Assembly: GCA_021299265.1 (NCBI GenBank)
Contig: JAJTGP010000013.1
Coordinates: 1 to 46,319, forward strand
Reading direction: 5' to 3'
DNA: 46,319 nucleotides
Source of the DNA: Hyphomonadaceae bacterium
Lineage (GTDB): Bacteria > Pseudomonadota > Alphaproteobacteria > Caulobacterales > Aquidulcibacteraceae
Positions 1 through 46,319 of the stretch are shown one piece after another. Numbering within the stretch: position 1 is the first letter of the stretch; every line of letters starts with the position of its first letter. Below the pieces are notes generated by a model. It had not been told where the DNA came from. It searched no databases and worked only from the letters and a program-made list of their open reading frames with translations. The position numbers were made by a program, and so were the translations under genes.

Positions 1-2
1 AT

Positions 3-161
3 GTGCCTGTGGTTGTGGGCGGCATCATCCCGCCAGAAGATGCCCGCGCATTGAAGCAATTTGGCGTCGCCGCCGTCTACACGCCCAAGGACTTCAAAAT
101 CACGGAAATCATGGGCGATTTGGTCGATATTGTCGCCACGCGGGTCGATCAATTGGTATAA
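3..161 (+). CDS. C-terminal end of an ethylmalonyl-CoA/methylmalonyl-CoA mutase family protein (5' truncated by window)
   Basis: Only the last 52 codons are in the window; the reading frame starts at base 3 and ends with TAA at 159-161. The residues VVVGGIIPPEDARAL and the following VYTPKDFKITEIM match the end of the cobalamin-binding domain of acyl-CoA mutases. The 'YTPKDF' ending resembles the MeaA/ethylmalonyl-CoA mutase branch more than classical methylmalonyl-CoA mutase, which usually ends near a 'GPGT' motif. Such enzymes rearrange the carbon skeleton of ethylmalonyl-CoA or methylmalonyl-CoA using adenosylcobalamin in the cytoplasm. The subfamily is an inference from this short tail; the catalytic barrel lies outside the window. 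Confidence 0.75.
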   Translation: MPVVVGGIIPPEDARALKQFGVAAVYTPKDFKITEIMGDLVDIVATRVDQLV

Positions 162-259
162 GTAGGGCTTTTCATCTCGCGCAAATCCTGGGTTGCCAGA
201 TCACGCGATTGGCCTTAGCCTCGGGCACTATTCAAGGTGTTGTGGGATTGGAGGCGGGA

Positions 260-874
260 GTGGGCAAAAGGAAATATCTTCCGGGTGTCGAAGTCGCCCA
301 AACGCCCGAGGAGAAAATCACGGCAGGATTGCTAGAGGTGCAACACTGCTTTGCTAGCGCCGCCAATGCGTTGATGATCGTGCCTATCGGTGTGATGAAT
401 TTGGTCACCGCATCCGTGGGCGAACTAGGGCCTGAGCTTATTGTCTATATTCAGCTAGGGTTAGCGCTGGTGCTTATGATTTGCTGTTTGGTTTACATGC
501 TTCGTATGCAGCCTTGGCCGCGGGTCAATATGGTCACCGCCCGACACGTCGCTTGGCATGCTCCTTCTAACCTATTGGCGCTTGGCGGCGCTTCAGCCAT
601 ATTGGTAGGCGTCGCAGTACCGATAGGCGCGGTCTTATCGCAAACTCCCGGATGGCAGCCGACGATGGAGAACATGCTAGGCCTTTCAGCCATTGGGTTG
701 CTGATAGGCGGTGCTTTTGTTGCCCTGTCACGAATTGCCGCTGGTCTAGAAACGCTGGCGTGGATTAAGGACATCCGCCGAGGGGAGGGCGTCGTCGAAC
801 TTTCAACAGGCCAACGCATCACCAAACAAGCCGAACAAGAACCCCAACTGCCCAGCTGGGCGCAAACTTTATAG
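260..874 (+). CDS. Four-helix membrane protein of unknown function, tandem paralogue 1 of 3
   Basis: I do not recognise a named family. I chose GTG at 260 because GGAGG at 250-254 lies just upstream, and because the protein then starts at the same place as its two downstream relatives; an upstream TTG at 209 has no such support. The 204-residue product has a short charged N-terminus (KRKYLPGVEV), four hydrophobic segments (about residues 28-48, 60-82, 98-120 and 133-155) and a polar C-terminal tail after WIKDIRRGEG. The tail motif W-I-x-[DE]-[LI]-R is shared with the next two genes. It is the most diverged of the three. It is followed 11 bases later by paralogue 2, so the three are probably cotranscribed. 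Likely an inner-membrane protein with both ends cytoplasmic (inferred). Confidence 0.75.
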   Translation: MGKRKYLPGVEVAQTPEEKITAGLLEVQHCFASAANALMIVPIGVMNLVTASVGELGPELIVYIQLGLALVLMICCLVYMLRMQPWPRVNMVTARHVAWHAPSNLLALGGASAILVGVAVPIGAVLSQTPGWQPTMENMLGLSAIGLLIGGAFVALSRIAAGLETLAWIKDIRRGEGVVELSTGQRITKQAEQEPQLPSWAQTL

Positions 875-885
875 GGAGGGGTAGT

Positions 886-1503
886 ATGACCGAACCTGTT
901 AGCCACACGGCCGAAGCTCAGAAAATCCTGTTCTGGACCGACAAACGGCCCATCGCCCCTGATGTGGAGACAAAAGTCACCTGTGCGATTGCGGAGATTG
1001 GGGTGGCTGCCGCCCAAGTGGTGAGCAGTTTGACGTTCATCGGTTTCTTGTTCCTAATTCGAGCTGGGGAAACAGAAGATTTTTCATTGGCGCGATCTAT
1101 GTTTGGCCCACTCTTAATGACGCTGGCAGCCGGCCTCGTGTTCGTGAGCGTGACTGGCGCAGACAAATGGTTTCCACGTTCGGTTTTTCAAAGTGGCACC
1201 CCCTCAGATCAGACCCGTTTGAGCCGAATTCTTTTGGTGATAGCGATGTCTGCCCTAGCTTGCCTGATGGTGAACGTCGTACTTCTGGTGCTGAACCGTG
1301 CCGAGCGTAGCGATTCCTATCTCGCAGAATTGGCCGGTCTTTACACCGTGTGTGCGCTGGCAAGCTACGGAAGCTCAATTATCGTTAGAGCCCGCTGGAT
1401 TCTCGAACTGCGAGTAAAGCAAGGCCATAAGCTGCCACTAGGCAATGATGACGATGAAACCACGGCGTCCCAACCCGCTTGGTATCAACGGCCAGCGAAA
1501 TGA
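886..1503 (+). CDS. Four-helix membrane protein of unknown function, tandem paralogue 2 of 3
   Basis: A 205-residue protein starting at ATG 886 behind GGGAGGGG at 871-880. The N-terminal cytoplasmic segment ILFWTDKRPIAPDVET followed by TCAIAE is almost identical to that of paralogue 3, and the underlying DNA is also nearly identical there. Four hydrophobic stretches follow (about residues 43-62, 72-92, 108-130 and 145-165). The C-terminal tail contains WILELRVKQGHKLP, matching WILDLRAQQGHQIP in paralogue 3. The membrane segments diverge much more than the two cytoplasmic ends, which suggests the ends contact something or each other. No catalytic motif is visible. Function unknown. Confidence 0.8.
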   Translation: MTEPVSHTAEAQKILFWTDKRPIAPDVETKVTCAIAEIGVAAAQVVSSLTFIGFLFLIRAGETEDFSLARSMFGPLLMTLAAGLVFVSVTGADKWFPRSVFQSGTPSDQTRLSRILLVIAMSALACLMVNVVLLVLNRAERSDSYLAELAGLYTVCALASYGSSIIVRARWILELRVKQGHKLPLGNDDDETTASQPAWYQRPAK

Positions 1504-1521
1504 AAAATCGAGGCTTCCCTC

Positions 1522-2154
1522 ATGTCTAACAAACACCCCAGCCCGCAAAAAATCCTGTTCTGGACCGATAAGCGGCCCTTAGCGCCCGATGTGGAGACGC
1601 GGATTACCTGCGCCATCGCGGAGGCCATCGGCGCGATTGCGGGGATGGCGTCGTTCCTTATGTTTGTTGGCTTCATCTATCAATTCAGTGTGCGGAGACA
1701 GAGCCCAAGCAATTCCCACCTCGGAACATCTGAATTTTCACTGGCGTTTGTTTTCATTGCGGTGGTGCTGATTTATGCGATTGGGAACAGTCTGGCGAAA
1801 CGAACTGGCGCGCGAAATGTGTTGCTTCAAAGCGGAATTCCCCCTGTGCGAACTCGCGTCAGCCGCGTGATTAAGATAATTTTTTACGCCTGTTTGGCTG
1901 TCTTTCCGCTTGCATTGTTTTATGACCTAGCTGGTGGCCGATTCCGAGGTGGGGTTGCTGATGTCTACTTCGTTGAAATCTTTGTTTTGGTAGCAATCTT
2001 CGGACTTGCATCGGGGATCTCCGCCGCGCAAGAAAGATTGAGCTGGATCCTGGACCTCCGCGCCCAGCAGGGGCACCAAATTCCAATTAAAGACCACCCA
2101 ATGGCCGCGCCAAACGTGGTGGGAAATGACTGGCAAGAGAAGCCGACGCCTTAA
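1522..2154 (+). CDS. Four-helix membrane protein of unknown function, tandem paralogue 3 of 3
   Basis: A 210-residue protein starting at ATG 1522, 18 bases after paralogue 2 ends. It repeats the conserved N-terminal segment ILFWTDKRPLAPDVET and TCAIAE, has four hydrophobic segments (about residues 33-52, 70-90, 110-132 and 145-168), and ends in the conserved WILDLRAQQGHQIP tail. It is clearly a tandem duplicate of the preceding gene. Its stop codon overlaps the stop of the convergent TauE gene (TTAA at 2151-2154), so there is no room for an intrinsic terminator between them. Function unknown. Confidence 0.8.
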   Translation: MSNKHPSPQKILFWTDKRPLAPDVETRITCAIAEAIGAIAGMASFLMFVGFIYQFSVRRQSPSNSHLGTSEFSLAFVFIAVVLIYAIGNSLAKRTGARNVLLQSGIPPVRTRVSRVIKIIFYACLAVFPLALFYDLAGGRFRGGVADVYFVEIFVLVAIFGLASGISAAQERLSWILDLRAQQGHQIPIKDHPMAAPNVVGNDWQEKPTP

Positions 2155-2975
2155 GTCACCAGCGCCTTGATCACCACCGCCAGCGCCGTAAAGGCCAGGT
2201 AGGCCCCAAAAGCTCGCCGCAACATCGTCTTGTCCAAGTGATGGGCGAGCTTGGCACCATAGGGGGCAACGGCCCCGGTCAGGATCGCTAAAATGATAAA
2301 GCCGGGCACATTGATATAGCCGAGCGACAGTGGCGGTCTGCCCTCTACGCCCCAGCCCATCGCGATAAAGCCCAAGGTTGCAGGCACGGCGATGGCGACG
2401 CCAAAACCTGAAGCAGTCGCCACCGCTTGATGGATGGGTCTCCCTGCCAAGGTCATAACGGCGGAACCAAAGGCCCCGCCACCTATGCCCATCAGGGCGG
2501 AAACAGCACCAAGGCTTGTGCCAATTCCGGCCCGTGCTGGCCCGGTCGGCACGTCGCGCATAATCGTCCAACTCTCCTTGCCAAGGCCCATATAGGCGGC
2601 CAACGCAATGGCAAAGGCCCCATAAATCAGGCCAAGGGTCGCTTTATCGGCAAAGCCCGCCATCACGGCCCCAATAATGGCACCTAAAGCAATCCAAGGA
2701 ATGAAACCCTTGAGGACCGCCTCATCCACCGCCCCATGCTTGCGGTGGGCAGCGACCGAACGAAGAGAGGTGGTGATAATGGTTGAAAGGCTGGTGCCCA
2801 CGGCCACATGCAGATTGGCTTCCCCGCCCAATCCAAACACGCCAAACGCATAAAACAGGGCAGGGACAAGGACGGTCCCGCCCCCTACACCAAATAGGCC
2901 TGCGATCAGGCCCGCAAACACGCCAGCCCCGGCCATAGCTGCAACCAGAATGACAAGGTCTTCGAATGGCGGCAT
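2151..2975 (-). CDS. TauE/SafE family (DUF81) membrane exporter
   Basis: A 274-residue, highly hydrophobic protein with about eight membrane segments. The glycine-rich N-terminus GLIAGLFGVGGGTVLVPAL and the repeated motif near the middle (ALMGIGGGAFGSAVM) are the two pseudo-symmetric 'GxGGG' signatures of the TauE/SafE family, whose members move sulfite, sulfonates or other organic anions across the inner membrane. The substrate cannot be told from sequence. Its ATG shares one base with the dusA stop (TGATG), so the two are translationally coupled and presumably driven by the promoter upstream of dusA. Confidence 0.9.
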   Translation of the reverse strand: MPPFEDLVILVAAMAGAGVFAGLIAGLFGVGGGTVLVPALFYAFGVFGLGGEANLHVAVGTSLSTIITTSLRSVAAHRKHGAVDEAVLKGFIPWIALGAIIGAVMAGFADKATLGLIYGAFAIALAAYMGLGKESWTIMRDVPTGPARAGIGTSLGAVSALMGIGGGAFGSAVMTLAGRPIHQAVATASGFGVAIAVPATLGFIAMGWGVEGRPPLSLGYINVPGFIILAILTGAVAPYGAKLAHHLDKTMLRRAFGAYLAFTALAVVIKALVT

Positions 2976-3988
2976 CAGGCCGCGATCTCGCCGCGATTGG
3001 CAAAGCGGGTCGCTTCGCGCTCAATCAGTTCCAGCGCGCGATCGTAAACTTCAATGCCAGCTCCGGCGCGGCTCTCTTCACCCAATTGCCGCCGGAACAT
3101 GCGTGCCCCGGGCTTTCCCGCGAACAGGCCCAGCATATGGCGGGTGATGGCATGCAGCGGCACACCCTCGGCCAAGCGCCTCTCCACATAAGGCCGATAC
3201 GCACGATAGGCTTCTTCAGGGCGGACGATCTCGCAGTCGCAGCCCAAAATCTCACGATCCACTCGACCCAGAAGGGCAGGGTCATGATAAGCGGCCCGGC
3301 CCAGCATGACACCATCCAGCCCTGTCATCACCTCTTGGGCCTGTTCGATACTACTTATCCCACCATTCAAGATGATCGTGAGGTGGGGGTGGGCGGCTTT
3401 GAGTTCGCGCACCAGACCATAATCTAAGGGCGGGATCTCGCGATTATCCTTGGGCGATAGACCTTTCAGAATCGCCTTGCGTGCATGGACAACAAAGACA
3501 GTCACGCCTGCCTTTGCCACGGTCTCCACAAAGCCAAACAGGCTTTCGCGCGGGTCTTGTTCATCCACGCCCAAGCGGTTCTTCACCGTGACGGGTAAGT
3601 GTGTGGCCGCCTGCATGGCGCTGACGCATTCCGCCACCAGTTCCGGCTCACGCATGAGACAGGCACCAAACCGGCCCGACTGCACGCGGTCTGACGGACA
3701 GCCAACATTAAGATTTATCTCCCCATAGCCAAAGTCCGTGCTAATCTTCGCGGCTTCAGCAAGCTTGCGGGGATCAGAGCCACCAATTTGTATCGCGACG
3801 GGGTGTTCACTTGGGTCAAAACCGATCAGGCGGTTTCTGTCGCCATGGATCAAAGCGTCGGCCGTGACCATCTCGGTATAGAGTAGGGCGCCTTTGGACA
3901 GCGTACGGTGAAACGCCCGGCAATGCCGGTCTGTCCATTCCATCATAGGGGCCACGCAAAAGCGCCGGTCGAGTGTGTCGGAAGTCAT
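2975..3988 (-). CDS. dusA: tRNA-dihydrouridine(20/20a) synthase DusA
   Basis: A 337-residue FMN-dependent enzyme that reduces uridine to dihydrouridine in the tRNA D-loop. Seen in the sequence: the N-terminal FMN-barrel motif VAPMMEWTDRHCRAFHR, the catalytic cysteine in NVGCPSDRVQSG, the VHARKA motif, and the phosphate-binding ILNGGI and GVMLGRAAY segments, all in DusA order. Length fits the family. The ATG at 3988 has GGAG five bases upstream on the minus strand. A candidate promoter lies at 4004-4031. The gene is divergent from the micropeptide cassette and coupled to the TauE gene. Confidence 0.95.
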   Translation of the reverse strand: MTSDTLDRRFCVAPMMEWTDRHCRAFHRTLSKGALLYTEMVTADALIHGDRNRLIGFDPSEHPVAIQIGGSDPRKLAEAAKISTDFGYGEINLNVGCPSDRVQSGRFGACLMREPELVAECVSAMQAATHLPVTVKNRLGVDEQDPRESLFGFVETVAKAGVTVFVVHARKAILKGLSPKDNREIPPLDYGLVRELKAAHPHLTIILNGGISSIEQAQEVMTGLDGVMLGRAAYHDPALLGRVDREILGCDCEIVRPEEAYRAYRPYVERRLAEGVPLHAITRHMLGLFAGKPGARMFRRQLGEESRAGAGIEVYDRALELIEREATRFANRGEIAA

Positions 3989-4003
3989 GGCCGCTCCATG
4001 CCT

Positions 4004-4031
4004 TTTTTAGGCCCAAAACGCAAATCTGCAA
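4004..4031 (-). promoter_or_regulatory. Candidate promoter for dusA-tauE
   Basis: Reading the minus strand, TTGCAG (4031-4026) is separated by 16 bases from TAAAAA (4009-4004), a fair match to a sigma-70-type promoter. The -10 is about 15 bases from the dusA ATG, so the leader would be very short. Inferred from pattern only. Confidence 0.4.
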
Positions 4032-4053
4032 AAAAATGCACAAAGGGCGAAAA

Positions 4054-4088
4054 ATGTGTTTGACACATGTGGTGTGCTATAGTAGTAA
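4054..4088 (+). promoter_or_regulatory. Candidate promoter with overlapping operator-like dyad, micropeptide cassette
   Basis: A perfect consensus -35 box TTGACA lies at 4060-4065. At 17-base spacing there is TAGTAA (4083-4088), a weak -10. The -35 is embedded in a perfect palindrome: ATGTGT (4054-4059), TTG, ACACAT (4063-4068). A second self-complementary 8-mer, CACATGTG, is at 4064-4071. A dyad over a -35 box is the usual arrangement for a repressor operator. The binding protein is unknown. Confidence 0.55.
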
Positions 4089-4096
4089 TACACCCA

Positions 4097-4113
4097 TGCA
4101 CTACAGCAGTGCA
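4097..4113. promoter_or_regulatory. Perfect 6-5-6 inverted repeat at the predicted transcript start
   Basis: TGCACT (4097-4102), ACAGC, AGTGCA (4108-4113) is a perfect dyad placed where the micropeptide transcript should begin (+1 to about +17). It could be a second operator or a stabilising 5' stem-loop in the RNA. It lies 38 bases before the first micropeptide ATG. Confidence 0.5.
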
Positions 4114-4150
4114 GCACAAACACAACGACAGACCAACAGGAGAAACCAAC

Positions 4151-4231
4151 ATGATCACTTTTATCGTCACTATCTGGCTCAGCGCTTTGGGTGCCGGCAT
4201 GGCCACGATGGCAGCCACCGAACGCAACTAA
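4151..4231 (+). CDS. Hydrophobic 26-residue micropeptide, copy 1 of 3
   Basis: An ATG with AGGAG (4138-4142) eight bases upstream opens exactly 26 codons ending in TAA. The peptide begins MITFIVTIWLSALG, continues AGMATMAATERN, and is a single predicted transmembrane segment with a charged E-R pair at the very end. Aligned without gaps to copies 2 and 3 it shares M1, I2, W9, L10, S11, G16, M20, A21, A22 and R25, with E or D at 24. Three same-length, same-pattern genes, each with a ribosome binding site, between a promoter and a terminator make coding strongly likely. I do not recognise the family. Small hydrophobic type I toxins and small regulatory subunits of membrane complexes are both possible; neither is shown. 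Confidence 0.75.
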   Translation: MITFIVTIWLSALGAGMATMAATERN

Positions 4232-4266
4232 GTCAAATCTTCCACATTCTACCTCCCCCCCAAAAA

Positions 4267-4280
4267 TCCTCCCCGCTTCA
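4267..4280 (+). repeat. Leader element shared by micropeptide copies 2 and 3 (first instance)
   Basis: TCCTCCCCGCTTCA occurs here, 22 bases before the ATG of copy 2, and recurs with a two-base insertion at 4456-4471 before copy 3. The duplication unit therefore includes untranslated sequence. The TCCT at its start could pair with the AGGA of the ribosome binding site (4291-4294); this is speculative because it is only four pairs. Confidence 0.45.
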
Positions 4281-4302
4281 AGAAATCAAAAGGAACATCA
4301 AC

Positions 4303-4383
4303 ATGATCACTCTCGCAATCACCGCTTGGCTCAGCCTCTTAGGCGCAGGTTTAGCTTCTATGGCCGCTGCAGAGCGCGCCTAA
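4303..4383 (+). CDS. Hydrophobic 26-residue micropeptide, copy 2 of 3
   Basis: A second 26-codon gene starting at ATG 4303 behind AAAGGAA (4289-4295). The peptide begins MITLAITAWLSLLG and continues AGLASMAAAERA. It is closest to copy 1: the bases CAACATGATCACT around the start are identical in both. It is separated by 71 bases from copy 1 and 105 bases from copy 3. One predicted membrane helix, net charge near zero, no cysteine. A longer in-frame ORF runs upstream to 3973, but only the 26-codon part has a ribosome binding site and paralogues. Confidence 0.75.
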   Translation: MITLAITAWLSLLGAGLASMAAAERA

Positions 4384-4455
4384 GACTTCAAGCGCTCTCC
4401 ACACCATCTCCTTCGACCCTCCATAAATCGCCGCTAAAACACATCATAAACCCGC

Positions 4456-4471
4456 TCCTCCCCGAGCTTCA
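4456..4471 (+). repeat. Leader element shared by micropeptide copies 2 and 3 (second instance)
   Basis: TCCTCCCCGAGCTTCA, 17 bases before the ATG of copy 3, matches 4267-4280 apart from an inserted AG. The TCCT again has a partner AGGA (4477-4480) in the following ribosome binding site, and GCTC/GAGC around CTCCCC could form a small hairpin. Confidence 0.45.
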
Positions 4472-4488
4472 CACCAAGGATAAACAAA

Positions 4489-4569
4489 ATGATCAACCTT
4501 ATTGTCGCCGCCTGGCTTTCTGTTGTCGCTTCTGGCCTTCTGGGTATGGCCGCTTCTGACCGCCACTAG
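4489..4569 (+). CDS. Hydrophobic 26-residue micropeptide, copy 3 of 3
   Basis: The third 26-codon gene, ATG 4489, TAG 4567-4569, with AAGGA at 4476-4480 as ribosome binding site. The peptide begins [14 protein letters not shown] and continues [12 protein letters not shown]. It is the most diverged copy but keeps M1, I2, W9-L10-S11, G16, M20-A21-A22, acidic 24 and R25. Substitutions among the copies are mostly conservative (I/V/A/L, E/D, T/S/A), which suggests selection on the peptide. Followed 70 bases later by a strong intrinsic terminator. Confidence 0.75.
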
Positions 4570-4639
4570 TCGGACCACCTTTCAACGAACCGGCATCGTC
4601 AGCCCCTACGCCTCCAACGTCCCAACGATGCCCAAACTG

Positions 4640-4666
4640 GGGCCGGTTCAGCCGGCCCTATTTTTT
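4640..4666 (+). terminator. Intrinsic terminator of the micropeptide cassette
   Basis: A perfect GC-rich stem GGGCCGG (4640-4646) / CCGGCCC (4652-4658) with a TTCAG loop, followed by TATTTTTT. This closes the micropeptide transcript and isolates it from metG, which starts 73 bases later. Confidence 0.9.
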
Positions 4667-4739
4667 GTCTGACGGTATTTTCTGGGGCTTGTGCGGTCCA
4701 AGCCTTGGATGGCGCGCTCAAATCGCCTACATCAAGATC

Positions 4740-6449
4740 ATGGCTCGTTATCTGATCACTTCTGCGCTTCCTTATATCAATGGCATCAAGCATCTCGGCA
4801 ATTTGGCGGGGTCGATGTTGCCTTCTGATGTGCATGCACGCTTCCGCCGCTTACAAGGTCATGAGGTCTTGTTTGTCTGCGCAACTGACGAACATGGCAC
4901 GCCTGCAGAATTGGCGGCGGCGGAAGCGGGCATGTCAACCAAAGCCTATTGTGATGAGCAGCATGACATTCAGCGCCGGGCAGGGGACGGTTATTCCCTG
5001 TCGTTTGATTGGTTTGGCCGCTCCTCCAGCGCGCAAAACTATGCGCTGACCCAGCACTTTGCCGAAATGCTAGAAGCCAATGGCCTGTTGGAAGAGCGCG
5101 TCACCAAGCAAGTCTATTGCATCGATGATGCCCGCTTCCTGCCCGACCGGTATGTGGAGGGGACGTGCCCGATCTGTGGCTATGAGGATGCGCGCGGCGA
5201 CCAGTGCGACAATTGCGGGTCTCTTCTAGACCCAACACAATTGAAGAATCCGCGCTCGAAGATTTCGGGCTCCACCAATATTGAAGTGCGCGATACGGCT
5301 CATTTGTTCCTGCGTCAGCCCTTGATGGAAGAGAAGATCCGCGCCTGGGTCGATGCCGCTCAAGACTGGCCGCATTTGGCGCGCTCCATCGCTTACAAGT
5401 GGCTTGACGAGGGATTGCAGGACCGGGCGATCACGCGCGACCTTTCCTGGGGTGTGCCGGTCTTGAAAGATGGGAAACCACGTCCCGGCTTTGAAAATAA
5501 AGTGTTTTACGTCTGGTTTGACGCGCCGATCGAATATATCGCCGCGACCGAAGAATGGGCGCTGGCCACGGGTGGCGACTGGAAGCGCTGGTGGCGGACC
5601 GACCAAGGTGGCGAAGACGTCACCTATGTGCAGGTAATGGGCAAGGACAATGTGGCTTTCCACACTGTCTCTTTCCCCGTCACGATCCTAGGCTCGGGCG
5701 AGCCGTGGAAATTGGTTGACCGCCTGAAGGCGTTTAACTGGCTGACTTGGTATGGCGGGAAATTCTCGACCAGCCAAAAGCGCGGTATCTTCATGGACCA
5801 AGCGCTGGAATTGCTCAGTGGCGATTATTGGCGCTGGTATCTGATGGCCAATGCGCCTGAAAGCTCTGATGCGGCCTTTACGCTGGAAGGCTTCCAAGCA
5901 ACCGTGAATTCCGACCTTGCCAATGTGCTCGGCAATTTCGTCAATCGCATCATGAAGTTCGCTGCTGCCAAGTTTGAAGGCAAAGTGCCTGAGATCGGTG
6001 TGGCAGGCGAAGCAGAAGCCAAGTTATGGACCGAAGTCTCGGCCAAAATCGGGGCCATCACCGCCTTCCATGAAGAGATGGAATTCCGCAAAGCCGCTGC
6101 GGAGACCCGCGCGCTGTGGGCATTGGGCAATGAATATCTGCAAACAGCCGCCCCTTGGACGGCGATTAAGACGGATGAGGCCTTAGCTGCCGTGGGCGTT
6201 CGCACGGGCCTGAACCTCGTCGCGCTTTTCGCAATCTTGGCTCAACCCTTTGTGCCAGAGGCTGCGGCGCGGATCTTGGATGGGATAGGCGTGCCCGAGA
6301 AAAATCGTATGTGGCCCAATGCTGATGATGCAAGCCTGCTCGACGCTTTGCCGCATGGGCTTCAAACTCAGGTCCCCGATCTCTTGTTCGCCAAAATTGA
6401 GGACGAACAGGTGACAGCTTGGGCGGAACAATTTGGTGGCGGTGGCTAA
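4740..6449 (+). CDS. metG: Methionyl-tRNA synthetase
   Basis: Charges tRNA-Met in the cytoplasm. I start it at ATG 4740 (569 residues), where [21 protein letters not shown] begins the class I catalytic fold; the longer frame back to 4665 runs into the terminator and has no conserved residues. Seen: the HIGH-type motif HLGN at residues 18-21, a four-cysteine zinc knuckle CPICG...CDNCG near residues 138-160, and the KMSKS-type loop [11 protein letters not shown]. The C-terminus ends soon after the anticodon-binding helical domain, so the extra tRNA-binding domain of some MetRS is missing. The GST gene follows after three bases. Confidence 0.97.
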
Positions 6450-6452
6450 GCC

Positions 6453-7103
6453 ATGGTGACGACAAACGCGACCGATCCGATCCTATTTGTCGGCAATGGC
6501 GGCGGTTCTATGCTGGCCGAAATCGTCTTGGGTATGGCTGGTGTCCGGTTTCGGGTGGAAGTGGTTGGCTGGGGTGATAATGGCCTTGAAAGCGATGGCC
6601 TTCACGCCAGTAACCCGCTAGGCCAAGTGCCGACCTTGGTCTTCCCCAATGGCACGGTATTGACTGAAACGGCGGCAATTATGCTGACGATCCACGACTC
6701 GCGGCCCGATCTTGAGCTGGTTCCGACGCTTGAAAGTGGTCTTCGTCCGTCGTTCTGGCGCTGGCTGATGTTTATCAATGCAGCAATCTATCCAAGCTTC
6801 ACCTATGGCGATTATCCTGCGAAATGGGCGGATCAGGATGAGACGGGGCCTTTGCGCACCCGCACCGACCAGCACCGCAAGCGCCTGATGCTTCATCTGG
6901 AGCAACAGGTTAGCCATCCGTGGTTTTTGGGGGAGACTTTCAGCGCACTCGATCTTTATATTTGGATGCTGATCCAATGGCGGCCCAAGCCTGACTGGTA
7001 TCAGGCCCATGCGCCGAAGCTCTATACTATTGCTAAGCGCGTCGACGATCTGGCTGCGACCAAGCGCGTCATTGCGCGCAACGGCGTAAAGCCTTTGCCC
7101 TAA
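6453..7103 (+). CDS. Glutathione S-transferase family protein
   Basis: A 216-residue cytosolic GST-fold protein. The N-terminal thioredoxin-like domain carries SNPLGQVPTLVFPNG with the cis-proline, followed by LTETAAIMLTI, the usual glutathione gamma-glutamyl contact (normally E-S/T-x-A-I). The C-terminal helical domain includes FSALDLYIWMLIQW, matching the 'S/T-x-A-D' N-capping motif of GSTs. Substrate cannot be predicted. It starts three bases after the metG stop and is probably cotranscribed with it. No downstream plus-strand terminator is clear; the hairpin at 7127-7150 fits the opposite strand better. Confidence 0.88.
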   Translation: MVTTNATDPILFVGNGGGSMLAEIVLGMAGVRFRVEVVGWGDNGLESDGLHASNPLGQVPTLVFPNGTVLTETAAIMLTIHDSRPDLELVPTLESGLRPSFWRWLMFINAAIYPSFTYGDYPAKWADQDETGPLRTRTDQHRKRLMLHLEQQVSHPWFLGETFSALDLYIWMLIQWRPKPDWYQAHAPKLYTIAKRVDDLAATKRVIARNGVKPLP

Positions 7104-7122
7104 GGCCAGTGGGCAATAAACA

Positions 7123-7150
7123 AAAGAGCCTCCCCAAAACTGGAGAGGCT
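7123..7150 (-). terminator. Intrinsic terminator of the outer-membrane protein gene
   Basis: On the minus strand AGCCTCTCC (7150-7142) and GGGGAGGCT (7135-7127) form a nine-pair stem with one G-U pair around an AGTTTT loop, followed by CTTTTGTTTATTG. It sits 32 bases after the stop of the OMP gene. On the plus strand the inner pair is mismatched, so it may terminate the GST transcript only weakly. Confidence 0.65.
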
Positions 7151-7181
7151 TCTTCGTCTAAGGCGCTAAAGCCCGTTTGCT

Positions 7182-7688
7182 TTAGAACTTGCGGACATAG
7201 CTGACGGCATAGCCGTTAGTGCCTTTGCCTTCGGTATAGCGGGTGTAGTCCAGACGGACGCCATTGGCATCGTCCAGCATGTATTGGCCACCGACGCCGA
7301 TTGCGAACGAGCCATCGTCGTCTTTAGCCTTTACGCCGCTGGCTTTGGCTTCGGCCCACTGGTGCACATAGCCGGCGCGACCCATCAACGACAGACGCTC
7401 TGCCACGGGTGCACTGACAACGGCGAACGCACCCAAGGTGCCACGGGTCTTGACGGTAACGCCATTGACCTTGTCGTCATTGATGCCAATGCCGCCTTCG
7501 CCTTCAACGGCGAAGTTTGGCGTGATCTGATAGCCGACGCGGCCGTTTACGGTGCCGGTGTCAGCGGTTTTGGTTTGGAAGTGGTTGTAGCCACCATTGA
7601 TATAGACTTGGCCTGCTGCATCTTGTGCAAAGCTAGGAGCCGAAGCAAAAGCGGTAACAGCCAAAACGGCGAGAGCGAAAATACGCAT
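7182..7688 (-). CDS. Small outer-membrane beta-barrel protein
   Basis: I start at ATG 7688 (168 residues) because AAAGGAAC lies just upstream and because MRIFALAVLAVTAFASAPSF followed by AQ is a clear Sec signal peptide; the frame stays open to 7892 but without conserved features. The mature part, about 147 residues, shows alternating amphipathic strands (VYINGGYNHF, VNGRVGYQI, FAVEGEGGIGI, TLGAFAVVSA and so on) and ends in phenylalanine (SYVRKF), the usual BAM recognition signal. This fits an eight-stranded barrel of the OmpA/OmpW-like porin family. Function is not evident. A 5' leader with a hairpin precedes it. Confidence 0.85.
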   Translation of the reverse strand: MRIFALAVLAVTAFASAPSFAQDAAGQVYINGGYNHFQTKTADTGTVNGRVGYQITPNFAVEGEGGIGINDDKVNGVTVKTRGTLGAFAVVSAPVAERLSLMGRAGYVHQWAEAKASGVKAKDDDGSFAIGVGGQYMLDDANGVRLDYTRYTEGKGTNGYAVSYVRKF

Positions 7689-8040
7689 GATATAGTTCCT
7701 TTGTTCGTTCTGCGACCACATCTCACAAGCCTGAGTGGCTGAGAGACGATCGCTAGTTGATCCAAAGGCTCCCGGGGTATGACGCCGCTCTTTGTCGGAG
7801 TCTAAAAGGGGAGGAGAGCCTTTCGACAGGACAAAGGTAGGGACTGACACCCCGCTTCCGCAACTAACCATTCTGTCATGTTGGGAGTGCAAATAAGCAG
7901 TGTGATCAATAAGATACAGATTGTGGCGGAACCTTGTTCCTCAGATGAACCGGGGGTAAATCCATACCGATTTCGCCTAATTCGCGCCGCAATTGTCCCA
8001 CGATTGTGTCAGGCCGGGCATGCATAAGTGCATGGAATTA
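7689..8040. other. 352-base non-coding region upstream of the OMP gene
   Basis: No supported gene lies here, although the OMP frame stays open to 7892. Reading the minus strand, the stretch next to the OMP start includes a hairpin (TCTCA at 7744-7740, TGAGA at 7725-7721, with inner GCC/GGC) and further GC-rich segments, so a structured 5' leader is plausible. I could not place a convincing -35/-10 pair. The rest, toward 8040, holds the 3' flank of the convergent-side thioesterase gene. Confidence 0.4.
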
Positions 8041-8487
8041 TCACATGCCTATGCGTTTTAGGATTGCTGAATAGGCGAGCACAGGCTTGTTCTCTTGAGA
8101 CAGAACGCCACGGATAAACAACATGGTGCGGGTCGCCCGGACAATTTCACCCTGCGACTCGATGAGGATTCCCGCTTTTGCCCCGCCGACAAATTGGCTC
8201 TCAAACTGCATCGTCACACAGGGTTGTTCATTCATATAGTCATGACAATGGGCAAAGAGCGCAAAGTCGGCAAAGGTCATTAAGCAGCCGCCATGGATAT
8301 TGCCCATGCCATTGCAGTGACGCTCTTCCGGCATGAAGGCACAAATGTATCCACCCTCTGGCTGATGTTTCATATAAAAGGGGCCTGTGAGTGTCTCAAA
8401 CGGGTCCGACCCATTGCCCCATGTGGACCAACCGGCAAATTCACCCTCTGTTACTAATTGCGGTTTGGAAGGTGTATTCTCGCTCAT
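8041..8487 (-). CDS. PaaI-type hotdog-fold thioesterase
   Basis: A 148-residue acyl-CoA thioesterase-like protein (start ATG 8487; the TTG six bases earlier is less likely). The hotdog signature is GMGNIHGGCLMTFADFALF, where N/H-G-G and the following acidic residue form the active site, and VTMQFESQFVGGAKAG is the second strand motif. Such enzymes hydrolyse aromatic or short-chain acyl-CoAs. The divergent neighbour is an acyl-CoA dehydrogenase, which suggests a shared role in acyl-CoA metabolism. Confidence 0.85.
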   Translation of the reverse strand: MSENTPSKPQLVTEGEFAGWSTWGNGSDPFETLTGPFYMKHQPEGGYICAFMPEERHCNGMGNIHGGCLMTFADFALFAHCHDYMNEQPCVTMQFESQFVGGAKAGILIESQGEIVRATRTMLFIRGVLSQENKPVLAYSAILKRIGM

Positions 8488-8583
8488 GTGCAACAGGCTT
8501 TCTTTTAGGGCTCGTCAGGAGGGTGGGTTGGGTCTTAAAGTGCTGGGCGAATAATACAAGAATGCCTGCTTGAGGAGCTGCCG

Positions 8584-9735
8584 ATGGCCTATGATTCTGA
8601 GACGACCCAAGAGCTGGTGAGCTTGGTTGCGCGCTTTGTAGCGGAAAAGCTGCGTCCCATTGAGGCTCAAGTCTCTGAGGAAGATGCTGTGCCTGATGCC
8701 ATCGTCGCACAGATGAAGGAATTGGGCCTTTATGGTCTGACGATTCCTGCTGAATATGGCGGGCTGGAGCTGTCGATGGAGGCAGAGTGTCGGGTGGCGT
8801 TTGAGTTGGGCCGCACCAGCCCAGCCTTCCGTTCCTGCTTTGGGACCAATGTCGGCATTGGCGCGCAGGGCCTGGTGATGTTTGGCACCGAGGCACAAAA
8901 GCAAAAATATCTGCCAGGCATTGCCTCGGGCGAGATCGTCACCAGCTTTTGTTTGACCGAAGCCGAAGCCGGCTCTGATTCAGCAGCCGTGCAAACCACA
9001 GCGCGGCTGGAGGGTGACCATTATGTGATGAATGGCTCTAAACGCTACATCACCAATGCCAATAAAGCGGGGCTGTTCACCGTCATGGCCCGCACAAGCC
9101 CTGACGTGAAAGGGGCTAAAGGTGTTACCGCCTTCCTCGTGGAGCGCGATAGCCCGGGCCTTAGCATTGGCAAGCCTGAAAAGAAGATGGGTCAGCAAGG
9201 CGCCCATATTTGCGAAGTCTATTTCGACAATGTCAAAGTGCCAGGTGAAAACCGCTTGGGCGGGGAGGGCGAGGGCTTTAAAGTTGCCATGCAAGTCCTC
9301 GACCGTGGGCGTTTGCACATTGCGTCGGTCTGCGTCGGTGTGGCTGAGCGCTTGATTGCGGACAGTCTGACCTATGCGATGGAGCGGCAGCAATTTGGCA
9401 AGCCCATTGCCGAGCATCAATTGATCCAAGCGATGTTAGCCGATTCCAAGACCGAAGCTTATGCAGCTAAGTCTATGGTGTTGGATGCGGCGCGCCTGCG
9501 CGATTCCGGCCAATCCATCACATTGGAAGCCGCAGCGGCCAAATATTATGCCTCAGAAATGGTCGGTCGTGTCGCCGACCGGGCAGTACAGATTTTCGGC
9601 GGGGCAGGCTATGTTGCCGATTATGGCATTGAGCGTTTCTACCGCGATGTGCGCATCTTCCGCATTTATGAGGGCACCAGCCAGATCCAACAAATCGTCA
9701 TCGCGCGCGAGATGATGAAAGCGGCGAGGACCTAA
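8584..9735 (+). CDS. Acyl-CoA dehydrogenase (short/medium-chain type)
   Basis: A 383-residue FAD enzyme that introduces the alpha-beta double bond into an acyl-CoA. Seen: FCLTEAEAGSD (FAD/substrate region), the DRGRLHIASVCVGVAERL helix, QQFGKPIAEHQLIQ, and the catalytic base Glu363 in IYEGTSQIQQ, the position used by short- and medium-chain enzymes. Length is typical. It starts 96 bases from the divergent thioesterase and is followed after four bases by a DUF3253 gene. The electron acceptor would be ETF (family knowledge). The acyl substrate is not predictable. Confidence 0.93.
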   Translation: MAYDSETTQELVSLVARFVAEKLRPIEAQVSEEDAVPDAIVAQMKELGLYGLTIPAEYGGLELSMEAECRVAFELGRTSPAFRSCFGTNVGIGAQGLVMFGTEAQKQKYLPGIASGEIVTSFCLTEAEAGSDSAAVQTTARLEGDHYVMNGSKRYITNANKAGLFTVMARTSPDVKGAKGVTAFLVERDSPGLSIGKPEKKMGQQGAHICEVYFDNVKVPGENRLGGEGEGFKVAMQVLDRGRLHIASVCVGVAERLIADSLTYAMERQQFGKPIAEHQLIQAMLADSKTEAYAAKSMVLDAARLRDSGQSITLEAAAAKYYASEMVGRVADRAVQIFGGAGYVADYGIERFYRDVRIFRIYEGTSQIQQIVIAREMMKAART

Positions 9736-9739
9736 AAAC

Positions 9740-10051
9740 ATGAGCCCTGAAGAAGCCGCCATTCTCGCCCTGATCGCCGCCTCCAAAAAAGGCCGCACCA
9801 TCGACCCAACCGAAGCTGCACGCGCCGTCTATATCGGCGAAGACCCTGACGGCTGGCGCAAGCGTCTGCCATCGGTCCGCCAAGCAGCAATCCATTTGGC
9901 GCGATCTGGCCAAATCAGCATTTACCGCAAGGGCAAAGTCATTGATCCCAATGGCTTTAAAGGGGTGTATCGCTTGGGCGTTCCGGGCGAAGTGCCCGTT
10001 GTGACCCCATCTGATGTCGAGCCTGATGATGCGAGCGTGGTCGCTGACTAA
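9740..10051 (+). CDS. DUF3253 domain protein
   Basis: A 103-residue cytoplasmic protein. The pattern AAILALIAASKKGRTIDPTE, then ARAV, W-R-K-R-L-P-S-V-R, HLARSGQISIYRKGK and YRLG matches the DUF3253 family, which looks like a small winged-helix fold. No DNA target or partner is known to me. It begins four bases after the acyl-CoA dehydrogenase stop and its 3' end overlaps the start of the hydrolase gene by up to 38 bases. Confidence 0.8.
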   Translation: MSPEEAAILALIAASKKGRTIDPTEAARAVYIGEDPDGWRKRLPSVRQAAIHLARSGQISIYRKGKVIDPNGFKGVYRLGVPGEVPVVTPSDVEPDDASVVAD

Positions 10052-11060
10052 GCTTCGGCAAAGTTTGAGGCGATTGGCGACTGCCTCGCTCGGCCTAATC
10101 GGCGTCTTGCTGGCCGCTTGTACGCCCGTGCGGCAGAGCGCGCAGATTCCTGGGCCCGGCTACCAAGGACCGCGCTTTACCCCAACCCAGTTTGTCAGTT
10201 TCGATGGCACGGCGCTGGGGCTTTCGATTTGGCAGGCGCAAACGCCGGAACCAAAGGCTGTCATCGTCGCGCTGCACGGCATGAATGATTATGCGCGTGC
10301 CTTTGAAACAGCAGCGCCCTATTGGGCGGCCCGAGGCATCACGACCTATGCTTACGATGCTCGCGGCTTTGGACGCTCACCCCAACGTGGGGTTTGGGGC
10401 AATGAGGCCCTGATGATCAAGGATCTGCGCACGGCCTTACAGGCGGCGCGCGCGGCCCATCCGTTGGCACAGATTGTGGCGGTCGGTGAAAGTATGGGGG
10501 CTGCAACGATTCTGGCCGCAGCGGGTGAAGCTGAAGGGATTGCAGCCGATCGCCTTGTCCTGATCGCGCCTGCGGTTTGGGGCTGGTCTAATCTGCCTTT
10601 GGTTTATCGGGTTTCTTTGTGGACCACGGCGCATCTACCCGTTTCGCGTAAGCCCTTCGATCCGCCCCGAACGGTAACGCGCACCATTACGGCGTCAGAC
10701 AATATCGAAATGCTGCGCCGCTTGGGCCGCGACCCCAATATGATTTTCGCAACGCGCCTAGATGCGGTTTATGGCTTGGTTCGTTTGATGGAAAAGGCAT
10801 ATCGGGCAGCTGATAAATTGCCCCCGCAGACCCTAGTGCTCTATGGCGCACGCGATCAGATTATTCCCCGTCCGGCTTTGACGGCGACTGTTGCAAAGCT
10901 TCCGCTTTCAGTGCGCACGGTAGAATATCCCGATGGCTATCATATGTTGACGCGGGACCTGCAGGCAGAACGTGTTTGGGCCGATGTCGCAGCTTTTATC
11001 GTCGACCCAAAGGGGGCCTTGCCCTCAAACCTTGGACCCATTGGTGGAGCGGCAAAATAA
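10014..11060 (+). CDS. Lipoprotein alpha/beta hydrolase (lysophospholipase/monoacylglycerol-lipase-like)
   Basis: Up to 348 residues. The start is uncertain: in-frame ATGs at 10014, 10026 and 10029 all overlap the DUF3253 gene and none has a clear ribosome binding site. A basic N-terminus and hydrophobic stretch end in the lipobox LLAAC, so the protein is probably lipid-anchored in the cell envelope. The hydrolase core has LHGMNDYARAFE, YDARGFGRSP, the nucleophile in GESMGAA (G-x-S-x-G), the acid in YGARDQIIP and the catalytic His in DGYHMLTRD, the arrangement of serine-aminopeptidase S33/lysophospholipase enzymes. Substrate unknown; a membrane or dietary lipid ester is plausible. Confidence 0.87.
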   Translation: MSSLMMRAWSLTKLRQSLRRLATASLGLIGVLLAACTPVRQSAQIPGPGYQGPRFTPTQFVSFDGTALGLSIWQAQTPEPKAVIVALHGMNDYARAFETAAPYWAARGITTYAYDARGFGRSPQRGVWGNEALMIKDLRTALQAARAAHPLAQIVAVGESMGAATILAAAGEAEGIAADRLVLIAPAVWGWSNLPLVYRVSLWTTAHLPVSRKPFDPPRTVTRTITASDNIEMLRRLGRDPNMIFATRLDAVYGLVRLMEKAYRAADKLPPQTLVLYGARDQIIPRPALTATVAKLPLSVRTVEYPDGYHMLTRDLQAERVWADVAAFIVDPKGALPSNLGPIGGAAK

Positions 11061-11096
11061 GGAACTCGTTAAGCCTGTTTTGCTAATTCTTTCACT

Positions 11097-12035
11097 ATGG
11101 CTTTGAAGATCGCTCTGCCTCTACCTGCGTTGCCGAAGTTCGACCCCGTAACTTTGGCGCAAACCCGTGCCCGCTTGGTGGCTTGGTGGGATGGCGGCGA
11201 TCCACCGGACTTAGAGGCAATCAAGGCCGAAATTGAGGCGCAGAATGAGCCGGGTAAGCTCAGTGCGAAACACAAAAAGCTTTATGTTACAGCCAGTCAC
11301 ATCATGTGGGGGCCGGACCGTAATTTTCCAAGCTCGCTGGACTTAACCACCCAATTGGGCACAGCTGTGGGGGCCAAAAAAGATGCCGCTATGGCCTGTA
11401 TTGGCGCAGGCAGTGGCTTCATCACCCGCACCTTGTTGGAACAATTCGGCGTTAAACTGACCGCCTACGAATCTGACCCAACCATCCGCGCCCTTGCCGC
11501 GAAAGCTGTTAAAAAGAGCAAGTCGCGCAAAAACTATAGTGCCAAACCTTATAATGGCCAATTGTCAGGGCTTGCCGAACGACAAGTCGAACTTGCCATA
11601 TTGTTGTTTCAAGGCGGCGACGCCGAGCGAGCAGAGCGCGGGGCCTTCTCGATGCTGCGCCTTTTAAAGCCTGGCGGGCAGGCGATCTGGTTCGACTTAT
11701 TCTCCACGGAAGGCGAGGCCTCTGCTGATCTCGCAAAGGGCATTGAAAACCGCGCGTTCACCCCAGTGGAGGTGTTTAAGGGTGCCGCCCAAGCCGCAGG
11801 CCTTACTGTCGTCTCCGAAGCCGAATGCAATCTGAACTTCTTGGCCGCGATCAGCTCGAGCTGGTCTCTGATTGGCAAGGATTTTGATAAGCGCCAAGCC
11901 GCCCTGATCAAGGCTGGCGGGCAAGAGGCAGCAAGTCTTGCCTTGCATTCAATCATCACGTGGAAAGCGCGCGCAGCCGCCGTCCGTGCTGGGCAATTGA
12001 GCGCGCGCTATATTGTGGTCTCTGCGCCGGCTTAG
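11097..12035 (+). CDS. Putative SAM-dependent methyltransferase-like protein
   Basis: A 312-residue protein. After about 95 residues of non-canonical N-terminus it has CIGAGSGFITRTLLE, a glycine-rich motif I of Rossmann methyltransferases, then KLTAYESDP with an acidic residue at the end of strand 2, and LLKPGGQAIWFDLF, a good motif post-III ('LKPGG'). The C-terminal part is not recognised. No substrate can be named. It stands alone, 36 bases after the hydrolase gene and convergent with the bactofilin gene. Confidence 0.6.
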   Translation: MALKIALPLPALPKFDPVTLAQTRARLVAWWDGGDPPDLEAIKAEIEAQNEPGKLSAKHKKLYVTASHIMWGPDRNFPSSLDLTTQLGTAVGAKKDAAMACIGAGSGFITRTLLEQFGVKLTAYESDPTIRALAAKAVKKSKSRKNYSAKPYNGQLSGLAERQVELAILLFQGGDAERAERGAFSMLRLLKPGGQAIWFDLFSTEGEASADLAKGIENRAFTPVEVFKGAAQAAGLTVVSEAECNLNFLAAISSSWSLIGKDFDKRQAALIKAGGQEAASLALHSIITWKARAAAVRAGQLSARYIVVSAPA

Positions 12036-12058
12036 GCCTTTGCGTTCCGCTTCAAGAA

Positions 12059-12682
12059 TTAGGCATTCACCGCAAAGGCATCGCCCAAAGCATCCGCAAG
12101 GCTAGAGCGCGGGGCTTCTTCATTGGCGACGGGTGCTTTTGTTTCGGCTGCAGCAGACGTTTGGGCTTTTGCCGCAGGTGCCTTTGCTTTTTTAGCTGGC
12201 CGTTCTGCGGTGGCTTTTTCCTCGATATGGGTTGTTTCAATCGACGGACCGGCGAGGGGGTCTGCCGAGCGCTTGGAACGACCTTCAAATTGACCACCCT
12301 CTTCGATGATCAATATAGCATGGGTCAAATCGCCATCGATAGAGCCAGAGGTTGCCAATTGGATCATGCGCGCCCGCACATCGCCGGAAACCCGGCCGCG
12401 GATGGTCGCGATTTCGCTGATCACATTGCCCTTAACTTCACCATTCTTGCCCACAACCAAGGTGTCGCAACGTACGTCACCAATCACGATGCCTTCGATA
12501 TGGACGTCACCGGGGGAGGAGAGCGAGCCGCTGACGACTGCGCCAGCTGCCACCACTGACGCGGCAGGCTTTGGGCTTGGTGCCACAACGGCGATCGCCG
12601 GGGGGTCATTCCGTGGTGCCGGCACAGCAACGGTTTCCGTTTCAACATAGGATTCTTTGGATTTAGAATTCCAAAAGGCCAT
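12059..12682 (-). CDS. Bactofilin family protein
   Basis: A 207-residue polymer-forming cytoskeletal protein (DUF583). The core, about residues 45-135, contains right-handed beta-helix repeats: VSGSLSSPGDVHIEGIVIGD, RCDTLVVGKNGEVKGNV, ATIRGRVSGDVRA, IQLATSGSIDGDL. The roughly 70-residue tail is rich in Ala, Lys, Glu and Pro and probably disordered, as is the N-terminal 45. Bactofilins form filaments that localise cell-wall or stalk machinery (family knowledge). AAGGGAAC precedes the ATG. It is followed by a convergent gene, so it is monocistronic. Confidence 0.92.
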   Translation of the reverse strand: MAFWNSKSKESYVETETVAVPAPRNDPPAIAVVAPSPKPAASVVAAGAVVSGSLSSPGDVHIEGIVIGDVRCDTLVVGKNGEVKGNVISEIATIRGRVSGDVRARMIQLATSGSIDGDLTHAILIIEEGGQFEGRSKRSADPLAGPSIETTHIEEKATAERPAKKAKAPAAKAQTSAAAETKAPVANEEAPRSSLADALGDAFAVNA

Positions 12683-12781
12683 CGTTTTGTTCCCTTAGAT
12701 TGGCGATCTCGCGCCCTTGTTACGCATGCCGGAGTGTCACGCAACACCCGAAATCCTGTTTGGTGTGTATTCCTCTGGGAA

Positions 12782-13252
12782 TTACACCAATTCTTGCACC
12801 GCCTTTAGAACGGCTTCATCATGACCGGGAACTTTTACTTTCCGCCAGATGTTTACAATCGTTCCATTTTTATCAATCAGGAAGGTCGTGCGTTCGATCC
12901 CGAAATACTTCCGTCCATACATGCTCTTTTCGACCCAGACGCCATAGGCTTCACATATCTCTGTGCCAAAATCTGATGCTAAGGTCACATCTAAGTCATA
13001 CTTTGCCTTAAACTTGTCGTGACTAGCGACTTTATCTTTGGAGACGCCAATGACCTCGCACGAAAGAGCACGAAACTTGTCTATGTTCTCAGTGAAGGCA
13101 ATGGCTTGGCTTGTGCAGCCCGAGGTGTCGTCTTTTGGATAAAAATACAGGACAACCCTCTTTCCTTTCAAACCAGACAAGGCCACGGTTGCGCCGCCGT
13201 CTGTCGGCATTTCAAAGTCAGGGGCCTGTTGGCCAATTGCAATTTCGCTCAT
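12782..13252 (-). CDS. bcp: Peroxiredoxin of the Bcp/PrxQ type
   Basis: A 156-residue thiol peroxidase that reduces hydroperoxides. Seen: the peroxidatic Cys46 in YPKDDTSGCTSQA and the family motif ICEAYGVW further on. The resolving cysteine normally five residues later (C50 in E. coli) is isoleucine here, so the enzyme must be a 1-Cys type or use Cys65 or the IC of ICEAYG. Its ATG overlaps the divergent ATG of the AsmA-like gene by two bases. Confidence 0.93.
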   Translation of the reverse strand: MSEIAIGQQAPDFEMPTDGGATVALSGLKGKRVVLYFYPKDDTSGCTSQAIAFTENIDKFRALSCEVIGVSKDKVASHDKFKAKYDLDVTLASDFGTEICEAYGVWVEKSMYGRKYFGIERTTFLIDKNGTIVNIWRKVKVPGHDEAVLKAVQELV

Positions 13253-16200
13253 GGTGCTAAATCCGATCCGTTCGCGCCGAAAGCGCCGTGTTCAGGCAGA
13301 TAAGCCTGAGGCCGCTGGCTTGCAAGCCGCGGACGGGCCACCTCGCGGCCAAGACGCTTCTTCCACAAAAGTGCGGCAATCGCGTGACAAGAAGCGTGCA
13401 AAAAAAATCACGCCAGAGGTTGAGGAAACCCCCAGCGGGACTGTGGTCGCTAAGCGAACCAAAAAACCGCTAAGCCAAACACGGCATTCACGATTCTGGA
13501 TGGAAAGCGCCACAGTGGCTTTGGCGCTTTCGGGCTTATTTGCCGGCTATCTCGCGTGGCGTTTATCGATTGGCACCGTCTCGATTTCAGCCACCACGCC
13601 TTTTGTGGAGGATTCCCTCAGCCGCCTTGTCGGCGGGCAAACCAAAATTGGCTCGCTGCGCCTTGGATGGGATCAAGAGGCACGCGATTTTGTGGTTCTG
13701 GCCAGCAAAGTCACCGCGCGAACCGATCAGCGAACCTCGCCTCTGCGCCTCGGTCAGGTGGACCTGAAGCTCGATGCACCTTCACTCCTGATTGGTCGAG
13801 CCGTAGTAAAGCAAGCCCAACTGTCGGGTGTTGAGGCGGTTCTTGTTGTTGACCGACAGGGGCGAACAGCCTTTGGCTTTGGTTCCGCCGAAGAGGTCCT
13901 CGCGCTGCCCCGGGTGAAGGGCGAGGATGGTGGCCTTGCGCGCATCTTAAAGGCTACCCGCAATGCGCTTGATCCCAAAGGTCAAGCAGGTCGGGTGGCG
14001 CAAGTGGTGCTGACTGACGCACGCTTGCAAATGATTGACCCCGACAGTGGCCAGCGTTTGATCCTTGAAAAAGCCCGCGCAGGCCTATTTCGAAGCGCGG
14101 CTGGCATCATCACTTTGCAAGCCTCTGGCAAGGTTGAAAAATCCAACTCTAGCATGAATGTGGCCATAGCCGCCCCGCCGGCCGCTAATGGCGCGCTGGC
14201 TCTGGTGGCGGAATTGCAAGACATGCGGTTTGCGCAATTACCCCTGAGTCTGCGCGGGCAGAACTTGGAGCAATTAGCGAAATGGACAAGCCCGTTGAGC
14301 GGCCGCGCCTTGGTCTATCTCACGCCAGAGGGCAGCCCGATCTCGGCCCAAGGTACGCTCCAGCTTGCGCGTGGGCGGGCAGGCGGAGTGGCGGTCGAAC
14401 GGGCTGCAGGGACGGGGGCTTGGTCCCAAAAGACCGGGATCGTGAGTCTTCAGACGCTCGATATTGTCAGTGACCGAATCCAAGCATCCGGTGTAAGTGG
14501 TCAATTATTTCCAGCCAGCGCAGGCAAACGACGCTTGGAATTTGCGGCTAAATCCTTTTCCCTCGCTGCACCAAATGCGGGGGGTGTCGCAGGTGAAGGC
14601 GCCAGCGGTAAGGTCCTGTTTTCAGAAGATATGCATGTGATTTCGGCGGATCTGTTTGCACAAGGCTTTGGCCTGTTGCACCCCAATTCCACCATGGCCA
14701 AACTCTTGGAGTCAGAAGTCAAAATTCTCTCTACGGGTCCACGAGGCGCGCAAGGCAAAACTGGCCCACAGGGAGCTTTTGCGGGTGGGAAAGTCAGCAT
14801 CACGGCCAAATCTGCCCGCCTATCTTTGGGCGACCGGCTAGGCCAATTTGGCAGCGGAGCGGGCGTTAATTTGACGTTGGATCGCCCGTCCGCGACTGGT
14901 CCTTGGAATGCGCAGGCGAGCCTCGCGACTCTAAACTTGACTGGTCGCGGCGTCTCCATCCCTCAAACCAATGCACGTGGACTGACCCTCCAGTGGAACG
15001 GAACAGATTCAGTTGGCACAGGCCAGCTTGCTGCGCGCATCGACGCCATGACGACTAGCCAATCTGGCTTACGCGGGCTCGGGCTAGCTGGCTCAAATCT
15101 TATGGTGCAAGCCAGTCGGCTCGAAAATGGCTCGTTTGAACTGTCAAGCTTTTCAGCCGACAGTTTTGTCTTCAACAATCCGGTTGTTTCGGTCGCAACT
15201 GGTTCTGTCACACTCGCCGGCAATTTGAGTGCAAATGGGCTGACGGAGGCGTGGCTAAAGACACCAAGTTTAACGCTCACCAGTCCGAACCAATTGTCGA
15301 GACCTTTCGTGGCCAGCGATGTGGATGTCGCAGGCGATGTTCTGCCGCGAGGGGTCCGTTTGCCAGCCATTCAATTCATGCATCGTGGTATTGCGGTCCA
15401 AGGCGGGGTAGAGGTAGCACTCGCGCGGCGCGGCTCTGCCATGGTCAATTTGGATGCGGATATCGATGGCGAGATTGATGTCGAATCCCTGCTTGCCGGA
15501 TGGCCTAGAGGGTTTTTGCCAGAGACTCGCACGGCCATTGCCAATGTCGTTAAAGAGGGGGTTGGTAAGACCGACCACTTGGTGCTGCGCATACCTGCAG
15601 GACTGTTAAAGGGCCAGCCAGGTGGCCCGGACATGATCGCGCTGGACTTTGATATTCGCGACGCGACGGTACAATATTTGCCACAAATGACGGCGTTGAC
15701 CGACGTGTCAGGTCGCGCCCGTCTCACCGGTAATAGCTTTCATGTCGACATTGATGGCGGGAAATTGGGGGAGCTAACGCTCTCTGAATCCTCTTTTGCG
15801 ATCCCGAAGTTCCAGCCCAAGAATTCCGAAGGTGTGGTACATGCCAAAGTGTCGGGTTCAGTGGCCCTGATGGCGCAGGAAGCCGATCGCGAACCCTTAC
15901 GCCTGCTTTCAAAAGCCCAGTTCGATCCCGCCAGATTGGACGGCGAAGGCAATTTGGAATTGGACCTAAGCTTGCCATTGTCGGACCGGCTGCAACAGGA
16001 CGCGGTCAAGGTGCGCGCGCGCGGACAGTTTGAGCAAGCCAGTTTGCAAAACGCCTTTGCAGGCTTAGAAGCCAATGATGGCACCGTTCAATTGGACATT
16101 GATAATGGCCGAGTGGATGTGAAGGGTCAGGCTTGGATTGCGGGCAATCCGTTTGATTTTACTTGGGTATCAGAACCCGAAACAGCGCCAAAGCCCGGCA

Positions 16201-17507
16201 CCTGGCTGGTGGCTGACGGCATGGTGGATTTGGCAAGCTTGATCCAAATCGGCGTGGACGTGACGGCCTATGCGACCGGTCCGGTGCGGCTGAAACTCGA
16301 TGCGCAATCCAAAGGCAGCAAGCTGATCGGTGCGGATTTAGACGCTGACTTTAATTTGGCTACAATGGTGTTGCCCGGCTCACTCTGGACCAAACCAGAA
16401 GGGGAAGCAGGCCAAGCTACAGCTCACATTACGATGCGCGATGCCGGCGGTTGGGAAGCCAATCAGCTGACCTTTAAGGCAAAAGGGGCAGATGTTCGTG
16501 GTGATCTGGTTTTCTCCGAGAAGCTGGATCTGATTGGTGCGGATTTTTCCCGCATCGCCATCGCGCGCGCGGCGGATTTGGCCTTGCGTATTGTTGAAGA
16601 TTCCAATGGGTTAAATGTCAATGCGAAGGGCGATTATCTTGATTTAAGTCCGTTTTTGATCAAACGCGACGTGACGGAGCGGACCGTCGATTTGTTGGAT
16701 CGCCCTCTCAATTTATCGGCTTCGATCAAGCGGCTTGCGACTGGGCAATCGGCGGCCCTGGACAATGTTGAGGCAAGCATTTTGCGCGATCAAGATGGCT
16801 GGCGCTCGCTAAACATGACGGGCAGCTCAGTTGCTGGCGAAACACGTGTCGCGATGAGCCAGCAGCAAGATGGTCGTCGGACTATTGTAGGCAATCTGTC
16901 TGACGCGGGTTTCTTTGCAGGCCTCATTTACCCCGGCGCGCCACTAACAGGTGGTATTGGCACGATTGAAGGCGAATTGCCTGTTGTTGGTGCGGATAGT
17001 GCGGGCACCTTGATGGTGGAAGTCAAAGGCGTCTCCTACAGCCCGGCCAAGCAGAGCCCAATCCTATTTGACTTGGTTCGTTTGCCCATGACTGTGAATG
17101 GCGGCATCATCGCGCTGCGCGAAGGCAAGGCTGATGGCGCAGCCTATACGGTTAAGGCCTCTGGCTATGTCGACCTTGAAAACGGAAAATTGGACCTACG
17201 CGGTGTGGCTACCCCCGGCGGATTGAACCGTGCCTTAGGCGAAATGCCCTTGTTTGGTAGCCTCTTAGGCGGTGGGCAGGATGAGGGTCTGGTCGGCATG
17301 ACCTTTACCGCACGGGGCAGTTTGGCCAATCCAAAACTGCGCACCAATCCAATCTCTGCCTTAGCACCTGGGTTCCTGCGGAAGCTCTTTGAAAGCCAAG
17401 CCCCCTTGGAGCCGCCACCGCGTTTAAAGACCGCCCCCGTTCCAACTGTGCCGACGCCAACTGATACTGTTGGTGAGACGGGGACGGAGGCGACGCCTCA
17501 AAGTTAA
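13251..17507 (+). CDS. Large AsmA-like/DUF3971 (YhdP-type) envelope protein
   Basis: A 1418-residue protein with one N-terminal membrane anchor (about residues 85-105) preceded by a basic, lysine/arginine-rich cytoplasmic stretch. The rest is a long periplasmic region of repetitive beta structure with many 'LDLDL/ADFNL' strands, ending in an AsmA-C-like part (YVDLENGKLDLRGVATPGG, then LFGSLLGGGQDEGLVGMTF) and a proline/threonine-rich tail. This family (AsmA, TamB, YhdP, YdbH) is thought to bridge phospholipids between membranes (family knowledge). The start is doubtful: ATG 13251 has no ribosome binding site and overlaps the bcp ATG; GTG 13254 or the ATG at 13500 are alternatives. Confidence 0.85.
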   Translation: MVLNPIRSRRKRRVQADKPEAAGLQAADGPPRGQDASSTKVRQSRDKKRAKKITPEVEETPSGTVVAKRTKKPLSQTRHSRFWMESATVALALSGLFAGYLAWRLSIGTVSISATTPFVEDSLSRLVGGQTKIGSLRLGWDQEARDFVVLASKVTARTDQRTSPLRLGQVDLKLDAPSLLIGRAVVKQAQLSGVEAVLVVDRQGRTAFGFGSAEEVLALPRVKGEDGGLARILKATRNALDPKGQAGRVAQVVLTDARLQMIDPDSGQRLILEKARAGLFRSAAGIITLQASGKVEKSNSSMNVAIAAPPAANGALALVAELQDMRFAQLPLSLRGQNLEQLAKWTSPLSGRALVYLTPEGSPISAQGTLQLARGRAGGVAVERAAGTGAWSQKTGIVSLQTLDIVSDRIQASGVSGQLFPASAGKRRLEFAAKSFSLAAPNAGGVAGEGASGKVLFSEDMHVISADLFAQGFGLLHPNSTMAKLLESEVKILSTGPRGAQGKTGPQGAFAGGKVSITAKSARLSLGDRLGQFGSGAGVNLTLDRPSATGPWNAQASLATLNLTGRGVSIPQTNARGLTLQWNGTDSVGTGQLAARIDAMTTSQSGLRGLGLAGSNLMVQASRLENGSFELSSFSADSFVFNNPVVSVATGSVTLAGNLSANGLTEAWLKTPSLTLTSPNQLSRPFVASDVDVAGDVLPRGVRLPAIQFMHRGIAVQGGVEVALARRGSAMVNLDADIDGEIDVESLLAGWPRGFLPETRTAIANVVKEGVGKTDHLVLRIPAGLLKGQPGGPDMIALDFDIRDATVQYLPQMTALTDVSGRARLTGNSFHVDIDGGKLGELTLSESSFAIPKFQPKNSEGVVHAKVSGSVALMAQEADREPLRLLSKAQFDPARLDGEGNLELDLSLPLSDRLQQDAVKVRARGQFEQASLQNAFAGLEANDGTVQLDIDNGRVDVKGQAWIAGNPFDFTWVSEPETAPKPGTWLVADGMVDLASLIQIGVDVTAYATGPVRLKLDAQSKGSKLIGADLDADFNLATMVLPGSLWTKPEGEAGQATAHITMRDAGGWEANQLTFKAKGADVRGDLVFSEKLDLIGADFSRIAIARAADLALRIVEDSNGLNVNAKGDYLDLSPFLIKRDVTERTVDLLDRPLNLSASIKRLATGQSAALDNVEASILRDQDGWRSLNMTGSSVAGETRVAMSQQQDGRRTIVGNLSDAGFFAGLIYPGAPLTGGIGTIEGELPVVGADSAGTLMVEVKGVSYSPAKQSPILFDLVRLPMTVNGGIIALREGKADGAAYTVKASGYVDLENGKLDLRGVATPGGLNRALGEMPLFGSLLGGGQDEGLVGMTFTARGSLANPKLRTNPISALAPGFLRKLFESQAPLEPPPRLKTAPVPTVPTPTDTVGETGTEATPQS

Positions 17508-17515
17508 ACTCGGCT

Positions 17516-18154
17516 CTACGGCTGCCAGTGTGTAACGCGTGAGGCAGCACTTGGCCGGGGCCGCTCAAGGGGGGCTTCGGTCGGGGTACCCAGATAGACA
17601 AAACCGGCGAGCTTCTCCTGCGGCGAAAGGCCCAGAAGGGCCAAGGCTTCGCGATCATAGGCGACCCACTCACTCAACCAACAACCACCATAGCCAAAGC
17701 CCTGGGCTGCCAAAAGCAGATTGTAACAGACCGCTCCGGCGGACAGAACTTGCTCCCACTCCGGCACTTTTGGGCTTTCTACTGGCGAAAAGACCACGGC
17801 CACGACCAATGGTGCGCGCAGGAAACGGCCTTCTTCCAAAGCCAGTCGCTCTGGATCCTTTACCTCACCGCGCGCGGACAATAGTTCGGCGATCTTGGTT
17901 CCATAGACCTGCCGGTTGTCGCCAGACAGGATGATGAAGCGCCAAGGTCCCAGCTTGCCATGATCGGGCACGCGGGCTCCGATGCGCAGAATAGCGTCCA
18001 ATGTGTCGCCTTCGGGGCAGGGCGCTGCTAGATGCGCTACCTTGGTAGATCGGCGCAGCGCTAATCGCGCCAGAAAGTCGGTGTCTGGGCGAGGCTCAGG
18101 CAGCACATCGTTTTCGACAGGCGGGGGCGGGAGGGTGTGTGGTGCAATTGTCAT
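17516..18154 (-). CDS. Nitroreductase family oxidoreductase
   Basis: A 212-residue FMN-dependent, probably homodimeric reductase. Seen: the N-terminal FMN phosphate motif RRSTKVAHL, then ARVPDHGKLGPWRFIIL (the 'P-S/D-x-x-x-x-P-W-x-F' motif), GAVCYNLLLAAQGFGYGGCW (dimer/FMN helix) and FVYLGTPTE near the end. It resembles the YdjA-like small nitroreductases. Substrate unknown. It starts divergently from the Nudix gene, 62 bases away, across a short dyad (GCGAT/ATCGC at 18182-18194). Confidence 0.88.
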   Translation of the reverse strand: MTIAPHTLPPPPVENDVLPEPRPDTDFLARLALRRSTKVAHLAAPCPEGDTLDAILRIGARVPDHGKLGPWRFIILSGDNRQVYGTKIAELLSARGEVKDPERLALEEGRFLRAPLVVAVVFSPVESPKVPEWEQVLSAGAVCYNLLLAAQGFGYGGCWLSEWVAYDREALALLGLSPQEKLAGFVYLGTPTEAPLERPRPSAASRVTHWQP

Positions 18155-18216
18155 TGTTTTCAGACATAAGGCATAGTGGGCGCGATTGCATCGCCCTTTG
18201 AAAGTTTTTCTTCTCT

Positions 18217-18816
18217 ATGTCTAAAACCGACCCCTTCGAGACGCTCGCATCGCACATCGCCTATCAGAATCCGTGGATCACTGTGGAACATCAAGATGTG
18301 CTCCGTCCAGATGGGAAGCCCGGCATTTATGGCATCGTCCGCTTTGCCAATCGTGCAGTTGGAGTTCTGCCGATTGATGAGACGGGGCATGTCTGGATGG
18401 TGGGACAGTTTCGTAGACCGGTAGAAGCTTGGTCATGGGAGATGCCGGAAGGCGGCGTGCCCTATGATGAAGATCTAGAGGCGGGTGCCTTACGTGAGCT
18501 CGAAGAAGAAGTCGGTATTCGGGCTGAGACCTTGATCAGGGTGCTCGACATGGATTTGTCAAATTCGGTTAGCGATGAAACCGCCATTTGTTTTGTGGCG
18601 TATGGATTGTCACCCGGCAATTTGGCCCCGGAGGGAACTGAGGTTTTGACCATAAAGCAGCTTCATTTCACCCAATTGCTGGCCGAGGTCGAGGCTGGAA
18701 AAATTCGTGATGCGCTGACGGTTGCAACCGTCTATCGGACATACCATTTAGCACAAACAAACCAATTGCCGGCTGCGCTGACGAAGATGATGTTAGCCCA
18801 CCCAGACGGAGAGTGA
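18217..18816 (+). CDS. Nudix hydrolase (ADP-ribose pyrophosphatase-like)
   Basis: A 199-residue cytoplasmic enzyme with a complete Nudix box at residues 79-101: G79, E85, then RELEEEVGI at 93-101, fitting G-x5-E-x7-R-E-U-x-E-E-x-G-U. The N-terminal strand region and MVGQFRRPVEAWSWEMPEGG resemble ADP-sugar pyrophosphatases of the NudF type. It would hydrolyse a nucleoside diphosphate linked to another moiety. cysE begins two bases after its stop. Confidence 0.88.
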   Translation: MSKTDPFETLASHIAYQNPWITVEHQDVLRPDGKPGIYGIVRFANRAVGVLPIDETGHVWMVGQFRRPVEAWSWEMPEGGVPYDEDLEAGALRELEEEVGIRAETLIRVLDMDLSNSVSDETAICFVAYGLSPGNLAPEGTEVLTIKQLHFTQLLAEVEAGKIRDALTVATVYRTYHLAQTNQLPAALTKMMLAHPDGE

Positions 18817-18818
18817 AA

Positions 18819-19658
18819 ATGGCAGGTGCAAGCTTAGAACTTGTTGGCGGCTTGGCTGCTGGCTTAACTAACGTCTGGACTCATTTGCGCATTGAAGCGG
18901 CCACGGCAGCAGCCGAAGAGCCGCTGCTAGCAAGTCTTCTGAACGCCACCATCCTCAACCACACCAGCTTCGATGATGCGCTGGCCTATCTCTTGGCCCA
19001 AAAGCTGGGCGGGGCAGACATGAACGCGCTGCAGATGCGCGAAGTCTGCATGCAGGCCTTTAAGGAAGATCCGGCGATTGTTCGCAGTGCGCAAGCCGAT
19101 GTGCGTGTGATCAAGGTGCGTGACCCTGCGTGCCGTACCTATTTGCAACCTTTCCTCTATTACAAGGGCTTTGCCGCGCTACAGGCCCACCGTGTTGCCC
19201 ATCATTTGTGGAAGACGGGCCGGGAAATGATGGCTTTCCACTTACAGAGTCGGGTAGCCGAACTGTTCCAAGTCGATATTCACCCTGCTGCCCGCTTGGG
19301 TGAAGGGATTTTCATGGACCACGCAACCGGCATTGTGATCGGCGAAACCGCTGTGGTCGGCGACAATGTCTCCATGCTGCATAATGTCACTTTGGGCGGC
19401 ACCGGCAAAGAAGGCGGCGACCGCCATCCCAAGATTGGTGCCGGCGTATTGATCGGAGCAGGGGCCAAGATTTTGGGCAACATCAAGGTCGGCGAAGGAG
19501 CACGCGTTGCCTCAGGCTCTGTCGTGCTCCACGAAGTGGCAGCAGGCTGCACGGTGGCGGGCATCCCGGCGCGTCCAGTAGGTGGGCCTTGTTGTGAAAA
19601 TCCAGCCGATAGCATGGATCACGTCTTTGATGTCGCGACTTTTGATCCGGGCCTCTAA
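18819..19658 (+). CDS. cysE: Serine O-acetyltransferase
   Basis: Transfers acetyl from acetyl-CoA to L-serine, the first step of cysteine synthesis. I start at ATG 18819, seven bases after GGAG (18808-18811); GTG 18813 is in frame but lacks this spacing. The 279-residue protein has the helical N-terminal SATase domain and a C-terminal left-handed beta helix with HPAARLGEGIFMDHATGIVI, ETAVVGDNVSMLHNVTLGG, the active-site His in DRHPKIG, and the GIPARPVG end. It probably forms an operon with the Nudix gene. It is convergent with the metal-binding lipoprotein gene. Confidence 0.96.
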   Translation: MAGASLELVGGLAAGLTNVWTHLRIEAATAAAEEPLLASLLNATILNHTSFDDALAYLLAQKLGGADMNALQMREVCMQAFKEDPAIVRSAQADVRVIKVRDPACRTYLQPFLYYKGFAALQAHRVAHHLWKTGREMMAFHLQSRVAELFQVDIHPAARLGEGIFMDHATGIVIGETAVVGDNVSMLHNVTLGGTGKEGGDRHPKIGAGVLIGAGAKILGNIKVGEGARVASGSVVLHEVAAGCTVAGIPARPVGGPCCENPADSMDHVFDVATFDPGL

Positions 19659-19661
19659 GCG

Positions 19662-20564
19662 CTAAGCCGTGAGTGCCTTGGCGATGGTTTCGACATTATA
19701 GGCCAGCATCTTAATGCTGGTTCCTGCAGGGCCGTCGGGCTTTGAAAGTGAGTCTGTGTAGAGCCTTCCGCCCAGCTTAGCGCCACTCTCTGCAGCGATT
19801 TGGTTCATTAGGCGCTGGTCCGCTTCGGTTTCAATGAAACAGGCCGCACTGTCTGCCCCATTAATCTCGTCGAGAAGGTCAGCCAGCGCTTTGGCAGAGG
19901 GCTGAGCGCCCGTGGACAGGGACGAGACGCCTCGAAACTCTAGCCCGAACTCTCTGCCCAAGTAGCGGAATGAATTGTGCGGCACGATGATCAGGCAACG
20001 GCCTTGGCGCACGGGTGCAAGTAAGGCTACCGCAGCTTTTTGCGCAGTTTCTAGCTCGCCCAGATAGGCTTTCAATCGCATCTCAAAATCAGGCGCGAAA
20101 TTGGGCCAAATCTTGATATAGGCCTTGGCAATCGTCTCAGCGTAGCTGCGCAGACCAGCAAAGCTCTGCCAAGTATGCGGGTCGGGGATGCGGCCTTCGA
20201 TCAGAATAGGCTCAATGCCGTCTGAGGCCTGAATGATGGGTCCGCGATAACCGGTACTTTCAGGAAGACGGTCAATCCAGCCTTCCAATTTAAAGCCTAC
20301 ATGGAGGAGGAGGCTGATATCGCCAAAGCCCGTCAACTCGCTGGGCGTTGGGTCCCTGTGATGTGCAGTTTGGTCTGGGCCAAGCAGAGAAGCGATCTCT
20401 AAGTCTGGTGCGCCGATCTGCTGGGCGACATCGGCCAAGATCGACATGGTCGTCAACACTTTTGGCTTGGAAACCGCGGGCGCAACTTTTGGCGCGGGCT
20501 TGCACGCGGTAGCAAGCAGGCCGCTGGCGGCAAGGCCCAAGAGATTACGACGCGCGATTAGCAA
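19662..20564 (-). CDS. Zinc/manganese ABC transporter substrate-binding lipoprotein
   Basis: A 300-residue TroA/ZnuA-family protein. The N-terminus has a signal with lipobox LLATAC, so it should be a periplasmic lipoprotein. Candidate metal ligands are in TAHHRDPTPSE, DPHTWQSF, VPHNSFRYLGREFGLE and YTDSLSKPDGPAGTSI, in the order of the family's H-H-H/E-D set. The histidine-rich loop of many zinc-specific ZnuA proteins is absent, so manganese is not excluded. Its start overlaps the permease gene by 20 bases. Third gene of the importer operon. Confidence 0.88.
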   Translation of the reverse strand: MLIARRNLLGLAASGLLATACKPAPKVAPAVSKPKVLTTMSILADVAQQIGAPDLEIASLLGPDQTAHHRDPTPSELTGFGDISLLLHVGFKLEGWIDRLPESTGYRGPIIQASDGIEPILIEGRIPDPHTWQSFAGLRSYAETIAKAYIKIWPNFAPDFEMRLKAYLGELETAQKAAVALLAPVRQGRCLIIVPHNSFRYLGREFGLEFRGVSSLSTGAQPSAKALADLLDEINGADSAACFIETEADQRLMNQIAAESGAKLGGRLYTDSLSKPDGPAGTSIKMLAYNVETIAKALTA

Positions 20565-21426
20565 GGGATGCTTTTCCGACCGAGCGGGTCAAGAGGGATT
20601 GGTTGGGGCCAACAAGGCTTGAAGCCAATACAAGCCCAACCAAGCAGGAGACAATGGCTGCACCGACAGGGGCAGCAAGGTGGAAGGAAACCAAGAGGCC
20701 AGCGAGTACCCCAATAATGCCAAGGACTGCCGCGCTGAGGATCATCAATGGCACGCTCTTGGCCCAAAAACGGGCGGCAATGGCGGGCAAGATGGTCAGC
20801 CCGATACTCATCAACGCCCCTAGCGCGTGAAACGACGCTACCGTCGTCAGCGCCAAAAGGCCGAAGAAGACCGATTGTGCCACGGGGCCTGCCCATTTGG
20901 CGCCGCCCGATGCGCGCAAGAACTGCGGGTCGAGCGTGTCGATGAGGAGCGGGCGATAAACTAAGGTCATGCCAATCGCCGTCACAATCGCAGCTGCGCA
21001 GGCCAGCGCTAACGCGGTGTTGTCGATGGCGAGTGCAGCGCCGAACAAGAGCTTGTCCAGATCAATCACCCCGCCGCCCATGCTGGCGATCATCACGCCT
21101 ATGGCCAAAGCTGCGAGGTAGAAGACGGCAAAGCCCGCATCCTCTGGCAAGCGCAGCGCGCGACTGGCAGGGCCCGCTGTCATAAAGACCATCGTGCCCG
21201 TAAGGGCTGCGCCTAAGGTAGTCAGTAAAGTGCTGCCGCCGCTCAATAGGGCAGCCGCAGCGGCCCCAGGCAGGACAGCATGGCCAACAGCGTCGCCAAC
21301 CAAGCTCATGCGGCGCATTACGAGGAAGACGCCCAAAGGCGCTCCAGCCAAAGCAAGCGCCACGCCGCCTAAAGCGGCACGTGTCATAAACTCATAGTCA
21401 AAGAAGGGAGCAAAAACCCCGACCAC
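20545..21426 (-). CDS. znuB: Metal ABC transporter permease (ZnuB-like)
   Basis: A 293-residue inner-membrane protein with about nine hydrophobic segments. The N-terminal RRMSLVGDAVGHAVLPGAA motif is the ABC-3 (ZnuB/TroC/MntB) permease signature that contacts the ATPase, and LGALMSIGLTILPAIAARFW is the conserved later segment. It lies between the ATPase gene (10 bases upstream) and the substrate-binding protein (20-base overlap), so it forms one operon with them. Confidence 0.92.
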   Translation of the reverse strand: MVGVFAPFFDYEFMTRAALGGVALALAGAPLGVFLVMRRMSLVGDAVGHAVLPGAAAAALLSGGSTLLTTLGAALTGTMVFMTAGPASRALRLPEDAGFAVFYLAALAIGVMIASMGGGVIDLDKLLFGAALAIDNTALALACAAAIVTAIGMTLVYRPLLIDTLDPQFLRASGGAKWAGPVAQSVFFGLLALTTVASFHALGALMSIGLTILPAIAARFWAKSVPLMILSAAVLGIIGVLAGLLVSFHLAAPVGAAIVSCLVGLVLASSLVGPNQSLLTRSVGKASLANRAS

Positions 21427-21436
21427 GGTCAGACCC

Positions 21437-22150
21437 CTAAGACGACTGAGCGACGCCGCTCACCGCGCGTAGTGGTTGGGTCAAGCTGCTGAGGGGTTTG
21501 TCGTCGCTGCGACGCAGGATGGCACCAAATTTGGACAGCTCCCACCAAAGCGGGAAGTGGCGCGCGCAATCGAGATCATGGATGGCCGCAATCACGGTGC
21601 GGCCTTCGCCGACCCAATGCTGGATGACTTCTAAAAGTTTCGCTTGCGAGGCTGTATCGACGGCCGAGAAAGGCTCGTCCAGCAAAATCAGCCCGCAGTC
21701 CTGCACGGTCAAGCGGGCAAAGAGAGCGCGCTGCAACTGCCCACCCGACAAAGTGCTGACCTGTTGGTTCTCAAGGTCGCTCAAGCCAACCATGTCTAAG
21801 GCTTGGTCTATCTTGTCCTGATCATGACGGCAGGGCTTGCCGAATAATCCAAGGCGCGCCCACAGACCCATCGCCGCCAAGGCGCGCACTGTCAAAGGCG
21901 CATCTGGGCGAAGGCTGGGGCTTTGGGAAAGCCAAGCGATGCTGCGATGGCGCTTCACTGGGGCGTCCCACACACAGGTGCCACTTACCGGGCTCTGCTC
22001 ACCCGCCAAGGTCCGCAACAAAGTAGATTTGCCCGCACCATTTTGGCCAATCAACGCAACAGCACTACCTGAATTAATGGTGCCACCAATGCCTGCCATC
22101 ACAAGATTGCTGGGGTAACCAATTGCAAGATCGTTTAAAATCAAGCTCAT
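21437..22150 (-). CDS. znuC: Metal ABC transporter ATPase (ZnuC-like)
   Basis: A 237-residue ABC ATPase: Walker A GQNGAGKSTLLRTLAG, ABC signature LSGGQLQRAL, Walker B LILLDEPFSAVD, and the switch His in AAIHDLDCARHF. First gene of the importer operon, which is transcribed from the region at 22151-22300 containing a candidate Zur box. The order ATPase-permease-binding protein is a common znuCBA arrangement. Confidence 0.92.
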   Translation of the reverse strand: MSLILNDLAIGYPSNLVMAGIGGTINSGSAVALIGQNGAGKSTLLRTLAGEQSPVSGTCVWDAPVKRHRSIAWLSQSPSLRPDAPLTVRALAAMGLWARLGLFGKPCRHDQDKIDQALDMVGLSDLENQQVSTLSGGQLQRALFARLTVQDCGLILLDEPFSAVDTASQAKLLEVIQHWVGEGRTVIAAIHDLDCARHFPLWWELSKFGAILRRSDDKPLSSLTQPLRAVSGVAQSS

Positions 22151-22257
22151 ATCGCTGGATCCTGCGGGCCATTCTCAAGTCGAAAATGACTGGTTGGTGG
22201 GAGGAGGCTAGGCATTGGAAGCCCATACTCCCAATCCGACCAAAAGCGAAGCGGAAA

Positions 22258-22272
22258 TGTTATGTTATTACA
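22258..22272 (-). promoter_or_regulatory. Candidate Zur/Fur-family box upstream of znuC
   Basis: TGTTAT-GTT-ATTACA is a 6-3-6 inverted repeat with one mismatch and closely resembles the known Zur consensus core (ATGTTATA...TATAACAT). It lies 108 bases upstream of the znuC ATG in the AT-rich part of the intergenic region. This placement fits zinc-dependent repression of the importer. It also lies 101 bases before the divergent MBL gene. Confidence 0.5.
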
Positions 22273-22372
22273 GTACAGGTAACCGCCTCGTCCTCGGTCT
22301 TGCAAGCAGTGCCCGCATGCGGCTAGCCTGTTTGCATTGGCGCGCTACGCGCCCGCAAAAGGAATTCGCTTC

Positions 22373-23431
22373 ATGTCGATGGATGGTCTTGAACTCACTT
22401 CAGCCAATGGCCTGACCTATCCATGTGGTGAGCCTCCCGAAGTTGGCACCGTGAAAGAGGTTGCAGATGGTGTCTATTGGGTCCGCATGCCGCTGCCCTT
22501 TGCCCTCAAATGGATCAACCTTTGGCTCCTGCGCGACGGTGACGGTTGGGTGATTGTGGACACAGGTGTTGCGACCGAAGAAAGCCGCCTGCATTGGCGC
22601 ACGATCTTTAACTCTGTTTTGGACGGGCTTCCGGTAAAGCGGGTGATGATCACCCACATGCATCCCGATCATGTGGGTCTTGCAGGCTGGATCACGCGTA
22701 AATTTGGCGCAGCTTTATGGATTTCACGACTGGAATATCTGACCTGTCGCACCTTGGTCGCCGACACTGGCCGCGAAGCGCCCGAAGATGGCGTGCGGTT
22801 TTACCGCGCGGCGGGCTGGGATGAAGATGCCCTCGACACGTATCGCATCCGCTTTGGTGGCTTTGGGAAGGCGGTATCGCGCTTGCCCGATTCCTTTGAA
22901 AGGATGGCCGATGGCGACTGCATTGAGATAGGTGGCCGAAGCTGGCAGGTGGTAACAGGCTGCGGGCATTCGCCAGAGCATGTGTGCCTCTATCAGCCAG
23001 ACTTAAAAGTCCTGATTTCCGGCGATCAAGTTTTGCCGCGAATTTCGTCCAATGTGTCGGTCTTCCCGACAGAGCCCAATGGCGACCCGATGACGGATTG
23101 GATCAATTCCTGCCATAAGCTCAAGCAAGTCATCGCAGACGATGTCTTGGTCCTGCCTGCCCATAATGAGCCGTTTTATGGGCTGCATAAACGCTTGGAC
23201 GACTTGATCGACAATCATGAGACAGCTTTGGCGCGACTGGCCACTTGGCTAGCGACCCCACGGCGGGTGATTGATTGCTTCTCACCCTTATTTAAGCGCC
23301 CCATTGGCGGGGACGTCTTGGGCATGGCGACGGGCGAGGCGATTGCCCACCTCAATTGCCTGATTGCGCGAGGGCAAGCCGTTGTTGAGCGCGGCCCCGA
23401 AGGGACGCTGCTGTATCGCCAAGTCGGTTAG
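22373..23431 (+). CDS. MBL-fold metallo-hydrolase
   Basis: A 352-residue metallo-beta-lactamase-fold protein. ATG 22373 is chosen because AAAAGGAA (22357-22364) is placed properly; an upstream TTG at 22337 is less likely. The metal-binding motif THMHPDHVGL (H-x-H-x-D-H), then GCGHSPEHVCLY and LISGDQVL carry the further His and Asp ligands, and LPAHNEPFYG has the last His. The GHSPEH and AHNEP arrangement resembles glyoxalase II/lactonase-like hydrolases, often with CoA-thioester or lactone substrates. Substrate unknown. It is convergent with the lytic transglycosylase gene. Confidence 0.9.
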   Translation: MSMDGLELTSANGLTYPCGEPPEVGTVKEVADGVYWVRMPLPFALKWINLWLLRDGDGWVIVDTGVATEESRLHWRTIFNSVLDGLPVKRVMITHMHPDHVGLAGWITRKFGAALWISRLEYLTCRTLVADTGREAPEDGVRFYRAAGWDEDALDTYRIRFGGFGKAVSRLPDSFERMADGDCIEIGGRSWQVVTGCGHSPEHVCLYQPDLKVLISGDQVLPRISSNVSVFPTEPNGDPMTDWINSCHKLKQVIADDVLVLPAHNEPFYGLHKRLDDLIDNHETALARLATWLATPRRVIDCFSPLFKRPIGGDVLGMATGEAIAHLNCLIARGQAVVERGPEGTLLYRQVG

Positions 23432-23436
23432 GCCCG

Positions 23437-25647
23437 TTAGGGGGCAGGCTTAGGCTCGGTTGCTGTTGGTTCGGTTTGCGGGCTCGGCTCAGGCGGCGGG
23501 CCGCCCGGCTGATCGGCTCCCGCGGCAATCGTCACGTTAAAGATAGGCGGTGGGCGTTTGCCTCGCCGTAAGTCATCGGCAATGCTGATCGGCGCCGAGC
23601 CCCCATTCAAACGCGCACGATAAACTTGGATATTTTCCAGCACACGCTGCACATAATTGCGCGTTTCAGAGAAAGGGATCTTCTCTACCCAATCAATGGC
23701 AGTCTCAAGGTCGGTCTCGCGGAACTCGCCATAGGTCTGCACCCATTGGCGGGGGCGGCCCGGCCCTGCATTATAGGCAGCAGCCGCCATAACATAAGAG
23801 CCATAAAAATTATTGACCAAATCAAAGAGGTGCGCAGAGCCTAAGGTCACATTGTGGGTCGGCCGACTGATCAGCCAACTGGTGTCATGATCCAGGCCCA
23901 TGCGGCGGGCTTGGCTGGCGGCGGTTGCTGGCAGGAATTGCATCAGACCACGGGCATTGGCCGTTGAGACGGCGCGGGTATTAAACTCGCTTTCTTGCCG
24001 CGTGATCGCCAGCGTATAGGCGTCCTCGATCTGGCCATAGCCAACAATCCGGGGGATTGTCATCAAGGGATAGGCAGCTTCGGTTGCCAGAATGCCGCGA
24101 TTGAGGCCTGCCTTAGCAACCCGGACCGCGAGTGCCGGTTCATCCCGTGCGCGGGCATATTCGGACAGCGCTTGGTGTTCGCCTTCGGTGTCGAGTTCAT
24201 CGTCCAAGGCAAGCGCAAACTGTCGGAAGAACTGGTTTTCGCCAGCTTCTGACAACAGATTGATGATGGCCATCATGGTGCGGCTATTCAGGCGATCGCG
24301 ATCTTCCTGCGTCGCCTTTTTTTCAGGCGGCAAGGTCAGTTGTGCAACTTGGCCCAAGGTTTCGGCGAGTTTTACCGCTGCCAATTGTCCGTAATAGACG
24401 GTTGGGAAAGCTGCCGCGGCCCGATATTGGCTTTGCGCGATATCGGGTTGATTCAATACTTCCGCCGTACGACCTAACCAATAGGCGGCACGGGCGCGCG
24501 AAACCGGGGTGCGGACACCACTCTCAAGCCGCTTGAAATGCTCGAGCGCGATAGTGGGTTGGTTTAGGAAACGCAAAGCCACCCAGCCGGAAATAAATTC
24601 CCCGTCGGCAAAGCGCTCGCCGCGCTGATAGCCATGGGTGGAGGCGATCCGATAGGCCGACTGCCAATCGCGGGTGACAATGGCTTCGTTCAGAAGATTG
24701 CGCCGCTCCGTCCAGATCAAGTCTTGGCCAGGCTCTGGAAGGCCACGTGAGTCGATTTGGGTGAGGAGGGAAAGGGCCTCTGCCCGGCGTCCGGCCTGAC
24801 GCAAGTTGCGGACGCGCTGATACTGAATGCCGCGATCGTCGAGGCTGACACCGGTAAGGGTCACGGTGTCGCCTGCTGCAATGCCAACCCGGCGCTGCGC
24901 ATTGAGGCGGCCGGTCTCGCTCATCAAAGGCCATAGTGGCTTGGACTGGGTGATGCGGTCGGTCCACAACAGAAAATCGACGCGGGCGTCATGGTCTTCC
25001 GTCGTCAGTTCGCTACCAAATCGGGCAAGCAAAGCCGCTTGGCTCGTACTGTCAAAGCGGTGATTGCGCCACCCATCAGCCAAAAATCGCTTCGCCTGCT
25101 CGCGCTCGCCCAGAGCAATCAAAACGGAGGCGAGCTCCAGTTTTCCTTCGCCAGAAATCGGGCCCGCATGGTCTAGGCCCTGTTCCTTGCGCTCTAAAAA
25201 GGTGCGCTTGGCTTGTGGGGTCAGAGTGGTTAAGGCAAGGCGCTGTTCGGCGCGGATACGAATGTTTTGACGGCTTGGGTAGAAAGGCAATTGATCGAGC
25301 GCTTGGCGCAATTCGTCAAAGCTGGCTGGGTTGGAATCGGCAGTGGCCAGGCGCCACAAGAGGAAGTTGCGAATTCGCGTATCGCTGGTGGTGGCGATGG
25401 TGGCGCGCACATAGCTCCAATCGCCGCGCTCGGCAGCCCGCAGGGCCGTCCTTAAAACCTCTACCGGTGTCGTGGGAACAGGGGCTGCAGTAAAATCAAC
25501 CGGGACAGAAGTCGGCACGGGCACAGGCACCGGCGTCGGCACCGTGGCGTCTTGTGCCAACGCCATGCCCGAAAAAAACGGGCTTGAAGTCAAAAGGCCG
25601 GTCATAAAAATGGCGAGAGTTGCCTTACGCGTGTCAAACACGGACAT
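23437..25647 (-). CDS. Soluble lytic murein transglycosylase (Slt type)
   Basis: A 736-residue periplasmic enzyme that cleaves the MurNAc-GlcNAc bond of peptidoglycan. It has an N-terminal signal peptide ending ALAQ, a proline/valine-rich linker, a long superhelical U-domain of TPR-like helical pairs, and a C-terminal SLT domain with catalytic Glu552 in ITRQESEF, followed by ARGLMQFLPATA and AYNAGPGRPRQW. Architecture matches E. coli Slt70, with an extra proline-rich C-terminal tail. Monocistronic by appearance: convergent with the MBL gene and divergent from dapA. Confidence 0.94.
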   Translation of the reverse strand: MSVFDTRKATLAIFMTGLLTSSPFFSGMALAQDATVPTPVPVPVPTSVPVDFTAAPVPTTPVEVLRTALRAAERGDWSYVRATIATTSDTRIRNFLLWRLATADSNPASFDELRQALDQLPFYPSRQNIRIRAEQRLALTTLTPQAKRTFLERKEQGLDHAGPISGEGKLELASVLIALGEREQAKRFLADGWRNHRFDSTSQAALLARFGSELTTEDHDARVDFLLWTDRITQSKPLWPLMSETGRLNAQRRVGIAAGDTVTLTGVSLDDRGIQYQRVRNLRQAGRRAEALSLLTQIDSRGLPEPGQDLIWTERRNLLNEAIVTRDWQSAYRIASTHGYQRGERFADGEFISGWVALRFLNQPTIALEHFKRLESGVRTPVSRARAAYWLGRTAEVLNQPDIAQSQYRAAAAFPTVYYGQLAAVKLAETLGQVAQLTLPPEKKATQEDRDRLNSRTMMAIINLLSEAGENQFFRQFALALDDELDTEGEHQALSEYARARDEPALAVRVAKAGLNRGILATEAAYPLMTIPRIVGYGQIEDAYTLAITRQESEFNTRAVSTANARGLMQFLPATAASQARRMGLDHDTSWLISRPTHNVTLGSAHLFDLVNNFYGSYVMAAAAYNAGPGRPRQWVQTYGEFRETDLETAIDWVEKIPFSETRNYVQRVLENIQVYRARLNGGSAPISIADDLRRGKRPPPIFNVTIAAGADQPGGPPPEPSPQTEPTATEPKPAP

Positions 25648-25928
25648 TCAAAAAAACTCCGGCGAGCATCAGCACAAATCGGGGGAGGGCTGTCTTCGCA
25701 TTGCGACCTACTGGCCGATTAGAGGGAACAGAAAGGATTGATCTTGGGAATCACCCCTTGTGTCTAGCGATCAAATCCCACTGAACCTAGTCGTATGTGT
25801 GAAAAAATCAGGGCAAGCACAGCCTTGTGCACGCCATTTGGTCTGCCCTTGGGTCTTGCATCCATATGAATTGCGGTCGAGAAGGGCATTCACGACCCAC
25901 TCACGTTTCAGCTAGGCCAGTACCACCC

Positions 25929-26816
25929 ATGACGGTTTTTAAAGGCGTTTATACCGCCCTGATCACGCCCTTCAAAGATGGCAAGGTCGATGATGCGTCT
26001 TTTCAGGCCTTGATCGAGCGCCAGATTGAAAATGGCGTACACGGAATCATTCCTGTTGGCACGACCGGCGAGAGCGCGACTGTGGACGATGCGGAGCATT
26101 GGCATTTGTTTGATTTGGCCATTGAGGCTGCAAACCACCGTGTTCCTGTGTTGGCGGGCTGTGGCTCGAACGACACCCAAGCCGCGATCCGCCATATGCA
26201 GGTGGCCAAGAAGGCTGGCGCAGATGGGGCTTTGATCGTTGCGCCTTATTACAACAAACCCAGCCAAGCGGGCCTGATTGCCCACTTCAACGCGCTCGGT
26301 AATGCCGTCGATATGCCAATCATGGTCTATAATATTCCTGGTCGCACCAATGTCGACATTCTGCCCGACACGATGGCCGAAATCGCCAAGCACCCCAATG
26401 TCGTGGCGTTGAAGGATAGTGCGGGCGACCCATCGCGCACGGCACTGCATCTGGCTCGTATCACCAAGCCATTTTCGATTTTTGCGGGGGATGACAATCT
26501 GGCTCTGGGGTTTGCTGCCTATGGGGCAGTGGGTTGCGTGTCGGTTCTGTCCAACATCATGCCGAAAGAATGTGCGCAATTGCAGGCCCTCTTGGCATCA
26601 GGTCAATTGGCCGAAGCGCGCGCCTTGAACCAAAAGCTGGACCCCTTGCAGCGCGCTTTATTCCTTGAGCCTAATCCGGGGCCCGCCAAATTTGCTATGG
26701 CAACTTTAGGCCTCTGTGCCGAAGATTTACGCCTGCCTCTGGTGCCACCCATTCCTGCAACCCGCGTTGCAGTACAAACGGCCATGATCGCAGCCGGGGC
26801 GTTACGAGGCAATTAG
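25929..26816 (+). CDS. dapA: 4-hydroxy-tetrahydrodipicolinate synthase
   Basis: Condenses pyruvate and aspartate semialdehyde, the first committed step to diaminopimelate and lysine. I start at ATG 25929 (295 residues), where the family fold begins (FKGVYTALITPFKDG); the frame remains open upstream but without conservation. Seen: GTTGESATV, YYNKPSQAG, the catalytic Tyr134 in MVYNIPGRT and Schiff-base Lys162 in VALKDSAGD. smpB follows after three bases. The 281-base gap to the divergent Slt gene holds no other gene; it contains a short inverted repeat (GCACA/TGTGC) near 25816-25829. Confidence 0.96.
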   Translation: MTVFKGVYTALITPFKDGKVDDASFQALIERQIENGVHGIIPVGTTGESATVDDAEHWHLFDLAIEAANHRVPVLAGCGSNDTQAAIRHMQVAKKAGADGALIVAPYYNKPSQAGLIAHFNALGNAVDMPIMVYNIPGRTNVDILPDTMAEIAKHPNVVALKDSAGDPSRTALHLARITKPFSIFAGDDNLALGFAAYGAVGCVSVLSNIMPKECAQLQALLASGQLAEARALNQKLDPLQRALFLEPNPGPAKFAMATLGLCAEDLRLPLVPPIPATRVAVQTAMIAAGALRGN

Positions 26817-26819
26817 GCC

Positions 26820-27287
26820 ATGCGCCCAGAACAACCCCGCAAATTAATCGCCGAAAATAAGCGCGCGCGCTTCGATTATTATATTGAAGATACCTATGAA
26901 GCGGGGCTGGTTCTAACTGGCACCGAGGTCAAAAGCTTGCGTCTTGGCCGCGCCAATATTGCCGAAAGCTATGCGAGCCCAGAGCATGGTGAGGTCTGGC
27001 TGATCAATTCCTATGTGCCCGAATATGGCCCAGCTTCGCGCTTCAACCACGAGCCGCGACGCAAACGCAAGCTGCTACTGCGTGAGCGGGAGATCAACAA
27101 ATTGTTCGCCGCTGTCGACCGCGAAGGGCGCACAGTCGTGCCGCTGAAACTTTATTTCAATGAGCGCGGGATGGTGAAGTTAGAACTAGCGCTCGCCAAA
27201 GGCAAAAAGGATCACGACAAGCGCGATTCGACCAAGGAACGGGAATGGAAGCGCGAGCAGGGGCGCTTGCTGCGCGATCGGGGCTAA
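26820..27287 (+). CDS. smpB: SsrA-binding protein SmpB
   Basis: A 155-residue tmRNA-binding protein needed for ribosome rescue by trans-translation. Typical features: [36 protein letters not shown], the LINSYVPEY strand and the basic C-terminal helix [19 protein letters not shown] that enters the mRNA channel. Between dapA (3 bases upstream) and the VTT protein gene (4 bases downstream), clearly one operon. No ssrA gene is seen in the window. Confidence 0.96.
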
Positions 27288-27291
27288 GGTC

Positions 27292-28017
27292 ATGTCGGGA
27301 TGGCTAGACCGCTTTTATCGCTTTTTCACTGAGATGGACTCAACGGCTGCCCGCGCGGTGTGGGTCGCTTTCATCCTGTTCTCGATTGCAGGTGTGGTTT
27401 TAACAGCCGGCATGATGTTCGTTGATTTGGACCAAGGCGGCATCGCTCAATTTTTGCGTGGCTTGCGCGACGCGTGGTGGGCACCTGCGGCCGTTACCGG
27501 TACTTTTATCACATTGGCCTTTATCGGTGCGCCGCAAGTTGTACTGATTGCCGCAACCGTCGCCGTATTTGGTCCATCTGAAGGCATCGTGCTGAGCTGG
27601 ATCGCCACATTGCTCTCAGCCCAAGTAGGCTTCATGCTGGGAAGGGTAGGCGGCGCTGCGGCCTTATCCAAACTCTTGGGTGGTCGCGGCGGCCGCGCGC
27701 TCCGTTTCATAGGAAAAAACGGGTTTCTCGCCAGTCTCATTATCCGCTTGGTGCCATCAGGCCCCTTTATTGTATGCAACATGGCCTTAGGGGCAGCAAA
27801 AGTCCGTTTGACGTCTTTTGTTGGCGGGACCGGGATCGGCATTTTACCAAAAATCTGCCTCGTTGCCTTTGGTGCGCATGGTGTCGGCGAGGTGCTCAAA
27901 GGCGAAAACCAAGGCGCGATTTGGTTTTTTGTGGCTGCCGCACTCATCTATCTGCTTCTTGTCTTGGTGGTGCGCCCAATGCTCGGTAAGAGCCAAGCAC
28001 AAGAGGGCCTTGATTAG
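27292..28017 (+). CDS. VTT-domain (TVP38/TMEM64-like) membrane protein
   Basis: A 241-residue inner-membrane protein with about six hydrophobic segments. The central LSAQVGFMLGRVGG and the following FLASLIIRLVPSGPFIVCNMALGAAKVRL match the VTT/SNARE-associated domain ('F-x-x-R-x-x-P...N-x-x-x-G'). These proteins are linked to lipid scrambling and undecaprenyl-phosphate recycling in other bacteria (family knowledge). Last full member of the dapA-smpB operon. Confidence 0.85.
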   Translation: MSGWLDRFYRFFTEMDSTAARAVWVAFILFSIAGVVLTAGMMFVDLDQGGIAQFLRGLRDAWWAPAAVTGTFITLAFIGAPQVVLIAATVAVFGPSEGIVLSWIATLLSAQVGFMLGRVGGAAALSKLLGGRGGRALRFIGKNGFLASLIIRLVPSGPFIVCNMALGAAKVRLTSFVGGTGIGILPKICLVAFGAHGVGEVLKGENQGAIWFFVAAALIYLLLVLVVRPMLGKSQAQEGLD

Positions 28018-28065
28018 GCGCAAGTTTTAGATTAATTTGCTGCCAACGAGGTCGAAAATCTAACG

Positions 28066-28257
28066 ATGCGCAAAATTATCCCATTTAACGGAATAAGCAC
28101 ACAAGATTTTGCTTCAACCTTACGGGTTGGGCAGGAGATTGCGGCCGCGCAGTATGATTTGGCTCAGCGGGCTGGTTCCTTGCTGCTGGATGCAGGCCGA
28201 CTTAATCTGAAGCTGGCAGGGCTGCTTATCAGCCCTTGGGCGCGCAAGAGTCGCTAG
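28066..28257 (+). CDS. Small leucine-rich protein of unknown function
   Basis: A 63-residue ORF, 48 bases after the VTT gene and 99 bases before leuA. The N-terminus is polar (MRKIIPFNGIS), the middle is helical, and the C-terminal third is leucine-rich (LLLDAGRLNLKLAGLLIS) with a basic end. The GAGGTCG near 28046 is too far away to be a strong ribosome binding site. Coding is plausible from its base composition and placement but not proven. Its position before leuA and its Leu runs raise the possibility of a regulatory leader, which is weak. Confidence 0.5.
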   Translation: MRKIIPFNGISTQDFASTLRVGQEIAAAQYDLAQRAGSLLLDAGRLNLKLAGLLISPWARKSR

Positions 28258-28274
28258 GCCAATTGGTCGGGTGA

Positions 28275-28297
28275 CGGCGCTCAGGGGTAAAGCGCCG
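28275..28297 (+). other. Stem-loop between the 63-codon ORF and leuA
   Basis: CGGCGCT (28275-28281) and AGCGCCG (28291-28297) form a perfect seven-pair stem with a CAGGGGTAA loop. No T-run follows, so it is not an ordinary intrinsic terminator. It could be part of an attenuator or a processing site. Confidence 0.45.
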
Positions 28298-28356
28298 CCA
28301 AGGGCCGCACAAAGGCTCTCTCTTCAAATGTTCAGCAAATCAGGCCACACAATATC

Positions 28357-29895
28357 ATGACCCAATCTATCCGTATTTTTGACACCACCATGCGCGATGG
28401 CGAGCAGTCGCCCGGCGCTTCCATGACTCATGACGAAAAGATCGAGCTCGCCAAATTGCTCGAAGATATGCGCGTCGATGTCATTGAGGCAGGCTTCCCG
28501 ATTGCCAGCCAAGGCGACTTCGATGCCGTACAAGCCATTGCCCGCACCATTAAGAGCAGCACCGTCTGCGGTTTGTCGCGGGCAGGGGCTAAGGATATTG
28601 AGCGCTGCGCGGAAGCCGTGCGCCCTGCACCCTTGAAGCGGATCCATACCTTTATTTCGACCTCGCCCATCCATATGAAGCACAAGCTGCAGATGGAGCC
28701 TGAGGCTGTGCTCGAAGCCATTCATGGCTCGGTCTCTTTGGCGCGGAATTATACCGACGATGTCGAATGGTCCGCCGAAGATGCCACGCGTACCGAGCGC
28801 GACTTTTTGTTGAGGTCAGTAGAAACCGCAATCCGCGCAGGCGCCACCACCATCAATTTGCCTGATACGGTCGGCTATTCTTTTCCAACAGAATATGGTG
28901 CCATGTTTGCCGATGTGATTGCCAATGTGCCGGGCGCAGATGAGGTCATTTTCTCGGCACATTGCCACAATGACTTGGGTCTTGCGGTCGCTAATTCCTT
29001 GGCCGCCGTTCAAGGTGGTGCACGCCAGATTGAGTGCGCGATCAATGGCTTGGGTGAGCGGGCCGGCAATGCCGCTTTGGAAGAAATCATTATGGCCTTG
29101 CGCGTGCGCGGTGACAGCTTGCCGTTTACAACTGGGGTAGACGCGACGCGTTTGATGATGGCGTCTAAAATGGTTAGTCGTATCACGGGTTTCCCCGTCC
29201 AGTATAATAAGGCGATTGTTGGCAAGAACGCCTTCGCGCATGAAAGCGGTATCCATCAGGATGGAATGCTGAAGCACGCCCAAACCTATGAGATCATGCG
29301 CCCCGAAGATGTCGGCCAAGGCGCAACCAATCTGGTCATGGGCAAGCATTCGGGCCGCCACGCCTTTAAGGATAAGCTGCGCGATATGGGCTACGAATTG
29401 TCCGACAATGCATTCCAAGACGCATTTAGTCGCTTTAAGGCGCTCGCGGACCGCAAGAAGCACGTCTATGACGACGACATCATTGCTTTGGTTGATGATG
29501 CCGCAGCCCATTATGACGATGCGATCAAAGTGTTGCGCTTGCGCGTAGTTGCGGGAACCGATGGTCCACAAACCGCTGAAATCGATCTGGAAATTGACGG
29601 CAAGTCGGCTTGGACGACGCAACGCGGTAATGGCCCAGTCGATGCGGTCTTCAATGCGATCTCCGCTTTGGTCCCCCACAGCGCGGTCTTGGACCTCTAT
29701 CAAGTTCATGCGGTCACTGAAGGCACTGACGCGCAAGCCGAAGTCTCGGTTCGCTTGAGTGAGCATGGCCGGTTTGTCACGGCGCGCTCTGCCGATGCCG
29801 ATACGCTGGTGGCGTCTGCAAAAGCCTATGCGAGCGCCTTGGCGCGCCTACGGGCTAAGCGCGAACGCGGTGAGGATGCGCAAGCAGCAGGCTAA
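28357..29895 (+). CDS. leuA: 2-isopropylmalate synthase
   Basis: Condenses acetyl-CoA with 2-oxoisovalerate, the first committed step to leucine. The 512-residue protein has the DRE-TIM barrel signature DTTMRDGEQSPGASM, the metal-binding HCHNDLGLAVANSLAAVQGG, ECAINGLGERAGN, GKNAFAHESGIHQDGML, and a C-terminal LeuA regulatory domain (about residues 395-500) that binds leucine for feedback inhibition. Length is typical for the bacterial type 1 enzyme. It is convergent with the pseudouridine synthase gene, 14 bases away. Confidence 0.96.
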   Translation: MTQSIRIFDTTMRDGEQSPGASMTHDEKIELAKLLEDMRVDVIEAGFPIASQGDFDAVQAIARTIKSSTVCGLSRAGAKDIERCAEAVRPAPLKRIHTFISTSPIHMKHKLQMEPEAVLEAIHGSVSLARNYTDDVEWSAEDATRTERDFLLRSVETAIRAGATTINLPDTVGYSFPTEYGAMFADVIANVPGADEVIFSAHCHNDLGLAVANSLAAVQGGARQIECAINGLGERAGNAALEEIIMALRVRGDSLPFTTGVDATRLMMASKMVSRITGFPVQYNKAIVGKNAFAHESGIHQDGMLKHAQTYEIMRPEDVGQGATNLVMGKHSGRHAFKDKLRDMGYELSDNAFQDAFSRFKALADRKKHVYDDDIIALVDDAAAHYDDAIKVLRLRVVAGTDGPQTAEIDLEIDGKSAWTTQRGNGPVDAVFNAISALVPHSAVLDLYQVHAVTEGTDAQAEVSVRLSEHGRFVTARSADADTLVASAKAYASALARLRAKRERGEDAQAAG

Positions 29896-29909
29896 GCCTG
29901 TCGGCCGGT

Positions 29910-30665
29910 TCAGTCTGGCAACACCGACTTCACAAACGCCGAAAAGTCTTCCGGCGGAGGTACGTTTAGGTGCAGGGGCTCACCCGTCGTCGGATGGGTG
30001 AAGTCCAGTGCCGCAGCGTGCAACATCAGGCGCGGGCAGGGCTTGCCTGCGAGCAGGAGCAGCCCGCCATATTTCGTATCGCCCGCCAGAGCATGACCAA
30101 TGGCGGAAAAATGCACCCGGATTTGATGCATCCGGCCTGTTTTCGGGGCTACTTCCACTAAGGACGCTGCAGCGCCTGACCCCAAGACGCGATAGGCAGT
30201 AAGGGCGGCTTGGGCGTCTGCTTCTCCGGCATTGGCAGGACGCATCAGGTCGATACCGCCGGACTTGATTTTGACCAGAGGCAGGTCGATTTGACCTTCC
30301 TCTGCCGCCAGTTTGCCGCCAACCAGCGCCAGATAGCGCTTCTCCAACTGTCGTCCGGCAAATTGGGCCGACAAATGCGCGGCAGCGGGGCCGGTCTTGG
30401 CGACAATCAACAGGCCAGAAGTCTCACGGTCTAAACGGTGGACGAGTTTTGGTTTGCGCCCTTTGCGGGTGGTGAAAGCAGCCAACAGCCGATCCACATC
30501 GCGCGTCACCCCTGAGCCACCCTGAACGGCCAAGCCGGAGGGCTTATTGAAGGCGATCAGCGCATCGTCCTTATAAACCACCATATCGCGGATATAGTCC
30601 TGCTCTTCTTGGCCGAGTGGGGCAGGGCCTTTGGCTGAAAAGCGACGGGTGGGACGATGGGCCAT
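29910..30665 (-). CDS. RluA-family pseudouridine synthase
   Basis: A 251-residue enzyme that isomerises uridine to pseudouridine in rRNA or tRNA. The catalytic Asp is in KLVHRLDRETSGLLIV, preceded by ALIAFNKPSGLAVQGG, and followed by EKRYLALVGG and GRMHQIRVHFSAIGHAL with the C-terminal LMLHAAALDFTHP. It lacks an N-terminal S4 RNA-binding domain, so it resembles RluA more than RluC/RluD in domain content. The modified site cannot be told. Confidence 0.9.
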   Translation of the reverse strand: MAHRPTRRFSAKGPAPLGQEEQDYIRDMVVYKDDALIAFNKPSGLAVQGGSGVTRDVDRLLAAFTTRKGRKPKLVHRLDRETSGLLIVAKTGPAAAHLSAQFAGRQLEKRYLALVGGKLAAEEGQIDLPLVKIKSGGIDLMRPANAGEADAQAALTAYRVLGSGAAASLVEVAPKTGRMHQIRVHFSAIGHALAGDTKYGGLLLLAGKPCPRLMLHAAALDFTHPTTGEPLHLNVPPPEDFSAFVKSVLPD

Positions 30666-30683
30666 CGCCGCTGACTAGCCCAT

Positions 30684-31220
30684 CTATGGCGCTACTCGCA
30701 AGGTGCTCATAAGGATCGTACTCATGCATGCGCGCGCGGCCTCGCGCGAGATCCCGCAAGCTTCAAACTCACCCTCCGCCCAGGCATCGCACAGACGTTC
30801 GAGCGTGAAGATCAGGGTGAGTGCTTCAACAGCGGCAAGGTGTGGGAAACGGGCGGTGATGGCACCCATTTGCTGTTGTCGTGTCTGCGCTCGAACAGCG
30901 GCAATCTCTGGATCAATTGCCGTTAGATGTCGAAGGGAGCGACGAAACAATCGGTGCGCGATATGATGGTCTAAGAGCGTATCGATCATCGCCGGGACAG
31001 TGTCAGCTTTTGCCAAAGCTTGGGCCTCTGCTTCTGCCCAATCCAGATAGATCGCAAGAAATATTGCCCTTTTGTCGGGAAAGTGCCGGTAGAAGGTTTG
31101 TGGAGCATAGCCCGCACGTCGGGCAATGGCATTGGTTTGGGTGCCGTCAAAGCCCTGTTCTTCAAATTCCAGCTGTGCAGCCTTGAGGAGTTCGGATCGC
31201 CCCGATTTGCGACTTTTCAC
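30684..31220 (-). CDS. TetR/AcrR family transcriptional regulator
   Basis: A 178-residue regulator. I start at GTG 31220, because AGGAGG (31235-31230 on the minus strand) lies nine bases upstream; the frame extends to a TTG at 31244 inside the operator. The N-terminal HTH domain includes FDGTQTNAIARRAGYAPQTF and YRHFPDKRAIF, the standard TetR pattern. The C-terminal ligand domain is variable. It is divergent from the alpha/beta hydrolase across a 53-base gap that carries a perfect palindrome, so it most likely represses itself and the hydrolase. Confidence 0.92.
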   Translation of the reverse strand: MKSRKSGRSELLKAAQLEFEEQGFDGTQTNAIARRAGYAPQTFYRHFPDKRAIFLAIYLDWAEAEAQALAKADTVPAMIDTLLDHHIAHRLFRRSLRHLTAIDPEIAAVRAQTRQQQMGAITARFPHLAAVEALTLIFTLERLCDAWAEGEFEACGISREAARACMSTILMSTLRVAP

Positions 31221-31244
31221 GACTTGAGACCTCCTGCTTGACAA

Positions 31245-31266
31245 TAAGTGATATCTATATCACTTA
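31245..31266. promoter_or_regulatory. 22-bp perfect palindromic operator between tetR-type gene and hydrolase
   Basis: TAAGTGATA (31245-31253), TCTA, TATCACTTA (31258-31266) is a perfect 9-4-9 dyad. On the minus strand, TTGGTC (31282-31277) and TATAGA (31259-31254) at 17-base spacing form a likely tetR promoter whose -10 is exactly the palindrome centre. On the plus strand TTGACA (31238-31243) precedes the dyad. Binding by the adjacent TetR protein would block both. Confidence 0.8.
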
Positions 31267-31273
31267 ATTGAGA

Positions 31274-32152
31274 ATGGACCAATCTTTTCTGCCAGTCAGT
31301 CAATTTCGTCGCGCCATTGGCGTTCAGCCGCCCTATGACTTGGTGGAAGCCGCAGGAACGAATGTCGCAATTGCGCGACGGGGTGCAGGGCTTCCGGTTT
31401 TGTGTTTGCACGCGGCGGCGCATGGCGGCCGTGATTTCGAAAGCCTTGTCGACGCTTTGGTGCCCTTGGGTTTTGAAATGGTGTGTGTCGACTGGCCCGG
31501 TCATGGCGCAAGCCCACCCGATGCATCCGGCCAGCCAGCCAGCGCCAAACGCTATGCGGCCGTTCTAAACGACCTCATTCCTGTCTTGTTTGGCGACGCA
31601 AGGCCCATTGTCATTGGCAATTCCATCGGTGGTGCAGCGGCATTGATCGCCGCCCTCGAAAAGCCCGAAGCCATGCGTGCCTTGGTTCTTTGCAATCCCG
31701 GTGGGTTGGCACCCCTTGATTCTTTAGCGATAGCAGTGATCAAGCTATTGGTCAGATTCTTTGAGGCCGGGGCCCGCGGCGCGCATTGGTTTCCAATCGC
31801 CTATGGCCTCTATTATCGGCTGGTTTTGTCGGGAAAGCCTGCCCAAGAGCAGCGCGCGCGCATCGTCCCGGCAGGGGCGGAAATGGCACCGATCCTTGCA
31901 CAGGCTTGGCGCAGCTTTGGAGAAGCCGATGCTGATCTCAGGAAACGAGCGCAGGCACTCAACCTGCCCGTATTTTTTGCTTGGGCTAAGTCCGATCAAA
32001 TCGTCGCGTGGTCACGGTCCAAGCGCGCGGTGGAAACGACCCCGCAGGCAAAGGTGGAATTCTTCAAAGGCAGCCATGCCGCCTTTCTGGAAGACCCGGT
32101 CGCGTTTCAAGCGTCGTTTTTGGCATTTGTGCGTTGCCTATCTAATGGCTAG
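31274..32152 (+). CDS. Alpha/beta hydrolase
   Basis: A 292-residue hydrolase starting at ATG 31274; no ribosome binding site is visible and the predicted promoter is so close that the message may be leaderless. Seen: VLCLHAAAHGGRDFE (oxyanion region), VDWPGHGASP, the nucleophile Ser in IGNSIGGAAAL, acid in WAKSDQIVAW and His in KGSHAAFLEDP. It resembles C-C hydrolase/haloperoxidase-like alpha/beta enzymes. Substrate unknown, but regulation by an adjacent TetR protein suggests an inducible role on a small molecule. Confidence 0.87.
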   Translation: MDQSFLPVSQFRRAIGVQPPYDLVEAAGTNVAIARRGAGLPVLCLHAAAHGGRDFESLVDALVPLGFEMVCVDWPGHGASPPDASGQPASAKRYAAVLNDLIPVLFGDARPIVIGNSIGGAAALIAALEKPEAMRALVLCNPGGLAPLDSLAIAVIKLLVRFFEAGARGAHWFPIAYGLYYRLVLSGKPAQEQRARIVPAGAEMAPILAQAWRSFGEADADLRKRAQALNLPVFFAWAKSDQIVAWSRSKRAVETTPQAKVEFFKGSHAAFLEDPVAFQASFLAFVRCLSNG

Positions 32153-32252
32153 GTGAAGAGCTATGTCGGTATCTAGACGCCTTTCTAATGGGTTTCACAA
32201 GAACTCACCAAAAATTGTATATACTTAAACTTGGAATCAACTGAACTTTCTC

Positions 32253-32267
32253 CATAATATCATTATG
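32253..32267. promoter_or_regulatory. AT-rich perfect inverted repeat upstream of the TadG-like gene
   Basis: CATAAT-ATC-ATTATG is a perfect 6-3-6 dyad in a 196-base AT-rich intergenic region (32153-32348). It lies 81 bases before the TadG-like ATG and may be an operator. No clear -35/-10 pair is placed with confidence. Confidence 0.35.
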
Positions 32268-32348
32268 TTAAGATCAAGCTGAGAACTTTGAAGCGAGAAT
32301 TCGCTGTTGTTATCGGCTACTTGTTTGTTTTTATTTTGGGCGACCTAA

Positions 32349-32780
32349 ATGCTGTTGCTGCCGCCTCTGCGACAATTGAAGAAAGACCCGCTCCAGTCCG
32401 GCAACATGGCTCTGACTGCAGCCCTCCTTTTTGTGCCGCTCGCGATGATTGTTGCTATGACCAGTGAGTTTGTGGCGCTCAGCTCAGAGAAGGCGCTTAT
32501 GCAATCTGCTGCCGACGCGGCAGCGCTATCGGGGGCGCAAAATCTGATCTTGGTTGGAGCCAGTGCGCGCCAGTCAACCAGTGATGTTGAGCGATTTGCG
32601 ATGGCCCAAGTTGGTGAATTCGCTAACCGTGCGACTGTTTCCTTTAAAGCATCGCAAGGCCGTGACGGCACCTTTACGGTCGAAGGGCTTGCTCTACGCC
32701 CCTCCTTCTTCGGCGACTTGGTTCCGCCTGGCGGCTTTCGGATTGAGGTCAAATCCATCGCGGAATCAATGCAAGTATAA
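32349..32780 (+). CDS. N-terminal fragment of the broken TadG-like gene
   Basis: 143 residues with one membrane segment (about residues 19-41) and the AADAAALSGAQ motif. If translated alone it would be a membrane-anchored stub. The natural continuation is in the same frame just past the TAA. Confidence 0.5.
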   Translation: MLLLPPLRQLKKDPLQSGNMALTAALLFVPLAMIVAMTSEFVALSSEKALMQSAADAAALSGAQNLILVGASARQSTSDVERFAMAQVGEFANRATVSFKASQGRDGTFTVEGLALRPSFFGDLVPPGGFRIEVKSIAESMQV

Positions 32781-32789
32781 CCGCTGTGC

Positions 32790-33455
32790 GTGATTGGCGA
32801 TGATGGCACGGTAGGTGGCAAGGCCATCACCGCCGCGAATAATAGCGGCATTCGCGCCAAGAATTGCATTGTCCATTCCAACAGTGATTTTGAGCTCAAA
32901 AATTTGGCTACGGTGGAAGCTGGTGCCCCGCGCGCGGCAGGCGTGGCGATCGGTGCGGGTTTCACTCCGGCTGCAAATAGCGGGGCTTTGAAGCTTACTG
33001 ACCCCTTCCGAGGTCGGGCGATTGCCCCATCTGCGGATTGCACCACTGTGCCAGACGGCGGCGCTCAAGTCCGGTCTGCTGGAACGGTGTCTTTGCCGCC
33101 GGGCCTTCATCGAGTTGAGTATACGATGACGGGGACATCCATTCTCAAACTCGAGCCAGGTGAACATTATTTCTGCAAAAGCCTGAAGCTTCGAGGACAA
33201 GGGCGCTTAGAGGGCGACGATGTCTTGCTGATGTTCACAGGCGGCAATGCCTTAGAGGCCAATCAGAGTAGCAGCGTTTCCTTATCAGGGCGACAATCGG
33301 GCCTATGGGCAGGCTTCGTGATCGTGGCAACGCGCGGCAATTATGCAAATTTTTCGATCGCTTCCAGCAATGTAGATAAATTGTTGGGGACAATCTATTT
33401 GCCCATGACGCGGCTGCAGGTTAGCGCGACTGGGGATGTAGCCGAAAGCTCATAA
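32790..33455 (+). CDS. Middle fragment of the broken TadG-like gene
   Basis: The open stretch between the two TAA codons. Its first possible start, GTG or ATT near 32790, has no ribosome binding site, and homologous sequence already begins at 32781, so independent translation is unlikely. It carries beta-rich segments and Cys residues (DCTTVPDGG, EHYFCKSLKLRGQG) typical of the periplasmic part of this family. Confidence 0.4.
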   Translation: MIGDDGTVGGKAITAANNSGIRAKNCIVHSNSDFELKNLATVEAGAPRAAGVAIGAGFTPAANSGALKLTDPFRGRAIAPSADCTTVPDGGAQVRSAGTVSLPPGLHRVEYTMTGTSILKLEPGEHYFCKSLKLRGQGRLEGDDVLLMFTGGNALEANQSSSVSLSGRQSGLWAGFVIVATRGNYANFSIASSNVDKLLGTIYLPMTRLQVSATGDVAESS

Positions 33456-33678
33456 TGGAGCGTGATCGTCGCTAGAAACATCAATCTAACCAATAATGCG
33501 CGGCTGATCATCAATTCCGATTATGCAGGCTCCCCCGTTCCGGTGCCAATTGGCGTAGGCAATCAAGCAGGTGGGACGAATGTACCGCTCCGCTTGCGGC
33601 AATAGCCTTTGGTACCCCAAAAAAGGCTTGCCCAAAGTGACGAAGTTCTAGAGCATGATCCGATAAGTAGGAATGATC

Positions 33679-33879
33679 ATGCCCTTTGTGAACATCAAAG
33701 TAACCCCGGACGGTCTGACGCCAGAAAAGAAGGCTGCTCTCATTGCAGGCGTAACTGAACTTCTGCGCGTTGAGCTCAATAAGAACCCGGAAACGACCGT
33801 CGTCATCATTGACGAAGTGGAGACGGACAATTGGGGAATTGGCGGCAAGACCGTCACCCAAAGGCGCGCGGGGGGATGA
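33679..33879 (+). CDS. 4-oxalocrotonate tautomerase family protein
   Basis: A 66-residue tautomerase. ATG 33679 places proline directly after the initiator Met (MPFVNIKVTPDGLT), giving the catalytic Pro1 after Met removal; the ATG at 33673 would bury it. TVVIIDEVETDNWGIGG matches the conserved middle of the family, including the Arg/Trp-like active-site end. Such enzymes isomerise unsaturated keto acids. Substrate unknown. Its stop overlaps the next start (ATGA). Confidence 0.88.
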   Translation: MPFVNIKVTPDGLTPEKKAALIAGVTELLRVELNKNPETTVVIIDEVETDNWGIGGKTVTQRRAGG

Positions 33880-34328
33880 GTGGCGGAGCAGCACCCGTCT
33901 GGCTTTCGGTCCTGATGCTGCTGGCAGGCTTTGGCATTCCCATTATGGCGGCCCTCAATAGTGGCCTAGGCCTGCGCCTTGGAAGCCCCGTGGCCGCAGC
34001 CTTTGTGCTGTTCATCGTCGGCACCATCGCGACAGGCCTTGTAGTGCTGGCAACCGGCACCACCAATCCGTTTCGACCCGTCGCACCCTTTGGCTTTTGG
34101 CTTGGTGGGCTATTGGTGGCGTTTTACGTGCTCTCTGTCACCCTCGCTGCACCCCGCATCGGGGTCGGTAATGCGATCTTTTTGGTTCTGCTCGGCCAAT
34201 TGGTCAGCGCGACCGCGATTGATCATTTCGCGCTGTTTGGAGCGCAGCGCTATCCTTTGACGCTGACACGGGCACTTGGCTTGCTGTTGATGGTCGGCGG
34301 AGTCTTTTTGGCGCGGCGTCCGGGTTAG
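33876..34328 (+). CDS. DMT superfamily YdcZ-type (DUF606) membrane protein
   Basis: A 150-residue membrane protein with about five hydrophobic segments. ATG 33876 overlaps the tautomerase stop by four bases (ATGA), so I prefer it to the longer frame from 33831. Typical segments are PIMAALNSGLGLRLGSPVAA and LGQLVSATAIDHFALFG, then RALGLLLMVGGVFLARRP, matching the DUF606 half-transporter family. Substrate unknown. Convergent with nadC, overlapping its end by four bases. Confidence 0.85.
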   Translation: MSGGAAPVWLSVLMLLAGFGIPIMAALNSGLGLRLGSPVAAAFVLFIVGTIATGLVVLATGTTNPFRPVAPFGFWLGGLLVAFYVLSVTLAAPRIGVGNAIFLVLLGQLVSATAIDHFALFGAQRYPLTLTRALGLLLMVGGVFLARRPG

Positions 34329-35167
34329 GCCTCATCCAACCCTAAATCGAGGCAGGGGGCCGAGTGGGTGAGGGCCCCGACCGAGATATAGTCCACCCCA
34401 GTGGCGGCAATATCGGCCACGGTGGAGAGGCTTACCCCGCCAGAGGCTTCTAAGGTCACAGCCCCCGCCACGCGCGCCACGGCAGTCCTTAAGTCTGCCA
34501 AGGTGAAATTATCCAACATGATGCAAGTAGGGGCAAAGGGCAGGGCCTCTTCCAATTGGTTGAGGCTATCAACCTCCACTTCGATGGGCAGCAAATGGCC
34601 GCCATAGGCTTTTGCGCGGGTCAAAGCGGGCACAATGCCACCAGCGGCGGCAACATGATTATCCTTAATCAGGATGGCATCATCCAAGCCAAATCGGTGG
34701 TTAGATCCGCCGCCTAAACGCACCGCTTTCTTTTGAAGCGCGCGCAGGCCCGGTGTCGTTTTGCGGGTGCAGGTGATTTTGGCATTGGTGCCTTTTACTG
34801 CCTCGACATAGCGGGCCGTTAGGCTCGCGATGCCTGACAAGGGGCCTAGGAAGTTCAGCATCACCCGCTCTGCCATCAACAGGCTTTGGGCTTTGCCGTG
34901 CAAGGTGGCGATCACATCGCCAGCGGCGAGGACGGCACCTTCTTTCAGGTGCGGCTGTAAGACGGCTGCTGGATCAATGAGGCGCAGGGTCAGCGTGGCG
35001 GCATCCAATCCCGCCAAAATTCCTGCGCTGCGTGCCCGCAACACCCAGTGCACCTCAAGGTCAGGGTCGACGGTCGCCAGCGTCGTGACATCGCCAGCCC
35101 GCCCCAAATCTTCGGCAAGTGCCATGCGAACAATCGGCTCTAGCACCACATCGGGTAAGAAGGTCAT
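34325..35167 (-). CDS. nadC: Nicotinate-nucleotide pyrophosphorylase (carboxylating)
   Basis: Converts quinolinate and PRPP to nicotinate mononucleotide, the third step of de novo NAD synthesis. The 280-residue protein has AEDLGRAGDVTT, ITCTRKTTPGLRALQKKAV, GGGSNHRFGLDDAILIKDNH, EVEVDSLNQLEEAL and LEASGGVSLSTV, then GVDYISVGALTHS, all canonical. Its ATG overlaps the nadB stop by four bases (ATGA). Last gene of nadABC. Confidence 0.97.
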   Translation of the reverse strand: MTFLPDVVLEPIVRMALAEDLGRAGDVTTLATVDPDLEVHWVLRARSAGILAGLDAATLTLRLIDPAAVLQPHLKEGAVLAAGDVIATLHGKAQSLLMAERVMLNFLGPLSGIASLTARYVEAVKGTNAKITCTRKTTPGLRALQKKAVRLGGGSNHRFGLDDAILIKDNHVAAAGGIVPALTRAKAYGGHLLPIEVEVDSLNQLEEALPFAPTCIMLDNFTLADLRTAVARVAGAVTLEASGGVSLSTVADIAATGVDYISVGALTHSAPCLDLGLDEA

Positions 35168-36663
35168 CGGGTTACATCCAGGGTGACGAAGCTGCGCTTG
35201 GCAGGATTGTGTTCTTTCGGGAAGTCGCTGCGATAATGGCCGCCGCGGCTTTCTTGGCGGGCCAAGGCACCTTCGGCAATCAGTCCTGCGGTGATCAATT
35301 CATTGGTGCGGCCATGCTGAGTCTTCAGATCTTCGATGGTCGAGACGAGGCTCGTCAGACCCGCTGCATCGCGCACCACACCGGCTTTGGCGGTCATCTC
35401 GGTCCGCAGAAACTGCAAGGCGTCCTTGGGCAAGGGCGAAATCGTGGGGGCGTAGCCGCCTGCCGTTCCACCGGAAGTCGCGTCGCGCAGGCGTTCAGCA
35501 ACCCGATGGGCAAACACCACGGCTTCAAGAAGCGAGTTAGAGGCCAATCGATTGGCGCCATGCACACCCGTAGAAGCGCATTCTCCAATGGCAGAAAGGC
35601 CGTCCAACGTGGTTTTGCCCCACACGTCGGTCACAATGCCGCCCATATGATAATGGGCCGCCGGGGCAATCGGGATGAGGTCGGCGCGAGGGTCAATCCC
35701 CGCAGCCGCACAGGCCGCAAAGACAGTCGGGAAATGTTCCGGGAAGCCAGCCCCAATGGCGCTGCGGCAATCCAAATAAGCGCCCCGACCAGCCTTAATC
35801 TCGCTTGCCACCGCACGGGCTACCGTATCGCGCGGCGCAAGGTCGCCGAGATGATGGTAGCCCACCATGAAGGGCGTGCCGTCTTGATTGACGAGTTGTG
35901 CGCCGTCACCACGGAGGGCTTCGGTTGCCAAGGGGGCCGGGTCGCGCGCCAAATCCATGGCGGTGGGGTGGAATTGGATGAATTCAGCGTCCGCAACAAG
36001 CGCGCCAGCGCGCGCCGCCATGCCTAAGCCTTGGCCTGCTGCTTCCACCGGATTTGTCGTCACGCGGAACAAGCCGCCTGAGCCCCCGGTCGCCAAAACG
36101 GTTTCTTCGGCCTCCAAGCGGATCGGCCTGCCATTCATGGCCAGAACCCCGCCTATGCGCCCCGTATCTGTTTGCAAAAGGGCGCGCGCGGCAACGCCTT
36201 CAACTAAGCTGATATGGTCGCAGGCGCGCACAGCCTTAATTAGATTGGCCATGATTTCGCGACCAGCCAAATCACCGGCAACGCGTGCTACGCGGGCATG
36301 ACTGTGGGCAGCTTCTAAAGAGAGGGCGAGACTGCCATCTTCATGTCGATCAAAGGCGACACCGAGGTCCAACAGGTCTCGCACCCGCGCGGGTCCGTCC
36401 TTGGCGATCAGCATGGCGACAATTGGGTCGACCAAGCCTGCGCCAGCGGCGATCGTATCTTTCGCATGGCTTTGTGCGCTGTCCTCAGGTGCCAACGCTG
36501 CCGCAAGTCCACCTTGCGCCCAAGCACTTGATGCCGCTTGCCCAAAGGGCGCTGGCGAGACCACCACGCACGGGCGCGGCGCAAGTTTCAGGGCAAGGAA
36601 CAGGCCAGCCAGACCCGCGCCAATGATCAGGACGCTACCGTCCTTCAGGCGTTGTGTGTCCAC
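35164..36663 (-). CDS. nadB: L-aspartate oxidase
   Basis: FAD enzyme that oxidises aspartate to iminoaspartate for quinolinate synthesis. The 499-residue protein starts with GTG at 36663, one base after the nadA stop. Seen: the FAD motif VLIIGAGLAGLFLALKLA, the flavin-contact SSAWAQGGLAAAL, RVTTNPVEAAGQGLGMAARAG split around it, EFIQFHPTA, and YHMGGIVTDVWGKTTLDGL near the C-terminal side, then GVHGANRLASNSLLEA. Slightly shorter than the E. coli enzyme at the C-terminus. Confidence 0.96.
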   Translation of the reverse strand: MDTQRLKDGSVLIIGAGLAGLFLALKLAPRPCVVVSPAPFGQAASSAWAQGGLAAALAPEDSAQSHAKDTIAAGAGLVDPIVAMLIAKDGPARVRDLLDLGVAFDRHEDGSLALSLEAAHSHARVARVAGDLAGREIMANLIKAVRACDHISLVEGVAARALLQTDTGRIGGVLAMNGRPIRLEAEETVLATGGSGGLFRVTTNPVEAAGQGLGMAARAGALVADAEFIQFHPTAMDLARDPAPLATEALRGDGAQLVNQDGTPFMVGYHHLGDLAPRDTVARAVASEIKAGRGAYLDCRSAIGAGFPEHFPTVFAACAAAGIDPRADLIPIAPAAHYHMGGIVTDVWGKTTLDGLSAIGECASTGVHGANRLASNSLLEAVVFAHRVAERLRDATSGGTAGGYAPTISPLPKDALQFLRTEMTAKAGVVRDAAGLTSLVSTIEDLKTQHGRTNELITAGLIAEGALARQESRGGHYRSDFPKEHNPAKRSFVTLDVTR

Positions 36664-36664
36664 G

Positions 36665-37813
36665 TTAGATCAATTCCAAAGAGTCGGGGACCTGGCGCGT
36701 AGGATCAAATTTGCCAGCCGGGGCAGGGGGAATGGCCAACATGGCGTCGACCGCTTGCTTGGCACGCGCGGCAATATCTGGATCGACTTCCACCTCATAG
36801 CGCATCTCTTTCAGCGCATCATAAATGGCTTCCAGCGTGATGACCTTCATATGCGGGCATAGATTGCAGGGCTTGATGAATTCCACATCCGGATTGGCCA
36901 CGGCGACATTGTCGCTCATGGAGCATTCGGTGATCAGAACCACTTTTTGCGGCTTGTAATCCTGCACATAGTCGCTCATTGCGCCGGTGGAGCCGGTAAA
37001 GTCAGAGGCTGCAACGACTTCAGGCGGACATTCGGGGTGCGCCAAAATGATGGCACCGGGGTGAGAGGCGCGGATCTCGGCAATATCATCGGCGGTAAAG
37101 CGCTCATGCACTTCGCATTTGCCCTTCCAGGAGATGATTTTGATACCCGTTTGTGCGGCAACATTTTTGGCCAGATATTCGTCCGGCAACATAATGACTT
37201 GATCCACGCCCCATTCTTTCGCGATGGTTTCGACTACTTGGATCGCATTGGACGACGTGCAGCAAATGTCGCTCTCGGCTTTTACTTCCGCCGTCGTGTT
37301 GACATAGGTGACCACAGGCAAACCCGGATAACGCGCCTTAATCAAGCGCACATCGGCACCTGTGATGGACGCGGCCAGCGAGCAGCCAGCCTTCAAGGAT
37401 GGGATCAGCACAGTTTTGTCAGGCGAGAGGATTTTGGAGGTTTCGGCCATGAAATGGACGCCACCTTGCACAATCACTTTGGCCGAAACCTTGGCGGCTT
37501 CGCGCGCAAGGCCAAGACTGTCGCCGCGAAAATCGCCTACGCAATTGAAGATTTCTGCCGTCATATAATTATGGGCCAAGATAACGGCATCGCGTTCTTT
37601 CTTCAGCCGGTTGATGGCCGCGATCAAGGGGGCATAGGCTGGCCATTCCAAGGGCGAGATCACATGGCGCACGATTTCATAGAGGTGGTCGGTCTCTGCT
37701 TTGACCGCGGCATCATAGACGAGGCCGCGCGCAGCGGCGGGAGAAAGCTGGCGCGAGCCTGCAGCTGGGCTGACTTCGCGAGCGGGTTTCGAACCTAAAT
37801 CCAGAACGGCCAT
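36665..37813 (-). CDS. nadA: Quinolinate synthase
   Basis: A 382-residue 4Fe-4S enzyme that condenses iminoaspartate with dihydroxyacetone phosphate. ATG 37813 is chosen because AGGAG lies seven bases upstream; ATG 37819 and GTG 37831 are weaker, and the latter touches the operator. The three cluster cysteines are visible in IPSLKAGCSLA, LAHPECPPEVV and KPCNLCPHM, with DEYLAKN and HNYM in the substrate regions. First gene of nadA-nadB-nadC, behind two palindromic operators. Confidence 0.97.
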   Translation of the reverse strand: MAVLDLGSKPAREVSPAAGSRQLSPAAARGLVYDAAVKAETDHLYEIVRHVISPLEWPAYAPLIAAINRLKKERDAVILAHNYMTAEIFNCVGDFRGDSLGLAREAAKVSAKVIVQGGVHFMAETSKILSPDKTVLIPSLKAGCSLAASITGADVRLIKARYPGLPVVTYVNTTAEVKAESDICCTSSNAIQVVETIAKEWGVDQVIMLPDEYLAKNVAAQTGIKIISWKGKCEVHERFTADDIAEIRASHPGAIILAHPECPPEVVAASDFTGSTGAMSDYVQDYKPQKVVLITECSMSDNVAVANPDVEFIKPCNLCPHMKVITLEAIYDALKEMRYEVEVDPDIAARAKQAVDAMLAIPPAPAGKFDPTRQVPDSLELI

Positions 37814-37830
37814 ATTCATTCTCCTGACCA

Positions 37831-37853
37831 CTAATACTCAGACTGAGCATTAG
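37831..37853 (-). promoter_or_regulatory. NadQ-type operator 1, in the nadA leader
   Basis: A 23-bp palindrome with one mismatched pair: CTAATACTCA (37831-37840), GAC, TGAGCATTAG (37844-37853). It lies five bases beyond the nadA ribosome binding site, so a bound repressor would sit just before the coding region. It shares its core (ACT[CT]A-N3-TGAGC) with operator 2. Confidence 0.7.
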
Positions 37854-37892
37854 TGCCTTGCGCCTCGGCAAAAGCCGTGTTTGGCGTAGGGG

Positions 37893-37915
37893 CTTATACT
37901 TAGTGTGAGCATAAG
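37893..37915 (-). promoter_or_regulatory. NadQ-type operator 2, over the nadA promoter
   Basis: CTTATACTTA (37893-37902), GTG, TGAGCATAAG (37906-37915), a palindrome with two mismatched pairs, centred 62 bases from operator 1 (about six helical turns, same DNA face). On the minus strand a perfect -35 TTGACA lies at 37925-37920, and the -10 position at 17-base spacing (37902-37897) falls inside this palindrome. Confidence 0.7.
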
Positions 37916-37970
37916 GGTCTGTCAAATGAAAAGCGACGTGGCGTGTTGAAACAGATCGCTGGAGAGGGGC

Positions 37971-38927
37971 TTAGCGCTTGGCGAGCGGCAAGCTTAGACC
38001 CGACGCACCCGCTTGTCGGCTCGTGGCGCTGCGGGTGAAAAGCATGGCCGGGCGGCCACCCGTTTCGGCATGCAGGGCCCCGGTGGATTCGACGAGGCCA
38101 GAGCGCTCGAGCGTCCGGCGGAAGTTTTGTTTGTGCAGTTTCACGCCACACAAGGCCTCAACCAGATCCTGCAATTCGCTCAAGGTGAAGCGGGCAGGGG
38201 CCAAGTCGAAGACAATGGGGCGATAGCGGATTTTCGCACGTAAACGGCCCATGGCGGTGGCAAGGATTCGGCGGTGATCTGAGACCAGTGGCTCGCCGAC
38301 AAAAGTGCGCTCAGCCCCAGGCGCAGCGGACGCTTGGCCCTTTGCGCGGTCGCGTTGGGCTTCTTGCACAAGGCCCGCTTCATACAGAAGCTCAAACCGG
38401 TCAAGCACTTGGGATTCCTGCCACGACTGGCCATGCAGGCCAAACGCCATGGCGACACGGCTTTGCCGCTCCGTCGTGGTCGCCCAAGCCTTTAGGTCCG
38501 GCAGGAGCAGGTCGATGGCCCGCAAACCTGCTTCGCTGCGACGATCTTCCCACGGAAAAAACCGGTACCAGTCCGCCCATACACCCGCCCGGCGTTGGCC
38601 CTCATCAATGCTGCCGGCCAAAGCAATATATCCAACGGAGACCACACGATCGGCGTCTGAGGATTGGCCCATGTCGGCCACAGGGGCTTCGCGGCCTTTG
38701 TCGCCAAACGTGTAGAGCTGCTCGACATAGCCAAGCGCGAAGCCTGTTTGAGAGGTCACAAAGTCGCGCACGGCCAGTTCAAACGTGCGGTGGCCGATTG
38801 GGTCAAAGCTGCCAAAGGGCAGGCCGATTGCACCCGGGCTGCCGCTCAACAAAACTTCAGGGCCCTTGCCGCTGGCTGCCACGACGACGGCGGATAGGCC
38901 GATAATGACGCGTGGCGTGGCATTCAT
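37971..38927 (-). CDS. nadQ: NadQ/COG4111-type Nudix-like transcriptional regulator of NAD synthesis
   Basis: A 318-residue protein. The N-terminal half is Nudix-like (VIIGLSAVVVAASGKGPEVL, then LPFGSFDPIGHRTFELAVRD), but where the catalytic REUxEExGU should be it has VRDFVTSQTGFAL, so it is a non-catalytic sensor domain. The C-terminal half is a winged-helix-like region (FTLSELQDLVEAL, HKQNFRRTLERSGLVESTG, GRPAMLF). This layout is that of NrtR/NadQ regulators. It lies directly upstream of nadA on the same strand with two palindromes between them. Starts one base after the phosphatase stop. Confidence 0.82.
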   Translation of the reverse strand: MNATPRVIIGLSAVVVAASGKGPEVLLSGSPGAIGLPFGSFDPIGHRTFELAVRDFVTSQTGFALGYVEQLYTFGDKGREAPVADMGQSSDADRVVSVGYIALAGSIDEGQRRAGVWADWYRFFPWEDRRSEAGLRAIDLLLPDLKAWATTTERQSRVAMAFGLHGQSWQESQVLDRFELLYEAGLVQEAQRDRAKGQASAAPGAERTFVGEPLVSDHRRILATAMGRLRAKIRYRPIVFDLAPARFTLSELQDLVEALCGVKLHKQNFRRTLERSGLVESTGALHAETGGRPAMLFTRSATSRQAGASGLSLPLAKR

Positions 38928-38928
38928 A

Positions 38929-39450
38929 TTAGGGCTCCCACCGGGCTGGCAGATCGAAGGCTACACCTTCCCAACAATCTTCGCCACGGCCAATCGCGTC
39001 AATCGCATCGACCATCGCGCCACCTCGACCTAATAGATCATCGGCGTACCGGGTTAAAAGGCGATTGGGCGTCGCAGTCGGTGAAGCCTCACGGATGAAG
39101 TGCGCGATTTTGAGTGGGGGCACGTCAGGGTTAAGGGCACAAGCGGCCATAAAGGCAGACGCCGTTGAACGCGAGACACCAGCCCAACAATGCACGACTA
39201 AGGGTGCGGCCTGATCCCACGCCTGCACATGGTCCAAAATGGCTGAGACATGGGCTTCGGCGGGCGTGATCAAGCCTTCTTGCACATAAGTAACGTCATT
39301 GAGGCCAAGCTTCAGATGTGTGTCGGGCGACAAGCCAGCAGGGGTTTCAATCATGCTGGTCGGGTCCAGAAGCGTGATCATGCCCCAAGGCCGTAAGCGC
39401 GTGACGGTAGACGGGACCAAAGCGAGAGAACAGACTGAAATATAGGGCAT
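38929..39450 (-). CDS. Cysteine-based (tyrosine/dual-specificity-like) phosphatase
   Basis: A 173-residue protein with the phosphatase loop VVHCWAGVSRSTAS: Cys88, Arg94 in the C-x5-R motif followed by Ser. ATG 39450 overlaps the HD gene stop (TAATG); the open frame further upstream lies within that gene and is not conserved. The general acid is probably an Asp N-terminal to the loop. The substrate may be protein phosphotyrosine or a small phosphate; the neighbours suggest nucleotide metabolism. Cotranscribed with the HD gene and nadQ. Confidence 0.83.
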   Translation of the reverse strand: MPYISVCSLALVPSTVTRLRPWGMITLLDPTSMIETPAGLSPDTHLKLGLNDVTYVQEGLITPAEAHVSAILDHVQAWDQAAPLVVHCWAGVSRSTASAFMAACALNPDVPPLKIAHFIREASPTATPNRLLTRYADDLLGRGGAMVDAIDAIGRGEDCWEGVAFDLPARWEP

Positions 39451-40124
39451 TACACGACTTTCTGGTGCCGCTGGGGCAGGTTTTGCGCGTCGATTTCGGC
39501 GATCAAGGCCTGATGACGGGCAACATAGGCCGCTTGGGCTTGACGGGCAGGCCAAGGGTCAATCGTAATAGTTAGGCCAGCTGGCGGCGCGCCAAAAAAG
39601 CCCACCGATTCCTCGGGGCCAAAGCCCGCAACCTGGGTGGCTTCAAAAAAGGCGCAAGCAAGATCGGCGCGCTTGATCAGTTTCTTTAGCGGCGCAGGCG
39701 TCTTGGGCGGCAGGCCGAAGCGGATATGGACGGCGCGCTCCAACCGGTCCTCAAATCCGCGATAATCGACGCCTAGCGCGTTTTTAAATGGGCTGATCAT
39801 ATCCCCGACCACATATTCAGGGGCATCATGGAGGAGCGCCATCAAGCGTTGCTGGGGCGTCAAGCTCGGCTCAATGAAAGCCGCAATTTCTTCGACAATG
39901 AGGCTGTGTTGAGCGACTGAGAAGGCATGGTCGCCCGTTGTTTGGCCATTCCAGCGTGCAACCCGAGCTAGGCCATGGGCGATATCTTCAATCTCAATAT
40001 CCAAAGGCGAGGGGTCTAGCAGGTCTAGACGCCGGCCAGACAGCATGCGCTGCCACGCGCGGGGCGGGGCGGATTTTGCGGCTTTACGCGGCGGGGCGGG
40101 AGCTTGTGTGGCCATTTGTCTCAT
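39450..40124 (-). CDS. HD-domain (YfbR-like) phosphohydrolase
   Basis: About 221-224 residues; the start is ATG 40124 or 40115, neither with a strong ribosome binding site. After a basic, proline/alanine-rich N-terminus the conserved part runs from RAWQRMLSGRRLDLLDPSP. Metal ligands fit the HD pattern: TTGDHAFSVAQHSLIV (first His) and LLHDAPEYVVGDM (HD). YfbR-like members are 5'-deoxynucleotidases (family knowledge). First gene of an apparent operon with the phosphatase (one-base stop/start overlap) and nadQ. Confidence 0.8.
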   Translation of the reverse strand: MRQMATQAPAPPRKAAKSAPPRAWQRMLSGRRLDLLDPSPLDIEIEDIAHGLARVARWNGQTTGDHAFSVAQHSLIVEEIAAFIEPSLTPQQRLMALLHDAPEYVVGDMISPFKNALGVDYRGFEDRLERAVHIRFGLPPKTPAPLKKLIKRADLACAFFEATQVAGFGPEESVGFFGAPPAGLTITIDPWPARQAQAAYVARHQALIAEIDAQNLPQRHQKVV

Positions 40125-40135
40125 GTGGTTGATTG

Positions 40136-40179
40136 TCACTTGTGAACGCTGGTGGCGCCACCCCACGTTCTAGGCGTGG
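40136..40179. promoter_or_regulatory. Cluster of three dyads between divergent HD and Usp genes
   Basis: TCAC-TT-GTGA (40136-40145), a perfect 12-base palindrome GGTGGCGCCACC (40151-40162), and CCACG-N7-CGTGG (40163-40179) lie next to each other. One or more may be operators for the divergent genes. No convincing promoter boxes were placed. Confidence 0.35.
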
Positions 40180-40308
40180 AAACACACTCATGCCGAGAAT
40201 GTCGCCGAAATGCCAGTGGACTTCTCAGCAACAAGGCGGGACGCACGGCCGGGTTCTTAGTGGAACCATAAGCGCGTCGCACGGTTTTATGGCGGTGGAG
40301 GAAGCAAA

Positions 40309-41157
40309 ATGACTCATTCTGAAATAATGGCTGAAATTCTCGTGCCTTTGCGGGGCGACGAAACCGATGTCGCACTTCTGCAGCAGGGCTTGGCCCTCGC
40401 AGACTTGGTGAACGGCAAGGTCGCGAGCGTCTATGCGCAAATGGACCCAACCGAACTCATGGCTTGGTCTGCTGATGGCGCATTTGCCACCACCTCGGCT
40501 ACCCTGATCCAATCGGCCCGCGACGGTAATGATCAAGCTTGGACCGACGTCCAAGCCCGCGTGGATGCTTTGGCAGATGGTCAAGCTGGATTGACGGTCG
40601 AGCGGCTCGTGGGGCTGCAAGATCGCTTGCTGGCGCGCCGGGCAGCCTTAAGCGACATCGTGATGTTTGCCTGCGAGACCGTGCGCGGCAAGACCAATAT
40701 CTCCCCGGTATTTGAAGCGCTGCTGATGGACGCCCACGCGCCCATCTTCATTCCACGGACGCCGATTAGCATGCTGACGGGGACCGCCTTGATTGCTTGG
40801 GACGGCAGTGTCGAAGCAGGCCGGGCCGCAAAAGCTGCCCTGCCGCTTCTGCGCAAAGCCGGCAAAGTCATAATCATTCAATCGGTTGGCGCGCTAGAGG
40901 ATGAAGGCAAGGACTTAAGCGACCCCGCACGCTTGCAAGACTGGCTCGGTCGACAAGGGATCACGGCCCATATCGAGCTCATGGATGCCTCAAAAGATGC
41001 AGCGTCTGAAATCCTCAAAGCCTGCACCGCACATGGAGCGGGGCTTTTGGTTGCCGGCGCTTATGGTCACAGCCGTGCGCGGGAGTTTGTGTTCGGCGGC
41101 GTCACCCGCACGCTTTTGAAGACAATTACCACTCCCTCCCTGATGCTCTGCCACTAA
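40309..41157 (+). CDS. Universal stress protein (tandem Usp domains)
   Basis: A 282-residue cytoplasmic protein starting at ATG 40309 behind GGAGGAAG. The N-terminal half is a diverged Usp domain (AEILVPLRGDETD); the C-terminal half has IAWDGSVEAGRAAKAALPLL, LLVAGAYGHSRAREFVFGG and VTRTLLKTITTPSLML, the G-x2-G-x9-G-[ST] ATP-binding pattern with a G-G-V ending. Such proteins act in stress survival (family knowledge). A small conserved gene follows at 32 bases. Confidence 0.88.
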   Translation: MTHSEIMAEILVPLRGDETDVALLQQGLALADLVNGKVASVYAQMDPTELMAWSADGAFATTSATLIQSARDGNDQAWTDVQARVDALADGQAGLTVERLVGLQDRLLARRAALSDIVMFACETVRGKTNISPVFEALLMDAHAPIFIPRTPISMLTGTALIAWDGSVEAGRAAKAALPLLRKAGKVIIIQSVGALEDEGKDLSDPARLQDWLGRQGITAHIELMDASKDAASEILKACTAHGAGLLVAGAYGHSRAREFVFGGVTRTLLKTITTPSLMLCH

Positions 41158-41189
41158 AGCAGCACAGCCTTACTCTGAAAGGACAAATC

Positions 41190-41564
41190 ATGTCTGGACT
41201 CACACGGATGATCCTGCGTCTCGCCCGCAACCCCGAAGCTGGCTACCCCACGGGCGACAGTCGCCACGGCTATGTGGTTATCGCGCCCTTGCGTCAGGAT
41301 GGACATCTCGACGCGGAAGCTTGGAAGGCCCATCGCGCCCAGTGCACAGTCAAACGCTTTTCGCCAGATCCAGAGGACATTGCGGATGGTTGGCTCAGCC
41401 ATCAAGGTGGGCGTTGGCGCGTCCATTATGATGAAAAGAATGAAGGCCCAGATGATGCGTTTGACCATCTCGCCGACCACCGCTTGTTCGTGGGCGACTA
41501 TATTACGATCTCGCGGCGTGGTCAGTCCTTGGTTTATCAAGTTGCCGAAGAGGCCGACGATTAA
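41190..41564 (+). CDS. Small protein of unknown function, possibly conserved
   Basis: A 124-residue, charged, soluble-looking protein starting at ATG 41190 behind AAAGGACA. I recognise no domain. Notable parts are RNPEAGYPTGDSRHGYVVIA, LDAEAWKAHRAQCTVKRF, WRVHYDEKNEGPDDAF and FVGDYITISRRGQSLVYQV. The single cysteine and the end rich in beta strands suggest a compact fold. It lies 32 bases after the stress protein and is probably cotranscribed with it. Confidence 0.75.
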   Translation: MSGLTRMILRLARNPEAGYPTGDSRHGYVVIAPLRQDGHLDAEAWKAHRAQCTVKRFSPDPEDIADGWLSHQGGRWRVHYDEKNEGPDDAFDHLADHRLFVGDYITISRRGQSLVYQVAEEADD

Positions 41565-41575
41565 GCCGCTCGAGC

Positions 41576-41613
41576 GCTTTCCCGCTTTGGCCACTGGTCA
41601 GGGCGGGGAAAGC
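41576..41613 (+). terminator. Strong hairpin after the stress-protein operon (possible terminator)
   Basis: GCTTTCCCGC (41576-41585) pairs with GCGGGGAAAGC (41603-41613) with one bulged G, around a 17-base loop. A good T-run is missing (CTGCTTAAGTTT follows), so it may be a weak terminator or an RNA end-stabilising structure before the acyl-CoA dehydrogenase gene. Confidence 0.4.
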
Positions 41614-41629
41614 CTGCTTAAGTTTGGCT

Positions 41630-42811
41630 ATGCCTGACTCACTCGATTTCGACTCGCTCCGCCCCAAATCCCCATTCATGGGCGAGAGCCATAGCCTTTG
41701 GCGCACCCAATTGCGTCGCTTCATTGATCGCGAGATCATCCCTTATGTCGACCAGTGGGATGAGGCAGGGGCCATCCCCCGTGATTTGTTTTTGCGCGCT
41801 GGGGCTTTTGGCCTTTTGGGCGCGGGCTATCCGGTGGAGTATGGCGGTACCGGGCGTGGTGCAGATTATGACTGGCACCATGGCATCGTCACCAGCGAAG
41901 AACTGGGCCGCATTGGCGCAGGCGGGATCACAGCCGCCCTCATGATTCATGGCATCGGCCTGCCACCCGTTTTGGCAGCAGGCAGTGACGCAATGAAAGC
42001 AAGCCTGGCCCCGGAGGTCTTGGCAGGCCGACAACAAATCAGCCTCGCCATTACTGAGCCCGACGCAGGCTCTGATGTCGCGAACTTGCAAACACGTGCC
42101 GTACGTGATGGCGATATGTTCCGGGTCAATGGCTCTAAACTTTATATCACCGGCGGCTGCACCTCTCATTGGTTGACGACAGCCGTACGGACGGGCGGCC
42201 CAGGTGCCGGTGGGATCAGCCTATTACTGATTGATGCCAATGCCAAAGGTGTCACCCGCAACCTGTTGAAAAAGCAGGGCTGGTGGGCATCAGATACGGC
42301 CGAAATCTTTTTTGAAGATGTGGAAGTGCCGGCCGAAAATCTGATTGGACCGGAGAATGGTGGCTTCTATGGCATCATGGCCAACTTCAATGGTGAGCGA
42401 TTGGGCATGGCGTCCGGCGCTTTAAGCGCCGCGCGGGCCTGCGTTGAAGATGCGGTTATCTGGGCCCGCCAGCGCAAGACGTTTGGTAAGCGCTTAGCCG
42501 ATCACCAAGTCGTCCGGCATAAAGTGGCGCAAATGGTGCAAAAAATCGCAACCTCCACGGCTTGGTTGGATCAATGCGCTTGGCGGGTCAGCCAAGGCGA
42601 GACGCCGGTGGCCGATCTTTGTCTCTTGAAGGTGCAAGCAACTGAGACACTTGAGTTCTGTGCGCGCGAGGCCAGCCAAATCTTGGGCGGGGCCAGCTAT
42701 ATGCGCGGATCTCGGATTGAACGCATTTATCGCGAAGTGCGCGTTAATGCGATTGGCGGCGGGTCTGAAGAAATCATGCGCGACTTGGCTGCGCGTCAGC
42801 TTGGTTTGTAA
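41630..42811 (+). CDS. Acyl-CoA dehydrogenase (long-chain/isovaleryl-like type)
   Basis: A 393-residue FAD enzyme. ATG 41630 is preferred to TTG 41624. Seen: LAITEPDAGSDVANLQTRA, GSKLYITGGCTS, RKTFGKRLADHQVVRHKVAQ and ASQILGGASYMRGSRIERIY. The end has IGGGSEEIMRD, where the short-chain-type catalytic Glu is replaced by Gly; instead Glu256 in NFNGERLG matches the catalytic base position of isovaleryl- and long-chain enzymes. It therefore differs from the acyl-CoA dehydrogenase at 8584-9735. Confidence 0.93.
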   Translation: MPDSLDFDSLRPKSPFMGESHSLWRTQLRRFIDREIIPYVDQWDEAGAIPRDLFLRAGAFGLLGAGYPVEYGGTGRGADYDWHHGIVTSEELGRIGAGGITAALMIHGIGLPPVLAAGSDAMKASLAPEVLAGRQQISLAITEPDAGSDVANLQTRAVRDGDMFRVNGSKLYITGGCTSHWLTTAVRTGGPGAGGISLLLIDANAKGVTRNLLKKQGWWASDTAEIFFEDVEVPAENLIGPENGGFYGIMANFNGERLGMASGALSAARACVEDAVIWARQRKTFGKRLADHQVVRHKVAQMVQKIATSTAWLDQCAWRVSQGETPVADLCLLKVQATETLEFCAREASQILGGASYMRGSRIERIYREVRVNAIGGGSEEIMRDLAARQLGL

Positions 42812-42842
42812 CCAGAAATGAATTGCCCGCGTTTTGTCTTCA

Positions 42843-43406
42843 ATGATCCCATCTGACTATCTCATTTACCTCAGCGCCTTCATTGCTCCATTCGTGCAAG
42901 AGGATGCGGCGGTCCTTGGGGCTGTGACGGCTTTTGCCCATCCCGGCATGGATCACATGGCCGATGGTGCGCTGATTGTCAGCGCGATGCTGGTTGGTCT
43001 GATTATCAGTGACTTGTGGAAATATTGGCTTGGTTGGGCTGGGCGGACGCAAAACTGGGCACATCGGTTTTCAGAAAAGCCCGGCGTCGCGCAAGTCCGC
43101 GCCAAGATCGTAGCCCATCCCGGCAAAACCTTGCTGATCGCCCGCTTTGTGCCGGGCACACGGATACCCGCCTATATCGCAGCGGGGTTCTTTGGCGTTC
43201 CCTTTGGCCTGTTTGCCGCTTGGATTGTCGTATCTGCCTTAGCCTATACAGTCGTTGCTTGGGCACTGATCGTCACCGTCGGCACAGTTGCAGGCGAGAA
43301 GGGCCAGCTTTACCTGGCTATCGGTTTGATTTCAGCGATTTTGCTGTTCTTCGCGTTCAAAATGATCAAGGCCAAGCTTAGGCCACCAGCCCACGCGGAC
43401 CTGTGA
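42843..43406 (+). CDS. VTT/DedA-family membrane protein
   Basis: A 187-residue inner-membrane protein with four to five hydrophobic segments, ATG 42843 preferred to TTG 42834. The DedA-type core is visible: ISDLWKYWLGWAGR and LIARFVPGTRIPAYIAAGFF ('F/R-F-x-P-G-x-R'). DedA proteins support proton motive force and undecaprenyl-phosphate recycling (family knowledge). Its 3' end overlaps the convergent PH-like gene by 29 bases. The second VTT-type protein of the window. Confidence 0.88.
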   Translation: MIPSDYLIYLSAFIAPFVQEDAAVLGAVTAFAHPGMDHMADGALIVSAMLVGLIISDLWKYWLGWAGRTQNWAHRFSEKPGVAQVRAKIVAHPGKTLLIARFVPGTRIPAYIAAGFFGVPFGLFAAWIVVSALAYTVVAWALIVTVGTVAGEKGQLYLAIGLISAILLFFAFKMIKAKLRPPAHADL

Positions 43407-43941
43407 TCGGAAAGCCCAAAAAAACTTCAAACGCTTGGCGAATATCGCGCGGGCTGTCGGTGAGGCCCGACAGCAGGATCGTCAAATGGCTGTCGCCAAC
43501 TTTGCGCCAATTTCGGGCCTGTAGGCGCCGCCACACTGGCCCAGCATCTGGACGGACTATGGCGAGATCAAATGTAGCGACCAGCTCGATCTCGAGCAGC
43601 GCCACCAAACGGGCTTTGGCGTTTTGATTAATCTGTCGCTCATGATAATTGACAGTACCAATCGCCTCCCACGGGATGAGGCCTAACCCGTCGAGCCGAA
43701 AGCCATCTGTCTTCAGATCAAGTGCCGACTTGCGCGGCCACAGGGCAGGGGCAAAATGAAAAACGAGCGCCGCCATGCAAAGAAGCGGGACAATCGGAAT
43801 CGTTCTCAGGAATGCAAGGCTAGCAAAGCCGGCTAAACCAAATAGGCCGATACCAGCAAGCACAAAGGCGCGGGCCGGCCGTGAATCAAAGCTACTGATA
43901 AACGCACGCCCCAAAAGGTCTGGTCGATCAGATGGCCCCAT
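43378..43941 (-). CDS. Membrane protein with PH-like domain, unknown function
   Basis: I start at ATG 43941 (187 residues), five bases after the aroC stop, with AGGTGG in range; an upstream ATG at 43998 would overlap aroC by 52 bases. Two adjacent membrane segments (about residues 27-66) are followed by LDLKTDGFRLDGLGLIPWEA and IGTVNYHERQ, typical of bacterial PH-like or STM3941-type domains, where a strand, W and E occur in this order. Function unknown. Convergent overlap with the DedA gene. Confidence 0.6.
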   Translation of the reverse strand: MGPSDRPDLLGRAFISSFDSRPARAFVLAGIGLFGLAGFASLAFLRTIPIVPLLCMAALVFHFAPALWPRKSALDLKTDGFRLDGLGLIPWEAIGTVNYHERQINQNAKARLVALLEIELVATFDLAIVRPDAGPVWRRLQARNWRKVGDSHLTILLSGLTDSPRDIRQAFEVFLGFPITGPRGLVA

Positions 43942-43946
43942 CAGCT

Positions 43947-45041
43947 CTAACCACCTTTTTGGCCATGATGGCGCAGCATATGGTCGGCCAAGACGCATGC
44001 CATCATGGCTTCGCCAACAGGGGCCGCCCGTATCCCAACACAGGGGTCGTGTCGGCCAATCGTTCGCAACGAAACTTCCTCAAGATCGCGGTTTAAGCTG
44101 TTGACTTCATTTAAGATAGAAGAAGTCGGCTTGATGGCAAACCGGGCAACAATGTCTTGGCCTGTGCTGATGCCGCCTAAGATCCCGCCATTATTGTTGG
44201 AAGCAAAAATTACCTCGCCTTTAGGACCAAGACGCATTTCATCGGCATTGGTCTCGCCGCTCAACATCGCCGCTTCAAAGCCTGCCCCAATCTCTACGCC
44301 TTTGACCGCATTGATCGACATGAGGGCAGAGGCCAGATCGCTGTCGAGCTTGCCGTAAATTGGCGCGCCCCAGCCTGCGGGTACACCGGTTGCGACCACT
44401 TCGAGGATGGCCCCGGTCGAGGAGCCTGCCTTGCGGACTTCATCCAGATAGGCTTCCCAGACGGGAACGATGGCAGAATCTGGCGCAAAGAAGGGGTTTT
44501 CGCGGGTTTGCGACCAATCCCAATTGGCGCGGTCAATCTTGTGTGGCCCGATTTGAATCAGCGCGCATTGGATAGTGATCTGTGGACCCAGAACCTTCTT
44601 AGCGACCGCGCCAGCCGCGACACGGGCTGCGGTTTCCCGCGCACTGGAACGGCCACCGCCACGATAATCGCGCACACCATATTTGACGTCATACGTGTAG
44701 TCCGCGTGTCCCGGACGCCATTTGTCGCGGATGTCGGAATAGTCCTTGCTGCGCTGATCGGTGTTTTCGATTATCAGGCTGATGGGGGTGCCCGTGGTTA
44801 CCGGCCCGCCAGTGCGATCATCCTCAAAAATGCCCGAGAGAATGCGCACTTCATCCGCTTCGCGTCTTTGTGTGACAAAGCGGCTGGTACCGGGCTTACG
44901 GCGATCGAGATCGCCTTGAATATCGCTAGCCGTTAAGGCAATCCCCGCTGGACAACCATCAATCACACAGCCCAGCGCAGGCCCATGGCTTTCGCCCCAA
45001 GTGGTGACACGGAAAAGATGGCCAAAGCTATTGTGTGACAT
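43947..45041 (-). CDS. aroC: Chorismate synthase
   Basis: Final step of the shikimate pathway; converts EPSP to chorismate with reduced FMN. ATG 45041 is chosen (364 residues, AGGA eight bases upstream; ATG 45047 is too close to it). Seen: [20 protein letters not shown], the [18 protein letters not shown] loop, [20 protein letters not shown] and [16 protein letters not shown], and [20 protein letters not shown] at the end. All canonical. Confidence 0.97.
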
Positions 45042-45090
45042 GGCCATCTTCCTAAACTCAAAGGGCTGATTTTGAAAGGGACTCGACCCA

Positions 45091-46134
45091 TCACTTCTGT
45101 TGGTCGGCCTTTTGCATTTCTAAACTCAATTTTGCGCGTTTTTCTGACGCTGCAACGCCGCCAATTTTTTCGAGCGTGAACACAAAAAGGATGTCGGTCT
45201 GATTGGCATCTTTGAGAGTGAATAGAATTGCTTTGACTTTGCCGCGGTCGCGCCGGCTGACTTCCTTCAAGCTTGGGAAGCTTTGCGTCAGTTTTGCTAT
45301 TGCGGCGTTAAGCGAAGCTTCTGCATCCAGCCACGCCCCACCAATATAGCAGTCGGACTTGCTGCTCGAAGACATGCTGACGACCTCGGCGACCGGTGCC
45401 ATCCCATAGCGGCTATAGTTTTGACTAGGACTCTTGTTCTGTTCAAGTAAGGTCCAGTCGCGCAGATCTTCAGCGGGCAAAGCATCCAGCCTGATTCCTT
45501 GGGACATTGCATTGGCGCATAATACGGCCCCGTTTGTAAAAGCAGTCGTCGAAGTCTCCAAATAATTTGCGGGAAAACGCGTCACATCGGCTGTAAACAT
45601 CGGGAATCGAAACATCCTAGAACCCATTCCCGGCTCACCACCCATCAAGAAAATATGCACATATGTGCCATCGCTTTCGACGCGCTCATAGCGTTCGATA
45701 AAGTCATCTGGCGTCGTTTCCTTCTGAAGTTTCTTCCATTCATCGGATTGAGCCAGCAATTCCTTTTCAACCAATGCATAGCTCGGCAAGACACGCGGGC
45801 CGTAAGCCATGATTTGACAGTTTTTGGAGTTATCAACAAGGATTACGACAATGCCTTTCGCTGGGCCAACATCATAGAGCTTTTCGCCCTCGCTGGCCTT
45901 TAGAAGGGCAGGTGTATTTGGGTCCGCAAGGGAGATGGTTCCTTTTTCAAGTCCTTCTACTTTGTCGAGTGCGGCATCCCGTCCTACTGCTTTTGAACAG
46001 GCGAGAACGCCATTGGCAAATGCGGTTTGAACATCGACGGGTCTGACACCCTGCGCGTGACTTGAATTGAAACTCAAGCAAAAAAGAACGGCTATTAAAT
46101 TACATAAATTCAGATACTTATTTCTAATTTTCAT
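45091..46134 (-). CDS. Secreted protein with two internal repeats, unknown function
   Basis: A 347-residue protein with a signal peptide ([20 protein letters not shown], cleaved after SSHA-Q). The mature part is two copies of one domain: [16 protein letters not shown] (Cys46) then [11 protein letters not shown] (Cys106), and [15 protein letters not shown] (Cys206) then SDCYIGGAW (Cys262). Cys spacing is 60 and 56, which suggests a disulfide in each copy in the periplasm. I recognise no named family. It lies 49 bases before aroC and is less GC-rich than its neighbours at the 5' end. Confidence 0.75.
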
Positions 46135-46143
46135 CCTATTCTC

Positions 46144-46319
46144 CTATGTCTTATCGCTTTCATCTGGTATCGGCCATTCTCGACGACGCACCACAGTTAC
46201 CGTGCAGGGGGCGTGGGCGGAAACTTGGGCTGAAACCGCGCCTAAAAGATTACGCACCGTACTCTCTGCCCGGGCACCCATAATGATGTGGTCGACATGA
46301 TTGGCGCGGGCATAGTCCA
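46144..46319 (-). CDS. C-terminal end of a universal stress protein (5' truncated by window)
   Basis: Only 57 codons are in the window, ending TAG at 46146-46144. The sequence HIIMGARAESTVRNLLG, then AVSAQVSAHAPCTVTVV matches the Usp C-terminal ATP-binding pattern (G-A-R-x-x-S-T...G-x-V-x-x-x-V-x-x-x-A-x-C-x-V-x-V-V). It is a separate gene from the stress protein at 40309, with a diverged tail RRREWPIPDESDKT. Confidence 0.88.
   Translation of the reverse strand, partial: DYARANHVDHIIMGARAESTVRNLLGAVSAQVSAHAPCTVTVVRRREWPIPDESDKT

What the first reader, a model, noticed from the sequence alone, without database searches (positions are those of the whole stretch)
4151..4569. Three tandem 26-codon genes for related hydrophobic micropeptides
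Three ORFs of exactly 26 codons, each with its own ribosome binding site, align without gaps. They share M1, I2, W9-L10-S11, G16, M20-A21-A22, an acidic residue at 24 and R25, with conservative changes elsewhere. They sit between a consensus -35 and a strong intrinsic terminator, in a 500-base region otherwise without genes. I do not recognise the family. The arrangement recalls small repeated membrane peptides such as type I toxins (Ibs, Ldr) or small accessory subunits, but no antisense RNA or partner is evident. This is the best candidate for an undescribed system in the window.
Basis: partly seen in the sequence, partly recalled or inferred. Interest (0 to 1): 0.9.

Follow-up and report, generated by a model that had tools for sequence, protein, structure and literature searches.

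The report
Three membrane micropeptides under YtrA-type repressor
Three tiny membrane-spanning peptides, encoded one after another in a freshwater bacterium, appear to be switched on by the same repressor that controls a distant membrane transporter, which points to a hidden working partnership between them.

Summary
Three 26-codon genes lie at 4151-4231, 4303-4383 and 4489-4569. All three are in all 9 genomes held of the genus (Aquidulcibacter / Ca. Phycosocius group), with dN/dS 0.14-0.21; a divergent pair occurs in another genus.

A 24-bp GGTG-N16-CACC operator overlaps the promoter at 4071-4094. The composite promoter-operator occurs at one other place in the genome, before a YtrA-type GntR repressor with an ABC transporter operon. 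All 9 genus genomes have exactly two such sites: the peptide operon and ytrA. In 398 genomes of the order there are 36 sites and no control match: 16 before ytrA, 15 before micropeptide genes, 5 before other membrane or ABC genes. In a third genus the same promoter drives a 37-39-aa membrane peptide with no detectable sequence relation.

The peptides are uniformly hydrophobic single helices. I found no specific evidence for a type I toxin.

Best reading: co-induced membrane accessory peptides of a YtrA-regulated transporter, comparable to Bacillus YtrG but encoded in trans and in triplicate. Regulon membership is well supported by sequence; the biochemical role is inferred.

The parts
4060..4094 (+). 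Composite promoter-operator: -35 TTGACA (4060-4065), then operator
   Evidence: TTGACN6RGTGTNNTANNNTNNNANNACACY, at most 1 mismatch: 36 sites in 17 of 398 order genomes, 0 reversed-pattern control matches; read
4071..4094 (+). 24-bp YtrA-type operator GGTG-N16-CACC, covering the spacer and -10 region
   Evidence: GGTG-N16-CACC is the reported site of a Xanthomonas citri YtrA-like regulator (passage in PMC6746942)
4097..4113 (+). Small inverted repeat / 5'-UTR hairpin; role unknown
   Evidence: centroid structure; 5'-UTR 97% identical to the window over 9 genomes, window included
4151..4231 (+). Micropeptide gene 1, 26 aa, MITFIVTIWLSALGAGMATMAATERN
   Evidence: dN/dS 0.21
4303..4383 (+). Micropeptide gene 2, 26 aa, MITLAITAWLSLLGAGLASMAAAERA
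   Evidence: dN/dS 0.14
4489..4569 (+). Micropeptide gene 3, 26 aa, [26 protein letters not shown]
   Evidence: dN/dS 0.16
4638..4660 (+). Intrinsic terminator hairpin, followed by TTTTTT

Best explanation
The three genes form one operon whose promoter is blocked by a YtrA-subfamily GntR repressor encoded elsewhere in the genome (G000:C238:6579-6944, just upstream of its ABC transporter ATPase, a 97-aa protein with a hydrophobic stretch and a 352-aa permease). When an envelope signal releases the repressor, the transporter and the three peptides are made together. Each peptide inserts as one short transmembrane helix. The peptides most likely work with the transporter as accessory or modulatory membrane subunits, much as YtrG accompanies the Bacillus Ytr transporter. 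SHOWN from sequence: genes, conservation, purifying selection, shared promoter-operator, co-occurrence with ytrA, hydrophobic-helix composition. INFERRED: repressor binding, co-induction, membrane insertion, contact with the transporter, and the nature of the signal.
For: Own genome: the 24-bp operator (at most 2 mismatches) is at only two places, the peptide operon and ytrA-ABC (control pattern 1+1). The composite promoter-operator has exactly two sites in each of the 9 genus genomes; 36 sites in 17 of 398 order genomes, 0 control matches. By gene-match positions or reading: 16 precede ytrA, 15 precede micropeptide genes, 5 precede DUF4386-type or ABC genes. In G014 (another genus) the peptides lie at an unrelated chromosomal place yet keep the operator. 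In genus g7 (5 of 5 genomes) the same promoter drives a 37-39-aa one-helix peptide. In 60 family genomes, an operator-driven micropeptide is found in 15 of 17 with a ytrA orthologue (E below 1e-20) and in 0 of 43 without (Fisher; three genera only, so not independent; limits under evidence against). The regulator is GntR by Pfam (5e-14) and matches the 113-aa GntR structure 3tqn end to end (1e-35). Window peptides: best 18-residue mean hydrophobicity 0.70-0.74, moment 0.13-0.18. B. subtilis precedent: the YtrA operon carries YtrG, a small transmembrane protein (PMC12772383 abstract and passages).
Against: No binding, expression or interaction data. The peptide operator is symmetric at only 14 of 24 positions (18 of 24 at ytrA). 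The 24-mer alone is not rare: about 6 chance matches are expected per genome at 2 mismatches with uniform bases, and in the family search control matches were about as frequent as pattern matches in many genomes; only the composite is decisive. The '0 of 43' rests on the composite pattern: 14 of those 43 genomes had 24-mer matches at 2 mismatches whose surroundings I did not read, and micropeptides behind other operators are not excluded (one candidate in G022). ABC genes behind ytrA were read in only 3 of the 9 genus genomes (G000; G001 and G008), with Pfam only for G000. Two genomes with a ytrA orthologue (G025, 87% complete; G016, 63%) showed no second site, and two genomes of another family (G321, G342) have a YtrA-type regulon of ABC genes with no micropeptide seen. 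The g1 and g7 peptides show no detectable homology: independent recruitment, or any hydrophobic peptide serves. YtrG is described as not predicted to be part of the transporter (PMC12772383 passage).
Confidence: 0.55

Rival explanations
1. The peptides belong to the YtrA regulon but act independently of the transporter, as general membrane-stress peptides (packing, fluidity, or modulation of another membrane enzyme).
For: Operator-like sites in other genera also precede unrelated membrane proteins: DUF4386 and an ABC ATPase behind composite sites, and DUF2306, a 165-aa membrane protein and a 374-aa permease-like protein behind weaker sites. Peptides differ between genera without detectable homology. 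A further 37-aa membrane peptide in 8 of 9 genus genomes sits behind a different 24-bp inverted repeat.
Against: In genus g1 the composite sites are only those of ytrA and the peptides, which favours a pairwise link.
Confidence: 0.25
2. The peptides are the transporter's cargo, as with staphylococcal PSM peptides and the Pmt exporter: exported small peptides that may also relieve the repressor.
For: Short tandem peptides plus an ABC transporter under a GntR-type repressor; [quoted passage not shown] The ATPase has a match to chain 6xjh_C (1.5e-14; that this entry is the Pmt exporter is recalled, not from a call).
Against: The peptides are uniformly hydrophobic with low moments (no amphipathic reference peptide was run beside them). 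About forty other distinct sequences match the ATPase better. The permease has no meaningful sequence or fold match to solved structures (the model is only moderate, pTM 0.64, so the fold result is weak). PmtR regulates only pmt (section 8), unlike the shared operator here.
Confidence: 0.12
3. A type I toxin-like locus (Ibs/Ldr kind): membrane-depolarising peptides held down by antisense RNA.
For: Size, hydrophobicity and tandem copies resemble such loci (recalled).
Against: No antisense promoter-like site (a weak scan that also missed the sense promoter), no Rfam family above threshold, no sequestered ribosome sites, and a repressor-type operator on the promoter.
Confidence: 0.04
4. Leader peptides or a regulatory RNA for the gene downstream, metG (recognised by eye, not searched).
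For: A methionyl-tRNA synthetase-like frame follows at about 4740.
Against: Strong terminator before it; no regulatory RNA family above threshold; the codon pattern shows selection on protein; in G014 the peptides lie before a different gene.
Confidence: 0.02

Closest known systems
Bacillus subtilis YtrA regulon (ytrGABCDEF, ywoBCD), small transmembrane protein YtrG
   Different: YtrG is encoded inside the transporter operon; here three related 26-aa peptides form their own operon at another locus. Homology to YtrG was not tested.
Staphylococcus aureus PSM peptides / PmtABCD / PmtR
   Same: Short peptides, an ABC transporter and a GntR-type repressor (PMC5080381 abstract and section 8); tandem PSM genes are recalled.
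   Different: Here the peptides are uniformly hydrophobic with low moments, and the operator lies on the peptide operon itself, whereas PmtR regulates only pmt.
Xanthomonas citri YtrA-like regulator (Zhou 2017)
   Same: Operator GGTG-N16-CACC (passage in PMC6746942; the original paper is not held).
   Different: Its regulon was not examined here; I know of no micropeptide operon in it.
Type I toxins Ibs/Ldr
   Same: Short hydrophobic peptides, repeated genes (recalled).
   Different: Operator on the promoter, no antisense RNA evidence, open ribosome sites.

Membership tests
YtrA-subfamily regulon | Regulator with GntR winged helix and a short C-terminal domain, total 120-130 aa | tested here: met
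   121-123 aa by start codon; Pfam GntR 5e-14 at residues 13-74; full-length match to 113-aa 3tqn; size stated in PMC6746942 passage
YtrA-subfamily regulon | Regulator gene in operon with an ABC transporter | tested here: met
   ATPase frame overlaps the regulator's end, then a 97-aa protein and a 352-aa permease-like protein; same layout read in G001 and G008. The permease has no Pfam match
YtrA-subfamily regulon | Long palindromic operator (about 24 bp) with distant half-sites | tested here: met
   GGTGT-N14-ACACC at both operons
YtrA-subfamily regulon | Regulator binds the operator and represses | not testable with these tools
   Needs EMSA or footprinting
YtrG-like small membrane proteins | Small single-pass membrane protein in a YtrA regulon | tested here: met
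   Operator; composition of a membrane helix; insertion itself not tested
YtrG-like small membrane proteins | Encoded within the ytr operon | tested here: not met
   Peptides are on contig C57, the ytr-type operon on C238
YtrG-like small membrane proteins | Sequence homology to YtrG | not tested
   YtrG sequence not fetched
PSM/Pmt peptides | Amphipathic helix | tested here: not met
   Moments 0.13-0.18 with mean hydrophobicity 0.70-0.74; no reference peptide run beside them
PSM/Pmt peptides | Exported by the co-regulated ABC transporter | not testable with these tools
   Needs secretion assay
Type I toxin-antitoxin | Overlapping antisense RNA | tested here: inconclusive
   No promoter-like site on either strand, but the scan also missed the sense promoter
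Type I toxin-antitoxin | Structured leader hiding the ribosome site | tested here: not met
   Three leader stretches fold no better than shuffles (z 1.33, 1.46, 0.40)
Known protein families | Match to a Pfam, NCBIfam, PHROGs or PADLOC family | tested here: not met
   17 family members: best E 0.11, 0.12 and 0.19 in Pfam, NCBIfam and PHROGs; 3 window peptides, none in PADLOC

The most novel reading that the evidence does not exclude
YtrA-type regulons in this bacterial family routinely include a separately encoded set of transmembrane micropeptides that modulate the YtrA-controlled ABC transporter. The peptide sequences are replaced between genera (26-aa triplets in one, an unrelated 37-39-aa peptide in another) while the promoter-operator and the pairing stay fixed. 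These small membrane proteins, like the unexplained YtrG, would then be a general, overlooked component of YtrA transporters.
Probability: 0.35. Interest if true: 0.78.

Novelty: new variant of a known kind. Interest (0 to 1): 0.62.

Why it matters
The Bacillus ytr operon is used as a reporter of cell-wall inhibition, yet its role, and that of YtrG, is poorly understood (PMC12772383 abstract). A trans-encoded micropeptide operon with the same operator gives a genetic handle: deleting, tagging or swapping three 26-aa genes would show whether small membrane peptides are working parts of such transporters. It also shows that operator sequence can reveal micropeptide genes that protein similarity does not, since the g1 and g7 peptides share no detectable homology.

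Tried and rejected
Pfam, NCBIfam, PHROGs and PADLOC for the peptides: nothing. Phage and plasmid DNA collections with window 4040-4680: no match, so no sign of a phage or plasmid element. Rfam: two sub-threshold hits, both on the terminator. Peptide profile across 398 order genomes: 23 genomes matched; I keep the 9 genus genomes and G014 and set aside 13 others with one hit each at E 0.004-0.01 inside frames of 321-577 codons. In the family search hits of three other genomes (G030, G052, G056) and one extra G003 hit, all E 0.007-0.09, were set aside likewise. Genome-contig scan: 8 loci whose contig lengths equal those of G001-G008; only one peptide pattern was scanned, so distant relatives could be missed. 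Class-wide composite search (385 genomes): besides our own two sites, one weak site (G645, not read) and one good-looking operator before a larger ordinary frame (G762, read), against one control match, so nothing beyond chance. Permease model (pTM 0.64) and PDB fold search: no match at E 0.001. Profile comparison of the g1 and g7 peptides: none. A chance expectation printed used 13 specified bases instead of 15 and is wrong; one search corrects it. The promoter scan found no promoter at all, sense included; the promoter call rests on the conserved composite.

Literature: the listings showed no paper describing these peptides or trans-encoded micropeptides in a YtrA regulon. The library holds open-licence PMC papers only and I read few of those listed, so this is not proof of absence. 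Seen: PMC12772383 abstract and passages; PMC5080381 abstract and section 8; PMC6746942 and PMC4494728 passages; others as listings only; PMC6638223 not held.

Full report
WHAT IS THERE. Three ORFs of 26 codons lie at 4151-4231, 4303-4383 and 4489-4569 on the + strand, each preceded by a purine-rich Shine-Dalgarno. They align without gaps, with M1, I2, W9, L10, S11, G16, M20, A21, A22 and R25 invariant and E or D at 24. Upstream is TTGACA at 4060-4065; downstream is a strong terminator hairpin at 4638-4660.

NOT CHANCE. A profile of the three peptides finds three copies in 9 of 9 genomes of the same genus and two in G014 of another genus, among 60 genomes of the family; in the nine, all 27 genes are 26 codons long. 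Over the nine genomes the variable columns fall 24/14/54 of 75 at codon positions 1/2/3. dN/dS is 0.21, 0.14 and 0.16 (pairs are not independent). Base identity to the window (window counted) is 0.89-0.93 in the ORFs, 0.70-0.75 in the gaps and 0.98 in the promoter-operator, though the DNA just upstream (0.91), the 5'-UTR (0.97) and the terminator (0.90) are also well kept. The same position in different genomes is more alike on average (0.87-0.91) than different positions in one genome (0.50-0.69), so the three are old, distinct paralogues. The exception is G008, where copies 1 and 2 are 88% alike; the number there is still three.

THE MISSING PARTNER. A 24-bp element GGTGTGCTATAGTAGTAATACACC at 4071-4094 covers the promoter spacer and -10 region. 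It has the form GGTG-N16-CACC, which a paper on an archaeal YtrA attributes to a YtrA-like regulator of Xanthomonas citri (PMC6746942 passage). In the window's genome the element (at most 2 mismatches) occurs at one other place, G000:C238:6513-6536. There, 42 bp on, lies a GntR regulator of 121-123 aa, followed by an ABC ATPase, a 97-aa protein and a 352-aa permease-like protein without Pfam match. The regulator matches short GntR structures over its full length (3tqn, 1e-35), as expected of the YtrA subfamily, whose members have a short C-terminal domain, long palindromes and mostly ABC operons (PMC4494728 and PMC6746942 passages).

STRENGTH OF THE LINK. The 24-mer alone is not decisive: control pattern 1+1 in the own genome, control matches about as frequent as real ones in many family genomes, and about 6 chance matches expected at 2 mismatches. 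The composite with the -35 at fixed spacing is decisive: at most 1 mismatch, 398 genomes of the order, 36 sites in 17 genomes, no match of the reversed control in any (uniform-base expectation about 2). All nine genus genomes have exactly two sites. By the positions of the gene matches or by reading the DNA behind them I assign the 36 as 16 before ytrA, 15 before micropeptide genes and 5 before other membrane or ABC genes (DUF4386 by Pfam in G020, by likeness in G018 and G021; an ABC ATPase-like frame in G321 and G342). The ABC genes behind ytrA were read in 3 of the 9 genus genomes (G000, G001 and G008). In the class-wide search (385 genomes) there was nothing beyond chance outside the window's own genome (2 sites, 1 control match).

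THE PATTERN RECURS WITH OTHER PEPTIDES. In G014 the peptide operon (27 and 29 aa, perhaps also a 47-aa ORF) is at an unrelated place but keeps promoter and operator. In genus g7, all 5 genomes have the promoter-operator before a 37-39-aa one-helix peptide, with no detectable relation to the 26-aa family. In 60 family genomes, 15 of the 17 with a ytrA orthologue (E below 1e-20) have an operator-driven micropeptide, and 0 of 43 without (Fisher; three genera only). That zero rests on the composite pattern; weaker 24-mer matches in 14 of the 43 were not read. The two exceptions among the 17 are incomplete genomes, G025 (87%) and G016 (63%). Against generality: G321 and G342, of another family, have YtrA-type sites before ytrA, an ABC ATPase and a permease-like protein, and no micropeptide was seen.

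WHAT THE PEPTIDES ARE. Each is one hydrophobic stretch of about 22 residues with a charged E/D-R end. Mean hydrophobicity is 0.70-0.74 and moment 0.13-0.18, which I read as a membrane-spanning rather than a surface-seeking helix; no reference peptides were run beside them. Small residues at S11, A/S15, G16 and A21-A22 would suit helix packing (inference). No known family matches.

HOW IT PROBABLY WORKS. The repressor sits on the spacer and -10 of both operons. A membrane or cell-wall signal lifts it, by analogy with the Bacillus ytr operon, which is induced by lipid-II-cycle inhibitors; the same paper found no consistent role in antibiotic survival but an effect on cell-wall synthesis (PMC12772383 abstract). 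Transporter and peptides are then made together, and the peptides enter the inner membrane and modulate or complete the transporter. The shared switch is well supported by sequence; binding, induction, insertion and contact are inferred. [quoted passage not shown] The cargo reading, modelled on PSM/Pmt/PmtR (PMC5080381 abstract and section 8), is kept as a rival but fits the helix type poorly. The type I toxin reading has no specific support: unsequestered ribosome sites, operator on the promoter, no antisense promoter-like site in a weak scan.

NOVELTY. YtrA regulons with ABC transporters, and one small membrane protein in cis, are known. A separate three-gene micropeptide operon with the same operator, recurring across genera with unrelated peptides, appeared in none of the listings. 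I rate it a new variant of a known kind.

Noticed in passing
G000:C231:1485-1513 (L199) and 7 other genus genomes (L193-L198, L200): A different 24-bp inverted repeat, ATGAAC-N12-GTTCAT, abuts TTGACA before a 37-aa one-helix peptide (ending GE.AAR.AGY); in 8 of 9 genus genomes, 0 control matches. It has weak similarity to the g7 peptide family (E 0.003-0.03 in three genomes). A second, apparently repressor-controlled micropeptide; regulator unknown.
   Followed up: partly
window 4553-4720 and L002 1380-1570 (G000:C158): The end of peptide gene 3 with terminator and following DNA recurs as a relic behind a gene I take for a TonB receptor (not searched). G005 (two copies, one of them read as L029) and G004 (L023) have a complete extra copy of gene 3; neither genome has a third composite operator site.
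   Followed up: partly
window 4097-4113: Short inverted repeat TGCACT-ACAGC-AGTGCA at the start of the presumed transcript, in a 5'-UTR kept in the genus; might be a stabilising hairpin or a second operator.
   Followed up: no
G022:C8:34670 (L188): A 30-aa hydrophobic ORF (E 7e-4 to the g7 family) lies behind a perfect GGTGTGAC-CACC-GTCACACC palindrome.
   Followed up: no
L106, L111 between ATPase and permease genes: In genus g7 a small lysine-rich ORF (read by eye) lies where g1 has the 97-aa protein of the ABC operon.
   Followed up: no
G321:C18:39706 and G342:C58:45703 (L180, L181): In another family an operator-like site (2 mismatches) also lies before a 374-aa protein resembling a DevC-type ABC permease (resemblance recalled), suggesting a multi-operon YtrA regulon.
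   Followed up: partly
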